From NCBI GenBank assembly GCA_024641505.1, contig JAHECY010000009.1, positions 20,091-84,090 on the forward strand: 64,000 bases of DNA, given 5' to 3'. This document shows positions 1 through 64,000 of the stretch, piece after piece. This stretch comes from Gammaproteobacteria bacterium. GTDB taxonomy: Bacteria; Pseudomonadota; Gammaproteobacteria; SG8-11. Each line of letters opens with the position of its first letter. Within the stretch, counting starts at the first letter, position 1. Under the pieces are notes generated by a model. That model was not told the origin of the DNA. It saw nothing but the letters and a program-made list of their open reading frames with translations, and searched no databases. The position numbers and the translations under genes are program-made.

Positions 1-736
1 TCAGGTGCGGCAGCACCAACTTTCCACCAATCCTTGTTTTCTTTAAAAATGGTTCCCAAGCAGACACTACTTTCAGAAATGTTCAAGTCTTGCGAGGGAT
101 TTAGAACACCTATCAAGGTATTCTCACTATTTATGATCAATGGTTGTGACGACGTCAAGTTATCGGGACAAAGTAACTGGGATAGCCTAACGATAGAGCG
201 ACTATTGATGTTTGGAGGGCGATGTGCACGGTATGCAATATAGACAGCCTGAGACATGGAATTCTTACCCCTTGGAGTATTATAAGCACCCTGATCAAGG
301 AAACAAATTGACTAAAATATATCAACCTCGAAAATATCTGATTGGCGAATGAAAAGCCAGGTAGTTTATAGGAAAATTTCACTATGATGGTAAGCCAGTA
401 ATAAAAAAAGGAAGCTCAAGATTCCTAAGTGGTATCACAAGAAGCCACCGATATATTCGCATACTCAGTCCGGTGATTCGTCACTAGAGCATTGGGCATT
501 ATCAACTATCAACTGGCTTAAATGTTTTATCGTCTTGATGGGTCACATGGTACACCCAACGCGAGATTTATGCCGGGAGTAAATCAATAATAGCCAGCCA
601 CCACATGGACGTGCAACTATGCCGACGCATAGTGCTCACTGACCCCGACCGATATCGAAACGATGCGATGCCTTTGCGTCCTAGGGCGACTGACGTATGA
701 CCCAACAATTCTGAATTGGTTTTTTGCCGAAATATA

Positions 737-1891
737 CTAGTTTAACGACTGATAATAAGCTTTTGCTGCAGGCAGAAGGCCAAAGGTACTTAATAGTGGA
801 ACCACGCCATCAGAAAAATAAGGCTGACGTTTTTCCCAAAACATATAATAAGGATCCGTTTTCTGAATCGCGCCATTTAATATCTGCGGTACGGTCTGTC
901 CCCATCTTTCATAATTATCCCATTGCACGTCTATACCAGTCACCGCAACGTCATGATATTTCAAGTAGAGAGGGTAGACTACCGTGTTTAACGAAACCTT
1001 TACAGATTCATTTAAGTGAACATCAGGTCCGGCAAGACCGATGTTATTCTTGACACAATAAGCGGCAAATGTAACGAGGTCAAAGGGTGCGTAATTTATC
1101 ATTTGTAGAACAACCTTGTTGGGAAACGCTTGCTTTGTCCGAACAGCGGCAGTCTTAAAAAAATCCTCCAAAACGGCAACGCTATAGCCACAACCAGTGC
1201 AGGAGCCCGCAGAGGTTTCGCTTAGCGCTATACCTTCGAAATACGGTTCAGTATTAAACCGATTTCCTAAAGCAGTATACAGATCATAATAGGCATTTCT
1301 AACCTTGGCATTCCAGTAGCACGGAAACCATCCACCGGCATTTACAGTACGTTCATAAGTTCCATAGTAAGTTGTACCGCACCCATAAGATGTGTCTTTC
1401 CACATGTATTTGGGTACCCAAGGCGTCTCTGTGCTGACATTTACTGTCTCAATAATTTGAATCCATAAACGCTTGCCGCGTTGTTGTAGATAGCTTAGAT
1501 CATTTGCTATCGGAGAAAAATCATAAACGCCAGGTGATACTTCCAGATCTACCCATTTATAAAATTTTTTGACGCCTACAAAGTTTGGATTGTCGACTAT
1601 AAGGTCAAAAGCTGAGGTACCTTCACTTGAACCAACCAACATAAAATAGCCCGGATGAAAATTGCTGATGTCTACATTTATCGGAGCCGCTTCCTTGGTT
1701 AGTACCGCATTAATACAAGAGGGCGTACCGCCATTATCCGTACTGCAAATTGATGCTGCACCGGAAGGTTTCATGGGTTCCGCTGCCAGCGGACCTATGC
1801 CAGTAATTAGGATTACTAACACCCAAAGGGGAAATTGGGTTGTGTAACAAAGCTTCTTGACTAGACGTACCATGAAAAATCCTCTGCGCAT
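737..1891 (-). CDS. exported glycoside-hydrolase-like (TIM-barrel-like) protein
   Basis: 384 aa ORF with N-terminal signal peptide (LCYTTQFPLWVLVILITGIGPLAAEP); motifs such as KFYKWVDLEVSPGVYDFSPIANDLSYLQQRGKRLWIQI resemble (beta/alpha)8 glycosidases; family not assigned. Confidence 0.6.
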   Translation of the reverse strand: MRRGFFMVRLVKKLCYTTQFPLWVLVILITGIGPLAAEPMKPSGAASICSTDNGGTPSCINAVLTKEAAPINVDISNFHPGYFMLVGSSEGTSAFDLIVDNPNFVGVKKFYKWVDLEVSPGVYDFSPIANDLSYLQQRGKRLWIQIIETVNVSTETPWVPKYMWKDTSYGCGTTYYGTYERTVNAGGWFPCYWNAKVRNAYYDLYTALGNRFNTEPYFEGIALSETSAGSCTGCGYSVAVLEDFFKTAAVRTKQAFPNKVVLQMINYAPFDLVTFAAYCVKNNIGLAGPDVHLNESVKVSLNTVVYPLYLKYHDVAVTGIDVQWDNYERWGQTVPQILNGAIQKTDPYYMFWEKRQPYFSDGVVPLLSTFGLLPAAKAYYQSLN

Positions 1892-1978
1892 TATTTTACC
1901 TATGGCTAGTGTTAAAGTACTATAAAAACAACAACTTAACTAAGCCTTAATTCGATATAAACTGAAGGTGCATAACCA

Positions 1979-4204
1979 TTAATATATCTTACAAATCGGA
2001 TCTGAGCGATATGAGTCCCCATCTGCATTGAAGGATTGTATTTTGAAGCATATTGTATCACCTCTATTTACATTCAGCTGCGAACCAACGTTTAAAGACA
2101 ATGTATTATTTGTGGTAGTGGCGATGAGGTCACTAATAACCTCTTTACTTGAACCAACATATATCTTGTATCCGTCAACTGGATCAGTATTTTTTTCCCA
2201 CGCTAATGTAACGGTATTCGGGTTGGAGCAGGATTTACACGTAACATTAATTGTCACATTGGCTGTAGTGGTGTCACCGTCAATGTCCTTTATTATATAT
2301 GTCAGATGTTCTGTGCCGGAAAAACCAGCGGGGGGGGTATAGACTAACGAATTGTCAGCGCCAATTGTGGCGGTTCCAAACTGTACACCACTGAAGATAG
2401 CTACCGATATGGGGCCATCCGTGAGATTTTGGTCATTGGCTAATACATCAAAGATAATGGGTGATGATGAGCCCGTGGTAAATATATCATCAATTCCTTT
2501 GGGTATTGCATTTTCTGGCTGTGGGTTACCGTTAGCCACCAGGATTCCCTCAAAGTTTAATTCCGCAATTGAAGTCCAAGCATTACCGTTAACTTCCTCC
2601 AGTGCAACGATTCGGATATAACGTGACGTGGTTGTTTTGAAGAATACCTTTTTCTCATTATTTCCGTCGACAAAAGATCCTTCAACCAAAGCTACGCCCC
2701 AGTCATTGCCAGTCGTGCTGGCGTATAGAGCAAACTTACGAATGCGGCCATTGCTCATTGCTTGCACCGGCAAGTAGATTAGGCTGGAAATATCATAAAC
2801 GTCACCAAAATCGATTTGAATTTCATGAGGTATGTTATCTGTTTGACCGGAATATTTTGTATGCCAGTATGTCGCAGGGTCGCCATCAAAAGCATTGGAA
2901 GCCGCTCCATTGGCACTCAATCGCTCCTCACTATCGACGTACAATAGATTAAAGTTTGATTGCGGGATGGTTTTAACTCGCGAAATGATGGTCTGGTTAC
3001 TGGGTGCTTGATAAGGTAATTGGGCGATACTGCTGGCTTGATCATTTTGCATCCCCAATACTGCAGGATTGAGTTGTGTGATTTCCGCTGCGGCATGCGT
3101 GCTACCCGCGAGAATGACCGTGTCGATCTGCGCACCCATATCAATTTTTTCGAGAAGGGCAAGGATGGTCAATAGCTCCGGGTTTTCGTTGATCTGGTAT
3201 GCGGTATGAACTGCAGCTTTTACCTGTGTCAAGAATTGGTTGGAAATAATAAATTCGTCAAACGCAACATCATTATCTGATTGTGTTTGCGCAATAGCTT
3301 CAGTTATTGCTTTCTTGGCGTTAACTGTCCCATTTATTGTGAAGGTGTCAGAAAGAAGTTCGAGCACCAAGCTTGCGGTATTCACGTGTACAAGGAGTGC
3401 TAATTTTGGATTTCCATCCGATATGCCTATTCCATCAAGTTTTCCATCCGCCAAATCCGATGACAATTTGTCAATAAAAGTATCAAAGCTGGTTTCAGGA
3501 TATATGGACTTATATTGAGAGTAAGAGCGGCGAACAGTTTCGTATAACAACTCGCTAGCAATTACCATATTCATGATATTATTTGAGTTGATTGGTGATG
3601 TAATCGGGTTCGGGATCATGTTTCTATCAATCCCAAAATTGAAGGTATCATAGACTATCTGTACTGCGCGATTCAGGTTGTTACGGCTAAGTCCACCGTC
3701 TAATTTTGTGGCGATCAAGTAGCTAATTGTCGTAAAAGCATTTATGTTGGCAGAATGCTCTGTTGCATCGATAGCAACAGATATCATCGTATACTCTGGA
3801 TTACCACCTGTCACCAAATCAATGCCCTTGGTAGATGTTATGACGAGTGGATGTGTTGATCCTGAGGGTATTGTGATTGTATAGGTCGCTGCTTCATTGC
3901 TTGTTGCAATGGTAATAATATTGTTTTGAAAATCCTTTACCGTAATCGTTGCGCCTGCTAAGGGGCCGTCGCCTGTTCTACCGCTTATTGACAGGCCATT
4001 TTCGATCGTGACATCGGCAGGTTGTTCAACTAGATCGCTGTTCCCGGTGCTCGTGTTTGCCGGCGATTCATTTTCGGCACTAGACGTTCCAACAATGTCA
4101 TTAGTACCAAAACAAGCGGTTAAAAGGCTAAACACCCACAGATAAATAATGAATCTAGTAGTAAGTAATAATTTTCTTTGGAAACCCATGCAAGCAACAC
4201 CCAT
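1979..4204 (-). CDS. lipoprotein with F5/8 type C (discoidin)-like domain, cadherin/VCBS-like Ig domain and FnIII-like C-terminus
   Basis: 741 aa; lipobox LLTAC; YWHTKYSGQ...IQIDFGDVYDISSLIYLP discoidin-like; DVLANDQNLTDGP...YTPPAGFSGTEHLTYIIKDIDGD cadherin-like tandem type. Confidence 0.75.
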   Translation of the reverse strand: MGVACMGFQRKLLLTTRFIIYLWVFSLLTACFGTNDIVGTSSAENESPANTSTGNSDLVEQPADVTIENGLSISGRTGDGPLAGATITVKDFQNNIITIATSNEAATYTITIPSGSTHPLVITSTKGIDLVTGGNPEYTMISVAIDATEHSANINAFTTISYLIATKLDGGLSRNNLNRAVQIVYDTFNFGIDRNMIPNPITSPINSNNIMNMVIASELLYETVRRSYSQYKSIYPETSFDTFIDKLSSDLADGKLDGIGISDGNPKLALLVHVNTASLVLELLSDTFTINGTVNAKKAITEAIAQTQSDNDVAFDEFIISNQFLTQVKAAVHTAYQINENPELLTILALLEKIDMGAQIDTVILAGSTHAAAEITQLNPAVLGMQNDQASSIAQLPYQAPSNQTIISRVKTIPQSNFNLLYVDSEERLSANGAASNAFDGDPATYWHTKYSGQTDNIPHEIQIDFGDVYDISSLIYLPVQAMSNGRIRKFALYASTTGNDWGVALVEGSFVDGNNEKKVFFKTTTSRYIRIVALEEVNGNAWTSIAELNFEGILVANGNPQPENAIPKGIDDIFTTGSSSPIIFDVLANDQNLTDGPISVAIFSGVQFGTATIGADNSLVYTPPAGFSGTEHLTYIIKDIDGDTTTANVTINVTCKSCSNPNTVTLAWEKNTDPVDGYKIYVGSSKEVISDLIATTTNNTLSLNVGSQLNVNRGDTICFKIQSFNADGDSYRSDPICKIY

Positions 4205-4706
4205 AGATAATTAACATTCTGTTAATCTTGATCTTTTGGGGTACTGTCTGCTGTGCTTGTTTTCTCTCTAGCACCGTGTACGCATCACAAAATTATATTT
4301 AAATGCTGCGTAATGTCACAGTTTTGCATTGATGCCGGATCGAGCAAGGCAAATAGTTTTGTGCGATTCAATTGCCGGACGCGAATGACTTAAAAAATTT
4401 GAGGCTGAAAAAATCAGTTGGAAGATGGTGGAATTGTGGGAATTTGTGTCGAAGATTTATTGTGGCTTGCGTCGGGAGACTTTGCGTTGCCACCGGGAAT
4501 CGAAGGCGGATGTGGAGCCAAAGTTATCATTGGGAAATTAATTCATGATACGGATGCATGGCGTAATATGGTGTGTCGCGGATTAACGAATGCAGGAGTC
4601 CAGTATCCCGGGTCGTGAAACAATATAATTTTCTGCGGTCGGGCTTAAGAATACACCGGGTTGGTTAGGCGTCGAGCCTGTTGCCGCGCATAGTCAGGCC
4701 CATTGT

Positions 4707-6884
4707 TTAAAGAGAGATACAAATCGCATCGGAGGATCTGGACTCTAACTGATTCTGATAGGCACGTAACCTGAAGCAAGCATTGTCGCCGGCATTCAAA
4801 CCCAAATCACGGGCTGCATCAAAGGAGACAGATGGTTGTTTAGGATTGAATCCGGCTTGGTTTACCGGGCGAATCGAAACTGGGATGACGGCAGACTCAG
4901 GTGTGGGACCGTAATAAACGACATAGCCATCAATCGTATCTGAATTCGCGCTCCATTTAAATGTAACGTTGATATTTACCAGAGTGCATGCCACGCATTG
5001 AATGCGGACAAAAACTTCAGCAAAGGACACTTCGCCATTATTGTCAATAATCAAATAAATAAAACTGTCCCACCCTACAAAATTGATGTTAGGGGTGTAG
5101 GTTACAGTATTGTCGGCATTTAACACTGCAGTGCCGTTGGATGGGCTTGAGTACATTTCCACTTGTATGGGTATATTAACCAAATTGATATCATTTGCGA
5201 GCACGTCTATGTCAACGAAACTGTTCTGCAACACGATCACAGAGTCATTCTTACCAATGGGCCCATTACCGTTGGAGTTGCCTGGATTGTTTGGAAGTTG
5301 CGGCGCGGGCCGGAGTGCAGGCTCTAAGACCTCAACTTCGAGTATTCCAACCCAGTTGGTGTTATTTTCACTGGTTATGGTTATCTTCACATAACGAGTC
5401 TCTACAGTGCTTAAAGGATTTTCCGTCCAGCGTTTAGGTTCGGATTGATAGTTGGATATAGCATCCGTCCAATTTACACTATCTGTCGACAGGCTGATGG
5501 AGTAGTTGTAAGTTCGGTCCTGGTCGTAATTCAGGAAGGAAATAAGTACATTTCCAATTTTTTTAACAGTACCCAAATCGAGCGTTATCGACTGCGGCAT
5601 TCCATAGGCAGCCCAATAGGACCAACCAATACCGTCAACAATATTATCCGGGCCGTGACTTGCGTCCAGTGACGCAGTCGCGCTTACGGCAGATACGGGG
5701 ACTCTATTGACATTGTTTCGGTTTGTTGTGCCTGTAAGAGAACCGTCACGAATCGATTGGTTAACAATTTCCCATTGCTCCATGGTTCCGACGCCCGCGA
5801 CAGAATATGCAGTAGTGTAAAATTGGGAAATACTTGCGCTTGTTATCGTAGGGATGCTGTTCGAAAGGCTGCCGGGCGACGTGTTCTTAAGAATACTCTC
5901 AACTTTCAGGACATCGACACTGTAAGATAACTCCAGTACTGCATTTACCGCGTTCCGTGCCTGTTCGAGCAATACGTTCGATATCGTGGCGTCTGACTCC
6001 ATGCTGGCGGATACTGGAAGCCCCGGCATGACTGTATGAAGGGCCTGCTCAATTGCGTCAAAGCCCAGTTGCCCGTCAACTGCTAGATTGTTGGATAATA
6101 CTTCAACTGCAATTTGGGCCGAAAAAATATTTGCAACTGCGGCATAAAGCGGGTCCGCGTTCTTCGCGCCAATGCCGTCCAAAACGCCATCGGTGAGGTC
6201 TCCTGCGATTGAATCGACAAGTTCGTCATAGGACAGATCAAAATCGTGCTTCGTCAATGAAAGAAGTGCATAGGTCCGCTTAATCATTTCAGCAAGCGCT
6301 TCACCAGCCTTAACGATAGTGGCAATGTTTGACTTATCGATCGGCGTATAAAGCGGGTTGGGAATTTTTGTCAGGTCAAGACCAAAATTCAATTGCTTGA
6401 TTACAATCGCCGTCATATGGTCGACATTTTGCCGAGTTAAGCCGCCAGGTAGAAATTTGGCGCCTTTGGCAATTAATGTCGAGAACGGGTTTAAGTTAAC
6501 AGTCTGCTGAGTTTTCGAAGGAGCGATAGAAAATAGCGTGAATGTCGGTGCTTTTTTGGTCACGGTATCAATTCCGCCAGCTGCGGAAATGAGTACTGGA
6601 TATGTCATATCAGGCGGAATTTGTACCGTGTATGAGGCGGAGCCATTGTCAGATATTGACGTAAATGCAACGCCATTGCTGCCTCTGAAAGTTATAGCTG
6701 CGCCAATTATGGGTCCATCACCTACGCTTCCATAATGCACGCTGGGTGTGGGTTCTTCTTTGGCGGGTGTCGACGACACGTCATCTGACTGCGGGCTTTG
6801 GCTGCAACTCCAGAGGAAAATTAATGCATATGCATAAACAATGCGATTTAAGAGAGTCGTCAACACCAATTCTTTCTTCCCCAC
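4707..6884 (-). CDS. lipoprotein, paralogue of the 1979-4204 product (discoidin-like + Ig-like + FnIII-like)
   Basis: 725 aa; lipobox FLWSC; same domain order and shared motifs (GDGPIIGAAITF, GLTRQNVDHM, IPNPLYTPI, VLANDINLVNIPI, YTPNINFVGWDSFIYLIIDNNG). Confidence 0.75.
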   Translation of the reverse strand: MGKKELVLTTLLNRIVYAYALIFLWSCSQSPQSDDVSSTPAKEEPTPSVHYGSVGDGPIIGAAITFRGSNGVAFTSISDNGSASYTVQIPPDMTYPVLISAAGGIDTVTKKAPTFTLFSIAPSKTQQTVNLNPFSTLIAKGAKFLPGGLTRQNVDHMTAIVIKQLNFGLDLTKIPNPLYTPIDKSNIATIVKAGEALAEMIKRTYALLSLTKHDFDLSYDELVDSIAGDLTDGVLDGIGAKNADPLYAAVANIFSAQIAVEVLSNNLAVDGQLGFDAIEQALHTVMPGLPVSASMESDATISNVLLEQARNAVNAVLELSYSVDVLKVESILKNTSPGSLSNSIPTITSASISQFYTTAYSVAGVGTMEQWEIVNQSIRDGSLTGTTNRNNVNRVPVSAVSATASLDASHGPDNIVDGIGWSYWAAYGMPQSITLDLGTVKKIGNVLISFLNYDQDRTYNYSISLSTDSVNWTDAISNYQSEPKRWTENPLSTVETRYVKITITSENNTNWVGILEVEVLEPALRPAPQLPNNPGNSNGNGPIGKNDSVIVLQNSFVDIDVLANDINLVNIPIQVEMYSSPSNGTAVLNADNTVTYTPNINFVGWDSFIYLIIDNNGEVSFAEVFVRIQCVACTLVNINVTFKWSANSDTIDGYVVYYGPTPESAVIPVSIRPVNQAGFNPKQPSVSFDAARDLGLNAGDNACFRLRAYQNQLESRSSDAICISL

Positions 6885-7696
6885 ATGGCCTAAAATACAT
6901 TCACTATAACACTTGAGTTTAGTAGGGCTAAATATTCCTACAACAACCCGAGTGTTATGTATCTAAAGTCGTGCAACGATACCTACCCGCCCTTAATAAG
7001 TACTTAACAACAATTTATGTGCCAACTTTTTATGGATGGGGGTAGATAGCGAAAGTACTAGTGTAATTATTGTTATATCACTAAATACGAGGGCATGAGT
7101 ATGTCTGTTTTAAGTGCTAGAAACAAGCCATAGATGCTGTCGACCGGCCAAGATGTGAACAAGTAATGCGCCTCTTATTCAACAGTTACTGGCGCTGTTT
7201 GGTGAGTTATGTAATATTCGTTCGCCGTTAAAGGGCTATGCGCTCTAAAACATAAAAAACGGGAAAAATCTGTGGCAATTGCTGTATGTCTGTTGTCCGC
7301 TAACGGAATCATTAAGTTAATGTTTGACTAGGTCTTGAAGGAAGTAGATCGACCTGCCCATATCGTCAATCGTTGCAATAGATAGTTTGTGGTATGGGAG
7401 ACGAAAATTGTATTATTCATGTCAATGATGAAATGGTGTACAGTGAGATGCACGGACGCCGTTGGCGTGAGTTGATGTTGTGATCTGTAGCCGATGAGGC
7501 AAAGCACCGTGTAGAATTTCGGCACCGTGAGTAATAGCGGAACTGACTCCGCATGACGTTTAAGCGGCAAATGGCTGATGTGGTTGAGGCGGAATTAAGG
7601 GCAAAACTGTAGATGTTTCCGGCTGATAAGTTAGCGGTCAACGAATGGCCATGATGGGAGCCGTATGACTCCCGTAGTCGAGACCTAACCCGCAGA

Positions 7697-8413
7697 ATGC
7701 AGAACCCAGGTAATCAAATGAATTTTAGATGGAATTTCCTCGTTCAGATGTGGCCATTGGTGTTTCTGTTTGGCGCAGCCGACATCCAGGGCGCAAATTT
7801 GGATTTCATTCCAGTCACCAGTGGTGCGGTGGCGCCAAACTCCATGGAAACGGCCGATGATTACATTATCGGTCCCCAAGATCTGCTTGAAGTGCAGGTC
7901 TTCCAGGCGGAGGATTACAAGGTCAGCACGCGTGTCAGCGAACAAGGGTATGTTTCGCTGCCATTGATTGCTCGGGTGCATGTTTCGGGATTAACCGTCG
8001 ACCAGCTTGAAGACGTTCTTGAAGCACGCCTCGGGCAGGATTATTTCCAAGATCCGCAGGTAACGGTATTTGTCAAAGAGTTTACCAGTCAACGTGTGAC
8101 CGTGGAAGGCAGTGTTATCAAGCCAGGCGTGTATCCGCTCAAGGGCCGAACGACACTGCTGCAGGCTATTGCCATGGCGGAAGGGGTCAGCGATCTTGCC
8201 GATCACTCCAATGTGCAGATTTACCGTGTAGGTGACAAAGAGAAAGCTACTGAAGTTCATGATTTGGAAAAAATACGCGCGGGCGAGGCGGTCGATCCGG
8301 TGGTCAATGGTGAAGACGTCATTGTTATACACCGATCCGAAGCCAAGTCATTCGTGAAAAACATAACCGATACCCTCAGAGGATTTGTGTCATTTGGCAC
8401 GGTAAGGCCGTAA
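7697..8413 (+). CDS. polysaccharide export protein (Wza-like, SLBB domain)
   Basis: 238 aa; YIIGPQDLLEVQVFQAEDYKVSTRVSEQGYVSLPLI and VTVEGSVIKPGVYPLKGRTTLLQAIAMAEGVSDLAD; next to tyrosine autokinase; alternative start at 7718. Confidence 0.9.
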   Translation: MQNPGNQMNFRWNFLVQMWPLVFLFGAADIQGANLDFIPVTSGAVAPNSMETADDYIIGPQDLLEVQVFQAEDYKVSTRVSEQGYVSLPLIARVHVSGLTVDQLEDVLEARLGQDYFQDPQVTVFVKEFTSQRVTVEGSVIKPGVYPLKGRTTLLQAIAMAEGVSDLADHSNVQIYRVGDKEKATEVHDLEKIRAGEAVDPVVNGEDVIVIHRSEAKSFVKNITDTLRGFVSFGTVRP

Positions 8414-8437
8414 CCATTGGTGCTGACATAGGTTTAT

Positions 8438-10684
8438 ATGGAAAACCAGGACATGATGACAAGCCATCGGATCGGCAACCTGAGACCTGATCAGCGTCGC
8501 GATTCATCGCAAGGTTACATTGAAAGTGACGTCGTTTATGTCGAGGATGACGAAATTGACCTTCATGCCCTTTGGGATATTATTTTACGTCGGCGTTGGC
8601 TTATCCTGCTGGTGCTTTCCGCGTCATTGCTCGGCACTGCGTTGGCCACCTACCTGACCACACCAATCTACCGCGCCACCACAACCCTGCAGATCAATAA
8701 GGAAACCGCCAAGATATTTCAGTATCAGGATGTATCGCCGGTGGAAACCGATTTCTATGACCAGGATTTCCTGCAAACACAGTATGAATTGTTGCAAAGC
8801 CGCACCCTGACGAAACGTGTTATTGATCAGCTTTCTCTGTACAGCAACCCGGATTTTATTCCGGTTCAGCAGGATATAAGTATTCGTAAACTTCTGGGAC
8901 TCGTTGTTGACTCCAAAGCCGACATGAATGATCCGGAGCGTTTTGTCGATAAGTTTCTGAAAGATCTCGTGGTCGAACCGGTGAAACGTTCCCGTCTGGT
9001 ACGCATACATTATAACAGCGCGAATCCCCAGTTAGCAGCGACCATTTCCCGGACGGTCGCCGAAAGTTTTATTAATCTAAATCTTGAACGCCGCTTCGAT
9101 GCGTCTTCATACGCTAAAAATTTCATATCCGACCGCATACGCGAGGTTAAAAGCCGTTTGGAAGAATCGGAGCGGAAGCTGGTGGGATATGCGCGCAAAC
9201 TGGAAATTGTCAGTCTTGATGAGGAGCGACAACCGCTTATTTTGCAGCAATTGCAGGAGACAGGACTGAGTTTAGCCAAGGCGGAGCAGGAACGGATATC
9301 CGCGGAAGTGGCGTATCGGGAGATGACTCAGGGCGAGGGCCGGGTGTTCAGTAATGTATTGGCAAATCCCGTGGTGCAAGAATTAAAGCACGAGATCGCC
9401 AAACTTGAATCCGAATACCAGGAGAAGCTGCAGATCTATAAACCGGCTTATCCCTCCATGTCGCAGTTACGCAAGCGCATTGTCAGCCTGCAGGACAAGA
9501 TCGACGCGGAGGTCGTATTGTTGACCCGCGCCTATGAATCCGATTATCTTTCTGCATTCCATAAACAGGAGAGTTTGGCGGCCAGGCTGGAAGAGCTTAA
9601 GCAGGAAGCGCTGAATCTTCAGGATAACAGCATTAATTACAGTATCCTGAAACGCGAGGTGGATACTAATCGTCAACTGTACGAAGGTCTGTTACAACGC
9701 CTCAAGGAAGTGGGGGTGGCAGGTGGTGTGGGAGTCAATAACATCTCCGTAGTGGATTATCCCGAGGTGCCACGATTCAGTTTCAAGCCAAATTTGCAGT
9801 TGAATTTGTTGCTGGCATTTATTGTTAGCCTGTTCGCCGGTACGGGGCTGGCTTTTCTGGTCGAATATTTCGATGACAGTGTCAAGTCAGTGGATGATCT
9901 GGAAAACAAGAGTCAAATACCGGTTATTGGCGCCATACCAGACGTCTCCTACTTTCACTCTGAAATTCTTGGCGCCCAGCAAATTGGCCTGCTGTCCTTT
10001 ACGCAGCCCGACAGTATATTGGCCGAAGCTTTTCGTTCCACTAGAACATCTTTGATGTTTTCCGGTCCTAATGGCGCGCCGGCCGTAATGCAAGTCACCA
10101 GTCCCAGTCCGGGCGAGGGGAAGACCACCTCCGCGGTTAATATTGCCACGGCATTTGGTCAAATGGATGCCAAAGTATTGATTATTGATGCGGATTTAAG
10201 GAATCCATCGATTCACCATGTCTTGGGTTTGTCGAACCAGCGAGGGTTAACTAATTATCTGGTGGGAGAGGTATCCGCTGCGGAAGTTTCCTGTTACACG
10301 GGCATCGCTAAAATTTTTGCGATCCCCGCAGGGCCAATTCCCCCGAATCCGGCGGAACTGCTCTCCGGCGGACGATTGAAAGACCTTCTTATGTTGGCAG
10401 AGCAAAAATTTGACTATGTCGTTGTCGATGGTCCTCCGGTAATGGGTTTGGCAGATGCGTTGATTCTGGCAAATCAGGTTCACGGTACGCTTGTGGTGGC
10501 AGAGAGTGGAGGGACTCGGTATCGGGATATGGAGCACGCGTTGAAACGGTTGCGCAGTACCCACGCAAGACTGGTGGGCTGGGTATTATCAAAGCATCGC
10601 ATGGGGCGCGGCGGTTACGGTTACCACTCTTATTATTATGGAAGTGAAAAAAATCTACCAACAGCTTCCCCGGTTCAATTATAA
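8438..10684 (+). CDS. polysaccharide biosynthesis tyrosine autokinase (Wzc/BY-kinase)
   Basis: 748 aa; Wzz domain, GNVR-like coiled coil, Walker A SPSPGEGKTTSAVNIA, Walker A' VLIIDADLRNP, Tyr-rich C-terminus GYGYHSYYYGSE. Confidence 0.92.
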   Translation: MENQDMMTSHRIGNLRPDQRRDSSQGYIESDVVYVEDDEIDLHALWDIILRRRWLILLVLSASLLGTALATYLTTPIYRATTTLQINKETAKIFQYQDVSPVETDFYDQDFLQTQYELLQSRTLTKRVIDQLSLYSNPDFIPVQQDISIRKLLGLVVDSKADMNDPERFVDKFLKDLVVEPVKRSRLVRIHYNSANPQLAATISRTVAESFINLNLERRFDASSYAKNFISDRIREVKSRLEESERKLVGYARKLEIVSLDEERQPLILQQLQETGLSLAKAEQERISAEVAYREMTQGEGRVFSNVLANPVVQELKHEIAKLESEYQEKLQIYKPAYPSMSQLRKRIVSLQDKIDAEVVLLTRAYESDYLSAFHKQESLAARLEELKQEALNLQDNSINYSILKREVDTNRQLYEGLLQRLKEVGVAGGVGVNNISVVDYPEVPRFSFKPNLQLNLLLAFIVSLFAGTGLAFLVEYFDDSVKSVDDLENKSQIPVIGAIPDVSYFHSEILGAQQIGLLSFTQPDSILAEAFRSTRTSLMFSGPNGAPAVMQVTSPSPGEGKTTSAVNIATAFGQMDAKVLIIDADLRNPSIHHVLGLSNQRGLTNYLVGEVSAAEVSCYTGIAKIFAIPAGPIPPNPAELLSGGRLKDLLMLAEQKFDYVVVDGPPVMGLADALILANQVHGTLVVAESGGTRYRDMEHALKRLRSTHARLVGWVLSKHRMGRGGYGYHSYYYGSEKNLPTASPVQL

Positions 10685-10823
10685 ATAGTGTGAGCCGCAG
10701 GCGTGTATATGTATGGATGAAAGGTGCCAATACCTGCAATGTAAGCTTTTTGTAAGTAGACCACTGTATTCTCCCTTATTTTGCCGTAGAACAGATTCGG
10801 TATAAGATTTTGGTATAAGAAAT

Positions 10824-10839
10824 TTATCGTTAACGATAA
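10824..10839. promoter_or_regulatory. 16 bp perfect palindrome TTATCGTTAACGATAA (putative operator)
   Basis: read directly; intergenic between the tyrosine kinase and the 838 aa ORF, followed 5 bp later by a TTGACA hexamer (10845-10850). Confidence 0.45.
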
Positions 10840-10993
10840 TGAAATTGACAGATTAATTATGGTAAAATGCAAATCCAATCGCGGATAGGGATACGTCTCT
10901 TGGTTGGTCTCAGTTATTGTCAGTAGTGAACTGGTTCTCCCGGCTAAAGGGGGAAGGGTTACTTTAAGTATCAGCCATGGTATTTAACATAAT

Positions 10994-13510
10994 ATGATAG
11001 GGTCAGGGTTACAGAAAAAAAATATGCCAAAGAACATTTTTCAATTGGCACTTGATTTTTACCGATCACCCACGGAATTTGGTGACTTGGTCGACGTTCA
11101 TAAATCCGTTCCACAAGGAATCGGTGATTTGTTAGCGTTTCTTGCCGGACCGGACCAGGAAAGAGTAAGGATTATTGGCAACAATGTCTCGTTACAGGGG
11201 GCTGGCGAGTTATTTGATGCCGCTTCCTACTTCGTGGAAGAAGTGTTGTTTGTCCCGGGAGCGGATTATTACCGGTTGCTGGGGGTTCGAACGGACGCCA
11301 GCGCAGATGTGGTACGTCAACATTACCAATATTTGATCGGCCTGTTCTACCAGGACGAGCGCAGCAGCATGGTTAATTGGAAAGAGTCCGATTCCATGCG
11401 GGTTAATCAGGCCTACAGTGTGCTGCGCGATCTCGAAAAACGTCGTAATTACAACGTCAAACTCGCCGCGACGGGGCGTCAGATCGAGCAATTTGATCCG
11501 ACAACCTATAAAAAACAGGAACGTACACGCCAAAAACCGCTAGAGACGCATAACGAAAATACCGTGATAGCTCGGTCTGCCGACACGGATGTGTTAGGCT
11601 CTGGGAAGGTCAAGCGCGAAGCCGAACAGGTGTTGGCCGATGCGGTCCGTCTGGCCAGCAACCATGTTTCCGCAAAATCTGATGTTATTCCTGCGGTGAA
11701 AACGGTAAGTGCGCACGCGCCCAGGACCGCTGCCAGTGCGGATGATCTTCCAAAAATTTTGATCTGCGATGACTCCGCAACAGTGCGTGCCAGTCTCGCC
11801 AAAGCTTTATCTAATGATTTTCGGTGTTTGCGCGCGCGCAATGGCGATGAAGGATGGCGCATCCTTCAGGACAACCCGGATGTGAAGTTGGTGCTGACCG
11901 ATCTGGAAATGCCGGAAATGGACGGCTATGCACTGATCACGAAAATTCGAGCCAGCGATCGACCGAACCTGGCAAATATCCCGATTATCATCGTAACCAG
12001 TGCCTCAGACACCAAAGCGAAACAACTGGCCCTGGGTAAGGGCGCCAGCGACTTTCTTGCCAAGGGAACGGACTATGTGGAAATTCTGGCCCGCGTGCGC
12101 GTGCACTACCGGCTGGCAAAGTCCACGGAATTGATACCAGAGTCCGTGCCGACCGTTCACACCCGGTCAAGTGTAGCTGCACCGGATGACGAAGAAAAAA
12201 CCGTGTTTCTGGACCTGTCGAAAACGCGCATGCCCATTGATGCACGGGATCGAGATCCATCTGCCCGGCGCGGTGGTGTCGAGAAATCCGCCTGGCTGCC
12301 AAAGCCGGTGCTTATCGGGGCGATGAGTCTGGTGGTCGTCGTTGTGTTGGCGCTGATGTTCAGCAGCGGCAATAAGGAGGCGCCGGAGACATCCGCGCAA
12401 GTAGCGGGTTCCCCAGCGAACGGTGCCCCGGGTGATGAAGTTGCACCGTCTGCTGCCACTGCTCCCGCGGAGGATACCAATCAGCTTACTGTACTCGACG
12501 TGGTAAAACCTGACACCGCGGCTGGTGCGCAGCCGGTAGAATCGGCACATAGCACGACCAAACCCTTGGTTTCCGTTGTCTCCAAGACTGCTTCGCGGGA
12601 AGTCAGCACCAATAAACCTTCCAAAGATAATGCAGCCCTCGTCGATCGCTCCGCGGAGCAACGTCGGAAGGAATCGAGTTTTCGCAAGAACAATTTGGCG
12701 GATGCGACGGAAATCATTCCGACGGTTGTCACGGATGTACCGGCAAATTCCGCACCCGGCACTGATGCCGCTGGTGAACCCCAGGATCCGGAAGAGACAC
12801 AAAAAATTAAACAACGCCTGGCGGAAATTGAGGCCGAGAGCATGGCGATGGCAGTTCGGAATGAACAGCCTGCCAACGATGAATTTGATGCGCTGGCGCC
12901 TTCGACGCAGGTTGCAGCCAAGGGAGACGCGCCTATCGGCAGCGGCGTTGGCAGTGGTGTGAATGCCATCTCGGCAATGGGCAGCGCTGTTACGCCATCG
13001 GTAGGCGCAGCGAACGCCGTTGCCTCAGTTGCACCAGAGGGCGTGGCGGATCCTTTTAATACGACGATACCTGCCGAAGACGACGGTGATGGAAAACAAG
13101 TCGCTATGGCCGAACCTGCTAAACCTGTGATGCGGGATCTGATCAGTTCCACGGAGTTATCGATACTGTTGTTCAAATTCGTACGCGCTTACGAAGAAGG
13201 CAATCTGTTTCAGTTCCTGGGCCTGTTCGATCCGGATGCCCGCACAGAAGATCGCGTTGGGATACGCGAAATTCGCAAGGACTATGAATTGTTGTTCAAG
13301 AAGTCCGATGTACGCCAGTTCATTATTCAGGACATGAATTGGACCAAAGAAGGTATTCGCGCCGTAGGCAAAGGGAAGTTTGAAGTCAAGATCAAGGCGC
13401 AGGGCAGCGATAAAATGAATGCTTACTCGGGGACAGTGACGTTCCATGTGGTAAAAAGAGCTGATGAGATCTTCGTCACCCAACTATTTCATTCCTACGC
13501 TCAACAATAA
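10994..13510 (+). CDS. degenerate J-domain / receiver domain / TM / NTF2-like protein
   Basis: 838 aa; YYRLLGVRTDASADVVRQHYQYLIGLFYQDE...VNQAYSVLRDLEKRRNYN (J-like, HPD->YQD); KILICDDSATVR...VLTDLEMPEMDGYALI...FLAKG (REC); TM VLIGAMSLVVVVVLALMF; C-terminal NTF2/SnoaL-like domain; possible downstream start at 11024. Confidence 0.8.
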   Translation: MIGSGLQKKNMPKNIFQLALDFYRSPTEFGDLVDVHKSVPQGIGDLLAFLAGPDQERVRIIGNNVSLQGAGELFDAASYFVEEVLFVPGADYYRLLGVRTDASADVVRQHYQYLIGLFYQDERSSMVNWKESDSMRVNQAYSVLRDLEKRRNYNVKLAATGRQIEQFDPTTYKKQERTRQKPLETHNENTVIARSADTDVLGSGKVKREAEQVLADAVRLASNHVSAKSDVIPAVKTVSAHAPRTAASADDLPKILICDDSATVRASLAKALSNDFRCLRARNGDEGWRILQDNPDVKLVLTDLEMPEMDGYALITKIRASDRPNLANIPIIIVTSASDTKAKQLALGKGASDFLAKGTDYVEILARVRVHYRLAKSTELIPESVPTVHTRSSVAAPDDEEKTVFLDLSKTRMPIDARDRDPSARRGGVEKSAWLPKPVLIGAMSLVVVVVLALMFSSGNKEAPETSAQVAGSPANGAPGDEVAPSAATAPAEDTNQLTVLDVVKPDTAAGAQPVESAHSTTKPLVSVVSKTASREVSTNKPSKDNAALVDRSAEQRRKESSFRKNNLADATEIIPTVVTDVPANSAPGTDAAGEPQDPEETQKIKQRLAEIEAESMAMAVRNEQPANDEFDALAPSTQVAAKGDAPIGSGVGSGVNAISAMGSAVTPSVGAANAVASVAPEGVADPFNTTIPAEDDGDGKQVAMAEPAKPVMRDLISSTELSILLFKFVRAYEEGNLFQFLGLFDPDARTEDRVGIREIRKDYELLFKKSDVRQFIIQDMNWTKEGIRAVGKGKFEVKIKAQGSDKMNAYSGTVTFHVVKRADEIFVTQLFHSYAQQ

Positions 13511-13639
13511 CCGTACCCTGCAAATCACAAATGGCGATGTACTGTTCCCTGGTGGATCAGTACGTTAGCCAATGTTATTGCATGTCGATAGCGTAGAACC
13601 TACACTGTCACCTCATGGTTCAATGGGTGGGAAGGGTAG

Positions 13640-14905
13640 GTGATTTCAAAGCAAATACGCCAAGTCAGCGTGCGGGTGGCTGCCGCCGGCGTCCTGTCAT
13701 TAACCATTCTGATAGTATGGCGAATTGCTTCGTACGGGATCAGTGAAACCTTGACGCAATACGCGTTATACGACCAATCCTCTCCTTCTGCCCTTAATAC
13801 CGCACTCGCCTGGTCGATGGATAACTCCAATACGTTGTATAGGGTCGCTTATTCGTTTGATGAACGACATCTTGAACAACGTATAGAGTACCTCTCAGAC
13901 GCGCTTAAATTGAATCCTGGCGATGGTCGTATTGCCATGAGTCTTGCTGCTTCCCTTAAACAATTCGGGGATAAGGAGCGCGCAGACGCATTTGCTGACC
14001 AAAGCGTAATACTGTTACCTGACGACGCCAATACCTTGCTTCAAGCGGGGGATTATTGGTGGCGCGGGGGAGAGTATTCCCGTGCGGTGGAGTCTTGGGG
14101 GAGGGCGTTGTCCCATGAACCGGCTGTGAATCAAAAATTATTCCCGGTGTTTCTGCGCATCATGGAACAGGCTGGTGGTATGGAAGTGATGCGTGACACC
14201 TTGATCGCTGTACCCGCCTGGTTTAACGATTTCTTCGAATATGTGATGACCAACGCCAGTAACGACCAACTGGTGAGGCGACTTTTTGCCTTGCGTAACG
14301 AGGCTGCGGTACCGGTGACATTGGCGGAACAAAAATCTTATTTGCGTTTTCTGGAAGCGGAACGGCGTTGGGACGAAGCTTTCGTGGTATGGGCCAATAG
14401 TCTGCGCCGGGAAAATCTGAGCGTAATGGGGCAGCCGGTCAATGGCGGTTTCGAAGTCGAGCCGACCGGAGTGGGATTCGATTGGCGCGTTCGGGAAGAT
14501 CCCGCAGTATTGATCAAGACGGATTACACTTACGGGATCAGCGGCCATAAAGCGCTTCATATCATATTTCGCGGGCAGCGCGTCAATTTTCGTCATATTG
14601 AACAGTTGATGATATTGCAGCCCCGTAAATACCGTTTTCGTGGTCAGGTTCGGCCCGACAGCTTGCAGGCGGCTGCAGGAGTGCAGTGGCAACTGACGTG
14701 CGTTGGCGGTAAGGAGCAGCCCTTTGCGCGCAGCAATCGATTTATCGGTGTCGATCAGTGGCGTACATTCTCCTTTGATTTCAAAGTTCCCCGACAGGAC
14801 TGTGATGGGCAGGTGCTGCGCCTGGTATCAGTGACGCAAGGCGTTGAAGACCCTGTCTACAAGGGGGAGATATGGTTTGATGACTTGAGTATCGAAGCGT
14901 TGTAG
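13640..14905 (+). CDS. TPR protein with C-terminal jelly-roll/carbohydrate-binding-like domain
   Basis: 421 aa; helical repeat region (LKLNPGDGRIAMSLAASLKQFGDKERADAFADQSVILLPDDANTLLQAGDYWW) then NGGFEVEPTGVGFDWRV...EIWFDDLSIE typical of CBM4/9-like folds. Confidence 0.6.
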   Translation: MISKQIRQVSVRVAAAGVLSLTILIVWRIASYGISETLTQYALYDQSSPSALNTALAWSMDNSNTLYRVAYSFDERHLEQRIEYLSDALKLNPGDGRIAMSLAASLKQFGDKERADAFADQSVILLPDDANTLLQAGDYWWRGGEYSRAVESWGRALSHEPAVNQKLFPVFLRIMEQAGGMEVMRDTLIAVPAWFNDFFEYVMTNASNDQLVRRLFALRNEAAVPVTLAEQKSYLRFLEAERRWDEAFVVWANSLRRENLSVMGQPVNGGFEVEPTGVGFDWRVREDPAVLIKTDYTYGISGHKALHIIFRGQRVNFRHIEQLMILQPRKYRFRGQVRPDSLQAAAGVQWQLTCVGGKEQPFARSNRFIGVDQWRTFSFDFKVPRQDCDGQVLRLVSVTQGVEDPVYKGEIWFDDLSIEAL

Positions 14906-15006
14906 CCCAGAATACGTTAAAGAAATATCGGATGATAAATGCTTAGATGTATGAGCGTGCTATGTACTAAGCACCGATTAAGCAAAATAACGTAAGAATA
15001 GTAGTT

Positions 15007-15537
15007 TTGGAGGTGGTTATGAAAACCTGGGTGGGGTCTATTCTAACAGTCTATATCTTCGTTCTGGGTGCTCTCGTGCCGTTTCCAATGGCGTTGGCGC
15101 AGGGTGGTAATGAGGTATCGGTGTATTCTTTGGGTACGGAATCGGACCTGGGCTTCGAAAAGGCCCGAGGCGCTTTGGTAGAAGCATTTATTGATGCTTA
15201 TTCAAAGGGAGAAACCGATATATTCCTGAGATTATTCAGCGATAATGCCCGTGCCGATGATAAGATAGGCAAGTCCGGCATTCGGTCGGATTATGAAATG
15301 CTGTTTACCGGCAGCAGGAGTCGGATTATTCGACTCCAAAACATAAAGTGGCACAACAAGAAAGGCGACGACAGTTACGCGATCGCCGATTTTGAGGCAC
15401 GAGTCATCCCCAATGACAAGGATCAGGAAAAAATCTACCGCGGTGCCATTGAATTGCATGTGAAAAAAGAAAATAATAACATTGTAATCAGTGAGCTGTA
15501 TCATGCCTATGATAATGCTTCCGTGGCCACACAATAA
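15007..15537 (+). CDS. secreted NTF2/SnoaL-like protein
   Basis: 176 aa; signal peptide ending PMALA; clear similarity to the C-terminal domain of the 838 aa protein (GIRSDYEMLF...ELHVKKENNNIVISELYHAY vs GIREIRKDYELLF...TFHVVKRADEIFVTQLFHSY). Confidence 0.7.
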   Translation: MEVVMKTWVGSILTVYIFVLGALVPFPMALAQGGNEVSVYSLGTESDLGFEKARGALVEAFIDAYSKGETDIFLRLFSDNARADDKIGKSGIRSDYEMLFTGSRSRIIRLQNIKWHNKKGDDSYAIADFEARVIPNDKDQEKIYRGAIELHVKKENNNIVISELYHAYDNASVATQ

Positions 15538-15554
15538 TTTGGTGTTAGGAAATT

Positions 15555-16136
15555 ATGAAGATTCACAAATTTGTCACCTGTGCATTCACTTGCATGGTTT
15601 GTCTCAGCAGTTCTTTGGTTTTGGCGAATTCAGAGAATACAGTTCAGCTAAAACGACTGGAAGGGACGGTATTAGTGAATCAAGGCAAGGGGTTTTCGTT
15701 AGCGGCGCCGGGTATGCAATTGCAGCCTGGAAGTCGTGTGCTGGTCATGTCGGACGGTGGTGTAAGCGTAGTTTTCTCCGATACCTGCACCATAGATATT
15801 GCTGCTAACAGCATATTTAGCTTGGGGAATACCCGGAGCTGCGAGCAGTTACGCAAACAAATCCAGACCGTGGGACCCTATTATGCTGCCGCCATAGGTG
15901 TCGAAGCCGTTGGTGATGCTAAGTCACCAGGTAAAACACGCACTGATGCCGGTGACGCAGGCACTGGCGGTGACGCAGGGGCTGCTGCTGCGGGTGGGGA
16001 GCCGGAAGTGGTATTCGCAGGCATGTCGATGAATGAAATTATCGTCGTGGGTGTTGGTGTCGGTGCTGGGTTGGCCGTGGTAGTGGCAAGTGGTGGCGGT
16101 GGTAACAAGAGCAACGGTGCCATCAGTCCGGAATAA
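15555..16136 (+). CDS. FecR-like exported protein with Gly-rich C-terminus
   Basis: 193 aa; signal peptide; VQLKRLEGTVLVNQGKGFSLAAPGMQLQPGSRVLVMSDGGVSVVFSDTCTIDI resembles FecR/DUF4384-type beta domain. Confidence 0.5.
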   Translation: MKIHKFVTCAFTCMVCLSSSLVLANSENTVQLKRLEGTVLVNQGKGFSLAAPGMQLQPGSRVLVMSDGGVSVVFSDTCTIDIAANSIFSLGNTRSCEQLRKQIQTVGPYYAAAIGVEAVGDAKSPGKTRTDAGDAGTGGDAGAAAAGGEPEVVFAGMSMNEIIVVGVGVGAGLAVVVASGGGGNKSNGAISPE

Positions 16137-16144
16137 TTGCTGGC

Positions 16145-17644
16145 ATGCAATTCTACAATTTTTTCTCATGGGATAAACCGTCCTATAATCAGCGATTGTT
16201 GTTTATCGCCCTGTTGTTGATTTTCTTTTTTGCACCGTTATTTCGTGCGGCGAATCGGCCCTTTCCTCTGATGATCACCGAGTTGGCAGCGCTCTGGCTG
16301 CTGTTCTATTGTGTGATCCAACGGCCGGGGTTCAGGTCGTTGAGAATGGATCTGCGGATCTTGCTGGGCGCGGTGCTGGGTTTTCCGTTGCTCTATCTTA
16401 TGCCTCTGCCTTTCGATTGGTGGGCCGCATTGCCGGGACGGGACATATATGGCACGACATTGAAGTTAATTGATTCACAGTCCTATATGTCGGTGTCCGT
16501 AATGTCGGTAAAAACCGAACAGGCGTGGTTGGCTTTGTTACCCCCGGTTGCCATCTTTACTGTCGTTTCCCTGTTGGAGGTAGGCCGGGTAAAAGCACTG
16601 GTAGCAGCATTTCTCGTCATTGCCTTTGGTGAAGCATGCCTTGGGCTCATTCAATACGGAGATGGTCCGCTTAGTATCTTGCGCCTGGGTAATCCGTATA
16701 ACGATAGCAGCGCAGTGGGTACCTATATTAATCGGAATCACCTCGCTGGACTGTTGGAAATGGCGCTGCCTGTTGCCTTGGGCATGCTGGCAGCAACCAT
16801 CGGCCGCAGTCGTTCCCAGCTAAGTTACGCGCGTAATTTTAAGGAAAAAGCCCTTGGGTTTATTGACAACTTCTCGCAAAACGCAGTGGTGCATGCGTTT
16901 ACATGCGTGGTGATATTGCTGGGATTGGTGTTTACCCAGTCCCGTAGCGGTGTGGGGTTGGCGATGATAACGATATTGCTGGCGATGATTGCCTATGCGC
17001 GCAGGTTGGGCGGTACCAACGTCTTTGGATTGTTTGGAACCTTGTTCGCCGTGGTGCTGGGGGCGGGAGTGTTAACCGGCTTGGCCCCGGTGCTCAGCCG
17101 ATTTACGGTAGACCCTCTGGCCGACAATCGGTGGGAAATTTTCAGTTTTAGCCTGCGGGGTATTGGCGAGTTTTTTCCGGTGGGCAGCGGCCCAGGGACA
17201 TTTCCTTATGTGTTTCCACGCTTTCAAATGAATATTGATGGTTTTGTCAACCATGCGCATAACGATTATCTCGAATGGTTATTCGAGGGTGGATTACTTG
17301 CCGCCCTGCTAATGTTCGCTATTATCGTGGTGTTTCTGCGGCAGTGGCCGCGTCTCTGGATAACTGAGCGTTGGAGTGAGTTTCGATTCATGAAAATTGG
17401 CGCCGGGATCGGCGTGTTTGCCATGATGCTCCATGGGATGACGGATTTTAACTTGCATATTCCCGCCAATGCGCTATTTTTTGCGTTTCTTATGGCGGTG
17501 TTTTTTCATTCCGGCGATGAAGCAAGCAACGTTGATCGTGCTACGCGTAACCATCGGGATGCAGGAATGTCCCGGATTCCCGTGCCGATTCTTCCCAAGC
17601 CAGATGCGGCCACCGCCCCCAAGAATCCATTTCTGGAAGAGTGA
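16145..17644 (+). CDS. O-antigen ligase / Wzy-type polymerase family membrane protein
   Basis: 499 aa; polytopic; FTQSRSGVGLAMI and VNHAHNDYLEWLFEGGLLA motifs of the Wzy_C family. Confidence 0.85.
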   Translation: MQFYNFFSWDKPSYNQRLLFIALLLIFFFAPLFRAANRPFPLMITELAALWLLFYCVIQRPGFRSLRMDLRILLGAVLGFPLLYLMPLPFDWWAALPGRDIYGTTLKLIDSQSYMSVSVMSVKTEQAWLALLPPVAIFTVVSLLEVGRVKALVAAFLVIAFGEACLGLIQYGDGPLSILRLGNPYNDSSAVGTYINRNHLAGLLEMALPVALGMLAATIGRSRSQLSYARNFKEKALGFIDNFSQNAVVHAFTCVVILLGLVFTQSRSGVGLAMITILLAMIAYARRLGGTNVFGLFGTLFAVVLGAGVLTGLAPVLSRFTVDPLADNRWEIFSFSLRGIGEFFPVGSGPGTFPYVFPRFQMNIDGFVNHAHNDYLEWLFEGGLLAALLMFAIIVVFLRQWPRLWITERWSEFRFMKIGAGIGVFAMMLHGMTDFNLHIPANALFFAFLMAVFFHSGDEASNVDRATRNHRDAGMSRIPVPILPKPDAATAPKNPFLEE

Positions 17645-17688
17645 CAGCCCATCGTCCAATAACTGCTATTAGTCGCCTAAAAAATATT

Positions 17689-18255
17689 TCACGGGTTGTG
17701 TTTGAGATGTTCCATAATAAAATTCGCAATCGAAGCCATGTCGTGCAATCCCAGGATGGTGGGATGGGGCAATGCCGGCGGTTGAGAATCACAGGCCAAG
17801 GCAATGACATCGTTGATCTCCGGATATAACCAGGTACTGGAAAGTCCATTGCGATGGACTTCAATCTTTGGTATTGCCGCGTGTTTCATGCCCTCTATCA
17901 ACACCAGATCCAGCGAAGTGGTGTCGAGTCTTGACAATAAGTATTGCAGATCCGGCTCGGCCGCAGCGGGTGATTGTTCAGCGATCAATGCCATACGGTG
18001 GCGCGATGCCAAGAGCACTTGTGTCGCGCCTGCTTTGCGAAGTTCGTAGCTGTCTTTGCCTGGGATGTCGATCTCGAAATCGTGATGCGTCGTCTTGATC
18101 AAACCGATGGCGAGACCTTGGGCGCGCAATAAGGGAATCAATTGCCTAAGCAGCGTGGTTTTACCACTGCCGCTGGTGCCAATGAAGGCCAATATTGGCG
18201 TTCCGTCTGCAGGCGTTGTAAATACCCTATGGTTGTGGTGTGAGGAAATCATCAA
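17689..18255 (-). CDS. mobB: molybdopterin-guanine dinucleotide biosynthesis adapter protein MobB
   Basis: 188 aa; ILAFIGTSGSGKTTLLRQLIP Walker A, GLIKTTHHDFEIDIPGKDSYELRKAGA; overlaps mobA. Confidence 0.92.
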   Translation of the reverse strand: MMISSHHNHRVFTTPADGTPILAFIGTSGSGKTTLLRQLIPLLRAQGLAIGLIKTTHHDFEIDIPGKDSYELRKAGATQVLLASRHRMALIAEQSPAAAEPDLQYLLSRLDTTSLDLVLIEGMKHAAIPKIEVHRNGLSSTWLYPEINDVIALACDSQPPALPHPTILGLHDMASIANFIMEHLKHNP

Positions 18256-18826
18256 TATCTTTGAGAGTATTGAGATTAATAAAAGCTTGAGCTTCGTCCG
18301 AAAAATCCACTACCACGTGGGGTTGTTCCATAATCCAGTGACCAACTTGTCGCTTGCCTGCTGCCAAATAGGATGTTAAGGAATTGCTCAGTGATGTCGA
18401 CATTAAACAACAAAGTGGTTGTAACCTCTCCCCGTCATGGGCAACGGCTATTTGGACGTGACACTCCTTCAGGCGCTGTAGCAGGCGTCGACCGAGTTCC
18501 AGCGGGAAGTGGGGCATATCACATGGTATAACCAATAGATAGGGCGTGGTGACCTGTTGCAGCGCAGTGTTGATGCCGGTGAGCGGTCCTGGATATCCCG
18601 GCACGTTGTCAACTAGCACCGGAACCTCAAATTGCTGGTAGCTGTCCAAATTGCGGTTTGCGCTGATGATGATACGGGGATAGAGGGGTTTAAGTTTCCC
18701 TAAAATGAATGCGATCAGAGGTTGTCCAGTAATCGACAATAAACCCTTATCGATACCTCCCAGACGCTTACCCTGACCGCCAGCAAGAATCAAAACCGTG
18801 ATCAGTGTATCAATATCGTTTGGCAT
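18227..18826 (-). CDS. mobA: molybdenum cofactor guanylyltransferase MobA
   Basis: 199 aa; LILAGGQGKRLGGIDKGL, VPGYPGPLTGI, IPCDMPHFP. Confidence 0.93.
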   Translation of the reverse strand: MPNDIDTLITVLILAGGQGKRLGGIDKGLLSITGQPLIAFILGKLKPLYPRIIISANRNLDSYQQFEVPVLVDNVPGYPGPLTGINTALQQVTTPYLLVIPCDMPHFPLELGRRLLQRLKECHVQIAVAHDGERLQPLCCLMSTSLSNSLTSYLAAGKRQVGHWIMEQPHVVVDFSDEAQAFINLNTLKDIDDFLTPQP

Positions 18827-18877
18827 GTATCAGTATAAAGAGATCAATAACGATTAATCAGAGAATGAATTCAAGCC

Positions 18878-21697
18878 ATGGAATTGTACAGAAATATTTC
18901 TCAAACAGTCACCAGGATAATTGACGTGATCGGCATTGCCAAGGTCCGGATTGGATTATGTCTGATATTGATGATGTTGACGCAGTCCGTGTTCGCCAGT
19001 GTCGAAACGGGCGACCAAGCCTTGGAAAAAGGGGATTACGTGGCCGCCTTGCAGATCTGGAAACCACTTGCCGAACAAGGTAATGCGCAAGCGCAGATAC
19101 GTATTGGTGATTTGTACCGCAAGGGGTGGGGTGTGCGCCGGGACTTCAAAGCGGCATTTTCCTGGTATGAGAAAGCCGCGAGCCAGGGCGATCCCGAGGG
19201 GCAATACCAGTTGGGTAGTCTGTATCGGAACGGGATGGGCACCAGGAAAAATCTGGATGAAGCCGTTAGATGGTTTGAGGAAGCGGCCAAAAAGGGCTAC
19301 GACAAAGCTGAATTCAGTTTTGCGGTGATGTTGGAGAATGGTTGGGGTGTCGAAGAAAATGCCAAGCGTGCGCTGATCTGGTACGGTCGGGCCGCCAAGA
19401 AACAATATGCGCCGGCATTGAAGCGTCTTATGGAGTTGGAGAAGGAAGGTATCAAACCCGTAGTGGAAATAAAATCCGACGAAGATATTCCTCAGATTTT
19501 TTCCAGCGCCTTGCGTGACGGTAACGTCGACCAGGTCAATGCGATACTCCAGAAAGTAAAGAATGTAGATTATAAACTGGACAAATATCAAAATACTCCG
19601 CTGTTGCTCGCGGCTCAATATGGGCACGATGGTCTTGTGCAGTTGTTGCTTGAGAAAGGGGCTGCCGTTGATCACGCCAATCAACAGGGAGTAACCGCCT
19701 TGATGCGTGCCGCCAAGGCAGGCAGCGTGCGGGCAGTACGCGCGCTATTGAAGTACAACGGGTCTATGAATCATCAGGACGAGTTAGGTCGCACCGCGCT
19801 GATCGAGGCTATCAGTGATAACAAGAGCCAGGTGGTATCGCTGCTGTTGGGCAGCGGCGTGGATGTAAATCTCGCCGACAAAAAGGGGTGGTCACCGTTG
19901 TATCATGCGTTAAGAATCGATGAAACCCAGATTCTTGATATGCTGCTGCACTCGCCCGCCAAGGTGAATTACAAGGACAGCAGCGGTATTCCTATACTTC
20001 ATTATGTAATACAGCAGAAAAAACAGAATGTGCTGAATAAGCTGCTGGCGGCGGGAGCGGATGTCAACATTACCGATGCCATCGGTCAGAATGCCATGAT
20101 GGTCGCCGCTGACCTCGGCTATGCGCCCGCAGTCACCGCGTTGTTGGCCAAAGGCGCTGATTCACGTGTCAAGAATAACGAGGGCTGGACGCCGCTGATG
20201 CTAGCCGCGAAATCTGGCAGCAGTGCCTCGGTGGAAGCGCTGCTCAAGGCTGGAAATTCGGCGGATTTGCAGAACGAATATGGTGACACCGCGCTTATGC
20301 TGGCGGCCGGTAAAGGATTCGATGCGATTGTATCCTCCTTGATCAGCCACCGCGCGAACATCGATATGAAAAACAAGCAGGGATGGACCGCCTTGATGTT
20401 TGCCTCCCAAGCGGGATCGGCTGCCACCGTTAACACACTATTGCAGGCCGGTTCCGGTATCAATATAGTGAACAACCTGCAGGAATCTCCTCTGATGCTT
20501 GCCGCGGAAAGAGGGCACTTGGAAGTAGTGCGTGTGTTGGTAGCCAAGCGGGCGGATATTAACAGTAAGAATCGTGCCGGGCACAGCGCCGTGACACTTG
20601 CCGAAGCCAAGAACCAGAATTTGATTTTGAAATTCCTGCGCAGCAAAGGCGGTATCCTGTACAAGGTGGTGGAGACTCCTGAGTTAGAGCTAAAACGTCA
20701 GGATCAACGCCGGCAACAAGATCTGTTCAAGGGTTGGACCGAGCTGATGATCGCCGCCTGGAACGGTAAAATACTGGATGTTAACAACCTTCTGCGATCG
20801 GGTCAGCAGAAAGACGCCCAGAATCCCGATGGCATGACGGCGCTGATGCTGGCTACGGGCAAAGGAAATGCCGATGTCGTGCAATCCTTGCTTACCAACC
20901 AGGTGGACATCAATAAACAGGCGCGTAACGGCCGTACCGCGCTGATGATTGCTTTGGACGAAGGGCAATTCGATATCGCACGCCTGCTGCTGCCGTATAA
21001 ACCCCGACAGGACCTTGCGGACAAGCAGGGGCAAACCGCACTATTCTACGCCGTCGACAAACGCCAGCTGGCTTTGGTGCGCGATCTTCTGAAAGCGGGT
21101 GCCGATATCAGCAAGCGTACGGAGAATGGCGATACACCGCTGACGGACGCTTTGAAAAACAGCGCGGACGATATCGCCGTGTTCCTGGTAAATGCCGGTG
21201 CCGGAATCCACTGGATGGATAACGACGGCAGAAATATGTTGTGGCTGGCCGCGCGTTACAAAAATGACAATGCGGTTCGTTTGTTGATAAAGAAAGGATT
21301 GGATATCAATCACCGCAAGCATAACGGCGAATCCATTGCTATGGCTGCGGTGCGTAGTGGTGACGCCAAACTGGTTGATTTCCTGTTTTCCATTGGCGCG
21401 GACCTGCGTTCCACGGATCAGCAGGGTAATACCGCTTTGCATATTGCCAGCGATACCGGCAATCTTGAGATCGTTAAACTGTTGATCAAGTCAGGCGTCG
21501 GCGTCAACACTGAAAATGAAGTGTGGTCGACACCCATCATATTCGCCGCGTCCAAGGGGCATCTGGCGATTGTTACCTACCTCGTGGAGCATGGGGCGGA
21601 ACTGGATATCAAGAACAAAACCGGTGACACACCCTTCAGCATCGCCACTAGCCACGGCTACAAGGACGTGGCCAGTTATATCCGGCAGAAGTTATAG
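18878..21697 (+). CDS. Sel1-repeat and ankyrin-repeat protein
   Basis: 939 aa; three N-terminal Sel1 repeats (GDLYRKGWGVRRDFKAAFSWYEKAASQG) followed by a long ankyrin array (GWTPLMLAAKSGSSASVEALLKAGNSADLQNEYGDTALMLAA). Confidence 0.9.
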   Translation: MELYRNISQTVTRIIDVIGIAKVRIGLCLILMMLTQSVFASVETGDQALEKGDYVAALQIWKPLAEQGNAQAQIRIGDLYRKGWGVRRDFKAAFSWYEKAASQGDPEGQYQLGSLYRNGMGTRKNLDEAVRWFEEAAKKGYDKAEFSFAVMLENGWGVEENAKRALIWYGRAAKKQYAPALKRLMELEKEGIKPVVEIKSDEDIPQIFSSALRDGNVDQVNAILQKVKNVDYKLDKYQNTPLLLAAQYGHDGLVQLLLEKGAAVDHANQQGVTALMRAAKAGSVRAVRALLKYNGSMNHQDELGRTALIEAISDNKSQVVSLLLGSGVDVNLADKKGWSPLYHALRIDETQILDMLLHSPAKVNYKDSSGIPILHYVIQQKKQNVLNKLLAAGADVNITDAIGQNAMMVAADLGYAPAVTALLAKGADSRVKNNEGWTPLMLAAKSGSSASVEALLKAGNSADLQNEYGDTALMLAAGKGFDAIVSSLISHRANIDMKNKQGWTALMFASQAGSAATVNTLLQAGSGINIVNNLQESPLMLAAERGHLEVVRVLVAKRADINSKNRAGHSAVTLAEAKNQNLILKFLRSKGGILYKVVETPELELKRQDQRRQQDLFKGWTELMIAAWNGKILDVNNLLRSGQQKDAQNPDGMTALMLATGKGNADVVQSLLTNQVDINKQARNGRTALMIALDEGQFDIARLLLPYKPRQDLADKQGQTALFYAVDKRQLALVRDLLKAGADISKRTENGDTPLTDALKNSADDIAVFLVNAGAGIHWMDNDGRNMLWLAARYKNDNAVRLLIKKGLDINHRKHNGESIAMAAVRSGDAKLVDFLFSIGADLRSTDQQGNTALHIASDTGNLEIVKLLIKSGVGVNTENEVWSTPIIFAASKGHLAIVTYLVEHGAELDIKNKTGDTPFSIATSHGYKDVASYIRQKL

Positions 21698-21728
21698 AGC
21701 CACTGGGAAGTCCGGGGTATCGGCGGGG

Positions 21729-23048
21729 TTACGCGGTGCCGTGCTTGGTTTCAACTTTGATGCCCATGGCTTTGAGCATGGGCATCGGTATCACCCCGCC
21801 GGCACTGACAATCACGATGTGATTGGGAATTTCCAGAATGTTGCCTTCCTGTTCCACCATGACGCTCTTGCTTTTGACTTCCTTGATATTGGATTTATAG
21901 AGGACGTTTATTTTCCCCGCTTTTTGCGCAGCATCGATTTTTTCGCGGTTCTTGGGTTTGGCACGGTTAAAGGACGCGCTTCGATACGATAATGTTACCG
22001 TGGTTTTCGGTTCATCCGCGATGCTAAGTGCTGCTTCCAGGGCACTGTCACCGCCACCGACCACCAGCACATGCTGGCCGCGGTATTGTTCCGGATCAAT
22101 CAGGCGGTATACCACTTTGGGCAAGTCTTCACCGGGTACCTCCAGTTTGCGGGGTGAGCCGCGGCGACCGATGGTCAACAATACGGTTTTGGTATGGTAT
22201 TGTTTTTTCGACGTGGTGACTACGTATCCGCCCTCGATGGGTTCCACAGCGGTCATGGTTTCATGGGTGTTGATTTTAATATCGGTTTGCTGCCGCGTTT
22301 TTTCCCAGAATTCCATTAAGGCTTCTTTAGTGGTCTCTCGGAAATTGACTTTGCCGACAATGGGCAGCATCGCGGGTTGGGTCATGACGATTTTGCCGCG
22401 CGGGTAATGTGACACAGTGCCACCGAAGGATTCTTGCTCAATAGTGACATATTTCAGCCCCAACTGATGGGCGCCGAGCGTGGCCGAAAATCCTGCTGGA
22501 CCGGCGCCTACGATGACCACATCCAATAATTTTCCACCTTTGCCAACGCCGGGTTTTTTGGTGATACTGTCGATGGCCTGCTTGCCTTGGGTGACTGCAT
22601 TACGTATGAGGCCCATGCCGCCAAGTTCACCCGCGATAAAAATTCCTGGAACATTCGTTTCAAAACTGGGATCCAGGGTCGGGATATCCACTCCCCGTTT
22701 TTCTGTGCCAAAAACAAGCGTTATAGCGCCAACCGGACAGGCGATTGCACAGGCGCCATGGCCAATACAATGGGTCGGATTAATCAGTTCAACGCGAGAT
22801 CCAATGATACCCAGGACATTCCCCTCCGGGCAGGCGGGCGCGCAGGTGTTACATCCGATGCACAGAATTTGATCAATCTTGGGGTGTAAGCTGGCCGGTT
22901 CCATCAAGCCAGCTTTTTGATTTTCTTCCAGTTCCCGGATATGGGCCGCTTCCCGCCGCTGGTGTACGCGGGCGCGCCAGGAAATAAAAGCAAAAACGGG
23001 TATAAGATAGAGAATTATCACCAGATAATTTAGAATTTCTCCAGACAT
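21729..23048 (-). CDS. 4Fe-4S ferredoxin-domain NAD(P)/FAD-dependent oxidoreductase
   Basis: 439 aa; CIGCNTCAPACP and CIGHGACAIACP clusters; GAGPAGFSA and VVGGGDSALEAALSIA dinucleotide folds; N-terminal TM helix. Confidence 0.85.
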   Translation of the reverse strand: MSGEILNYLVIILYLIPVFAFISWRARVHQRREAAHIRELEENQKAGLMEPASLHPKIDQILCIGCNTCAPACPEGNVLGIIGSRVELINPTHCIGHGACAIACPVGAITLVFGTEKRGVDIPTLDPSFETNVPGIFIAGELGGMGLIRNAVTQGKQAIDSITKKPGVGKGGKLLDVVIVGAGPAGFSATLGAHQLGLKYVTIEQESFGGTVSHYPRGKIVMTQPAMLPIVGKVNFRETTKEALMEFWEKTRQQTDIKINTHETMTAVEPIEGGYVVTTSKKQYHTKTVLLTIGRRGSPRKLEVPGEDLPKVVYRLIDPEQYRGQHVLVVGGGDSALEAALSIADEPKTTVTLSYRSASFNRAKPKNREKIDAAQKAGKINVLYKSNIKEVKSKSVMVEQEGNILEIPNHIVIVSAGGVIPMPMLKAMGIKVETKHGTA

Positions 23049-23181
23049 CCTGACCTCACATCAAAACATTATAATTTAAGATGTATAGTGTATACATGAA
23101 TAATTAAGTCATTGTTAATGAAGGCCGGTTATAAAAAGGCCGTGTTCACAATATAACGGATGCACCGGCAATGTAATTAGG

Positions 23182-23201
23182 TTTTGCATAATTTTGCATA
23201 A
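23182..23201. promoter_or_regulatory. perfect 10 bp tandem direct repeat TTTTGCATAA x2 in divergent promoter region
   Basis: read directly between divergent ORFs 21729-23048(-) and 23337-24332(+). Confidence 0.4.
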
Positions 23202-23336
23202 TGTAGGTAAATGTATACTTTGATTTTGTGACAGTGAGCGCATTATATTAATGGGATTATCCATAATATTGCAGGCTTGTGAGATTAAAGTATCTTACCT
23301 CGGTTACTTCATGTTGGTTGAGTAGGGAAGTCAGGA

Positions 23337-24332
23337 ATGGGATATAACAATACTGCGGCCGATTTGGTCAGTTTTGAAAAATCAGGTACCGCGCGTGATT
23401 CTGCGGTAACTGCCACGGCCAGTGCCGAGCATCAGCGGCAAGACGAACCTAACGACAAGACATCGGCGGTTAATGCGCGCATCCAGGTGGCACGTGCCAA
23501 GGTAACTAGATTGGCGCAGGATCGCCAGGTGACCTTCGCTTTGGGTATCATGGTGTTGTTTGTCGTTATCTACGCGTTGGGCAGGATTTACTGGAGAGAG
23601 CGTTACTATACGCCGGAAGATGGTTTGGGTTATTACCTGGGCCTGGTCGGCGGCGTGGTGATGCTGTTTGCTATTGCTTATTCCGCGATGAAGCGCGTAC
23701 GGTGGTTGCGCGCCACCAAATTCATGCGGCATTGGCTGCAATTGCACATTGTTTTGGGGATCGTCGGGCCCTATATGGTGCTGTTCCATTCGACGTTTCA
23801 TATCGGTTCGCTCAATGGCGGTATTGCTTTGGTGTCCATGACCATGGTATTCATCAGTGGCGTTGTCGGCAGATACCTGTACTCGAAGATTTATCTGGGT
23901 CTGGATGGCACCCGCATGCAAGCGCAGGAAGTCCGTGACCTCATGCAGTTTTTCGGGCGGCGCATTCACTCCAGTCGCATCGAACGTTTTCAGGAATCGG
24001 TGCTTGATGAACCCAAGGATTTATTGCACGCGTTCTATAAGTTAGTGATGTTCAAGATTCGCAGTTGGATCGTCTGGTATGGCGTACTGCGGGACGCGAA
24101 GAAGTATGTTTATGCCATCGGTCAGCGTAAGGGCTTGAGCAAGAAAGAAGCCAGAAATAAATACCTGCATTTCAAGAGAGATTTTCGCGAATACATGAAT
24201 ACGCTGCGTAAAGCGGCTCTGATGGGTGTTTATGAAAAAATATTCTCCTTCTGGCGCCATGCACACGTGCCACTTCTCTATCTGTTGGTCATCAGCGGTG
24301 TAGTGCACGTCATTGCCGTTCATATGTACTAG
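23337..24332 (+). CDS. multi-TM His-rich membrane protein (possible b-type cytochrome / ferric-reductase-like)
   Basis: 331 aa; about 4 TM helices with paired His (RHWLQLHIVLGIVGPYMVLFHSTFH; HAHVPLLYLLVISGVVHVIAVH); directly upstream of multiheme cytochrome genes. Confidence 0.6.
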   Translation: MGYNNTAADLVSFEKSGTARDSAVTATASAEHQRQDEPNDKTSAVNARIQVARAKVTRLAQDRQVTFALGIMVLFVVIYALGRIYWRERYYTPEDGLGYYLGLVGGVVMLFAIAYSAMKRVRWLRATKFMRHWLQLHIVLGIVGPYMVLFHSTFHIGSLNGGIALVSMTMVFISGVVGRYLYSKIYLGLDGTRMQAQEVRDLMQFFGRRIHSSRIERFQESVLDEPKDLLHAFYKLVMFKIRSWIVWYGVLRDAKKYVYAIGQRKGLSKKEARNKYLHFKRDFREYMNTLRKAALMGVYEKIFSFWRHAHVPLLYLLVISGVVHVIAVHMY

Positions 24333-24354
24333 ACAATAATAAAGATGTTTACGG

Positions 24355-25929
24355 ATGTTGGGAAAAAGATTGCTTCTGGCGGCAATAGTCGTCTTGTGTG
24401 GAATACCACCTGCGGGTGCGGCTACCGATGTGATCAATTCGGTGGAGCGGGCCTTAATGCCCGGCGAACTTTCCAAGCCGCACGCGAAATACGAGGCGGA
24501 TTGTAACCAATGCCATGAATTCTTCCGCAAAACCAAGCAGAATGATCTATGCCTTAAGTGTCATGATCATAAGAATATTCGCAAGGATATAGAGAATAAA
24601 CACGGCTTACACGGCCGTACGCCGGAAATCCGCAACAAAGATTGTAACGCCTGCCATTCCGAACACAAGGGTCGGGAAAACAACATCATTATTCTTGATA
24701 ACCAGACCTTTAATCACAATTTTACCGATTTCTTTCTTCAGGAAAGCCACGCCACGGTACCGTGTACCAAGTGCCATGAGAAGGACAAGAAGTATTACGA
24801 AGCGAAATCGGAATGCGTTGACTGCCACAAAAAAGTCGAGCCGCATCAGGGAAAGCTGGGCAAACAATGTAACAGCTGTCACCGGGCCAGCACCTGGGGT
24901 GATTTCGTCTACGATCATGGTAAAACGAAATTTCCGTTGAAAGGTAAGCACAAAGGTGTGCGCTGCAGCGATTGCCATCCTAATGAGCAATATATCAATA
25001 TTCCCAAGGAGTGCATTGGTTGTCATAAGGGTGATGACAAACACAAGGGCAAGAACGGCAAGGAATGCAAGAATTGCCATTCCGAGCAGGGTTGGGCGTC
25101 CTATAAATTTGATCATGACAAGGACACTAAATTTCCACTCGATGGCAAGCATAAAAATGTTATCTGCGACCAATGTCACAAGCAGACGGACGAAAAACGG
25201 AAATTAAAACGGGATTGCTATTTCTGTCACCAGTTCGTCGATGCGCATAAAGGGCTGTACGGCAAGAAATGCCAGGATTGCCATAAGACGGAGAATTGGT
25301 CCAAGCAAAAATTTGACCACGATAAAACGGATTTCAAGCTGGAGGGCAAGCATGAAAAAGTCCGTTGTCAGAGTTGTCATCCGGGTGATTTATATAAGGA
25401 CAAGGCAAAGAGCGAATGCTATGCCTGTCACAAGCAGGATGATCCGCATGCCGGCAAACAGGGCAAGCGGTGTAATGACTGTCATAATGAACAGGGTTGG
25501 CAGAAACAAATTGCGTTCGATCACAATTTGACAAAATTTCCTCTGTTAGGAGCCCATGCCGGGCTGACGTGTGAAGAGTGTCACAGTTCTGGCACTTTCA
25601 GTGAGGTAAAAATAAACTGTTACTCATGTCATAAGCAGCATGACAAACATAAGCTGCGCATGGGTGAGAAATGTCAGCGTTGTCATTTTTCCACCGACTG
25701 GAAGGTATGGGAATTCGATCATGACAAACAAACCAAGTATCCACTTAAGGAAGCCCATAAAGGCATCGCATGCGAGCGTTGCCACAAGGAAGTTGTCAAA
25801 GAGGATCTGAAAATTTCCAGTGTTTGTTATCGATGTCATGCCCACAATGATATTCATGAAGGGCAGTTCGGACGCAACTGCGGTCGTTGTCATGACACCA
25901 AGGCCTTTGAGAATGTAAATATGCGTTAG
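24355..25929 (+). CDS. periplasmic multiheme cytochrome c, 21 CXXCH motifs
   Basis: 524 aa; signal peptide; 21 CXXCH counted in the translation, arranged as 3-heme repeats with FDHDxTxFPLxGKHKxVxCxxCH. Confidence 0.93.
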   Translation: MLGKRLLLAAIVVLCGIPPAGAATDVINSVERALMPGELSKPHAKYEADCNQCHEFFRKTKQNDLCLKCHDHKNIRKDIENKHGLHGRTPEIRNKDCNACHSEHKGRENNIIILDNQTFNHNFTDFFLQESHATVPCTKCHEKDKKYYEAKSECVDCHKKVEPHQGKLGKQCNSCHRASTWGDFVYDHGKTKFPLKGKHKGVRCSDCHPNEQYINIPKECIGCHKGDDKHKGKNGKECKNCHSEQGWASYKFDHDKDTKFPLDGKHKNVICDQCHKQTDEKRKLKRDCYFCHQFVDAHKGLYGKKCQDCHKTENWSKQKFDHDKTDFKLEGKHEKVRCQSCHPGDLYKDKAKSECYACHKQDDPHAGKQGKRCNDCHNEQGWQKQIAFDHNLTKFPLLGAHAGLTCEECHSSGTFSEVKINCYSCHKQHDKHKLRMGEKCQRCHFSTDWKVWEFDHDKQTKYPLKEAHKGIACERCHKEVVKEDLKISSVCYRCHAHNDIHEGQFGRNCGRCHDTKAFENVNMR

Positions 25930-25982
25930 CTTAACGCGCATGAATAGCGGCAATTAACTTGCGTACAATTGGCAGTTCGGGT

Positions 25983-27734
25983 ATGAAAAATAAACAACTA
26001 CTAAATCCCATCAATATCGCGGGCAAGATTGGCGTGTCCTGGTCGCTCTTGTTGCTGCTGGCCGTACTGTTCGTCGTGCCGAATGCTTGGGCAAAGGCCA
26101 AGGATTTTGATCATTTCGCCACCGGATTCGTGCTTAGTGGAAAACATGAAAACCTGGGTTGCGCGACTTGCCATCTCAAAGGTGTATTCAAAGGGACGCC
26201 CACCAACTGTACAGGTTGCCACAACGGCAGTATCGCGATGGGTAAAAATGAAAAACATATTCTCGTGACCAATACCTGCGATGATTGCCATACCACCGTC
26301 GCTTGGATGCCTGCCAATATGGACCATTCCGCGGTGATGGGGTCGTGCAAAGTGTGCCATAACGGCTCCACGGCACCGGGTAAACCCGCAAATCATGTCA
26401 ATACCAATGGACAATGCGACGATTGTCATGGGACTTTGGCCTGGTCACCGGCTCGTTTTGATCATAGCAATATCACTGGTACCTGCGCGTCTTGTCACAA
26501 TGGCGTGAACGCACAGGGCAAATCCGCATCGCACATTGCAGTGACGGCGGATTGCGTCGAGTGCCACGACACCGTGGGATGGCGGCCCGCGCATATGAAT
26601 CACGATGTTGTGACCGCGCCTTGTGGCAGTTGTCATAATGGCAATACCGCCACGGGGAAACCCGGAGGCCATATCAAAACCAATAGTGAATGTGACAGTT
26701 GTCACGGTACCCGTGCCTGGACCCCGGCCAATTTTAATCATGAAAATGCCAGCGGTCCCTGCAGTGGTTGCCACAATGGTACTACTGCCACCGGCAAACC
26801 AGGTAACCATGTGCAGACCAGTGCTGAATGCAGCACCTGTCATTCCACGAATGCCTGGCTTCCCGTCAATTTCGATCATGGCACGGTGACCGGTAATTGC
26901 AGAAGCTGCCATGACAAGGACAAACCCGTGGGTTTTCATGCGGTGGTCACCGCGGATTGCGGCGAATGCCATCGGCCCGGCGGCTGGTTGCCAGCGAACA
27001 TGAACCATGACGTGGTAACGCCGAATTGCGTGCAATGCCATGATAATGTCAAACAGCCCGGCAAGCCCGGGAAGCACAAACCGACAAGCAATGCCTGTGG
27101 CGCGTGCCATAACACAATTGCGTGGGTGCCGGTCACGCGCATGGATCACAATGAAGTAACTGGTTTGTGCGCTAACTGCCATGACGGGATTTTTGCCACC
27201 GGCAAACCGGTGAACCATCTGGTGACTTCCAGCGATTGTGGCGCTTGCCACAGTACCAACGCCTGGGTACCCGCCACCGGTTTTGATCACAGTGGTGTCA
27301 CGGGAAATTGCAGCATTAATTGTCATAATGGCAGTGGTGTCGGTACTCCCAAGCCCAATAATCATTTTCTAACCACGCGTGAATGTGATACTTGCCATCG
27401 CACCACCGGCTGGTTGCCCGTGCGGTTTACTCACAGCAGCAGCGGTTATCCGAAGAACCACAACAACGCGGGCAATTGTACAATGTGTCACAGTACCAAT
27501 GCGGACACGATTCCCTGGCGCAGTGTCAGCTACAAGCCCTATTGCGCCGGTTGTCACCAGAGTAAGTGGCGCGCCGATCCTCATTTGAAGACCGAGAATC
27601 CGCAGGTCGTGCTCTATACGCTGACGGAGTTGCAGGATTGCACGACGTCCTGTCATATCTATACGGATGCTACCTTCACAACCATCCTGAAGACGAGAAG
27701 CGGGCACCACAACGCCAGTGACGGTGGTTGGTAG
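25983..27734 (+). CDS. multiheme cytochrome c, 20 CXXCH plus 2 CX3CH motifs
   Basis: ORF track starts at TTG 25959; ATG 25983 precedes signal peptide LLLLLAVLFVVPNAWA; 2-heme repeats (GKPxNHVxTxxxCxxCHxTxAWxPAxFDHxxVTGxCxxCHNG). Confidence 0.92.
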   Translation: MKNKQLLNPINIAGKIGVSWSLLLLLAVLFVVPNAWAKAKDFDHFATGFVLSGKHENLGCATCHLKGVFKGTPTNCTGCHNGSIAMGKNEKHILVTNTCDDCHTTVAWMPANMDHSAVMGSCKVCHNGSTAPGKPANHVNTNGQCDDCHGTLAWSPARFDHSNITGTCASCHNGVNAQGKSASHIAVTADCVECHDTVGWRPAHMNHDVVTAPCGSCHNGNTATGKPGGHIKTNSECDSCHGTRAWTPANFNHENASGPCSGCHNGTTATGKPGNHVQTSAECSTCHSTNAWLPVNFDHGTVTGNCRSCHDKDKPVGFHAVVTADCGECHRPGGWLPANMNHDVVTPNCVQCHDNVKQPGKPGKHKPTSNACGACHNTIAWVPVTRMDHNEVTGLCANCHDGIFATGKPVNHLVTSSDCGACHSTNAWVPATGFDHSGVTGNCSINCHNGSGVGTPKPNNHFLTTRECDTCHRTTGWLPVRFTHSSSGYPKNHNNAGNCTMCHSTNADTIPWRSVSYKPYCAGCHQSKWRADPHLKTENPQVVLYTLTELQDCTTSCHIYTDATFTTILKTRSGHHNASDGGW

Positions 27735-27770
27735 AGAAAAGAATAAATTTGTTTGGGGAAGTAATATTTA

Positions 27771-30077
27771 ATGCACCAAGTGTTTAGGTTTTTATTGTTG
27801 CTGTGCGCGGCAGGAGCGGCTGTTTCTGTGGCGGTCGCCGATCACCGGCCACCGGGAGAGCCTATTCTCCAGGGCGTCGAATACGCGGATCATAAGGATA
27901 CCGCGGCTATTCAAATCATGTTCACTGACGAGGTGGAATATGTCTCCGTCGCGCCACGTCGGATCGCGTCCATCTATACCATTCGATTCAAGTTTCGGCA
28001 GTCATCGGCCGGTAAACCTGACGCGAAGAGCTCGAGCAATAAGCCCCCGAAAGGTGAGTCGGCATTTCATCCCAAGGAAGTTCTGAAACCGCCGGTATCA
28101 CCCGCGATCCCTTTGGGCAATGTGGTATTCACCGAGGACAGCTTGGGTCCGAAGTTGTTGCTGAGTTTCAGCAAATATGTACGCATCGAAGTGCTGCCAG
28201 GTCCCGGTGCCAATGCCTTGACCATCAAACTGCCGGAGATCGCCGCCGGGGTAGAGCGCTCTCTTCCCAAGTCGAAACGCAAGCGTGAGGCACCATTACC
28301 ACTGGTGGCACCGGCAGTTGCACCGATAGTTGCGCCGCCAGTTGCACCAAAGGATGCACCGACAGTCGAGCCGGCGGTTGTGCCGAAATCAGATTTGCCG
28401 ACGAAACAAGTGACGGAATCAGAAGCCGATAAGCTGATGCGTTTGGGTAAGGACGCATTGACGCGAGGCGAAAATGACAAAGCCATCCAGATTTTCACGA
28501 AATTAATGGGCTTCGAGGGGAGCGAGCAGCAACGCGATGCATTGGAGTTCTTGGGCGTGGCTCGTGAGCGCAATGACCAGGTTGCACATGCCAAATCCAT
28601 TTATAGTCAATATATAAAACAGTATCCCAAGGGCGAGAGCACGGACCGGGTGCGTCAGCGTCTTGCCGATCTCATTAGTCACCAGATGAAACCAAAGAAA
28701 AAGCTTAAGCAGGCAGACGAAAGTACGCTGGTCAAGAGTTATACTTCGCAAACTTTCGGCTCGCTTTCGCAATACTATTACTATGGTTCGAACGATATCA
28801 AGGGCACCAATAAGCACCTGGACCAGTCTTTGCTGATATCGCAACTTTCCACCAGTTGGCGCGTGCGTACCACGAACTATGATATTCGCAATTTCCTCTA
28901 CGGCAATCACGACTATGATTTTCTGGATGATGAAAATGGCGATTTCATCCTCAGCCAGTTCTATTCAGACATCAAGAATTCAAAAGCCGGGTTTTATGCC
29001 AAGCTTGGACGCCAGTCGGGATCTTCCGGTGGAGTTTTGGGCAGATTCGACGGCGTATTGCTCGGTTACGATTTGTTGCGACAGATGCGGGTCAATGTGG
29101 TGTGGGGATATCCTGTCGAGTTTCAGAATAAATCGTCGATTTCCACCGATAAACCGTTCTGGGGCCTGAATTTCGAGTTCAGCGATGTCATCACCAATCT
29201 CGATTTGGCTCCGTACTACATTCATCAGGATGTGAACGGTATCACTGATCGTGAGGCCGCGGGTTATGAGTTACGTTACTTCCATGCCTCCAAGGGTAAT
29301 TTCTTTAACCTTGTGGACTATGACATTTACTTCAAGGCACTCAATATCTTGTTGTTGCGGGGGCAGTATAATATTACTGACCGGAGCAACGTAAATTTCA
29401 ATTTTGATTATCGACGGACTCCCTTGCTGCAAAGCAGTACCGCGACGCAAAGTGGTGCCGCAAACGGTGCCACCGTGGAAGACCTGTTGCAAACACTCAA
29501 TGCGGAGGAAATACGCGATCTGGCCCTGAAGTGGACCGGCGAGTCCACAGCGACGACGCTTGGAGTTTCCCATCAAGCCAGTGAGCGCGTGCAGTTCAAT
29601 GCGGATTTGACGCAATCGGAACAAACCAGCAAAACGCTTAACGTCGATCAGATAACCGTGGACGATAGCAAAGACAAGCAGCACTATGTTTCCACGCAGA
29701 TGATTTTCAATCGGTTGCTAAATGACCGGGATACTTATGTATTCGGATTGCGTTGGTCTGATACCGCAAACTATGACAACTATCTATTGTCGGTGGCGGT
29801 GCGATTACCCGTTCAAGCCTGGCGTTGGGATTTAACTTATCGTATTGATACCCGCGAAGAGAAGGATGGACCGACCTTGACGCGTAACCGGCCTACTGTC
29901 AAGCTGGACTACAAAGTGGGCAAGGATATGGAATTACAGTTCCAGGTCGGCATGGAAATGTGGCGCTACGCCAAGGGCAACACGAAATCCGATCCAACGG
30001 CTACCAGTCCACCGGACGTTTCTGACGAGAATCATAACCGCTACAACGCAAATGTCGGATATCACTGGAACTTCTGA
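27771..30077 (+). CDS. TPR-containing outer-membrane beta-barrel-like protein (putative porin partner of cytochromes)
   Basis: 768 aa; signal peptide; Pro/Ala/Val linker; TPR-like region; C-terminal alternating aromatic strands ending NRYNANVGYHWNF (terminal Phe). Confidence 0.65.
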   Translation: MHQVFRFLLLLCAAGAAVSVAVADHRPPGEPILQGVEYADHKDTAAIQIMFTDEVEYVSVAPRRIASIYTIRFKFRQSSAGKPDAKSSSNKPPKGESAFHPKEVLKPPVSPAIPLGNVVFTEDSLGPKLLLSFSKYVRIEVLPGPGANALTIKLPEIAAGVERSLPKSKRKREAPLPLVAPAVAPIVAPPVAPKDAPTVEPAVVPKSDLPTKQVTESEADKLMRLGKDALTRGENDKAIQIFTKLMGFEGSEQQRDALEFLGVARERNDQVAHAKSIYSQYIKQYPKGESTDRVRQRLADLISHQMKPKKKLKQADESTLVKSYTSQTFGSLSQYYYYGSNDIKGTNKHLDQSLLISQLSTSWRVRTTNYDIRNFLYGNHDYDFLDDENGDFILSQFYSDIKNSKAGFYAKLGRQSGSSGGVLGRFDGVLLGYDLLRQMRVNVVWGYPVEFQNKSSISTDKPFWGLNFEFSDVITNLDLAPYYIHQDVNGITDREAAGYELRYFHASKGNFFNLVDYDIYFKALNILLLRGQYNITDRSNVNFNFDYRRTPLLQSSTATQSGAANGATVEDLLQTLNAEEIRDLALKWTGESTATTLGVSHQASERVQFNADLTQSEQTSKTLNVDQITVDDSKDKQHYVSTQMIFNRLLNDRDTYVFGLRWSDTANYDNYLLSVAVRLPVQAWRWDLTYRIDTREEKDGPTLTRNRPTVKLDYKVGKDMELQFQVGMEMWRYAKGNTKSDPTATSPPDVSDENHNRYNANVGYHWNF

Positions 30078-30097
30078 GGTGCTGGATTCCGCAAGCA

Positions 30098-30123
30098 AAC
30101 GGGAGCATGTCAGTTCTCCCGTT
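30098..30123. terminator. hairpin AACGGGAG-N10-CTCCCGTT downstream of barrel gene
   Basis: 8 bp perfect stem read directly 21 bp after the stop codon; no U-tract. Confidence 0.4.
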
Positions 30124-30174
30124 AAAGTACTGGAGAAGTTAAGTGGTTAGCGCGGGGCAGTCGTGAACCCAGCG

Positions 30175-30441
30175 TTACGCAGCGTTATACAGATCTTCGA
30201 GGGCCCTGCTGTGGGTCTCAAAACAGCGTCTGCAGGTACGTTCATCCACTTCCCACTTGGGTTCGTCGAACGTGTTCAGTTTTTCTTGAACTCTGCATAC
30301 CACGGGTGCCATTTGGCATTCGGCTTCAGGTGCATGGCAGATATATCGGAAATATTGCCGCTCCTGGGAACTCTCCAGTCTGCCCGCCAGGTTAAATGAT
30401 TTGACGTGTTCCGCCTTGATAAAAATCAGTTTCTTTTCCAT
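30175..30441 (-). CDS. hypothetical small Cys-rich protein
   Basis: 88 aa; CHAPEAECQMAPVVC...CRRC; GGGAG RBS upstream of ATG at 30441. Confidence 0.55.
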   Translation of the reverse strand: MEKKLIFIKAEHVKSFNLAGRLESSQERQYFRYICHAPEAECQMAPVVCRVQEKLNTFDEPKWEVDERTCRRCFETHSRALEDLYNAA

Positions 30442-30751
30442 CGTTCAACTCCCGATAGATGCCGCCGAAGATGCGGTGTCACAGCCCTTGCGTGGGCTGG
30501 ATTACCTAGCGAAACACTAAATAATTAACCGCATTGCCTATCAGTGATATCGGCGGGCCGATATTTTTTTACAGTAATATTTGTCCATAACGATGTGCAC
30601 AGAGGCCGATGGTAGCGGAAAATAGCAGTAACCTACGTGGTTGCTGTGAGAAAAATCCTACTGTTATGCTGCGTCATGGGCGCGCCAGGGAGCGGGGTAG
30701 ACTCGCAATGTGCGATCGGATGGCCGTGATTTATGCGCCGTCGGCTGTCGG

Positions 30752-32074
30752 TTAGTCGTCAGTGCCACGCGCCAGCCAACCATCGCGTGCCAACAGCGCC
30801 ACGCCATAGGCTGCTTGCCGATGCAACGGCGTCAGCATGTTAACTCCCAAGGTGCGGGCGCGGATGCATTCCCAAACTTTATTCCCGGCGCCGCCACCCA
30901 CAGTATAAACCCCACGCAGTGATGGTCCGCCCAAGGCATGCAGTTTCTGGTATCCAAGGTGCTCAATCTCCGCCATCCCTTCCAACAAGCCCTGAAGGAA
31001 TAGAGCGCGATCTTGCGGAACCGGCTTCATGCGCCCGGGCAGATCCGGGTCATTGACGGGGAACCGCTCGCCGGGGGTCAGCAGCGGATAGTAGTGGAGT
31101 CCAGCATCCCGCTGCGGGTTCACGCGTTGGCTCAGCACCACGAGGTCCTGATCGGAAAAAAAGTGCCGTAACACGGCTCCCCCACTATTCGAACCGCCCC
31201 CCACCAGCCACTGATTACCAAAGGGCTGGCTGTACACACCATCAGCAGGTGCGAAGATAGGTGTTGTCGCCAGCAGTTTAACCACCAACGTGGAACCCAG
31301 GGAGGTGATACCAGTACCCGGCTCACTGGCGCCTGTCGCCATGACGGCCGCGGTGCTGTCGGTGGTCCCCGCGACCAGCAACATGTCGTCTGGCAGTCCC
31401 CAGCGCGCGCAGAGCGCGGGTTCGACTTTACCTGCGATTGCACCGGGTTGGAGGACCCTGGGCAATATATCCATATTATTAAGGAGGCCATAAACCCAGT
31501 CAGGCCAATGGCCGTGGATGGCATCAAAGCCGGTTTTCAGGCAGCTATTGGCATCACTGATGCCAGGGTTAGCACCTAAATGGATCAGGGCCCAGTCAGC
31601 TTGATGGCAGACCCACGCGGCTTTCTCACCATAACCCTGATCAAGCAGCCATAGCACTTTTGCCAATCCCGATGCCGTGCCATGGGCCGCACTGGTGCTT
31701 GGCGCACAATCCCGGATGCGTTCTGCCTGGGCACGCGCACGGCTGTCGTTGTACAACAAGGCGGGGCTGACCGGGATGCCCTCATCGTCCAGTAGAAGCA
31801 CTGATCCGGAGGTGCCATCGACCGCCACGGCGCGCAATTCATGGGTGTCCCAGACCGAACTTTTCCGGATATTATCAGTGGCAATACGGATGGCATCTTC
31901 CAGGGCAGCGCTCCAGTCCGCCGGGGCCTGTTCCACCCGAGCACCATTACCTCTTATAGAGTGAGGATAATTTACCTGGACTTCCGTAATGGCCTTGCCT
32001 TGGCGGTCGATCACCACCGCACGACACCCGGAAGTGCCCAGGTCGATGCCCAGAAAGAGTTGATCCGCCGCCAT
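30752..32074 (-). CDS. FGGY-family carbohydrate kinase
   Basis: 440 aa; FLGIDLGTSGCRAVVID, AVDGTSGSVLLLD, VAGTTDSTAAVMATGASEPGTGITSLGST, VGGGAGNKVWECIRA. Confidence 0.88.
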   Translation of the reverse strand: MAADQLFLGIDLGTSGCRAVVIDRQGKAITEVQVNYPHSIRGNGARVEQAPADWSAALEDAIRIATDNIRKSSVWDTHELRAVAVDGTSGSVLLLDDEGIPVSPALLYNDSRARAQAERIRDCAPSTSAAHGTASGLAKVLWLLDQGYGEKAAWVCHQADWALIHLGANPGISDANSCLKTGFDAIHGHWPDWVYGLLNNMDILPRVLQPGAIAGKVEPALCARWGLPDDMLLVAGTTDSTAAVMATGASEPGTGITSLGSTLVVKLLATTPIFAPADGVYSQPFGNQWLVGGGSNSGGAVLRHFFSDQDLVVLSQRVNPQRDAGLHYYPLLTPGERFPVNDPDLPGRMKPVPQDRALFLQGLLEGMAEIEHLGYQKLHALGGPSLRGVYTVGGGAGNKVWECIRARTLGVNMLTPLHRQAAYGVALLARDGWLARGTDD

Positions 32075-32095
32075 GGCGCCCCTGGTATGCGCGCG

Positions 32096-32485
32096 TCAGG
32101 GCAAAGTGACGGGGGCAGGGGGTTGCCAGCCGTTTTGTCGATGATCCACCACCACCGAGGTGTAAATGCCCCCCCGAACGTTGAAATCCGCGGTGATTCT
32201 CATAAAACGGGGCGCGCAGGCGCTTACCAGGTCGCTCAAGATCCGGTTAGTGACGGCTTCATGAAACGCGCCTTCCTCCCGAAATGACCACATATACTGT
32301 TTCAGGGACTTCAGTTCGACGCATTTCTGATCAGCAATATAGTCGATATTGATGACCGCGAAATCCGGCTGCCCGGTTTTTGGACACAGGCACGTGAATT
32401 CAGGAATCCGGATATGGATGGCATAATCCCGTTCCGCATGGGGATTAGGAAAGGTTTCCAATACTTTACTGGGCTGGGTAGGCAT
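32096..32485 (-). CDS. queF: NADPH-dependent 7-cyano-7-deazaguanine reductase QueF
   Basis: 129 aa; [40 protein letters not shown]. Confidence 0.93.
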
Positions 32486-32566
32486 AGGGTATTCTCTGTG
32501 GTAGTTTTGTCGCGGTGCATTGTAGCCTTTTTGCGGTTTTTTTAGCCATTATTTCCTGGGAATTGC

Positions 32567-35500
32567 ATGCGACTCACAAAAATTAAATTGGCAGGCTTTA
32601 AGTCCTTCGTCGATCCCACCCAAATCAGTTTGCACAGTAACCTGGTGGGCGTGGTGGGTCCCAACGGTTGCGGCAAATCCAATGTCATTGATGCGGTGCG
32701 CTGGGTGATGGGTGAAACCTCCGCCAAACATCTGCGCGGCGACTCCATGGCCGATGTCATCTTCAACGGTTCCACCCAACGCAAACCCGTGGGGCAAGCG
32801 TCGGTGGAATTGCTGTTCGACAACAGCGATAAAAAACTGGGTGGTCAATATGCCCAGTATAATGAAATTTCGGTGAAACGTATCGTTTCCCGTGACGGCA
32901 GTTCCAACTATTACCTCAACAGCAGTCGCTGCCGGCGCAAGGACATCACCGATATCTTTCTGGGCACCGGCCTGGGACCGCGCAGTTACGCCATTATCGA
33001 ACAAGGCATGATATCCCGGTTGATCGAGGCCCGCCCCGAGGAACTGCGTAATTTCATCGAGGAAGCCGCCGGCATTTCCAAGTATAAAGAGCGGCGCCGC
33101 GAAACCGGCAACCGCATCAGCCACACCCGGGAAAATCTCGAACGCTTGCTGGATCTGCGCGATGAGGTGGAGAAACAGCTGGAAAAACTCAAACGCCAGG
33201 CGCGCGCCGCGGAGCGTTTCAAGGTGCTCAAGGAAGAAGAGCGTTTGCTGAGGGCGCAACTGCTGGTGCTGAAGCTGACCCGCATGCAGCAGGAATTGCA
33301 GGAGATCGACAGGCGCATCAGCGAGCAGGAAATCGCCTACGAAAAAGAAGTCGCGGAATTGCGGCGCATCGAGGCGGACCTGGAGAAGGGGCGGGAACAA
33401 CAAATCGAGGCCACCGATGCTTTCAATGAGGTACAGGGTGAGTACTACCGGGTCGGTTCGGACATTGCCCGCATTGAGCAGAATATTCAACATGCCAAGG
33501 AACGACGTCAACAATTACGCCTGGATCTGCAACAGGTGGAAAAAGGCATCGCCGAGTCGGAATCCCATCTCGATATGGACCAGCGGCAAATCGCCGACCT
33601 GAGTTCACAACTGGAGGATCTGGAGCCGCGGGTCGCCGGTGCTCAGGAAATGTCGGAGGAGTCTTCCGCCCAATTGGAGGCGGCGGAGCAGGCGATGCAG
33701 GAATGGCAACAGGCGTGGGAGACTTTTAACCACGACAATGCGCTAAAATCCCGGGAAATGGAAGTGCAACGCACCACCATCACCCATCGTGAAGAACATG
33801 CCTTTAAAGCCCAGCAACGTTTGCTGCGACTCCAGGAAGAACTGGGCGGCCTGACGCTGGATACGCTGGCGGAGGAAATTTCCGTCGCGGAATCCAGCCA
33901 GCAGGAGAGTGGCGCACAGCAGCAGGAATTACAGGAGAAACTGCAGGATCTGTTGCGTGAGATCGGCGACCAGCGGCATCTGATTCAAGATGTCTCCCGG
34001 GAGCTTGACGGCGCGCGCAGTCGCGTGCAGCAGCAACGGGGCCGCTATGCATCGCTTGAGGCGCTGCAGCAGGCGGCGCTGGGCAAGAACGACAGCGGCG
34101 TTACCCGCTGGCTTGAGCACCACGGACTGGGAGGCGCCAAGCGCCTGGCCGAAGGCCTTGAGGTAGCGCCCGGTTGGGAGCGAGCCGTGGAAACCGTGCT
34201 CGGATTCAATCTGGAGGCTGTGTGCACCTCCGGCCTGGATCCCGTCGCCAGCGTGTTACACACGCTGGATGCCGGATCGCTGGCGGTGTTTGACACCGAC
34301 AATCAGGTGGCTGTTTCGCCGGAATCAGACGCCACGTTATTGAGCGCCAAAATCCGTTCCCCCTGGGCCGTGCATTCCCTGTTGGGCAACGTCTATGCCG
34401 CGGCGGATCTGGCGACGGCGCTGCATATGCGTCAGTCATTGCATGCCAATGCCTCGGTGATAACGCCCGAAGGTGTGTGGATTGGTCCCAACTGGTTAAA
34501 AGTTGCCCGGGACGCCGACGCCCGTGCCGGCGTCATCGAACGCGAACAGGAATTGAAACATCTGCACCAGGAAATTGCCGAACTGGTAGCGCACGAAGCC
34601 GAATTGGTGGCTGCCCTTGAACACAACCGGGATGCGCTGCAGAGCAAGGAAGATGAGCGGGAGGAATTGCAGGAGGCGATTAATCAAGTCAACCGGCAGT
34701 TGGCGGAGATCAAGTCCCTGATCAGCGGCAAGCGTGCCCATTACGAACAGACCCATCAACGTGACGCCCGGGTGCGCGCCGAGGCGACGGAGTTGGAACA
34801 ACAGATCGCCGCGGATGAGGCGCAGATGTCCGGCGCCCGCTTGAGTCTGGAAGGGTTGATCAACGAACTGGAAATATTGAGCCAGCAACGCGAACAGCTG
34901 GTTCAGGAGCGCGACAGCCGCAGCAGCTATTTGCAGGAAGCCCGAGACCAGGCGCGCCGGTACCAGGATACCGCCCACGAACTTGCCGTGAAAATTCAAT
35001 CGGCGCGTACCGCGCTGGAAACCAGCCGACAGAGCCTGGAGCGGGTGCAATCTCAAATCGAACAACTTTATACGCGCCGCGACAGTCTGCAGGACGATAT
35101 GCGTAATTGCGAAACGCCGGTGGCGGGCCTGGAAGAAATTCTGGAAGGCCTGCTGTCGCAGCGTTTGGAAGTGGAAGCCAAGCTCAATCAGGCGCGCCAG
35201 CATATGGAAGAAATCGAGCACACCATGCGCAACCAGGCAACCCAGCGCAACCTGACGGAACAACAAAGCCGGAAAATGAAGGACGCCATGGATGAATCCC
35301 GGTTCGCGGTCCAGGAATTGCGGATTCGCAGCCAAACCATGCAGGAACAACTGCTGGAAACCGGTCATGAGCTGGCAGGCTTACAGGATACCATGCCGGA
35401 AGAAGCCGCCGTGGAGCCCTGGCAGGAGCGTATCACCGAGATTGAAAGCAAGATTCAAAAACTTGGTCCGATTAATCTGGCCGCGATCGATGAATTTCAG

Positions 35501-36076
35501 GAACAATTGCAGCGCAAGGAATATCTGGATTCCCAGCATGCGGATCTCACCGAAGCGCTGGACACGCTGGAAAACGCCATTAGCAAGATCGACAAGGAAA
35601 CCAAGAGCAAATTCGAGGAGACCTACGAGCGGGTTAATACCGGTCTGAAAGAAAAGTTTCCCCGGGTATTCGGTGGTGGCAGCGCCTATCTGGAACTGAC
35701 GGAAGATGATTTACTGACGGCCGGGGTAACGGTAATGGCGCGTCCGCCAGGCAAGCGCAACAGTACCATCCATCTGTTGTCGGGCGGTGAAAAGGCGTTG
35801 ACCGCGATCGCGCTGGTATTTTCCATATTTGATCTCAATCCCGCGCCGTTTTGCCTGCTCGATGAGGTGGATGCGCCGCTGGATGACGCGAATGTGAACC
35901 GGTATTGTAATCTGATCCGGGAAATGGCCGATCGCACCCAGTTTATCTTCATCACCCACAACAAGATCACCATGGAAATGGCGGATCAGCTGAATGGCGT
36001 GACCATGCAGGAACCCGGCGTTTCACGCCTGGTGGCTGTGGATGTCGATGAAGCGGTGGAACTGGCCGCCGTGTAA
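32567..36076 (+). CDS. smc: chromosome segregation protein SMC
   Basis: 1169 aa; GVVGPNGCGKSNVIDAVRWVMGE, hinge, coiled coils, LLSGGEKALTAIALVFSIF, LLDEVDAPLDDANV. Confidence 0.97.
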   Translation: MRLTKIKLAGFKSFVDPTQISLHSNLVGVVGPNGCGKSNVIDAVRWVMGETSAKHLRGDSMADVIFNGSTQRKPVGQASVELLFDNSDKKLGGQYAQYNEISVKRIVSRDGSSNYYLNSSRCRRKDITDIFLGTGLGPRSYAIIEQGMISRLIEARPEELRNFIEEAAGISKYKERRRETGNRISHTRENLERLLDLRDEVEKQLEKLKRQARAAERFKVLKEEERLLRAQLLVLKLTRMQQELQEIDRRISEQEIAYEKEVAELRRIEADLEKGREQQIEATDAFNEVQGEYYRVGSDIARIEQNIQHAKERRQQLRLDLQQVEKGIAESESHLDMDQRQIADLSSQLEDLEPRVAGAQEMSEESSAQLEAAEQAMQEWQQAWETFNHDNALKSREMEVQRTTITHREEHAFKAQQRLLRLQEELGGLTLDTLAEEISVAESSQQESGAQQQELQEKLQDLLREIGDQRHLIQDVSRELDGARSRVQQQRGRYASLEALQQAALGKNDSGVTRWLEHHGLGGAKRLAEGLEVAPGWERAVETVLGFNLEAVCTSGLDPVASVLHTLDAGSLAVFDTDNQVAVSPESDATLLSAKIRSPWAVHSLLGNVYAAADLATALHMRQSLHANASVITPEGVWIGPNWLKVARDADARAGVIEREQELKHLHQEIAELVAHEAELVAALEHNRDALQSKEDEREELQEAINQVNRQLAEIKSLISGKRAHYEQTHQRDARVRAEATELEQQIAADEAQMSGARLSLEGLINELEILSQQREQLVQERDSRSSYLQEARDQARRYQDTAHELAVKIQSARTALETSRQSLERVQSQIEQLYTRRDSLQDDMRNCETPVAGLEEILEGLLSQRLEVEAKLNQARQHMEEIEHTMRNQATQRNLTEQQSRKMKDAMDESRFAVQELRIRSQTMQEQLLETGHELAGLQDTMPEEAAVEPWQERITEIESKIQKLGPINLAAIDEFQEQLQRKEYLDSQHADLTEALDTLENAISKIDKETKSKFEETYERVNTGLKEKFPRVFGGGSAYLELTEDDLLTAGVTVMARPPGKRNSTIHLLSGGEKALTAIALVFSIFDLNPAPFCLLDEVDAPLDDANVNRYCNLIREMADRTQFIFITHNKITMEMADQLNGVTMQEPGVSRLVAVDVDEAVELAAV

Positions 36077-36260
36077 CAATTTTCGGGAAGCTCTGACTGT
36101 AATGGGAGTCGGGCAGGGTGCCGAAGCGTAGATGCTGTATTTAGTTTCTGGTAATGGGTCGGTGTCGTGTTCGGCTCCCGGTTTCGCTTGGTTCAGGAAT
36201 GACTCATACTGAGCGTGTGTTATACGGCCAAATCCTTACCTGCGTGGGTTCACTAAGAGT

Positions 36261-39279
<3,019 letters not shown>

Positions 39280-39430
39280 GTTGTAAAACCATCATCGGTT
39301 GCGTGACGCCCTTTACCAGGGTTGCCGCGAACCTGCAACGACTCGGTCTACTACTGACCTGAAATGCCGGCTTACGGGCCACCAGCGGCTCCCTTTCCGG
39401 ATTGCCACCTGACGTCGGTTCCGCACCGGT

Positions 39431-40810
39431 TCAACATTCGGTAATGCTGACCGCCAGACCTCCCAGAGAAGTTTCCTTGAACTTCACTGACATCTCCTGA
39501 CCGGTTTGTTTCATGGCGGCAATGCAGTTATCCAAGGGCATGAAATGCCTGCCATCGCCGCGAATGGCCAGTGACGCCGCGGCATAGGCCTTGACCGCGC
39601 CAAAACCATTGCGCTCGATGCACGGTACCTGCACCAGTCCGTTGACCGGATCGCAGGTCATGCCCAGGTGATGTTCCAGGGCGATTTCTGCGGCATTTTC
39701 CACTTGCGCGGCATCACCGCCCCACACGGCGCACAAGCCCGCCGCCGCCATCGCCGCCGCCGAACCCACTTCACCCTGACAGCCCACTTCCGCACCGGAA
39801 ATGGAACTGCGGTGCTTGATGATACCGCCCACCGCGGCGGCGGTGAGCAGAAAGTCCCGCACTTGCGTGGGCGTGGCATGCAGGTGGTGGTATTGGTAGT
39901 AGAGCACTGCGGGGATCACTCCGGCCGCGCCGTTGGTGGGCGCCGTCACCACCATGTGGCCGGCGGCATTTTCTTCGTTGACCGCCATGGCATAGGCGCA
40001 AAGCCATTCGGTGACATTGGCCCGATCCGGATCAGCTTGTAACTGCTGATAGAGGTGTCGTGCGCGCCGCGCCAGATTCAAGCCGCCGGGCAACACTCCA
40101 GAGGTCGCCAGTCCCGTTTCCAAACACTGTTGCATGGCCTGCCAGATGGCGTCCAGACCCGTGTCCAAAGTGTGTTCATCAAGGCGTTGCAGTTCGTTTT
40201 GCTGTTTCATGGCGGCGATCGACAAACCGCTGCGCGCCGCCATGTCGAGCATGGCGGCGGCCGAGTCGAAACCGTAAGGGCAATCATCCAGTTTGTGCAT
40301 GCGCAACGGAGCCGCCAGATTCTGGATTTCGTCGAGGGTGTTGATAAAACCGCCGCCGATCGAAAAGTAGGTTTGCGAAAGCGCGACATTGCCTTCGGCA
40401 TCGAGCAGTTGGAAAATCATGCCGTTGGGATGTTGCGTGAGAATCCGATTGCGGTCAAAGACGATATCGGAATCCGGATCAAAGCGGAGAGTCGCGGCAT
40501 TCTCCAACGTCAGTTCGTGCAGCGGCGCAAGTTTTTGTACCAGTGTCGCAATATCAAGGTGTACCAGCGCGGCCGGTTGGTAACCGTGCAAGCCCAGGAG
40601 CAGCGCCTGGTCGCTGGCGTGACCCTTGCCGGTGCAAGCCAGAGAACCCGTGAGCGTGCAATGTACCCGTAAACCAGCGCGCTTCCGATCATCGCTTGTG
40701 TATTGAAGGCAGCGCTGCCGAAAATCTCCGGCGGCGACCATCGGCCCCATCGTGTGGGAACTGGAGGGACCAATACCTATTTTAAACAGGTCGAGCACGC
40801 TGATGAACAT
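39431..40810 (-). CDS. sdaA: L-serine ammonia-lyase
   Basis: [61 protein letters not shown]; start corrected from 40861. Confidence 0.94.
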
Positions 40811-40923
40811 GGCTGTGGATTCACTCCTTTGGTGATCCTGATCTGGTAAATCATACACCATGCTTTGATTGCATGATGTGAATCACATACCATCCTTTGT
40901 GAGATCGTAAGGTACGCAAAGCC

Positions 40924-40948
40924 GGCGGGAAATCAATAACGAAGCTGC
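40924..40948. repeat. intergenic 25-mer GGCGGGAAATCAATAACGAAGCTGC, copy 1
   Basis: 24/25 identical to 44306-44330. Confidence 0.6.
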
Positions 40949-40977
40949 TGACTGCGGTCTTCGATTGATAAGGTATC

Positions 40978-41532
40978 CTACACGCGTACCGGGTGTTTCT
41001 TGAGTTTACGCTGCAAGGTGCGCCGATGCATATTGAGTCGCCGTGCAGCCTCGGAAATATTGCCGTCACATTCCGCAAGAATTTTCTGGATGTGTTCCCA
41101 CTCCAGCCGGTTTACCGACATCGGTTGGGCATTCACGGCGATACTGCTGTCGCCGTCCGTGCGATGAAAAGCGGCTACGATCTCGTCCGCATCCGCGGGT
41201 TTCGCCAGGTAGTGTATCGCCCCAAGCTTGATCGCTTCCACCGCCGTCGCGATACTGGCATAGCCGGTGAGCACCACAATGCGGGTATTTTCATCCAGTT
41301 CCTTGAGATAGGCGATCAATGTCAAGCCGGAAGCACCGGGCATATTGAGATCGACAATGGCGTATTCCGGAGGATTGCACTGTGCCAGTTGCTGGGCCTG
41401 CGCGACATCGTGGGCGATTTGCACATGAAATCCCCGGCGCTGCAACGCCAGCGACAGGACCTCACAGAAAACTTCATCATCATCGACCAGCAGCAAACTG
41501 AGTTCATCTTCGGTGACGGTTTTTGTGTTCAC
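40978..41532 (-). CDS. RegA/PrrA/ActR/RoxR-type response regulator
   Basis: 184 aa; REC plus Fis-type HTH (EWEHIQKILAECDGNISEAARRLNMHRRTLQRKLKKHPV), classic RegA C-terminus. Confidence 0.93.
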   Translation of the reverse strand: MNTKTVTEDELSLLLVDDDEVFCEVLSLALQRRGFHVQIAHDVAQAQQLAQCNPPEYAIVDLNMPGASGLTLIAYLKELDENTRIVVLTGYASIATAVEAIKLGAIHYLAKPADADEIVAAFHRTDGDSSIAVNAQPMSVNRLEWEHIQKILAECDGNISEAARRLNMHRRTLQRKLKKHPVRV

Positions 41533-42815
41533 GATGGGTTACCGCCATGAGTTAATATTAGTCCCAGGGGCAGTTCGATGCGCGCGCAGGCGCCGCCGCT
41601 GGTGCGGTTCTGCAATGTCAGTTTGCCGCCAATGCGGTCCATTACCGCGCGCGCCAGAAACAGGCCCAGTCCCCGGCCTTCTTCCTTGGTGGTAAAAAAG
41701 GCCTGGCCAAAGCCGGTGTTGGGCTGTGGTAAACCGGGACCTTGATCACAAACTTCCAGGGTCAGATGTCTGGCATCCCAGCTGCCCGCGATTTCTACCT
41801 CTCGGTCATCGGCGGCATCCGCGGCGTTGTTCAGGAGATTGATGATAGCCTGCATGAATGTGGTATCGGCGACAATCACGGGAGCTGGATGGCTGCCGGA
41901 GAAATGTTGCCGTACCTGGACTTTGGGACGCATGTTTTGCCATTGCATCACGGTTTGGGCAAGGAAATCATCCAGCGCCTGGCCGCTGCCGCCTTCGGCC
42001 CGGTGTTGCCCGGCTTGCGCGGTCATGCGTGACAATGTCACTTTGCAGCGATCCACTTGCTGGCGCAGGATGCGAGCCTGAGCCGCAATTTCCGGCATCT
42101 GCTCCGCAGAATGCTCCAGTTCCCGGGTAACGACGGCCATCGTTGCCAGTGGCGTGCCCATTTCGTGGGCGGCGCCGGCGGCCAGCGTGCCCAGCGCCAC
42201 CAGATGTTCATCCTGCAACAGGCGTTCCCTGGCTTCAGCCAGTTTGCGATCACGTTGTCGCAGATTTTCCGCCATTCTTACCACGAAAGCGACAATCAAA
42301 CCCGCGCCAACCAGAAAGCTTACCCACATGCCCAATACATGCAGATCGAAATCCGTACCCTGTCCATGGTGCGCATGTTGCAGCGGCGTATGGAAAAACA
42401 TCAATGTGGAATACGCTACCATGGTGAGCACCGCCATGCCCCAGGTGAAACGTCGGGTCATGGTGGTGGCAATGATGACCAGGGGCAGCAGCAACAGGGA
42501 AACAAACGGATTGGTGGCGCCACCGGTAAGATAGAGAAACGCAGACAAAGCAGCAACATCCAATACCACGTGCAAGAAAAATACCGGGGCGGCGATATCG
42601 CGTCGCCGGCCCAGATCCCAGTAGGTGTAGCCGTTGGCCAGCGCGTAACAACTTAATACCAGTAGCAGTTTGGCCACCGGCAGGTCCATTTTCAGTATTT
42701 CAATGGCCAGAATAATCACCAGCCCCTGGGCCATTAACACAATATTGCGCAGCACTACCAGGCGGCGCAAGTTGGTGACCGTTACGGTTTCGTTAATGTG
42801 AGTACGCTCAAACAT
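41529..42815 (-). CDS. RegB/PrrB/RoxS-type redox sensor histidine kinase
   Basis: 428 aa; six-TM region with GGATNPF (RegB GGxxNPF quinone motif), H-box LGTLAAGAAHEMGTPLATMAV, QQVDRCKVTLSRM redox-Cys region. Confidence 0.93.
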   Translation of the reverse strand: MFERTHINETVTVTNLRRLVVLRNIVLMAQGLVIILAIEILKMDLPVAKLLLVLSCYALANGYTYWDLGRRRDIAAPVFFLHVVLDVAALSAFLYLTGGATNPFVSLLLLPLVIIATTMTRRFTWGMAVLTMVAYSTLMFFHTPLQHAHHGQGTDFDLHVLGMWVSFLVGAGLIVAFVVRMAENLRQRDRKLAEARERLLQDEHLVALGTLAAGAAHEMGTPLATMAVVTRELEHSAEQMPEIAAQARILRQQVDRCKVTLSRMTAQAGQHRAEGGSGQALDDFLAQTVMQWQNMRPKVQVRQHFSGSHPAPVIVADTTFMQAIINLLNNAADAADDREVEIAGSWDARHLTLEVCDQGPGLPQPNTGFGQAFFTTKEEGRGLGLFLARAVMDRIGGKLTLQNRTSGGACARIELPLGLILTHGGNPS

Positions 42816-42865
42816 GGCTTAATGCCCAAGTGACTGCATAGTGCGCCGTACCCGTACGGTTGTGT

Positions 42866-43477
42866 TTAATGATGATGCTCATGTTGAAGTTCAGCGCTAC
42901 CGGATTCTGCACGCAAATCACGCACGGTAGCCATGGTATCCACGGTCTCACCGGAAGCCAGTTCCAAGGTGATCGTCAGGTTATCGCCCGGAGTCAGTGC
43001 CTGCTTTAGGTCGATCAACATGATGTGGATGCCACCGGGTTGCAGTACGGTAGTGTCTCCGGCAGTGATGGTAAGGGACGGGACCGGCCGCATTTTCATC
43101 ACACCCAGTTCCAATTTCGATTCATGCAGTTCCGCTTTGTGGGCCGCGTCGCAGCGTACACCGGTAATGGTGACGGACTGTTTCCCGGTATTATGAACCG
43201 TTAAATAGGCCGCGGTGTTGTTAAGAGTCGGAGGTACGGATCTCACGTAGGCATAGGTAACCGATAAATCCTCGTTTTGGGCCATCAGCACTCCCGGAAA
43301 CCAGCCGGCAGCGGTAATCAAGATCAATACGAAATGGCTGGCGCGCAGTCCACCGACAAGCTGGATTTGGTTCTCAAGATTCAAGAGGTTGCTCCTGTTA
43401 GTAGTGATCTGGGCTGGAACGAATACCATACGACAATATCCTGGGTGATGGCTGCTGATAACTGCAACCGGACGCAA
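42866..43477 (-). CDS. periplasmic copper chaperone PCu(A)C family
   Basis: 203 aa; HESKLELGVMKMRPVPSLTI...GGIHIMLIDLK copper motif; His-rich tail LQHEHHH. Confidence 0.9.
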   Translation of the reverse strand: MRPVAVISSHHPGYCRMVFVPAQITTNRSNLLNLENQIQLVGGLRASHFVLILITAAGWFPGVLMAQNEDLSVTYAYVRSVPPTLNNTAAYLTVHNTGKQSVTITGVRCDAAHKAELHESKLELGVMKMRPVPSLTITAGDTTVLQPGGIHIMLIDLKQALTPGDNLTITLELASGETVDTMATVRDLRAESGSAELQHEHHH

Positions 43478-43641
43478 GACTCGCGATTAACCAACCCTTA
43501 GTACTGTTTTTGGTTACAGACCCGATTTGAACGGGCCCGCAGGTATGTAGCGTATCATATTGAATTTCATATAGTTGACGATCTCATACGGGTTGCCACA
43601 AGGTGAGGCCCTATTATAGTCCGGTTAGTCAATAATACATT

Positions 43642-43656
43642 GCGGCAGGTTGCCGC
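43642..43656. promoter_or_regulatory. RegA-box-like palindrome GCGGC-AGGTT-GCCGC
   Basis: read directly in the divergent region between PCu(A)C gene and SCO remnant, next to regBA. Confidence 0.45.
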
Positions 43657-43798
43657 GTGGCATTATGCCGCATTACCGCACTAAAATAATGATATTAAGC
43701 TCGGGGCGGTAAAGGTGCGATGGTTTCAGGATGAATCTCGATAACAGTGTGAATAAGGGGAGTCGGGATCAGCCACGAGAGTGTTTTGGAGAAAGACT

Positions 43799-44189
43799 AT
43801 GTTGTTTTTAGATTGTCTGAGTCGCCGATGGTCCGATTGGCTGACCGTTATAGCCACAATGATTTTGCTGACACCGTCGGTATTAAATGCCGAAGACCGT
43901 CCCCATGCGCATGATTTCCATTTCCATCGATCCGGAAGTGGATCGTCCGGATAAACTGGCGGCCTACGCTCAAAAATTCTCCGCCGGTAACGACTGGCAA
44001 TTTCTGACCGGCGCATTAACGGATGTCATCAGTGTGCTTAAATCCTTTGATTCCTACCGCGGCGACAAGATGAACCATGAACCAATTACACTGCTGCGTA
44101 ATGCCGGCGCCCGAGAATGGGTGCGTCTGGATGGTCTTACTTCCGCCGCTGATTTGTTGCGGGAATACCGGACCCTGGTGCGTAACTGA
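43799..44189 (+). pseudogene. SCO1/SenC family remnant with internal deletion/frameshift
   Basis: 43799 ATG opens a signal peptide (MLFLDCLSRRWSDWLTVIATMILLTPSVLNAEDRPHAH...) stopping at 43952-43954; a second frame (43887-44189) carries the SCO C-terminal half VPMRMISISIDPEVDRPDKLAAYAQKF...MNHEPITLLRNAG; Cu-binding CxxxC region absent. Confidence 0.7.
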
Positions 44190-44305
44190 GGTGTTGCAAG
44201 GGTGCACAATGCGCGCCCTACGCACTGCTTGCTGTTTGGTTGTGATACAGATAAACGTGATGCTCTATATTTCTCGTCTGCGGTACTCCCGCCGATACGA
44301 TGGCG

Positions 44306-44330
44306 GGCGGGAAATCAACAACGAAGCTGC
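44306..44330. repeat. intergenic 25-mer GGCGGGAAATCAACAACGAAGCTGC, copy 2
   Basis: 24/25 identical to 40924-40948, same orientation. Confidence 0.6.
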
Positions 44331-44395
44331 CTTGGGTATGCGCTCGATGTCAGCCCATCGTACGTGTCATTCTTGATTGATATGTAAGATGGGAT

Positions 44396-44995
44396 CTACA
44401 TACTTCTGTTGATCATCGTTTCCAATTCCGCGAAATTGCTGGCGCGCAGCGCCGGTTCCAGTTCCATGCCCAGTTGCATGGCGATCTGGGTTGCGGAAAA
44501 CATGCCACGTATGGAATCGGTCCATTGCGCGGTAATGCCTTCCACCACCAGCAAATGCTGCCGTCCCGCCAGCTTCAGGGTTTCGACGATATTGCCGACC
44601 CGTGCGCGCTGAATGTCATCGAAGTGCAGCGCTTCCAGCAGCGTGATTGGTGTCATGATATCCTGCACCAGAATCTCGGCGCGGTTGCCGCCGTGTTCCT
44701 GAAGATAGCGATAAGGTTTTTCCCCCAGAATATCCGACGCCGTGACCAATCCCGCAATCGCGCCGTCCTGGGAGTTCACGAATAGCAGGCGTACGCCACA
44801 ATGGATCATCTTGTCGTTCGCGGCATCGATGCCTACGGTCGGCGCAATAGTCAATGGGCGTATTGCCAGGAAATCTGTCATGACCTCCAGGGCAGGGCGG
44901 TCCAGGGTGGTGGCTCCGGCCCGGGTATGTGCCGGTTGCAGCAACTGGGTACCGGATTTTAAGATGGCGTGGGACAGTGATGGATACCTGTTCAT
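44396..44995 (-). CDS. CBS-domain protein
   Basis: MNRYPSLSHAIL...; CBS-pair pattern (GAIAGLVTASDILGEKPYRYLQEHGGNRAEILVQDIMTPI...LLVVEGITAQWTDSIRGMFSATQI); RBS GAGAGGAGTAACC before ATG 44995. Confidence 0.78.
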   Translation of the reverse strand: MNRYPSLSHAILKSGTQLLQPAHTRAGATTLDRPALEVMTDFLAIRPLTIAPTVGIDAANDKMIHCGVRLLFVNSQDGAIAGLVTASDILGEKPYRYLQEHGGNRAEILVQDIMTPITLLEALHFDDIQRARVGNIVETLKLAGRQHLLVVEGITAQWTDSIRGMFSATQIAMQLGMELEPALRASNFAELETMINRSM

Positions 44996-45197
44996 GGTTA
45001 CTCCTCTCTGGTTTAAACTGAATACGGCGACAGTTGTTTGGATAGGATTATTGTGGGATAGTAAGAGGAATCCCGAGTCCATTGATCGAGTATAAGAAAA
45101 TTGAGAGGGAAGTCCAGTCCCGGATGCTAACGCCCGGTATGCTGCCGATACTGTACGTTGCTATTTCACTAGTTTTTTCACCGTTAGGAATGCATTC

Positions 45198-47849
45198 ATG
45201 TCTGACGCGACCCAAGGCGCTCAACCAAGATTGATTCGGTTGCAGGATTACCAGGCACCGGCCTATTTTGTCGACCAGGTGGATCTGAGTTTCATGCTGG
45301 ATGAAGACCAGAGTCAAGTGCGTGCGTGCTTGCAGGTACGTCGCAATCCGGATTACCCGGAGGCGGAGCCACTGCAACTCGACGGACATGATCTGAAGTT
45401 GTTGTCGGTGCATGTTGATGGCATGGCATTGACGCCACTGGCCTATGATCTCACTCCGGACATGTTGCGTATTCCTTCGCTCCCGGCGCAATTTCAGCTG
45501 GACATCGTCACTGAAATCATGCCACAGAAAAATACCAGTCTCGAAGGATTGTACAAATCCAGCGGTAACTTTTGCACCCAGTGCGAGGCCGAGGGTTTTC
45601 GCCGTATCACCTATTACCCGGATCGCCCGGATGTGATGGCGGTGTTCACGGTGCGCATCGAGGCCAGTGCCGCCGACTATCCGGTATTGCTTTCCAACGG
45701 CAACAAGATTGCCAGCGGCGCGTTGCCCGATGGCAGGCATTGGGTACAATGGCACGATCCGTATCCCAAACCCAGCTATCTGTTTGCATTAGTGGCCGGC
45801 AAACTGTCTTGTGTCAGCGATAATTTTACCACCCAGTCGGGCCGGCGAGTCGATCTGGAATTGTATGTGCAGGCTCATAATGTAGATAAATGCGCGCATG
45901 CTCTGCAATCGCTGAAGAAGTCCATGCGCTGGGATGAGGAGATTTATGGTCGTGAGTACGATCTCGATCTTTTCATGATCGTCGCGGTCGACGATTTTAA
46001 TATGGGCGCCATGGAAAATAAGGGTCTCAATATCTTTAATTCCAGTTGCGTGCTGGCCAAACCGGCGACTGCCACCGATGCTGACTACCAGAATATCGAG
46101 CGTATCGTCGCCCACGAATATTTTCATAACTGGTCGGGCAATCGGGTAACGTGCCGTGATTGGTTTCAATTGAGTTTGAAAGAAGGCTTTACCGTGTTTC
46201 GAGATCAGGAATTCAGCGCGGACGTCACCTCCCGCGCAGTAAAGCGCATTCATGATGTCAATGTGTTGCGCACTCACCAGTTCCGGGAAGATGCCGGCCC
46301 GATGGCGCATCCGGTACGGCCCGACAGTTACGTGGAAATCAATAATTTCTACACTGTGACCGTTTACAACAAAGGCGCGGAAGTCGTGCGCATGTTGCAT
46401 ACTCTGCTGGGGCCGGCGGGTTTTCGGCGGGGCACTGATCTCTACTTCAGCCGGCATGATGGTCAGGCGGTTACCACCGATGACTTTGTGCGCGCCATGG
46501 AAGATGCTAATCACCGGGAATTCAGTCAGTTTCGTCGCTGGTACAGCCAGGCCGGCACGCCGGAACTGAAAGTGTCCATGGACTATGACGCCGCAGCGCA
46601 CTCCTGCACATTGAAAGTTACCCAGCATTGTGGTGCCAGCCCCGGTCAGGCAATAAAGCAGGATTTTCACATTCCACTGGCCTTGGCCTTGTTGGACCGT
46701 TCCGGCAAGGAACTGCCGTTACGATTCGCCGGAGAAAGCGCGGCCGTGACCGGTACACGGGTACTGGAAATTTCCCGCGAGGTGCAGGAGTTTGTCTTTG
46801 TCGATATTCCCGAGCGGCCGGTGCCGTCCCTGTTGCGGGATTTTTCGGCGCCGGTGAAGATGACGACGCAGATTTCGCAGGTTGATGCGATTTTTCTCAT
46901 GGGACACGATACCAATGCGTTTAACCGCTGGGACGTTACTCAGCAGTTGTTGATCGCGACATTGTTACGCATGTGCGCACTGGAACCCGATGCCCAAGGT
47001 GCCGCCATCAATGCGGATATCATTGATGCGCTTCGTCACACATTGATATCTGAAACCCTGGACGAGGCGTTGATTGCCCAAGCGGTTTCCTTGCCAGCTG
47101 AGGCCTATATCGCAGAATTCATGCCGGTTATCGATCCCGAGGCCATCCACTATGCCTGCCGGGCACTGCGGCTGCGCTTATGTCATACACTGCATGACGA
47201 ATTGCTCCGTATTTATGATCGGTGCGCCGATGCCGGCCCGTACCGCACCGACGCTGCCGCCGTAGGCCGTCGCAGCCTGAAAAATGTCTGTCTTGGATAT
47301 CTCATGGAAGGCGAGCAGCCGGCGATCATCGATTTATGCCGACGGCAGTATGAACAGGCGAACAATATGACCGATCGTATGGCGGCGCTGGTCTGCCTGG
47401 TGAATGCCGCGGCGGTGGATACTTCGGCGATGTTGCATGATTTCTATGAAGCCTGGCAGCAAGATAACCAAATGATGGAAAAGTGGCTGGCGGTGCAGGC
47501 GTCTTGCCGATTACCGGATACTCTGGATTGTACCCGAGCGTTGTTGTCGCATCCGGCATTCTCATTCAAGAATCCCAACAAGGTGCGCGCCTTGATCGGC
47601 GGATTCGCCGGCAACAGTGTAAATTTTCATCGGCGCGACGGTGCAGGCTACGCGTTTGTCGCCGCGGAAGTATTGCGGCTCAACGATTTCAATCCCATTA
47701 TTGCGGCGCGTTTGGTCAGCGTCTTTACCCAATGGCGGCGCTATGACCGTGCTCGGCAGGAGTTGATGCAGGCGCAGTTACAGCGTCTGGCAGATCATGA
47801 GCAGCTGTCAAAAGATGTCTACGAGATTGTTTCCAGGAGTCTGCAGTGA
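45198..47849 (+). CDS. pepN: aminopeptidase N
   Basis: 883 aa; GAMENKGLNIFN, VAHEYFHNWSGNRVTCRDWFQLSLKEGFTVFRDQEF. Confidence 0.96.
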   Translation: MSDATQGAQPRLIRLQDYQAPAYFVDQVDLSFMLDEDQSQVRACLQVRRNPDYPEAEPLQLDGHDLKLLSVHVDGMALTPLAYDLTPDMLRIPSLPAQFQLDIVTEIMPQKNTSLEGLYKSSGNFCTQCEAEGFRRITYYPDRPDVMAVFTVRIEASAADYPVLLSNGNKIASGALPDGRHWVQWHDPYPKPSYLFALVAGKLSCVSDNFTTQSGRRVDLELYVQAHNVDKCAHALQSLKKSMRWDEEIYGREYDLDLFMIVAVDDFNMGAMENKGLNIFNSSCVLAKPATATDADYQNIERIVAHEYFHNWSGNRVTCRDWFQLSLKEGFTVFRDQEFSADVTSRAVKRIHDVNVLRTHQFREDAGPMAHPVRPDSYVEINNFYTVTVYNKGAEVVRMLHTLLGPAGFRRGTDLYFSRHDGQAVTTDDFVRAMEDANHREFSQFRRWYSQAGTPELKVSMDYDAAAHSCTLKVTQHCGASPGQAIKQDFHIPLALALLDRSGKELPLRFAGESAAVTGTRVLEISREVQEFVFVDIPERPVPSLLRDFSAPVKMTTQISQVDAIFLMGHDTNAFNRWDVTQQLLIATLLRMCALEPDAQGAAINADIIDALRHTLISETLDEALIAQAVSLPAEAYIAEFMPVIDPEAIHYACRALRLRLCHTLHDELLRIYDRCADAGPYRTDAAAVGRRSLKNVCLGYLMEGEQPAIIDLCRRQYEQANNMTDRMAALVCLVNAAAVDTSAMLHDFYEAWQQDNQMMEKWLAVQASCRLPDTLDCTRALLSHPAFSFKNPNKVRALIGGFAGNSVNFHRRDGAGYAFVAAEVLRLNDFNPIIAARLVSVFTQWRRYDRARQELMQAQLQRLADHEQLSKDVYEIVSRSLQ

Positions 47850-47897
47850 GGTCGCTGTTTGCTGGTGCAGCGGCGATCAACGGTATCAGCCCATCAA

Positions 47898-48206
47898 TTA
47901 TTCCACGACGATGTTGGTCGTTGGTGGCACCAGCAGGTTGGTAACGCCCTCCATGCTGTAGCCATAACAGTTCTTCATATATCCATATAAATGTTGTCTT
48001 TTATACGACAGGCTATCTTCCAGGGCGCTGATGGTGTCACGTGCCAAGGCAATTGCCGCCTGTTCATCCAGGGGAATCGAGAATGTTCGGCCGTCACAAT
48101 GGAAACCGGCGTTCAACAAGGCGTTTTGAATGTGTCCCCAGACATCATGACATGTTTTATCGGTGTGACTGTCGTAGTCGAGATTGATAACGATGGCATA
48201 GGTCAT
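47898..48206 (-). CDS. hypothetical protein (possible ferredoxin-like VapD/Cas2-type fold)
   Basis: MTYAIVINLDYDSHTDKTCHDVWGHIQNALLNAGFHCDGRTFSI; fold suggestion is weak; start corrected from 48251. Confidence 0.5.
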   Translation of the reverse strand: MTYAIVINLDYDSHTDKTCHDVWGHIQNALLNAGFHCDGRTFSIPLDEQAAIALARDTISALEDSLSYKRQHLYGYMKNCYGYSMEGVTNLLVPPTTNIVVE

Positions 48207-48325
48207 TGTTCTACCAGAAGTACTTGTTACTGACACTATGTCGGCTGGCATTGGGGGTTACTTTAGGCTCAGGGTGACCACAGGCTTAAAACGGGAATTA
48301 CAGATCCCTGGCCGGTGGAGTATGA

Positions 48326-50170
48326 TTGAGTGCAATTGCAGATACTCACTCTACACCGGTAGACGGACCGATCATGTTGCCTATCTCTGAATACATCTGG
48401 GACGCGAAATACCGGTGGCGCGACGCCGGTATTCCCCGTGAACAAACCATTGAGGAGACCTGGCGCCGGGTTGCCCAGGCGCTGGCGCGACCGGAATCCG
48501 ATGCCTCTCTTTGGGAGCAGCGATTTTATGAATTGTTGGATGAGTTCAAGTTTCTCCCGGGCGGGCGCATACTCGCCGGTGCCGGTACCGGCCATAAAGT
48601 AACCCTGTTTAATTGTTTCGTTATGGGTAACATCCAGGATTCAATGGATGGTATCTTCGACGCACTGAAAGAAGGTGCTCTGACTATGCAGCAGGGAGGC
48701 GGCGTAGGTTACGATTTTTCCACACTGCGACCACGCGGCAGTATAGCGCGCGCCACCGGCACTGTGGCGTCCGGACCCGTTTCGTTCATGAATATCTGGA
48801 ATGCCATGGGCGGCACGCTGCTGTCCACCGGTGCGCGGCGCGGCGCCATGATGGCTACCCTGCGCTGTGATCACCCGGATATTCTGGAGTTCATCGGCGC
48901 CAAGAGCACTCAGGACAGCCTCCGGCATTTCAATCTATCGGTGTTGGTCAGTGACGATTTCATGCATGCGGTGCAGCAAGACACTCTCTGGCATTTGGTT
49001 TTTCCATTGGCGCCCGGCGAGACCTGGGAGCGCGCAACCGTCGTTCGGCAATGGAGCGGTCAGCGGGCGCCAGTGACCTGTGGCATTGTTGATACCCTGC
49101 CTGCGCGTTCGGTGTGGCAGGCATTGCTGAGTGCGGCGTATGAAGGTGCGGAGCCCGGTGTATTGTTTATCGATCGTATCAATCAGTTCAACAATTTGCA
49201 TTACGCTGAACAAATCAGCGCGACCAATCCTTGTGGCGAAATCCCGCTGCCTGCTTACGGCGTATGTGATCTGGGTTCCATTAATTTATGCGCATTCGTA
49301 CGCCAGCCGTTTGCCGGGAATGCGGATTTTGATCTGCCTGGACTCGCGCAAGCGGTGCATGTAGCGGTGCGTTTGATGGATAATGTGATTGATGTTTCCG
49401 GTTATCCCTTGCCGCAGCAACAGGCAGCGCAGCAGGAGCGCCGGCGTGTTGGTATCGGTATTACCGGTTTGGCGGATGCTTTGATCATGCTGGGCCGTCG
49501 TTATGATTCGGAATCCGGGCGGCAGGCGGCCGTGGCGGTGATGCGTACCTTGTGCCACGAAGCTTATCGCGCTTCCGTGAATTTGGCGAAAGAGAAAGGA
49601 AGTTTTCCCTTGTTCGATCGGGATCGCTATCTCGCGGGAACATTCATCAGGAATTTACCCGACGATATCTTGCGTGGCATCCATGATCATGGCATACGCA
49701 ACAGCCATCTGGTCGCGATTGCGCCCACCGGCACCGTCAGTTTGCTGGCAAACAATGTGTCCAGTGGTCTGGAACCGGTGTTTGCCCGATCCTATGAACG
49801 CTACATTAAGCGTGTTGATGGTGGTTCGGAGAGCTATCAGATCGAGTCCCGCGCCGCGCACCTGTGGGCAAAAAAATATCCTGGTCGGGAGCTGACAGAG
49901 CAATTCGTCTTTGCGCATGATATCTCACCACATGATCACCTGGCCATGCAGGCGGTATTACAACCGTTCGTGGATAATGCCATTTCCAAAACCATTAATC
50001 TCCCGGAGGACTTTCCATTCGAGGATTTTTGCGCCATTTTCACCGAGGCCTATGCCAACGGTCTCAAAGGCTGCACGGTTTACCGGCCAAATTCCCTGCG
50101 GGGGGCGGTACTGGAAACAACCGTCGATTCCCCGGGCCCTTGCTGTACCATTGACAGGGAAACGGACTAA
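48326..50170 (+). CDS. nrdJ: adenosylcobalamin-dependent (class II) ribonucleotide reductase
   Basis: 614 aa; FKFLPGGRILAGAGT, NPCGEIPLPAYGVCDLGSINL, APTGTVSLLANNVSSGLEPVF, GLKGCTVYRPNSLRGAVL. Confidence 0.92.
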   Translation: MSAIADTHSTPVDGPIMLPISEYIWDAKYRWRDAGIPREQTIEETWRRVAQALARPESDASLWEQRFYELLDEFKFLPGGRILAGAGTGHKVTLFNCFVMGNIQDSMDGIFDALKEGALTMQQGGGVGYDFSTLRPRGSIARATGTVASGPVSFMNIWNAMGGTLLSTGARRGAMMATLRCDHPDILEFIGAKSTQDSLRHFNLSVLVSDDFMHAVQQDTLWHLVFPLAPGETWERATVVRQWSGQRAPVTCGIVDTLPARSVWQALLSAAYEGAEPGVLFIDRINQFNNLHYAEQISATNPCGEIPLPAYGVCDLGSINLCAFVRQPFAGNADFDLPGLAQAVHVAVRLMDNVIDVSGYPLPQQQAAQQERRRVGIGITGLADALIMLGRRYDSESGRQAAVAVMRTLCHEAYRASVNLAKEKGSFPLFDRDRYLAGTFIRNLPDDILRGIHDHGIRNSHLVAIAPTGTVSLLANNVSSGLEPVFARSYERYIKRVDGGSESYQIESRAAHLWAKKYPGRELTEQFVFAHDISPHDHLAMQAVLQPFVDNAISKTINLPEDFPFEDFCAIFTEAYANGLKGCTVYRPNSLRGAVLETTVDSPGPCCTIDRETD

Positions 50171-50203
50171 GACATGTAATATGGATTCATCTGAGGAAGT
50201 TTC

Positions 50204-50503
50204 ATGCAAACACCAGTGTCGGCTCATGTCGCCCTGATGATCATCGATTTTCACGTGCCACATGCCGGTTCCCTGAAAGACAAGCGCAGGGTGGTGAAGA
50301 GCATCAAGGATCGGCTGGCGCACCGCTATAATGTCTCGATCGCGGAGATCGCCTGTCTCGAGGAATGGCAACATGCGGTACTCGGCGTCACCATGATCGG
50401 CAACGAACGCCGTCATGTGGAGCAGAACCTGGCGGGATTGAGCGGTTGGGTGCAAGAGATGCGTGATATTCAATTGATCGCCATAAATCTGGAGTGGCTC
50501 TGA
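50204..50503 (+). CDS. DUF503 family protein
   Basis: 99 aa; IDFHVPHAGSLKDKRRVVKSIKDRLAHRYNVSIAEI. Confidence 0.85.
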   Translation: MQTPVSAHVALMIIDFHVPHAGSLKDKRRVVKSIKDRLAHRYNVSIAEIACLEEWQHAVLGVTMIGNERRHVEQNLAGLSGWVQEMRDIQLIAINLEWL

Positions 50504-50505
50504 TC

Positions 50506-51186
50506 ATGCAAACGGATGTCGACCGTATGTTGCGTGATATCGAAATGGAAACTCGATTGACCGCGCCGTTGACGGGGCTGAAGATTCTGGATCCGTTAAC
50601 CTTGCACGCCATGCGCCGCGTACCACGTCATGAATTCGTGCCGCGGGAATTGCAACGTTATGCGTATGACAATAGTCCCGCTACCATCGGCCATGGCCAG
50701 ACTATTTCACAACCCTATATTGTAGCGCTGATGACGACGCTGTTGCGTCCGCAACCGGATCACGTGGTGCTGGAAGTGGGCACCGGTTCCGGGTATCAAA
50801 GCGCAATTCTCGCGCAACTCGTGTCTCGGGTATATACGATGGAAATCATTGATAAGCTGCATGCCACGGCAACCGACCGCTTGCACCGATTGGGTTATGA
50901 CAATATCACCACTCGCCACGGTGATGGCTACCAGGGCTGGCCGGAACACGCCCCCTATGATGGCATAATCGTCACGGCGGCGGCGGCCCATATTCCGCAA
51001 CCTCTGGTGGAACAATTAACGCCGGGAGGCTGTCTGGTGATTCCAGTCGGCGGTTCTCGTTCGGGGCAAGAATTGCTACGGTTGCAAAAAGATGCGCAGG
51101 GAAATGTTGAGATTCAGAATATACTTGCCGTCGCCTTTGTACCCTTGACCGGCGACGGACATGTTGCGCCTTACAACATCGTTTAG
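50506..51186 (+). CDS. pcm: protein-L-isoaspartate O-methyltransferase
   Basis: MQTDVDRMLRDIEMET...YDNSPATIGHGQTISQPYIVALMT...VLEVGTGSGYQSAILAQL. Confidence 0.95.
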   Translation: MQTDVDRMLRDIEMETRLTAPLTGLKILDPLTLHAMRRVPRHEFVPRELQRYAYDNSPATIGHGQTISQPYIVALMTTLLRPQPDHVVLEVGTGSGYQSAILAQLVSRVYTMEIIDKLHATATDRLHRLGYDNITTRHGDGYQGWPEHAPYDGIIVTAAAAHIPQPLVEQLTPGGCLVIPVGGSRSGQELLRLQKDAQGNVEIQNILAVAFVPLTGDGHVAPYNIV

Positions 51187-51210
51187 AGCGCAGAGTTGCC
51201 GGATACCGAG

Positions 51211-51233
51211 GTGCTGGAACTGAATTCCAGCGC
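51211..51233. terminator. hairpin GCTGGAA-CTGAA-TTCCAGC between convergent genes
   Basis: 7 bp perfect stem downstream of pcm; no clear U-tract. Confidence 0.3.
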
Positions 51234-51277
51234 TATGAACATTCGGACCTTCCCGCCTTTTGATGCGGTTACCGCGG

Positions 51278-52483
51278 TCAATCCTTGATCGTGGATTTGA
51301 TGTTTTCGATCAGTTTCGCCAACGCATTCAGGTCGACTTCGTCGCCACCATAGTCATTTGCCAGTTCCAGAAGGGGGATGGCTTTTTCCAGCAAGTAGGG
51401 TAAATGCACCAGCAAAGATTCGATGTTTCCATGTTCAATCATTTGCAGCGCACCTTCAAGTTTCGGACGTGTGGGATTGTTTTCCGCCAGTTCACCCAAT
51501 TTCTCGTTGGTGTCGGAAGCACATACCCGGTTGCGTCCCCGCGCTTTTGCGGTATAAAGCCGGCCATCCGCTTCGGTAATCAAGGCTTCCAGATTGACCT
51601 CGGTGTTAGGGTCGGAGGCGGCCAAGCCGAGGCTCAGGGTCACCTGCAGGCGGTTATCGTTGTAAATGAATTCGTGTTCTTCGATGTTTTTGCGCAGGCG
51701 CTCGGCCAATACCAGACCGGCCATCAAATTGGTATAAGGGGCAATGATAATAAATTCCTCACCACCGATACGCGCCAGCACATCGCTTTCCCGTACTACG
51801 CTTTCGAACACCCGGGCGGTGGTTTTTAATACATAATCACCGGCTTGGTGGCCGTAGGTATCGTTGATGGCCTTGAAGTGATCAAGGTCCATCATGATAA
51901 TGCTGAAATGTTCGGATTGCCGCTGCATCAACGCCATCATATTCTCGGTTTTTGAGAAGAAACACCGGCGATTGATCAATCCGGTAAGCGCATCGGTATC
52001 CGCCTGGGACTTCAGGATGCGGCGGCTTTCTTCCAACTGGCGAATGGTCTGTGCCAGTTTCTGGTGCACCCGAACGCGGGCAAGCAATTCAACCTTATCG
52101 AATTTTTTTGGTACGAAATCATTGGCTCCGGCGATAAATGCGTCGGATTTTATTTTGATGTCTTCTGATCCGGCCAGCACGATTACCGGCATATTCATTA
52201 AATGACGCTTGCCGGAACTACGCATCTTGCGCAACAACTCCAGGCCATTCATCACCGGCATGTCGAGATCGGAGATGACCAGGTCGATGTTATTATCTGC
52301 GTCGAGAATATTCCAGGCTTGGCTGCCGTCACCGGCTTCCTTGATGGTGATGTCCGAAGGCATAGTCCGAGCCAAGCTGGCCCGAATGGTGGTGGAATCA
52401 TCCACGACCAGGATGGTGCAACTTCCTGTTTCAGCATCAATCAGGGGATCGACCACTAATTGTGGTTGGACTTCACGGGTCAT
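51278..52483 (-). CDS. receiver-GGDEF response regulator (diguanylate cyclase)
   Basis: 401 aa; REC (VVDDSTTIRAS...VISDLDMPVMNG) plus ARIGGEEFIIIAP with upstream RESD (I-site RxxD). Confidence 0.93.
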   Translation of the reverse strand: MTREVQPQLVVDPLIDAETGSCTILVVDDSTTIRASLARTMPSDITIKEAGDGSQAWNILDADNNIDLVISDLDMPVMNGLELLRKMRSSGKRHLMNMPVIVLAGSEDIKIKSDAFIAGANDFVPKKFDKVELLARVRVHQKLAQTIRQLEESRRILKSQADTDALTGLINRRCFFSKTENMMALMQRQSEHFSIIMMDLDHFKAINDTYGHQAGDYVLKTTARVFESVVRESDVLARIGGEEFIIIAPYTNLMAGLVLAERLRKNIEEHEFIYNDNRLQVTLSLGLAASDPNTEVNLEALITEADGRLYTAKARGRNRVCASDTNEKLGELAENNPTRPKLEGALQMIEHGNIESLLVHLPYLLEKAIPLLELANDYGGDEVDLNALAKLIENIKSTIKD

Positions 52484-52769
52484 ATTGGTTTAGCAATTGA
52501 GTTTTGCCGGGTACATTCAGACATCCAGAGTGCGCAATACATGGTATATCGAGCTTTTACCGAGAATACTTAACAGCAATTATTCCTTTAGATATATCAT
52601 GTAATTTCTCGAGTTTTGAATTATCAGATAAAGCCACAACGGGTGCTGTGGCAACTAAACCGCTTCATTGCAAGGGAAACAATATAATAACGAATGATAT
52701 ATTTAGAAATTAAAACGGTATTGGAACCCTGGTGGCCTACGCGCAGTGAAAAGCTTGCGCGACTACTCT

Positions 52770-52888
52770 GGAATGTTGGCCCGCTTCTGGTGTGTATAGG
52801 ATGTCATCGGAGGGTCGATAATACAACGGAACTCCGACGGGAGGTTCTTGCCTGGCGCAAACTCAGGAACACTTCGCTCGACCCGTGA
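52770..52888 (+). pseudogene. possible remnant of IS630-type transposase C-terminus
   Basis: CIGCHRRVDNTTELRREVLAWRKLRN resembles the C-terminal RQCLxRRixdxxxLxrEvaAWexxRN of IS630-family transposases; by-eye only. Confidence 0.35.
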
Positions 52889-53035
52889 CAATATGTAACA
52901 ATTTACGAATGGCGTCTTCTCCAGAGCAACGTGCAGAGTCCTGGCGTTTCTTATAGGGGTTCACAATGGTATAGTTGCAGAGTAATTGTAAAAAATTCGA
53001 TCTAACGAAGTTATATCCGCACCCATAGGCCTATT

Positions 53036-54241
53036 ATGACTCCGGGGTACACCATGAAAAATTCGGACGTTGCAGCGCTGATATTCTTGCTCCTCATCCA
53101 AATAATCCCTGCAATGGCTGCGGCAAGCGCTGACCCCGTCTATATTGCCATAGATGCGGAATTCGGGTTGCCCAACAGCAGCTCCGCACAATCCATCGAG
53201 AAAGGTGTGCGTGTCGCCATCGCTGAAATCAATCAACACGGCGGTGTGCTCAACGGGAGACCGTTGGCGCTGATAACCACGGACAATCGTTCCATGCCGG
53301 CGCGCGGTATCCATAACATCAGTGAACTCAGTAAACAGAAAGATCTGGTAGCGGTGGTCAGTGGCCGTTTCAGTCCGGTGGTGCTGGAGACCATGCCCGT
53401 GCTGCAGGAATACGGCATCATCAATCTCGTTCCCTGGTCGTCCGCCGACGGCATAACGGAAAACAACTTTGAGCCTAAATGGGTATTTCGCTTGTCCCTG
53501 AAGGACCGATATGCCATGCCTACTATGTTGAACCATGCGCGACACATTGGTGCCACAAAAGTCGGTTTCTTGCTCACCAACACTTCCTGGGGGCGCAGTA
53601 ATGAGAATGCGGCCAAACGTTATTTGGATTCCATAGAGGATATCGTTTCAGTTGGCACCGCATGGTACAACTGGCGTGATAAATCCTTGATCGACAAGTA
53701 TAAGGTTTTGCAGCAGGCGGGAGCTCAGGCCATCGTGCTGGTTGCCAATGACGATGAGGGTGCGATTCTGGTCTCGGAGATTGCCGCATTACCGAAGCAT
53801 GAGCGCTTGCCCCTAATCAGCCATTGGGGAGTGACTGGCGGCAATTTCATCGGCCAAATGAAACAACCGGGAGACCTGGCGAGTCTGCAATTTGTGGTGG
53901 TGCAATCCTTCAGTTTATTCAAGGCCAAGCCCGCCAAAGTGGCCGCGGTCATGAAAATTGCCGGTGAATTGTTTGGCACCAAAGGTCCGGAAGACGTCGA
54001 ATCTCCCGTTGGTTTTGGTCAAGCCTATGACTTGGTTCATATTCTGGCGCGTGCCATTGATCTGGCCGGTTCCACTGAACGCGCAAAGGTACGTGACAAG
54101 ATGGAACAGGTGAAAAATTACGATGGTCTGGTCAAGCATTTCGCTCAACCCTTTTCCAAGGATAATCACGATGCCCTGCAATTGTCGGATATTTTTATGG
54201 CGCGCTATGACACCAACGGTGTCATTCGACCGCTGCCTTGA
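53036..54241 (+). CDS. periplasmic substrate-binding protein (branched-chain amino acid type, Peripla_BP_6-like)
   Basis: 401 aa; signal peptide; VYIAIDAEFGLPNSSSAQSIEKGVRVAIAEINQHGGVLNGRPLALITTDNRS. Confidence 0.85.
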   Translation: MTPGYTMKNSDVAALIFLLLIQIIPAMAAASADPVYIAIDAEFGLPNSSSAQSIEKGVRVAIAEINQHGGVLNGRPLALITTDNRSMPARGIHNISELSKQKDLVAVVSGRFSPVVLETMPVLQEYGIINLVPWSSADGITENNFEPKWVFRLSLKDRYAMPTMLNHARHIGATKVGFLLTNTSWGRSNENAAKRYLDSIEDIVSVGTAWYNWRDKSLIDKYKVLQQAGAQAIVLVANDDEGAILVSEIAALPKHERLPLISHWGVTGGNFIGQMKQPGDLASLQFVVVQSFSLFKAKPAKVAAVMKIAGELFGTKGPEDVESPVGFGQAYDLVHILARAIDLAGSTERAKVRDKMEQVKNYDGLVKHFAQPFSKDNHDALQLSDIFMARYDTNGVIRPLP

Positions 54242-54282
54242 ATTTCCGGTATCCAAGTAATGCTAAAACAACGCTTACCTTC

Positions 54283-56532
54283 ATGATTCGGCATAGCCTT
54301 CAAGAGTTGACTGTAAGATTTGTTCAGCCGTTGCAGTCACGGCTCGCCTACAGAGTGACCACGGCGGTGGCGCTGCCGGTGGTGCTGTTCATTGTGCTGG
54401 GAGTCATTGCGGCCTCCCTGGTCATTTCACGGCAAATATCCTCGGGCGCCATGTTAAATTATCGGCACGACCTGGTGCTGCGCGCTGAACGCATCGGTGC
54501 GTTACTCGGCAATATTCTGGAACCCATGACTACACTGGCGCGCAATACCACGATCTCCAACGGGTTGATCGACAGTGCCGGACGCGAAACCTACCTGGTA
54601 CCGTTGTTGACGGGATTCAACAACGTTGCCGGGGTTCATGTCACGATAAAATTGCTGGATTTTCTCGGCATTGACATCGCCAGTAATGGTGATGTGCCAG
54701 AACTCGAAATGTACAGGGGGTGGATCAGGAAGGCCATTGACGTCGGCAAATCGGCCGCAAAGGTAATCAAGGTTTCTGGTGCTGATTACATCCTGGTTGT
54801 GAATGTTATTGTATATTCACGCACCCATTCGGGCGAAGGCGCCCTGGTATTTCTTTTTCCATTGACGGGCACCGACGATCTGGATACCGGTAGCGGTCAT
54901 ACTTACCATATCACTTATCAAGGCAGCTTCAATCCGTTTCCGGCGATGGGCGATGTTCCTGGCGAACAACCGGACGGTTTCATTTCCACGCCGATTCCGG
55001 TGCCGCCCCTGTTATCATCACTCAAGTTGGCGATTGGCACTGTGCCTGACATGTCGGCAGTCAATCGCAATCGCAATGATGCCATTGCGTTGCTGTTGTT
55101 GATCGGAGCTGGTGCCTTGTTCTTTGTGGTGATACTGGCGTTTTGGATCGGTCAACGCTTGGTGAAACCGTTGCAGGAATTGGCTCAGACGGCGAGCACT
55201 ATCGCCGATAATCTGTGGGTCGATCTACCGCCGGCGATACTTCGGAATGATGAGGTGGGAGCTCTTGACAAAGCATTGCGTGACATGCTCGGCAAGTTAC
55301 GCGATGTCTATCGCACTCTTGAGCAACGGGTGAACGAGCGCACCCGGGAACTTCAGGAGGCGATGCAGGATGCGGAACATGCGAGCCGCGCAAAATCGGA
55401 TTTTCTGTCGTCGATGAGCCATGAACTACGCACGCCCTTGAACGCAATCTTGGGTTTTGGACAATTGCTGGAATTGGATAACACACTTAATCCTGATCAG
55501 CAGTCCTCGGTGCAGCAAATACTGGCAAGTGGCAGGCATCTTCTCAATCTGGTGACACAGCTGCTGGACTTGACGCGCATCGAGAGTGGCGCCATGGAAA
55601 TCACCTTGGAAAAGGTTTGTGTGCGCGATCTGCTGGAAGAGTGCGTAATCATGATGACGCCGGTCGCGCAACACTATAAAGTCGCTCTGGTCAACGAAAG
55701 CAAACTTCATGACAATCTGTATGTCACCGGCGATGTGACCCGCTTGCGGCAATGTGTGCTGAATTTGGTTAGTAATGCTATCAAGTATAATGTCGAAAGG
55801 GGTGTGGTAATTGTCAAACATGATCAAGGTCACGACGACACCGTGGTTATCTCCGTACAGGACACTGGAATTGGGATACCGGCGGATCGGCATGATAATA
55901 TATTTCAGTCTTTTTCGCGCCTGGGACAGGAAAAGTCGGCCATAGAGGGTACCGGCATCGGTCTGGTGCTTACTCAGCGGATTTTACACCTGATGGACGG
56001 TAGCGTCACATTTATCAGTGACAGTGGCAAAGGCAGCACGTTTAGCATTAGTCTACCGATGGCCGAACCGGCGGAGACGGTGTCCGGAGAGAGAGTCCCG
56101 GGATTGGTGCGTGGGGCGCGAGGCGCGCGCACTTCCGAGCGTAAAACGGTGCTTTATGTGGAAGATAATCCGGCCAATTTACTGCTGGTGCAGAAAATTC
56201 TCGAAACGCGACCCGATATTGATTTGATTTCGGCCCACAATGCAGATCTCGGAATCGATATTGCGTTGTCGCATCAGCCTGATTTGATTCTCATGGATAT
56301 ACACTTGCCGGGGAAAAATGGCTTTGCCGCTCTCGCCGAATTGCGGAATCAGCAAGAAACATCCGCCATTCCGGTGATCGCGGTAAGTGCCGCGGCAATG
56401 CCAAGAGATGTGAAACGGGCACTCGATGCGGGCTTCAATGATTACCTGACCAAGCCGCTGGAGATAGACAAGTTTCTCGGAATCCTGGATCGGGTGTTCA
56501 ATAGCCAGAATGAAAATTTGCGCGCTGGATGA
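54283..56532 (+). CDS. hybrid sensor histidine kinase with C-terminal receiver
   Basis: MIRHSLQELTV...; two TM, HAMP, KSDFLSSMSHELRTPLNAILGFG, HATPase, REC LYVEDNPANLLLV...LILMDIHLPGKNG; ORF track starts at TTG 54238. Confidence 0.92.
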   Translation: MIRHSLQELTVRFVQPLQSRLAYRVTTAVALPVVLFIVLGVIAASLVISRQISSGAMLNYRHDLVLRAERIGALLGNILEPMTTLARNTTISNGLIDSAGRETYLVPLLTGFNNVAGVHVTIKLLDFLGIDIASNGDVPELEMYRGWIRKAIDVGKSAAKVIKVSGADYILVVNVIVYSRTHSGEGALVFLFPLTGTDDLDTGSGHTYHITYQGSFNPFPAMGDVPGEQPDGFISTPIPVPPLLSSLKLAIGTVPDMSAVNRNRNDAIALLLLIGAGALFFVVILAFWIGQRLVKPLQELAQTASTIADNLWVDLPPAILRNDEVGALDKALRDMLGKLRDVYRTLEQRVNERTRELQEAMQDAEHASRAKSDFLSSMSHELRTPLNAILGFGQLLELDNTLNPDQQSSVQQILASGRHLLNLVTQLLDLTRIESGAMEITLEKVCVRDLLEECVIMMTPVAQHYKVALVNESKLHDNLYVTGDVTRLRQCVLNLVSNAIKYNVERGVVIVKHDQGHDDTVVISVQDTGIGIPADRHDNIFQSFSRLGQEKSAIEGTGIGLVLTQRILHLMDGSVTFISDSGKGSTFSISLPMAEPAETVSGERVPGLVRGARGARTSERKTVLYVEDNPANLLLVQKILETRPDIDLISAHNADLGIDIALSHQPDLILMDIHLPGKNGFAALAELRNQQETSAIPVIAVSAAAMPRDVKRALDAGFNDYLTKPLEIDKFLGILDRVFNSQNENLRAG

Positions 56533-56662
56533 GATTATTATCTTTCAGATCAAGTAAGAATGGACTTGCGACAGAAATAAGAAAATCCTGGTTTGACGCC
56601 TTTGTCTGGCATGTTGTTGAGGAAGTATAGGGTTTAATTGAAATACAAGAGTCTGCATATCC

Positions 56663-57319
56663 ATGCCTGGAGCCAAATTACTTTATATTGCAGATCCAAT
56701 GTGTTCCTGGTGCTGGGGATTTTCTCCGGTGATCAAGCGTGTGTTCGAAACCTACGGGCGATCGTTGAGTCTTGATCTGGTCATGGGCGGCTTGCGACCC
56801 GGAACCACCGAAATCATGAATGCCGAGACGGGCGCGCTGGTGCGTGATCACTGGCGCCACGTAACGCAACTCTCCGGCCAGACCTTTAACTATGAATTTT
56901 TTGATCGTACGACCTTCATTTACGATACGGAACCCCCCAGCCGCGCACTGGTGACGGTGCGTCTGATGCATCCCGGCTTAACCTTCAATTATCTTGATAG
57001 TCTGCATCGCGCGTTCTATCAACAGAATCTCGATATCACCGACAGCCAAAACCTGACAGATCTTGCCGCCGCTTTGGGTATTGAACCGCAGCTATTCGCC
57101 AAACGTTTTGTCAGTCAAGAGACGCGTACGGAAACGTTTCGGGACTTTTATCGGGCCCGGCAGTTGGGTGTAACCGGTTTTCCCACGTTGATTGGAATCG
57201 GAAATCGGGAGCCGCGAGTGATTACGGCAGGCTACCGGTCGTTTGATATGTTATCGGTGGAACTTGAAAGATTTCTGGTGGTTTGTGCCGCCAACTTGGC
57301 ACAGGATGATCAGGATTGA
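56663..57319 (+). CDS. DsbA-family thioredoxin-fold protein (FrnE-like)
   Basis: 218 aa; YIADPMCSWCWGFSPVI CxxC; GVTGFPTLIGI cis-Pro region. Confidence 0.88.
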   Translation: MPGAKLLYIADPMCSWCWGFSPVIKRVFETYGRSLSLDLVMGGLRPGTTEIMNAETGALVRDHWRHVTQLSGQTFNYEFFDRTTFIYDTEPPSRALVTVRLMHPGLTFNYLDSLHRAFYQQNLDITDSQNLTDLAAALGIEPQLFAKRFVSQETRTETFRDFYRARQLGVTGFPTLIGIGNREPRVITAGYRSFDMLSVELERFLVVCAANLAQDDQD

Positions 57320-57351
57320 TGATTTTTGTGGATTGGTGCAAACGAATCCGG

Positions 57352-57432
57352 TCAGAGCAATAGTAGTATTGTTCCCAATACCATGATCAGCAGAACGATT
57401 TCCAGAAGAACAGCTTGTTCAGTGTCGTGCAT
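57352..57432 (-). CDS. putative 26 aa single-TM small protein
   Basis: translated by hand: MHDTEQAVLLEIVLLIMVLGTILLLL*; AAGGA about 8 nt upstream of ATG; absent from ORF track because of length. Confidence 0.4.
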   Translation of the reverse strand: MHDTEQAVLLEIVLLIMVLGTILLLL

Positions 57433-57797
57433 GGGGAGGATCCTTCTTTGATGTAATAAGTGGCTGCCCAAATAATAATCAACCGAAAGGTGCGCAGCAG
57501 CGGCATTTTTAGCTCGCAAAGTGTGAATTATTTACGTTTTTCTCTGATCTCCGTTGTCTTTCTTAATGCTGTCGAAAAATTGCTCATATGGAAGTTTTGC
57601 CCATTGTCTCGCCAACTTCGCCTGAATAGGTGGCTGGCACGACAATTTTTGCTTTACATCACCTGATGTTTCACCTAAATTATGCGGCACATAAAACTAA
57701 TTGATTCGTGGATTTATGAAGTTGATAGGGACGGAAACATTATAATAATTAGTGAGTTACAAGGAACGCTCGCAACCAATATAGAAAAATCATTGTT

Positions 57798-58577
57798 ATG
57801 TTAAAAACGCTAGATAATGCCGGGGGGAATCACCAAATGGTTATGGAAAACGTCGCACATTTGAATAACGCAAGCTTTTTACTTCGTCTCAATGAACATG
57901 AGCGCGCGGAATTATTAAAATTGGGGAAAAAGCAGACCTTTCGCCGCAATGAAATACTCTTCCATGCGGGTGACGCCAGTGATTACGCGTACATACTCCT
58001 GGATGGCAGAGTAAAAATTTATCAAATCGCCAGCTATGGCAAGGAAGTAATTTTGTGGTTTTGCTTTCCGGGAGAATTGTTCGGCTTATCGGAAATTTTC
58101 AACGGAGAATTGCGGGAAGCGCATGCCGAGGCATGCCGAGATCTTACGGTGCTCGCCATTGCCTACAGTGATTTACGGGGTTATGTCGCGCAATATCCTA
58201 ATGCCGCAATGCACATCATCGACATGCTTGCCGGCAGGGTACGCATTCTGAGCAATTCCATGTTGAATCTGGTTGCGGACGATGTGAACTCACGAGTAAT
58301 GAAATTATTGTATCGATTGGCAAAATGTTACGGACAGCAGCAGGGTGAAGCCATACGTTTGCCTATGCACCTGACGCATCAGGAATTGGCGGACATGATC
58401 GGCACCAGCCGGCAAACAGTTACCGTGGTTCTGGGGGATTTGCGGCGTCAGGGAACTATTGAAATTAGAAATCATATGATTTCAATATTGCAGCCCGAAC
58501 GCATGAAACCTTCGGATGGCGCCGCTAATCACACGCATTTTGAACAATCCGCTTCCATGACCGGTATTGCCATTTGA
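57798..58577 (+). CDS. Crp/Fnr family transcriptional regulator
   Basis: 259 aa; cyclic-nucleotide-binding-like fold and HTH LTHQELADMIGTSRQTVTVVLGDLRRQGTI. Confidence 0.92.
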   Translation: MLKTLDNAGGNHQMVMENVAHLNNASFLLRLNEHERAELLKLGKKQTFRRNEILFHAGDASDYAYILLDGRVKIYQIASYGKEVILWFCFPGELFGLSEIFNGELREAHAEACRDLTVLAIAYSDLRGYVAQYPNAAMHIIDMLAGRVRILSNSMLNLVADDVNSRVMKLLYRLAKCYGQQQGEAIRLPMHLTHQELADMIGTSRQTVTVVLGDLRRQGTIEIRNHMISILQPERMKPSDGAANHTHFEQSASMTGIAI

Positions 58578-58604
58578 CGCCGGAATTCATCAATATCTAA
58601 GAAT

Positions 58605-58639
58605 GCCTGAGTCTGAAATTGCACGTTTCAGGCTCAGGC
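58605..58639. terminator. long hairpin GCCTGAGTCTGAAA-N7-TTTCAGGCTCAGGC
   Basis: 14 bp stem with one T-G pair, 28 bp after crp-like stop codon. Confidence 0.5.
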
Positions 58640-58890
58640 CCAATTCATAGTAACCACAAGGTATTTCGGTGTAAGAGCCGTCAGTGACTCGTGTATTCAG
58701 CAGTGATGCCAGCCTCGACGATCTGACCACCGCGTAAATTTCCGTGTCGCTTCCTCGGTCAGCGCTATAACTGACATCAATGTTTTCTGTAAGGCACCTG
58801 TAAGAACCGATAGCGTAGATTTTTCGAGGTTGGTGAGGTCGATGTCTGACGAAATAGGGATGCACGTGTACATATTCAGGGAGCAAGACA

Positions 58891-59739
58891 ATGATCAACA
58901 GATTTTACTATGCGGTGATGACGTTAGGCATCACCAGTTCGGTGCTCTTTGCCTGTTCCGGCGGGGATGACGATGGTGCGAAGCGCGATCGTGAGGACAA
59001 CGGCTCAGTTCAGTACCGTGGGAACAGCAGTGAAGCAACGGTAAATGGCGCCAATTCCAAGGAGTTGGGACAAAACGCGCTTGATGCCATGGCGTATTCC
59101 AAAGACGCGGACAATGCCCAAGGCATGGTTCCGGTGAGCCAGACTGGCACTGCACGCATCAATCTCGCCTTACATGCCGAGAGCAGCAACGGGGAGTGCG
59201 GCGGCAGTGTCGAGGTTGCGCATGTCGGCACGGATTATAGCGAAAAGTTCCATAATTATTGTATCAAGAATGATGATGGCGAAGTACGTATTAATGGCAT
59301 TCTCCGCACCACTATCGATATCACAGCAAAACTCAGCACTGTTTCCTTTGTAGCGTTAACCGTTACCACGGGAGGCAAGGAAATTGTCCTGAATGGCTCG
59401 CAGGAAACAGATTTGAATTCCGGTCGGGTAACGATACGTTGGGATGTTACCCATGAGGGCAAAAGTTATCGCATCGTAGATTATGCAGTGATGGGCGATG
59501 ATTTCTCCGGATATACGGTGACTGACGGCCGGCTTTTCCACGAAATATACGGTAGCGTCACGGTGAGTGCGCAAAGTCCGGTAACGTATTTCGATTGCGC
59601 CAACGGCAAGCCCATGCATGGAAAACTGATTTATTCAGGTGCTGCCGGCAGTACGGGTTCCGTGGAGTTTTTGAATTGTCAGCAGTATCAGGTGTGCGTG
59701 GGGAATTCTACAATGTGTGACGAGTATACCTGGCAGTAG
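58891..59739 (+). CDS. hypothetical lipoprotein
   Basis: 282 aa; lipobox SSVLFACSGG; RBS-like AGGGAG upstream. Confidence 0.65.
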   Translation: MINRFYYAVMTLGITSSVLFACSGGDDDGAKRDREDNGSVQYRGNSSEATVNGANSKELGQNALDAMAYSKDADNAQGMVPVSQTGTARINLALHAESSNGECGGSVEVAHVGTDYSEKFHNYCIKNDDGEVRINGILRTTIDITAKLSTVSFVALTVTTGGKEIVLNGSQETDLNSGRVTIRWDVTHEGKSYRIVDYAVMGDDFSGYTVTDGRLFHEIYGSVTVSAQSPVTYFDCANGKPMHGKLIYSGAAGSTGSVEFLNCQQYQVCVGNSTMCDEYTWQ

Positions 59740-59803
59740 TTGCTGCAAAGCGTCGTCGGTGGGCTGCGCCTGTTGATGGCCACGGATTTATGCATGCGCA
59801 AAA

Positions 59804-62422
59804 TCAATTGGCGGATAAGGTTGTGCCATTGACGCCGGGGTCAGGTATGGCCAGTGCGTCCCGGAATTTTTCCGCTTCAACTTTACGTTTCGCGTAGCTA
59901 TCGTCGTTATTGAGCTTGCTGGGGAAGAAATCAAAATATTCCTGCCATGCCACTTGGGCTTTTTCCCGGGAGGTGGAGGACGGACGCAATTTTTGAATTT
60001 GGTGATAGGCAAGAGCCAGATAATAATACGCGTCATGAGTCATGCCCATGCGTTTCAGTTCATCAATGAATCTGGCATGGTCGCGCGCCCAGAGCAGCGC
60101 ATCGGTTGCTTTCATATAGGATAGCGCGGCGGCAGCGGGATTTTCAGCGACCAATGTTTCCGCCTGACTGTTGTAGGCGCGACCCAGTAACACATAGATA
60201 TCGTTGTGTTGCCGATTTAGCGTTTGATCGATACGTTTTACACTGAGTGTGCGCTCGATTTCCTTAATGGCGGCAGTAGGGTCTTTTTTGTCGACGAGAA
60301 ATAACTCGGCAAGCAAGTATCGGAGCGCAATATAATCCGGATGGTCAGGAGTCGACGCTTGCAATGTGATAATCGCGTCATCAATCTTTTTGGCTTGCTG
60401 CTGTTTACGGGCAATACCCAGAATGTCTGATGGCAACAAAATTTTTGCATTGCCCGTAAGATCAATGTTGGGCTTGCCGGCAGTAACAATTTGACGCCAG
60501 GCTACATACCCCTCGGGTGCCTGCAACTCCAGGGAATGGAATCCAGATGCCAAGGCGATGGGATTGGTCAAGGGGGTTGTGCCCACCTTGGCGCCATCAA
60601 CGAGGATGGTTGCACCTGCGGGTTCCGAATCAATAACAAAATTCGATTTGGCAGGCGTCATCTCCAGCGTGATTTTTTCCCCTGGAATCTTGGGCATTAC
60701 TCGTGCGCTGAGCGGCAGGTAACCGGGACGTTGTAATACCAGCCAAGCGTCCGCGCCTCGCTGCGCGGGCACATTCAGGGTACCATCACGTTTGGTTTGG
60801 CCGGTCCAGATACCATCCACGAATACGTTAACATTTTCCAGAGGGCTCATTCTGCCCCCCTCGCTGCTGTTGACATTAAGCGCCAAATAACTCCGGTAGG
60901 TCTGCATGCTGGTATCAATGCGGGTGATTTTGTCGCCGATTTTTATTTTGTCACCAGGTTTGACATTATTTTCAACAAGCACAGGTTGATTGTTGTTGGT
61001 GTAACGCAGGGCTAATGCGCCCACGGTTCTGGAACCGGTAACTTCGCCATGGGCATCTTTGATGATCGAGTGCACGGTAAACATGTCGTTTTCCGCAAGC
61101 GGGAATGCGTTGCCCATTAAATTGACCTTGATGCCGCTCACATCCATGCTGACTACCGCGCCTTCAAACGGAAAACGTTTGCGGACATTTCCAATGATTT
61201 CGACCACGGCTTTGGTGATGTCGCGACTGGTGCCACCGTCCATGCGTGCCAAGTGACCAAACAACAACTTGCCGTCAAAGCGGTAAAATCTCACGTCGAG
61301 CAATTTACCGGAAACGTCGTTTGCGACATTGCCGACGATCAATAAATCAAGATCGTCGCGCAATCCGGAGTTTTCCCAGCCGTCGGTGAGTAGTTTGTCA
61401 ATATCCATGCCGGAAGCGTTAATGATATGAGTCAGTACGTCTTGAGGTATTTCCTGAAATGCCTGGCTTGCCCGGAAAAAATTCGATGCGAACTGTTGGC
61501 GTGCGTCTACGGCGAGGGAGGCACTGCCTCCAGACTCAGAGGTGTCTGAAAAAGTAAAGACCCCGGTTCGCAACGGCGGTGCGTTCGCGGGAAGATATTG
61601 CAGTTCAAACGATAACGGACCTTTCAGCGTGACGTTTTCTTCACGTTTTTCCGGTATCTGATTGCCGGCAATGAAGTTCAGGACCGCACTGCCGCCATGA
61701 ATGCCGGTATGTAAATAGGTGAAGATGCCACGATTGTCGGTTTTGCCGAGCAAGGTTTCATTCAAGTATACATCGATATTCTTCAACGGCGTTACCAGCT
61801 CATTTGTTTCGGTGACCGCAGTAATACGCAGCACCGCCTGCTCTATTAAATTGGCGCTGAAGGTGCTGCCCGATTTATTTATTACCGCCAGGGTTGTGGG
61901 CATATAGCCGGATCTGGAAATAGAGACCTCGGTCATATTTTCAGGCCATTCCTTGAAAGCGAACTCGAACAAGCCTTTGCTGTTGGTTTTACCCAATTCC
62001 TGTTTGCCTTGGCTGATCACGGCATGCTCCAACAGTTTGTCACCGCATTTTGCCTCAAAGATGATAAAAGGCTGCAATACGGCATTTACTTCATAAATGC
62101 CGCCCGATCGTTTTTCGGTACCCGCAATATAGATCTCGCCCGACCATGATTTTGCCTGCATGTCGGCGGTTTTGTAACTAACAGTGATCGGTGTTGTCGT
62201 GTTGCGCATTTTCTGCAACGGCGTGGTTAGCATGCCGTCTGCATTGGTGACACCCACCGGTGCATCATCGATAACCACCTGCGCTTGCGCCAGAGCTTGT
62301 CCAGACAGGGTAGCGCTGACCTTGACGGTCAAGGACACGGGCTGCTCCGTGCACGCTGCCAGGAAGATCAAGATGAAGCCGCAGCAGGACAGTGTTCTCG
62401 GTAAGCGGGAAACGAATAACAT
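59804..62422 (-). CDS. lipoprotein with PEGA domain and TPR-like C-terminus
   Basis: lipobox ILIFLAAC; SNFVIDSEPAGATILVDGAKVGTTPLTNPIALASGFHSLELQAPEG (PEGA); start corrected from 62479. Confidence 0.78.
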   Translation of the reverse strand: MLFVSRLPRTLSCCGFILIFLAACTEQPVSLTVKVSATLSGQALAQAQVVIDDAPVGVTNADGMLTTPLQKMRNTTTPITVSYKTADMQAKSWSGEIYIAGTEKRSGGIYEVNAVLQPFIIFEAKCGDKLLEHAVISQGKQELGKTNSKGLFEFAFKEWPENMTEVSISRSGYMPTTLAVINKSGSTFSANLIEQAVLRITAVTETNELVTPLKNIDVYLNETLLGKTDNRGIFTYLHTGIHGGSAVLNFIAGNQIPEKREENVTLKGPLSFELQYLPANAPPLRTGVFTFSDTSESGGSASLAVDARQQFASNFFRASQAFQEIPQDVLTHIINASGMDIDKLLTDGWENSGLRDDLDLLIVGNVANDVSGKLLDVRFYRFDGKLLFGHLARMDGGTSRDITKAVVEIIGNVRKRFPFEGAVVSMDVSGIKVNLMGNAFPLAENDMFTVHSIIKDAHGEVTGSRTVGALALRYTNNNQPVLVENNVKPGDKIKIGDKITRIDTSMQTYRSYLALNVNSSEGGRMSPLENVNVFVDGIWTGQTKRDGTLNVPAQRGADAWLVLQRPGYLPLSARVMPKIPGEKITLEMTPAKSNFVIDSEPAGATILVDGAKVGTTPLTNPIALASGFHSLELQAPEGYVAWRQIVTAGKPNIDLTGNAKILLPSDILGIARKQQQAKKIDDAIITLQASTPDHPDYIALRYLLAELFLVDKKDPTAAIKEIERTLSVKRIDQTLNRQHNDIYVLLGRAYNSQAETLVAENPAAAALSYMKATDALLWARDHARFIDELKRMGMTHDAYYYLALAYHQIQKLRPSSTSREKAQVAWQEYFDFFPSKLNNDDSYAKRKVEAEKFRDALAIPDPGVNGTTLSAN

Positions 62423-62812
62423 GGTATAAACCTTCAGACTAGGGTCAGAGTGAGATACTTGCAAACTGGCGGACAACATTGCGCATTAACTGATGTTATC
62501 GGATACCTTTGGGGCGACTTTAAAATGTTAGTAATTATGCGGCTATTATTTGTCCTGCTGACTAGCCTTGCCACAGGGCTACGGGTGGCCGCCGCTACTG
62601 AAATATTGCCAGTCCAGGCGTAACCACGGGTTGGCAAGACCACCGAAATAGCCATAAATATTAAATTGAATTATGCGAATGTGATTGGATTCAAGGAAGT
62701 AGTGTGATAACCGATGTATTTTCAGGATATGCAAGATGAGAGAATGTGTATTAATGCATTATTGCAGGTGGTCAATGGTCGGTTTCGCTGACGGACAACA
62801 AGGAAACACACT

Positions 62813-63226
62813 ATGAATCCGAAAGTACTGGTAATCGAGAGTAATATTGTCAGCCGCTTTGAAATTCGAAAGCTGCTCAACCAGTTGTGCTGCGAGATGG
62901 TCACCGTGGTCAATGGCGCGTTGGCAGTGGAGGCAGTGGAGCGTGAAGATTTCGATATCATCATCATGAATCCCAATATTGCGCTGTTGAGTGGCGTGGC
63001 GACGACGAAAAAATTGCGGGCACTGAGATCGAAATCTGAGTTACCGATCCTGGCCATGGTAAACGGTTACGATATTCGCCTGGGCTATGACTATGCCTTG
63101 GCGGGTGTCAACGATCTGGTCTACATGCCGGCCAGCCGGGAGAGTCTGGGTGCCGCGCTTTGTAAATGGCTGCCGGTGTATCGTTCCAGCATGACCGAGG
63201 CGTATTACAAAACCGGTACGCACTAA
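62813..63226 (+). CDS. CheY-like pseudo-receiver protein
   Basis: 137 aa; KVLVIESNIVSRFEIRKLL...DIIIMNPNIALLSGVATTKKLRAL; phosphoacceptor Asp replaced by Asn. Confidence 0.7.
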   Translation: MNPKVLVIESNIVSRFEIRKLLNQLCCEMVTVVNGALAVEAVEREDFDIIIMNPNIALLSGVATTKKLRALRSKSELPILAMVNGYDIRLGYDYALAGVNDLVYMPASRESLGAALCKWLPVYRSSMTEAYYKTGTH

Positions 63227-63447
63227 TCTGGCAGGTACGGCGCCAACCCGCGCATCAGCCGGCGCGCGAGCAGCGCGCCGAGCGCCATGCCGGCGTTGGT
63301 CATGTTACGTTTTCCACAGCATGGCGTGACTCTCCGTAGATGTGTTACCGCTACCCATTCTTCGTTACAATACTCCGGATATTCGATAATCAATAGGCGG
63401 CGCTGCATCGCTGGTCTAAGAAATGTCTTGCCCACGGATTACTAAAG

Positions 63448-63861
63448 ATGATTGCCATTTCCAGCAGATGCCACCTCAAGGACGAGGAGATCAAAATAAA
63501 GTTTATTCACGCCTCCGGTCCCGGGGGGCAGAATGTGAATAAGGTTGCCACTGCGGCACAATTACGTTTTTCCATTGCACGTTGCGAAGCGCTGTCACCG
63601 GAAGAAAAGCAACGGCTCACCCTGTTGGCGGGTAGTAAAGCCACGGTCGGGGGTGACTTGGTGATTACCGCCCGGCGCTACCGCACTCAGGAAGGAAACC
63701 GTCAGGACGCTGTCGAGCGCTTGGTGCAGTTGATCCGCAAGGCTCTGGAGAAGCCCAAACCCCGGATCAAGCGTAAGCCGTCGTTAACCGCAAAACGAAG
63801 GCGCGTGGACGATAAGCGAGTACAAGGTGAACGCAAACGGCTGCGCAAACCGGTGCTGTGA
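63448..63861 (+). CDS. arfB: alternative ribosome-rescue factor ArfB (GGQ peptidyl-tRNA hydrolase)
   Basis: 137 aa; FIHASGPGGQNVNKVATAAQLRF; basic C-terminal tail. Confidence 0.94.
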   Translation: MIAISSRCHLKDEEIKIKFIHASGPGGQNVNKVATAAQLRFSIARCEALSPEEKQRLTLLAGSKATVGGDLVITARRYRTQEGNRQDAVERLVQLIRKALEKPKPRIKRKPSLTAKRRRVDDKRVQGERKRLRKPVL

Positions 63862-63913
63862 TCTTGTTTGATCTTCACCGGTTGTGCACCACATCAATAG
63901 CCAGCTTGCAGGG

Positions 63914-64000
63914 TCAGGCGTTTGCCGGATCTCGTTCCGGCTGACGTCGCAGGCGCTGGTAACCGAACCATAGGCCGGCCAGGCCAATGAGCCCCAGTTG
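63914..64000 (-). CDS. partial CDS (C-terminus), TM helix then basic tail
   Basis: hand translation ...QLGLIGLAGLWFGYQRLRRQPERDPANA*; runs off the window edge. Confidence 0.35.
   Translation of the reverse strand, partial: QLGLIGLAGLWFGYQRLRRQPERDPANA

Follow-up and report, generated by a model that had tools for sequence, protein, structure and literature searches.

Introduction

Accounts of how Wzx/Wzy-type polysaccharide assembly is controlled mostly centre on tyrosine phosphorylation and c-di-GMP. Regulation by protein contact is represented by EpsW, a single-domain response regulator that acts in this way on EPS synthesis (PMC12802240). The HPD motif is established in the role that J-proteins play with DnaK, and Pam16, a J-like protein devoid of HPD, binds and regulates Pam18 (PMC12953747). 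Among periplasmic proteins, the NTF2 domain of Bd1075 targets its enzyme, and that of Pgp2 binds peptidoglycan fragments (PMC8938487).

We analysed a gene in an EPS operon of a Gammaproteobacteria bacterium (GCA_024641505.1, contig JAHECY010000009.1) whose product combines J-like, receiver and NTF2-like domains. The whole stretch of 64,000 nucleotides under analysis is referred to as the window, and the product of the gene as the window protein. With DnaJ/Hsp40 J-domain proteins, the latter shares a fold region above the Pfam cut-off and the helix III–IV signature NQAYSVLRD.EKRR, but it lacks HPD, is membrane anchored, has a helical N-terminal domain instead of a client-binding C-terminal part and would not be expected to stimulate DnaK. 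Pam16/Tim16, from the mitochondrial import motor, is likewise an HPD-less J-like domain on a membrane machine with HPD-bearing relatives; however, no homology is detectable beyond the J fold, and Pam16 possesses neither receiver nor NTF2 domain and has Pam18 and Hsp70 as partners. By analogy with EpsW from Myxococcus xanthus, the receiver may control a Wzx/Wzy EPS pathway through protein contact rather than DNA binding, although EpsW is a free single domain on a phosphoglycosyl transferase, whereas the receiver studied here is built into a transmembrane protein. Bd1075, Csd6 and Pgp2 have a C-terminal NTF2-like fold within a periplasmic protein, which is joined to an LD-carboxypeptidase in these enzymes and to a transmembrane (TM) helix plus a putative cytoplasmic signalling part in the window protein. 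Finally, the same NTF2 module is carried in related genomes by ExeA/GspA-type AAA ATPases, a group whose C-terminal domain is periplasmic; some of them also bear the N-terminal and J domains (N-J). An ATPase domain is absent from the window protein. Members of the ExeA-type ATPase family are known to bind peptidoglycan in the periplasm. EpsW, Bd1075 and Pam16 are partial precedents rather than full homologues.

Results

Domain architecture

The features of the gene and its operon are listed in Table 1. An ATG at 11024 provides a possible alternative start, and relatives start there. Pfam returned no family beside DnaJ for the N-J region. In AlphaFold predictions, the cytoplasmic part was poorly modelled overall (mean pLDDT of 60.8), with blocks of the N-domain mostly at 75–86 and a poor stretch around position 44–55 of the model. 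When this part was submitted to Foldseek, only the receiver and J parts stood out, with the solved J-domain 2och among the matches of the latter, and no identity was obtained for the N-domain. To avoid circularity, the J profile was built from the 30 HPD-intact relatives only, with exclusion of the window sequence. It matched residues 14–154 at E 7e-29, and none of 2000 shuffled sequences matched. The position of HPD between helices II and III is occupied by YQD in the window protein and by YQE in its counterpart from the sister genome L021.

The receiver retains the response-regulator residues, namely the acid pair D259–D260, the phosphoacceptor D303, T335 and K357. Its closest matches in sister genera were receiver-GGDEF proteins (43–47% identical), and it appears to derive from a protein of that type. 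A receiver-GGDEF diguanylate cyclase is also encoded within the window (51278–52483, minus strand), with a receiver 41% identical to that of the window protein. The operon genes examined included no histidine kinase that could act as its partner.

Hydropathy analysis revealed one TM peak, at residues 439–457, consistent with an N-in topology that would place the N-domain, the J-like domain and the receiver in the cytoplasm and the NTF2-like domain in the periplasm. The assignment of the C-terminal domain as NTF2-like rests on profile and fold because the Pfam match alone, to SnoaL_2 at residues 728–819, falls below the cut-off (17.5 versus 27 bits). A profile derived from 23 HPD-intact relatives, again excluding the window sequence, matched the C-terminus at E 7e-25. 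With AlphaFold, the domain was modelled at a mean pLDDT of 91.4, and this model yielded a best Foldseek E-value of 2.3e-8 and a TM-score of about 0.8, with the periplasmic protein Bd1075 among the structural matches. The signal peptide of the small NTF2-like protein encoded downstream (15007–15537) was read by eye. Of note, the same NTF2 domain ends ExeA-type ATPases without a J module at five loci (L022, L023, L025, L027 and L028).

The original prediction, made from the sequence alone, had called a J-like region with a lost HPD, an intact receiver, a TM helix and an NTF2-like domain. These calls are upheld by Pfam, hydropathy, the independent profiles and the fold match. In particular, the J-like region is real, with a Pfam score above the cut-off, the HPD-only profile match and YQD in place of HPD; the receiver has a highly significant Pfam match and every key residue in place; and neither the J-like nor the NTF2-like region is spurious, as profiles lacking the window sequence find both.

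Table 1. Features of the EPS operon and of the gene at 10994–13510 (coordinates of the window).
Feature	Coordinates	Strand	Basis
Polysaccharide export outer-membrane protein, Poly_export + SLBB	7697..8413	+	Pfam
Wzz/GNVR co-polymerase with tyrosine autokinase domain	8438..10684	+	Domain search
20-bp block GATTAATTATGGTAAAATGC	10851..10870	+	Identical in both receiver-bearing genomes within a diverged spacer; by eye
Whole ORF: N-domain + J-like + receiver + TM + linker + NTF2-like	10994..13510	+	838 aa, open frame; layout repeated in L021
N-terminal helical domain, residues 11–80, ~70 aa	11024..11233	+	Family-conserved in alignment; 83% identical to L021; no Pfam match
J-like domain, residues 91–154	11264..11455	+	Pfam DnaJ (PF00226) E 3.1e-8, 34 bits vs cut-off of 27.8
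YQD codons (TAC CAG GAC) replacing HPD, residues 119–121	11348..11356	+	Sequence reading
Receiver domain, residues 255–369	11756..12100	+	Pfam E 1.6e-20; D259, D260, D303, T335, K357 present
Single TM helix, residues 437–460	12302..12373	+	Hydropathy 2.79 over residues 439–457; present in nearly all relatives
Pro/Ala-rich low-complexity linker, residues 461–720, predicted periplasmic	12374..13153	+	Poorly conserved: 37% identity to L021 vs 80% for NTF2 domain
C-terminal NTF2-like domain, residues 723–838	13160..13507	+	Profile, AlphaFold, Foldseek
TPR protein, C-terminal part weakly carbohydrate-binding-like	13640..14905	+	Domain search; conserved operon neighbour
Small secreted NTF2-like protein	15007..15537	+	34% identity to C-terminal domain of the 10994–13510 product, E 4.3e-15; profile E 8e-22
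FecR/LapA-retention-like secreted protein	15555..16136	+	Weak match below cut-off; conserved neighbour
Wzy_C / O-antigen-ligase-type protein	16145..17644	+	Pfam

Operon and surroundings

The gene lies in an EPS operon, as originally proposed and now confirmed by the detection of Poly_export, Wzz/GNVR/AAA tyrosine kinase and Wzy_C ligase domains. A spacer of 309 bp (10685–10993) separates it from the kinase gene, which in most relatives it closely follows. The conserved block within this spacer resembles an extended −10 promoter element and suggests that the J gene may have a promoter of its own. Rfam detected no RNA element over the EPS region, and a sigma-54 promoter was discarded, given that the pattern matched no more often than expected by chance. 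CpsB is absent from the operon, and a relative with 35% identity is found elsewhere in the same genome. Loss of this phosphatase was therefore dropped as the cause of HPD loss, as no strict link exists between the two.

Next to the operon, two minus-strand genes (1979–4204 and 4707–6884) encode paralogous secreted lipoprotein-like proteins that contain F5/8 type C and bacterial Ig domains. In L024 and L032, relatives of these proteins flank the J-TM-NTF2 gene. A 939-residue Sel1 and ankyrin-repeat protein is encoded right after the operon (18878–21697, plus strand), and it occupies the same place in L021.

A second genome and constraint by domain

The same domain order was found in L021 (Proteobacteria bacterium UBA6920, DKAS01000214.1), which belongs to the same genus and encodes an 842-residue protein of 60.7% identity with identical architecture and gene order. 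This locus bears on whether the gene could be chimeric or mis-assembled in a metagenome bin, as might be suspected from a genome of 222 contigs with 3% contamination. The independent UBA6920 genome shares the full architecture, the synteny and the conserved upstream block, which rules out an assembly chimera and leaves an artefact of this kind with a negligible probability. Those genomes close to the window that carry names are metagenome-assembled, and just two genomes have so far yielded the receiver-bearing form.

Constraint was judged from the contrast between domains instead of from dN/dS, which was set aside because synonymous sites are near saturation. Identity between the window protein and its L021 counterpart amounts to 83% for the N-domain, 78% for the J-like domain, 82% for the receiver and 80% for the NTF2-like domain, compared with 27–48% for the linkers and 54–69% for the other operon proteins examined. 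Since the J-like domain is so well preserved relative to the diverged linkers, these identity levels indicate that it is still under selection despite the lack of HPD.

A family in EPS operons

Roughly 1000 genomes were searched, and 53 family members were read. The shared layout begins with a helical N-domain of ~70 residues, a J domain and a TM helix; beyond these come a linker, which is coiled or of low complexity, and an NTF2 domain at the C-terminus. In most members the gene occupies an operon slot beside those for Poly_export, Wzz/tyrosine kinase, TPR, FecR-like and ligase proteins, often with CpsB. Hosts include several gammaproteobacterial orders, with Competibacteraceae represented by L033, as well as one Nitrospirae genome (the bin L036) and two further Pseudomonadota genomes (L111 and L112), whose short form lacks TM and NTF2 but lies in the same kind of operon. 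Across a broad phylum sample, the family is rare, occurring in four of 398 genomes, including that of the window.

The window protein belongs to this family by its match to the N-J profile, by a TM segment followed by the NTF2-like domain and by its operon neighbours. It departs from the usual receiver-less state, which is not an essential feature, and is thus a rare receiver-bearing variant of a family of Wzx/Wzy-type EPS operons. The receiver itself, found in two of the 53 members (the window protein and L021), is a late and rare addition. The original assessment had overlooked the underlying family of N-domain, J, TM and NTF2. Literature searches, in which subscription papers were incompletely covered, returned no description of the family, and its HPD-intact majority apparently represents a J-protein, anchored in the membrane and dedicated to EPS operons, that has gone undescribed.

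Distribution of HPD

HPD is kept in 30 of the 54 N-J domains and lost in 24, which corresponds to 30 proteins with and 23 without the motif. EPS genes adjoin all 30 HPD proteins, and the canonical operon holds four of the 23 HPD-less ones (the window protein, L021, L073 and L078). The association with operon context is significant (Fisher p 7e-11), although the sequences are related and hence do not represent 30 independent events. A tree was computed with IQ-TREE after removal of the motif columns, on which the HPD label required three changes, compared with 18 in shuffles, with at least two changes forced by well-supported branches. The window protein grouped with L021 and L029, an HPD-less paralogue from the genome of the window, within a weakly supported HPD-less set of 21 (66/93). 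The mean number of Lys/Arg residues in helix II was 2.4 in HPD-less and 3.5 in HPD proteins (p 0.0002, uncorrected for phylogeny).

YQD is real, as first read, but it is no oddity of the window protein alone: the loss marks a branch comprising 23 of the 53 proteins, and the commoner members keep HPD. As far as the sequences tell, this is an old HPD-less branch, which is also the source of the modules fused to ExeA-type ATPases. Since HPD is retained by those members that occur more often in this operon, the ancestral role of the family may well involve DnaK.

HPD-less modules are found in other layouts as well, either behind ExeA-type ATPases or with TPR repeats (L073). ExeA-type AAA ATPases are fused to an HPD-less N-J module at L072, L076, L077, L080, L081, L083 and L084, where the module is usually followed by a TM helix and one or two NTF2 domains. 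The paralogue L029 (8072–9850, minus strand, on contig C4 of the window's genome) combines N-J with two FHA domains, has FKT in place of HPD and is encoded near an ExeA-type ATPase gene. In L085 and L086, N-J-TM is followed by a periplasmic end read by eye as PstS-like (phosphate-binding protein) instead of NTF2; no Pfam match was seen for L086.

Discussion

On balance, we consider it probable, by a modest measure, that the window protein acts at the inner membrane as a subunit of the EPS machine, with a regulatory or scaffolding role, and that in this protein DnaK recruitment was probably given up and phosphorylation added. As a single-pass subunit of a Wzx/Wzy-type machine, it would hold its N-domain, J-like domain and receiver in the cytoplasm beside the Wzc-like kinase and its NTF2-like domain, tethered by a long flexible linker, in the periplasm. 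Ancestors in the same operon slot would have had a working HPD J-domain, probably bringing DnaK to the machine, and the HPD-intact relatives probably still do so. Since HPD was lost in the window lineage, the J-like module would most likely serve as a binding or dimerisation surface, with a receiver of the receiver-GGDEF type inserted between it and the TM helix. Phosphorylation of D303 may then alter the oligomeric state or the contacts of the cytoplasmic part and, via the helix, affect the NTF2 domain, which possibly acts in concert with its secreted NTF2 homologue. The domains, the intact phosphorylation residues, the conserved operon slot, the HPD pattern across the family and the constraint on the J-like domain are observed, and the topology, phosphorylation, partners and effect on EPS are proposed by inference.

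Alternatively, the J-like domain might still take part in the Hsp70 cycle in the manner of Pam16 (PMC12953747). It would pair either with DnaK or with a J-protein that has HPD and regulate recruitment under gating by the receiver. Strong conservation of the J-like fold at 78%, the occurrence of HPD-intact sister proteins at the equivalent operon position and nine J-domain matches in the genome, canonical-length DnaJ-type proteins among them, are all in line with this proposal; however, the operon has no HPD-bearing J-protein, and the positive charges of helix II are depleted in the HPD-less group (uncorrected for phylogeny), so that we regard it as unlikely. Less credible still, the receiver could be a mere phospho-dependent dimerisation or phosphate-sink module from a receiver-GGDEF protein, with the J-like part as a passive spacer. 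Its resemblance to receiver-GGDEF proteins, including the one within the window, and its confinement to two family members agree with such an origin, but the J-like domain is conserved like the receiver and the NTF2-like domain, unlike true spacers.

The NTF2-like domain could instead be a periplasmic enzyme or glycan binder working on polysaccharide or peptidoglycan, with the cytoplasmic part mainly anchoring and positioning it. In its fold, the domain resembles NTF2-like enzymes as well as the NTF2 domain of Bd1075, ExeA-type ATPases terminate in the same module, and the Bd1075 and Pgp2 domains provide targeting and peptidoglycan binding, respectively (PMC8938487). Nevertheless, the invariant residues of the domain (Y, G, L, Y, F, R and G) include no obvious catalytic set, and this reading is possible but somewhat doubtful.

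The proposed regulatory subunit also permits a wider, rather tentative scenario, in which the membrane-anchored J-protein of EPS operons brings DnaK to the co-polymerase/kinase, and the window lineage has swapped this chaperone input for a two-component input through loss of HPD and insertion of the receiver, with the N-domain, J fold, TM helix and NTF2 domain kept. The locus points to a conserved EPS component, a bitopic J-domain protein that occupies the same slot in many lineages and whose motif is usually DnaK-competent. The window variant, with the motif lost, a receiver added and the scaffold unchanged, constitutes a natural test of the role of the J module. If the scenario is true, proteostasis and two-component signalling would be linked to EPS and the biofilm matrix, including in wastewater Competibacteraceae.

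Follow-up and report, generated by a model that had tools for sequence, protein, structure and literature searches.

A PCC3 porin-cytochrome locus with a divergently encoded Fe-S/FAD oxidoreductase as its probable partner

In this study, we find that four collinear genes in the window (the whole stretch of 64,000 nucleotides that was analysed) almost certainly encode a porin-cytochrome conduit of the PCC3 class, and that the Fe-S/FAD oxidoreductase encoded divergently from them is very probably a functional partner of this conduit. It is this partner gene that looks to be new here, as the protein is mentioned in none of the PCC3 main texts consulted; it may have been drawn as a neighbor in Figure 6 or the supplement of He et al. 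(2017; PMC5566968). Since nearly every PCC3 carrier checked also has the Fe-S/FAD enzyme, the conduit may plug into NAD(P)H, and we consider it probable that the locus forms a PCC3-type trans-envelope conduit with the Fe-S/FAD protein as its cytoplasmic end.

RESULTS

The locus and its class

The five open reading frames recognized in the preliminary description were correctly placed and all are intact. The Fe-S/FAD pyridine-nucleotide oxidoreductase, a membrane-anchored protein of 439 aa recognized by its Pfam, NCBIfam and PDB relatives and its co-occurrence with PCC3, is encoded on the reverse strand (positions 21729-23048). An intergenic region identified by its position (23049-23336), and presumed to be a control region shared by both sides, separates it from the four genes on the forward strand: the inner-membrane protein (IMP; 331 aa; 23337-24332), multiheme cytochromes A (24355-25929) and B (25959-27734), and a 768-aa porin (27771-30077). 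The extent of five genes stood, but one associated gene had been left out, encoding a 939-aa Sel1 and ankyrin repeat protein with an N-terminal signal-like segment (18878-21697, forward strand). The whole set of four collinear genes and divergent oxidoreductase recurs in other genomes which, together with the c7/c3 cytochrome, Pyr_redox_3 and 4Fe-4S family matches, places it beyond chance. The cytochromes might have turned up elsewhere with neither membrane partner; in the relatives' loci they adjoin both.

The gene order is that of Slit_1446-1449 in Sideroxydans lithotrophicus ES-1 (IMP, cyt-c_p, cyt-c_e, porin). With this cluster and with Slit_0867-0870 of the same strain the locus shares the four proteins, their order, the IMP motifs, a 21-heme cytochrome and a large barrel; it differs from PCC3, as presented in the main text of He et al. 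(2017), in the additional Fe-S/FAD and Sel1/ankyrin proteins. The locus had been taken for a non-MtrCAB analogue, and the porin-cytochrome anatomy and the lack of an MtrB/PioB match for the barrel bear this out, but it is a known kind of conduit rather than a new one, because PCC3 was already named by He et al. (2017). MtrCAB, MtoAB and PioAB resemble it in outline, in that a barrel goes with multiheme cytochromes, periplasmic as well as outer, whereas they have 10 hemes against 21 and 22 here, and a CymA-type quinol dehydrogenase where a predicted cytochrome b stands here. Membership in MtrCAB/MtoAB was rejected, since the porin matches no MtrB/PioB profile (TIGR03509, NCBIfam, E ≤ 0.1) and the decaheme MtrA/DmsE cytochrome profile TIGR03508 scored 73.8 and 23.3 bits, below its cut-off of 192.2. 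The host assembly is gammaproteobacterial and 4.78 Mb in size; elsewhere in it lie two separate MtrB/PioB porin loci, both above the TIGR03509 cut-off. PCC4, as far as the main text of He et al. (2017) describes it, shares the His pattern of the IMP and has extra redox genes in its cluster, but it has three periplasmic cytochromes, lacks an extracellular one, and has an IMP reported as not homologous overall to that of PCC3. Membership in PCC4 was dismissed, as the locus has two cytochromes (21 and 22 hemes), which stand in PCC3 order.

Membrane proteins and cytochromes

The IMP is predicted from its motifs and AlphaFold2 model to be a two-heme cytochrome b. According to the main text of He et al. 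(2017; PMC5566968), the PCC3 IMP is a conserved protein of about 300 aa with five transmembrane helices, bearing WX3HX13H on TM3 and TM5 and SGXXG on TM4. The 331-aa protein agrees in size, helices and motifs: its model has five long helices (pLDDT 80.8), and it carries two WX3HX13H motifs (W133, H137, H151; W306, H310, H324) and SGXXG at 174-178. Nine of these residues (W133, H137, H151, S174, G175, G178, W306, H310 and H324) showed no variation in 39 homologues. The protein had been described as His-rich; it is indeed a membrane protein with 12 His (and no Cys), but the label is loose, since the four invariant His matter and not their count. No Pfam family, PF01794 included, was matched at E ≤ 0.1 and a fold search of the model against the PDB gave nothing significant, so that the cytochrome b reading rests on the motifs. 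The IMP was thus rejected as a ferric reductase domain (PF01794), with which the His spacing is the sole common feature.

The heme motifs counted in the preliminary description were confirmed for both cytochromes (21 CXXCH in cytochrome A; 20 CXXCH plus 2 CX3CH in cytochrome B), and both match Cytochrome_C7 in Pfam (E = 4e-30 and 4e-27, respectively). Cytochrome A, inferred from its signal-like N-terminus ahead of the CXXCH series to be periplasmic, is arranged as seven triheme modules of about 67 aa. Its closest solved chain by sequence is 3ov0 (a weak match, E = 0.0027), presumably a four-module dodecaheme protein. Tandem triheme c7-like modules are common to cytochrome A and this Geobacter GSU1996-type structure, which differs in having 12 hemes in four modules against 21 in seven. 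Of 61 homologues of cytochrome A, all but one have 18, 21 or 24 hemes, and its own 21 hemes equal the median published for the PCC3 periplasmic cytochrome in the main text of He et al. (2017).

For cytochrome B, translation probably starts from the ATG at 25983 and not from the TTG that was listed (25959), as the former stands in front of the signal peptide. The protein has 22 hemes at a regular 23-residue spacing, occupies the gene position of the PCC3 extracellular multiheme cytochrome, and belongs among relatives whose heme number varies widely. The extracellular cytochrome is characterized in the main text of He et al. (2017) by many hemes in short repeats, with a median of 34, which the 22 hemes here fall below. 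The sequence of cytochrome B contains no lipobox; we presume from its features that it is extracellular or embedded in the barrel.

The 768-aa protein, called barrel-like before, does model as a 22-strand outer-membrane barrel (AlphaFold2, pLDDT 81.3, mostly >90 in the barrel part). It has a hydrophobic N-terminus, an N-terminal beta domain (residues 33-154), a TPR region (216-304), the barrel itself (325-767) and a C-terminal Phe. Foldseek matched it to outer-membrane beta-barrels, MtrB (6r2q_B) among them, and on these matches and the model a non-barrel reading was rejected. Homologues were found in 23 of 143 related genomes.

The Fe-S/FAD protein and its association with PCC3

The Fe-S/FAD protein combines an N-terminal membrane anchor with Fe-S motifs and FAD/NAD(P) sites (Pfam: Pyr_redox_3, E = 1e-41, plus 4Fe-4S families). 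A TM-like segment begins 76 of 80 homologues, 58 of the 80 have an NADP-type arginine pattern as judged by a simple motif, and the second-Cys position of the second Fe-S motif is His in 60, Cys in 12, Ser in 3 and unmatched in 5. Among solved structures, those of Bdr/YpdA, thioredoxin reductases and ferredoxin-NADP reductases match best. The FAD- and NAD(P)-binding domains resemble those of YpdA/Bdr and thioredoxin-reductase-like flavoproteins (E = 2e-42 to PDB 7a7b), whereas the anchor and Fe-S motifs, the absence of both a CXXC and the Bdr Cys, and a FAD-lid segment that precedes the FAD domain instead of following it set the protein apart from YpdA/Bdr. No redox-active cysteine pair is present. 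All seven Cys lie within the Fe-S motifs, the family alignment has no invariant Cys outside them, and the position of the active Cys in Bdr is Ala or Ser; therefore no thiol-redox site is visible. Identification as a YpdA/Bdr disulfide reductase was rejected on this replacement and on a score of 167.6 bits, below the curated cut-off of 339.9, and a disulfide-reductase role in general is disfavored, there being no conserved Cys outside the Fe-S motifs.

The Fe-S/FAD gene was present in all 23 genomes with the PCC3 barrel against 2 of 120 without it among the 143 related genomes (Fisher p ~1e-24), one of the latter two being a PCC3 locus truncated at the end of its contig. Across 399 genomes of the phylum, the six with strong IMP matches were the same six with strong Fe-S/FAD matches. 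PCC3 parts lay alongside the gene in 73 of 80 named loci, and the IMP gene was divergent and no more than 2.5 kb away in 58; for the seven loci with no PCC3 parts nearby, a genome-level check found an IMP elsewhere in five and none in two (L058 and L123). The co-occurrence thus persists where the genes are unlinked, which rules out a chance neighbor. The distance matrices of the Fe-S/FAD protein and the IMP are correlated (r = 0.74; null maximum 0.16), although correlation and co-occurrence can partly come from the locus being transferred as a whole. No fusion of the two genes was found. Amphritea atlantica DSM 18887 and Bradyrhizobium sp. STM 3843, which the main text of He et al. (2017; PMC5566968) names as PCC3 carriers, were both recovered with IMP and cytochromes, and in both the same Fe-S/FAD gene lies by the PCC3 genes (L107, with 64 and 21 heme motifs, and L087, respectively).

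The Sel1/ankyrin protein (Pfam: Sel1, 1e-24; Ank_2, 2e-128), absent from the main-text description of PCC3 in He et al. (2017), is a frequent sixth partner. A Sel1-type ORF follows immediately downstream of the Fe-S/FAD gene in no fewer than 50 of the 76 named loci and is adjacent in many further genomes; the two genes are convergent here and in a genome of the same genus (L023).

DISCUSSION

PCC3 is a predicted electron wire across the entire cell envelope, and we lean slightly toward the Fe-S/FAD protein being its electron-carrying NAD(P)(H) module. Electrons would be exchanged between NAD(P)H, FAD and the Fe-S cluster(s) at the cytoplasmic face, and pass between the cluster(s) and first the inner, then the outer b-heme of the IMP. 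From the outer b-heme the path would run along the 21-heme periplasmic wire to the barrel with its 22-heme cytochrome and an extracellular acceptor or donor. This layout would be that of an NADPH oxidase or ferric reductase divided into separate subunits and prolonged through the envelope. The comparison is a working analogy: the spacing of the two HX13H pairs and a cytoplasmic NAD(P)H/FAD module are alike, but the IMP lacks PF01794 and the flavoprotein is separate, thioredoxin-reductase-like and equipped with Fe-S motifs. Tentatively, the Fe-S flavoprotein may deliver electrons directly to a four-His cytochrome b, connecting cytoplasmic NAD(P)(H) with the exterior via >40 c-hemes and bypassing the quinone pool. 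If true, it would be a split NADPH-oxidase-like machine across both membranes. Outward flow from NAD(P)H would be energetically easier, and inward flow to NAD(P)+ would call for a low-potential donor or flavin-based bifurcation. In strain CL21, an IMP gene is published to have risen along with the ability to oxidize iron, which fits electron uptake as well.

He et al. (2017; PMC5566968) proposed, according to the main text, that the IMP and the quinone pool exchange electrons, because the IMP resembles quinone-active cytochrome b. In this published model, PCC3 would take up electrons from Fe(II) or minerals outside the cell, and the Fe-S/FAD protein would be an accessory, for example in quinone feeding or regulation. 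Genes for RuBisCO and a dsrA-type protein are present in the host, as expected of a lithoautotroph, and many carriers are Gallionella, Sideroxydans or sulfur-oxidizer-like lineages. Nevertheless, this model leaves the near-constant NAD(P)-binding flavoprotein unexplained, and no tie between PCC3 and Fe(II) oxidation emerges from the published expression data, in which the two PCC3 clusters of ES-1 were down-regulated on Fe(II); we regard it as rather unlikely. More doubtful still is that the Fe-S/FAD protein stands outside the conduit as an assembly factor, a reductant for maturation of the Cys- and heme-rich cytochromes. The relation of its FAD/NAD domain to thioredoxin reductase and bacillithiol disulfide reductase would suit such a task, as would a CcmI/CycH cytochrome-maturation gene between IMP and Fe-S/FAD genes in 18 loci, but the confinement of its Cys to Fe-S motifs speaks against it.

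We found no demonstration of extracellular electron exchange in the PCC3 literature, and a 2025 paper calls PCC3 functionally unverified. The locus might accordingly serve some other end, with the cytochromes storing electrons or buffering the redox state of the periplasm and the barrel serving other transport, and the surface location of cytochrome B, which has no lipobox, is itself a prediction. Against this, the order of IMP, two cytochromes and barrel is fixed across wide divergence among the relatives' loci, and the limited heme numbers of the periplasmic cytochrome come close to what crossing the periplasm is estimated to require; such a role is very improbable. The conduit with an Fe-S/FAD cytoplasmic end remains our preferred reading.

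PCC3 occurs widely among Alpha-, Beta- and Gammaproteobacteria, and some of its cytochromes are among the largest known. As a marker, the Fe-S/FAD gene, conserved at 54-82% identity, outperforms the divergent porin or IMP in locating PCC3 loci. With an NAD(P)-binding flavoprotein as near-obligate partner, there is also a concrete entry point to the inner-membrane end of PCC3 and to its direction. Such a partner suggests that PCC3 may be linked to NAD(P)H and not to quinone alone, a link that would bear on the habitual listing of PCC3 among candidate Fe(II) oxidases.

Identity of the locus

All five open reading frames that the preliminary description had listed were found in the window sequence, namely an Fe-S/FAD oxidoreductase gene (21729-23048, minus strand) and, on the plus strand, genes for an inner-membrane protein predicted to be a cytochrome b (IMP; 23337-24332), the periplasmic cytochrome A (24355-25929), the presumed extracellular cytochrome B (25959-27734) and a 768-aa barrel protein (27771-30077). 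By motif count, cytochrome A contains 21 CXXCH motifs and cytochrome B contains 20, plus two CX3CH, while no heme motif occurs in the membrane protein or the barrel. The listed start of cytochrome B is the TTG at 25959; judged from the sequence, translation more probably begins at the ATG at 25983, which precedes the signal peptide.

The gene order of membrane protein, cytochrome, cytochrome and porin is that of PCC3, a porin-cytochrome conduit reported from Sideroxydans, Leptothrix and other Proteobacteria by He et al. (2017; PMC5566968), and for which Slit_1446-1449 were later named IMP, cyt-c_p, cyt-c_e and porin (PMC12016527). The IMP residues that do not vary among 39 homologues (W133, H137, H151, S174, G175, G178, W306, H310 and H324) are exactly its two WX3HX13H motifs and its SGXXG motif, and its AlphaFold2 model has five long helices. 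The 21 hemes of the periplasmic cytochrome equal the published median. In its AlphaFold2 model the 768-aa protein starts with a beta domain, continues with a TPR domain and ends in a barrel of 22 strands (residues 325-767); Foldseek matched it to outer-membrane barrels, among them MtrB (6r2q_B), and a profile search against the MtrB/PioB family model gave no match. Moreover, our scan recovered the same genes in two carriers named in 2017, Bradyrhizobium sp. STM 3843 and Amphritea atlantica DSM 18887, the latter with 64 and 21 heme motifs here versus 63 and 21 published. On the strength of gene order, IMP motifs, heme number, barrel model and recovered carriers, we assign the locus to PCC3. The outline of the earlier interpretation, a non-MtrCAB analogue for extracellular electron exchange or metal/sulfur redox chemistry, is supported, but the system is not new.

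Among loci L048-L127, the periplasmic cytochrome could be counted in 61 and carries 21 (40 loci), 24 (10), 18 (10) or 16 (1) hemes, so that 60 of the 61 correspond to six, seven or eight triheme modules. The number follows lineage: the Alphaproteobacteria seen have 18 hemes, most Gallionella/Sideroxydans have 24 and most others 21; the counts of 21, 24 and 27 published for Gallionellaceae are consistent with triheme steps. It could reflect the width of the periplasm. Counterparts of cytochrome B range from about 9 to more than 70 hemes, and cytochromes with 73 (L026:7926-13424) and 69 CXXCH motifs (L029:11157-16271) lie beside PCC3 barrels in related genomes.

The host assembly encodes three PCC3 barrels and two Fe-S/FAD proteins. 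It also has two MtrB/PioB-family porins, both exceeding the curated cut-off (C209:4011-5954; C222:47519-49465), which indicates that Mtr-type and PCC3-type conduits coexist. Together with one DsrA-family protein and two RuBisCO genes, these genes suggest that the host is a sulfur-oxidising autotroph with many routes for electron transfer. The two other PCC3-like barrels, one with a full IMP/21-heme/30-heme set, and the second Fe-S/FAD gene, which lies close to the start of a contig and has Sel1/ankyrin ORFs nearby, belong to a group of host contigs (C200 = L021, C203 = L022, C48 = L136) of which C200 and C48 may be adjacent. Another host contig, C45, encodes a 1180-aa cytochrome with 43 CXXCH motifs (L046:8425-11967), and no PCC3 partner was detected on the stretch read.

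An Fe-S/FAD partner of PCC3

The new point of this study is that PCC3 has a near-obligate Fe-S/FAD partner. The PCC3 barrel is present in 23 of 143 related genomes, all 23 of which encode the Fe-S/FAD protein, and a high-scoring Fe-S/FAD protein occurs in just two of the 120 barrel-less genomes (Fisher p about 1e-24). Of the two, G097 has its Fe-S/FAD gene next to IMP and a 21-heme cytochrome, at a point where the contig ends; in G102, a search of the genome for IMP found none. Of 399 genomes drawn phylum-wide, six match IMP strongly, and exactly these six also match Fe-S/FAD strongly. Unlinked genes still co-occur, as on separate contigs in genomes G500 and G090. In the species genomes scanned with the Fe-S/FAD alignment (80 named loci), PCC3 parts lie on the locus in 73, and IMP is divergent from and within 2.5 kb of the Fe-S/FAD gene in 58. 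Five of the seven loci lacking PCC3 parts carry IMP elsewhere in the genome, and L058 and L123, from metagenome assemblies G535 and G539, are the only ones of the 80 in whose genomes no IMP was found. Distances within the Fe-S/FAD and IMP families are also correlated (r = 0.74, 68 loci; null maximum 0.16). That the oxidoreductase is a chance neighbour is ruled out by this co-occurrence across genomes.

The main text of He et al. (2017; PMC5566968) mentions neither FAD, flavoprotein, pyridine nucleotide or thioredoxin reductase nor ankyrin, Sel1 or ferredoxin. No such partner was found in the text of the later PCC3 papers examined, nor by literature searches, and priority is not certain.

Two further genes accompany the pair. 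A protein with Sel1 and ankyrin repeats and a signal-like N-terminus (18878-21697, plus strand) is encoded beside the Fe-S/FAD gene in the window, and its counterpart lies directly downstream of that gene in at least 50 of the 76 loci with room for it. Most gammaproteobacterial PCC3 loci (L101, L053, L061 and others) contain it alongside the Fe-S/FAD gene, whose stop codon it often overlaps, and it was not detected in the Gallionella/Sideroxydans PCC3 loci. A CcmI/CycH cytochrome-maturation gene sits between IMP and Fe-S/FAD in 18 named loci (L089:8218-9528, L071:8696-9955 and others).

The Fe-S/FAD protein has a TM-like segment at its N-terminus, as do 76 of 80 homologues; basic residues come next, then two Fe-S motifs and last the FAD and NAD(P) domains. 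Because positive residues follow the helix, the rest of the protein is predicted to be cytoplasmic. All seven cysteines of the window protein fall within the Fe-S motifs and it has no CXXC; 60 of 80 homologues have His in the second motif where its second Cys would stand. Among solved structures, its nearest relatives are Bdr/YpdA, thioredoxin reductases and ferredoxin-NADP reductases. In these the counterpart of the PGIFIAGELGGMGLI segment is the C-terminal FAD lid, whereas the segment stands ahead of the GxGPxG motif in all 73 Fe-S/FAD sequences in which both were found. Short Fe-S/FAD fragments matched, weakly (E 0.01-0.04), the end of the Pyr_redox_2 model (positions 258-291 out of 291). 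From its sequence, the protein appears to be a circularly permuted form of the thioredoxin-reductase fold.

Proposed electron path

From the parts, motifs, modelled folds and co-occurrence observed, we infer a path in which NAD(P)H would exchange electrons with the FAD and then the Fe-S centres of the Fe-S/FAD protein, these with the two b-hemes of IMP, the b-hemes with the 21-heme wire of cytochrome A, and the wire, through the barrel with cytochrome B, with the exterior. A published correlation of length with heme number implies that a cytochrome needs about 27 hemes to span the periplasm, and proteins with 21-24 hemes have been named possible bridges across it (PMC7096707). By our own reasoning, outward flow through the inner membrane would be favoured both by the membrane potential and by the energy drop from NAD(P)H, whereas uptake from Fe(II) to NAD(P)+ would have to overcome both. 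In line with this, ES-1 lowers the expression of its two PCC3 clusters on Fe(II) (PMC8788666). Data for strain CL21 are mixed (PMC12442390), and the flow may run either way. So constant a partner suggests that PCC3 may work by an NAD(P)H-linked mechanism.
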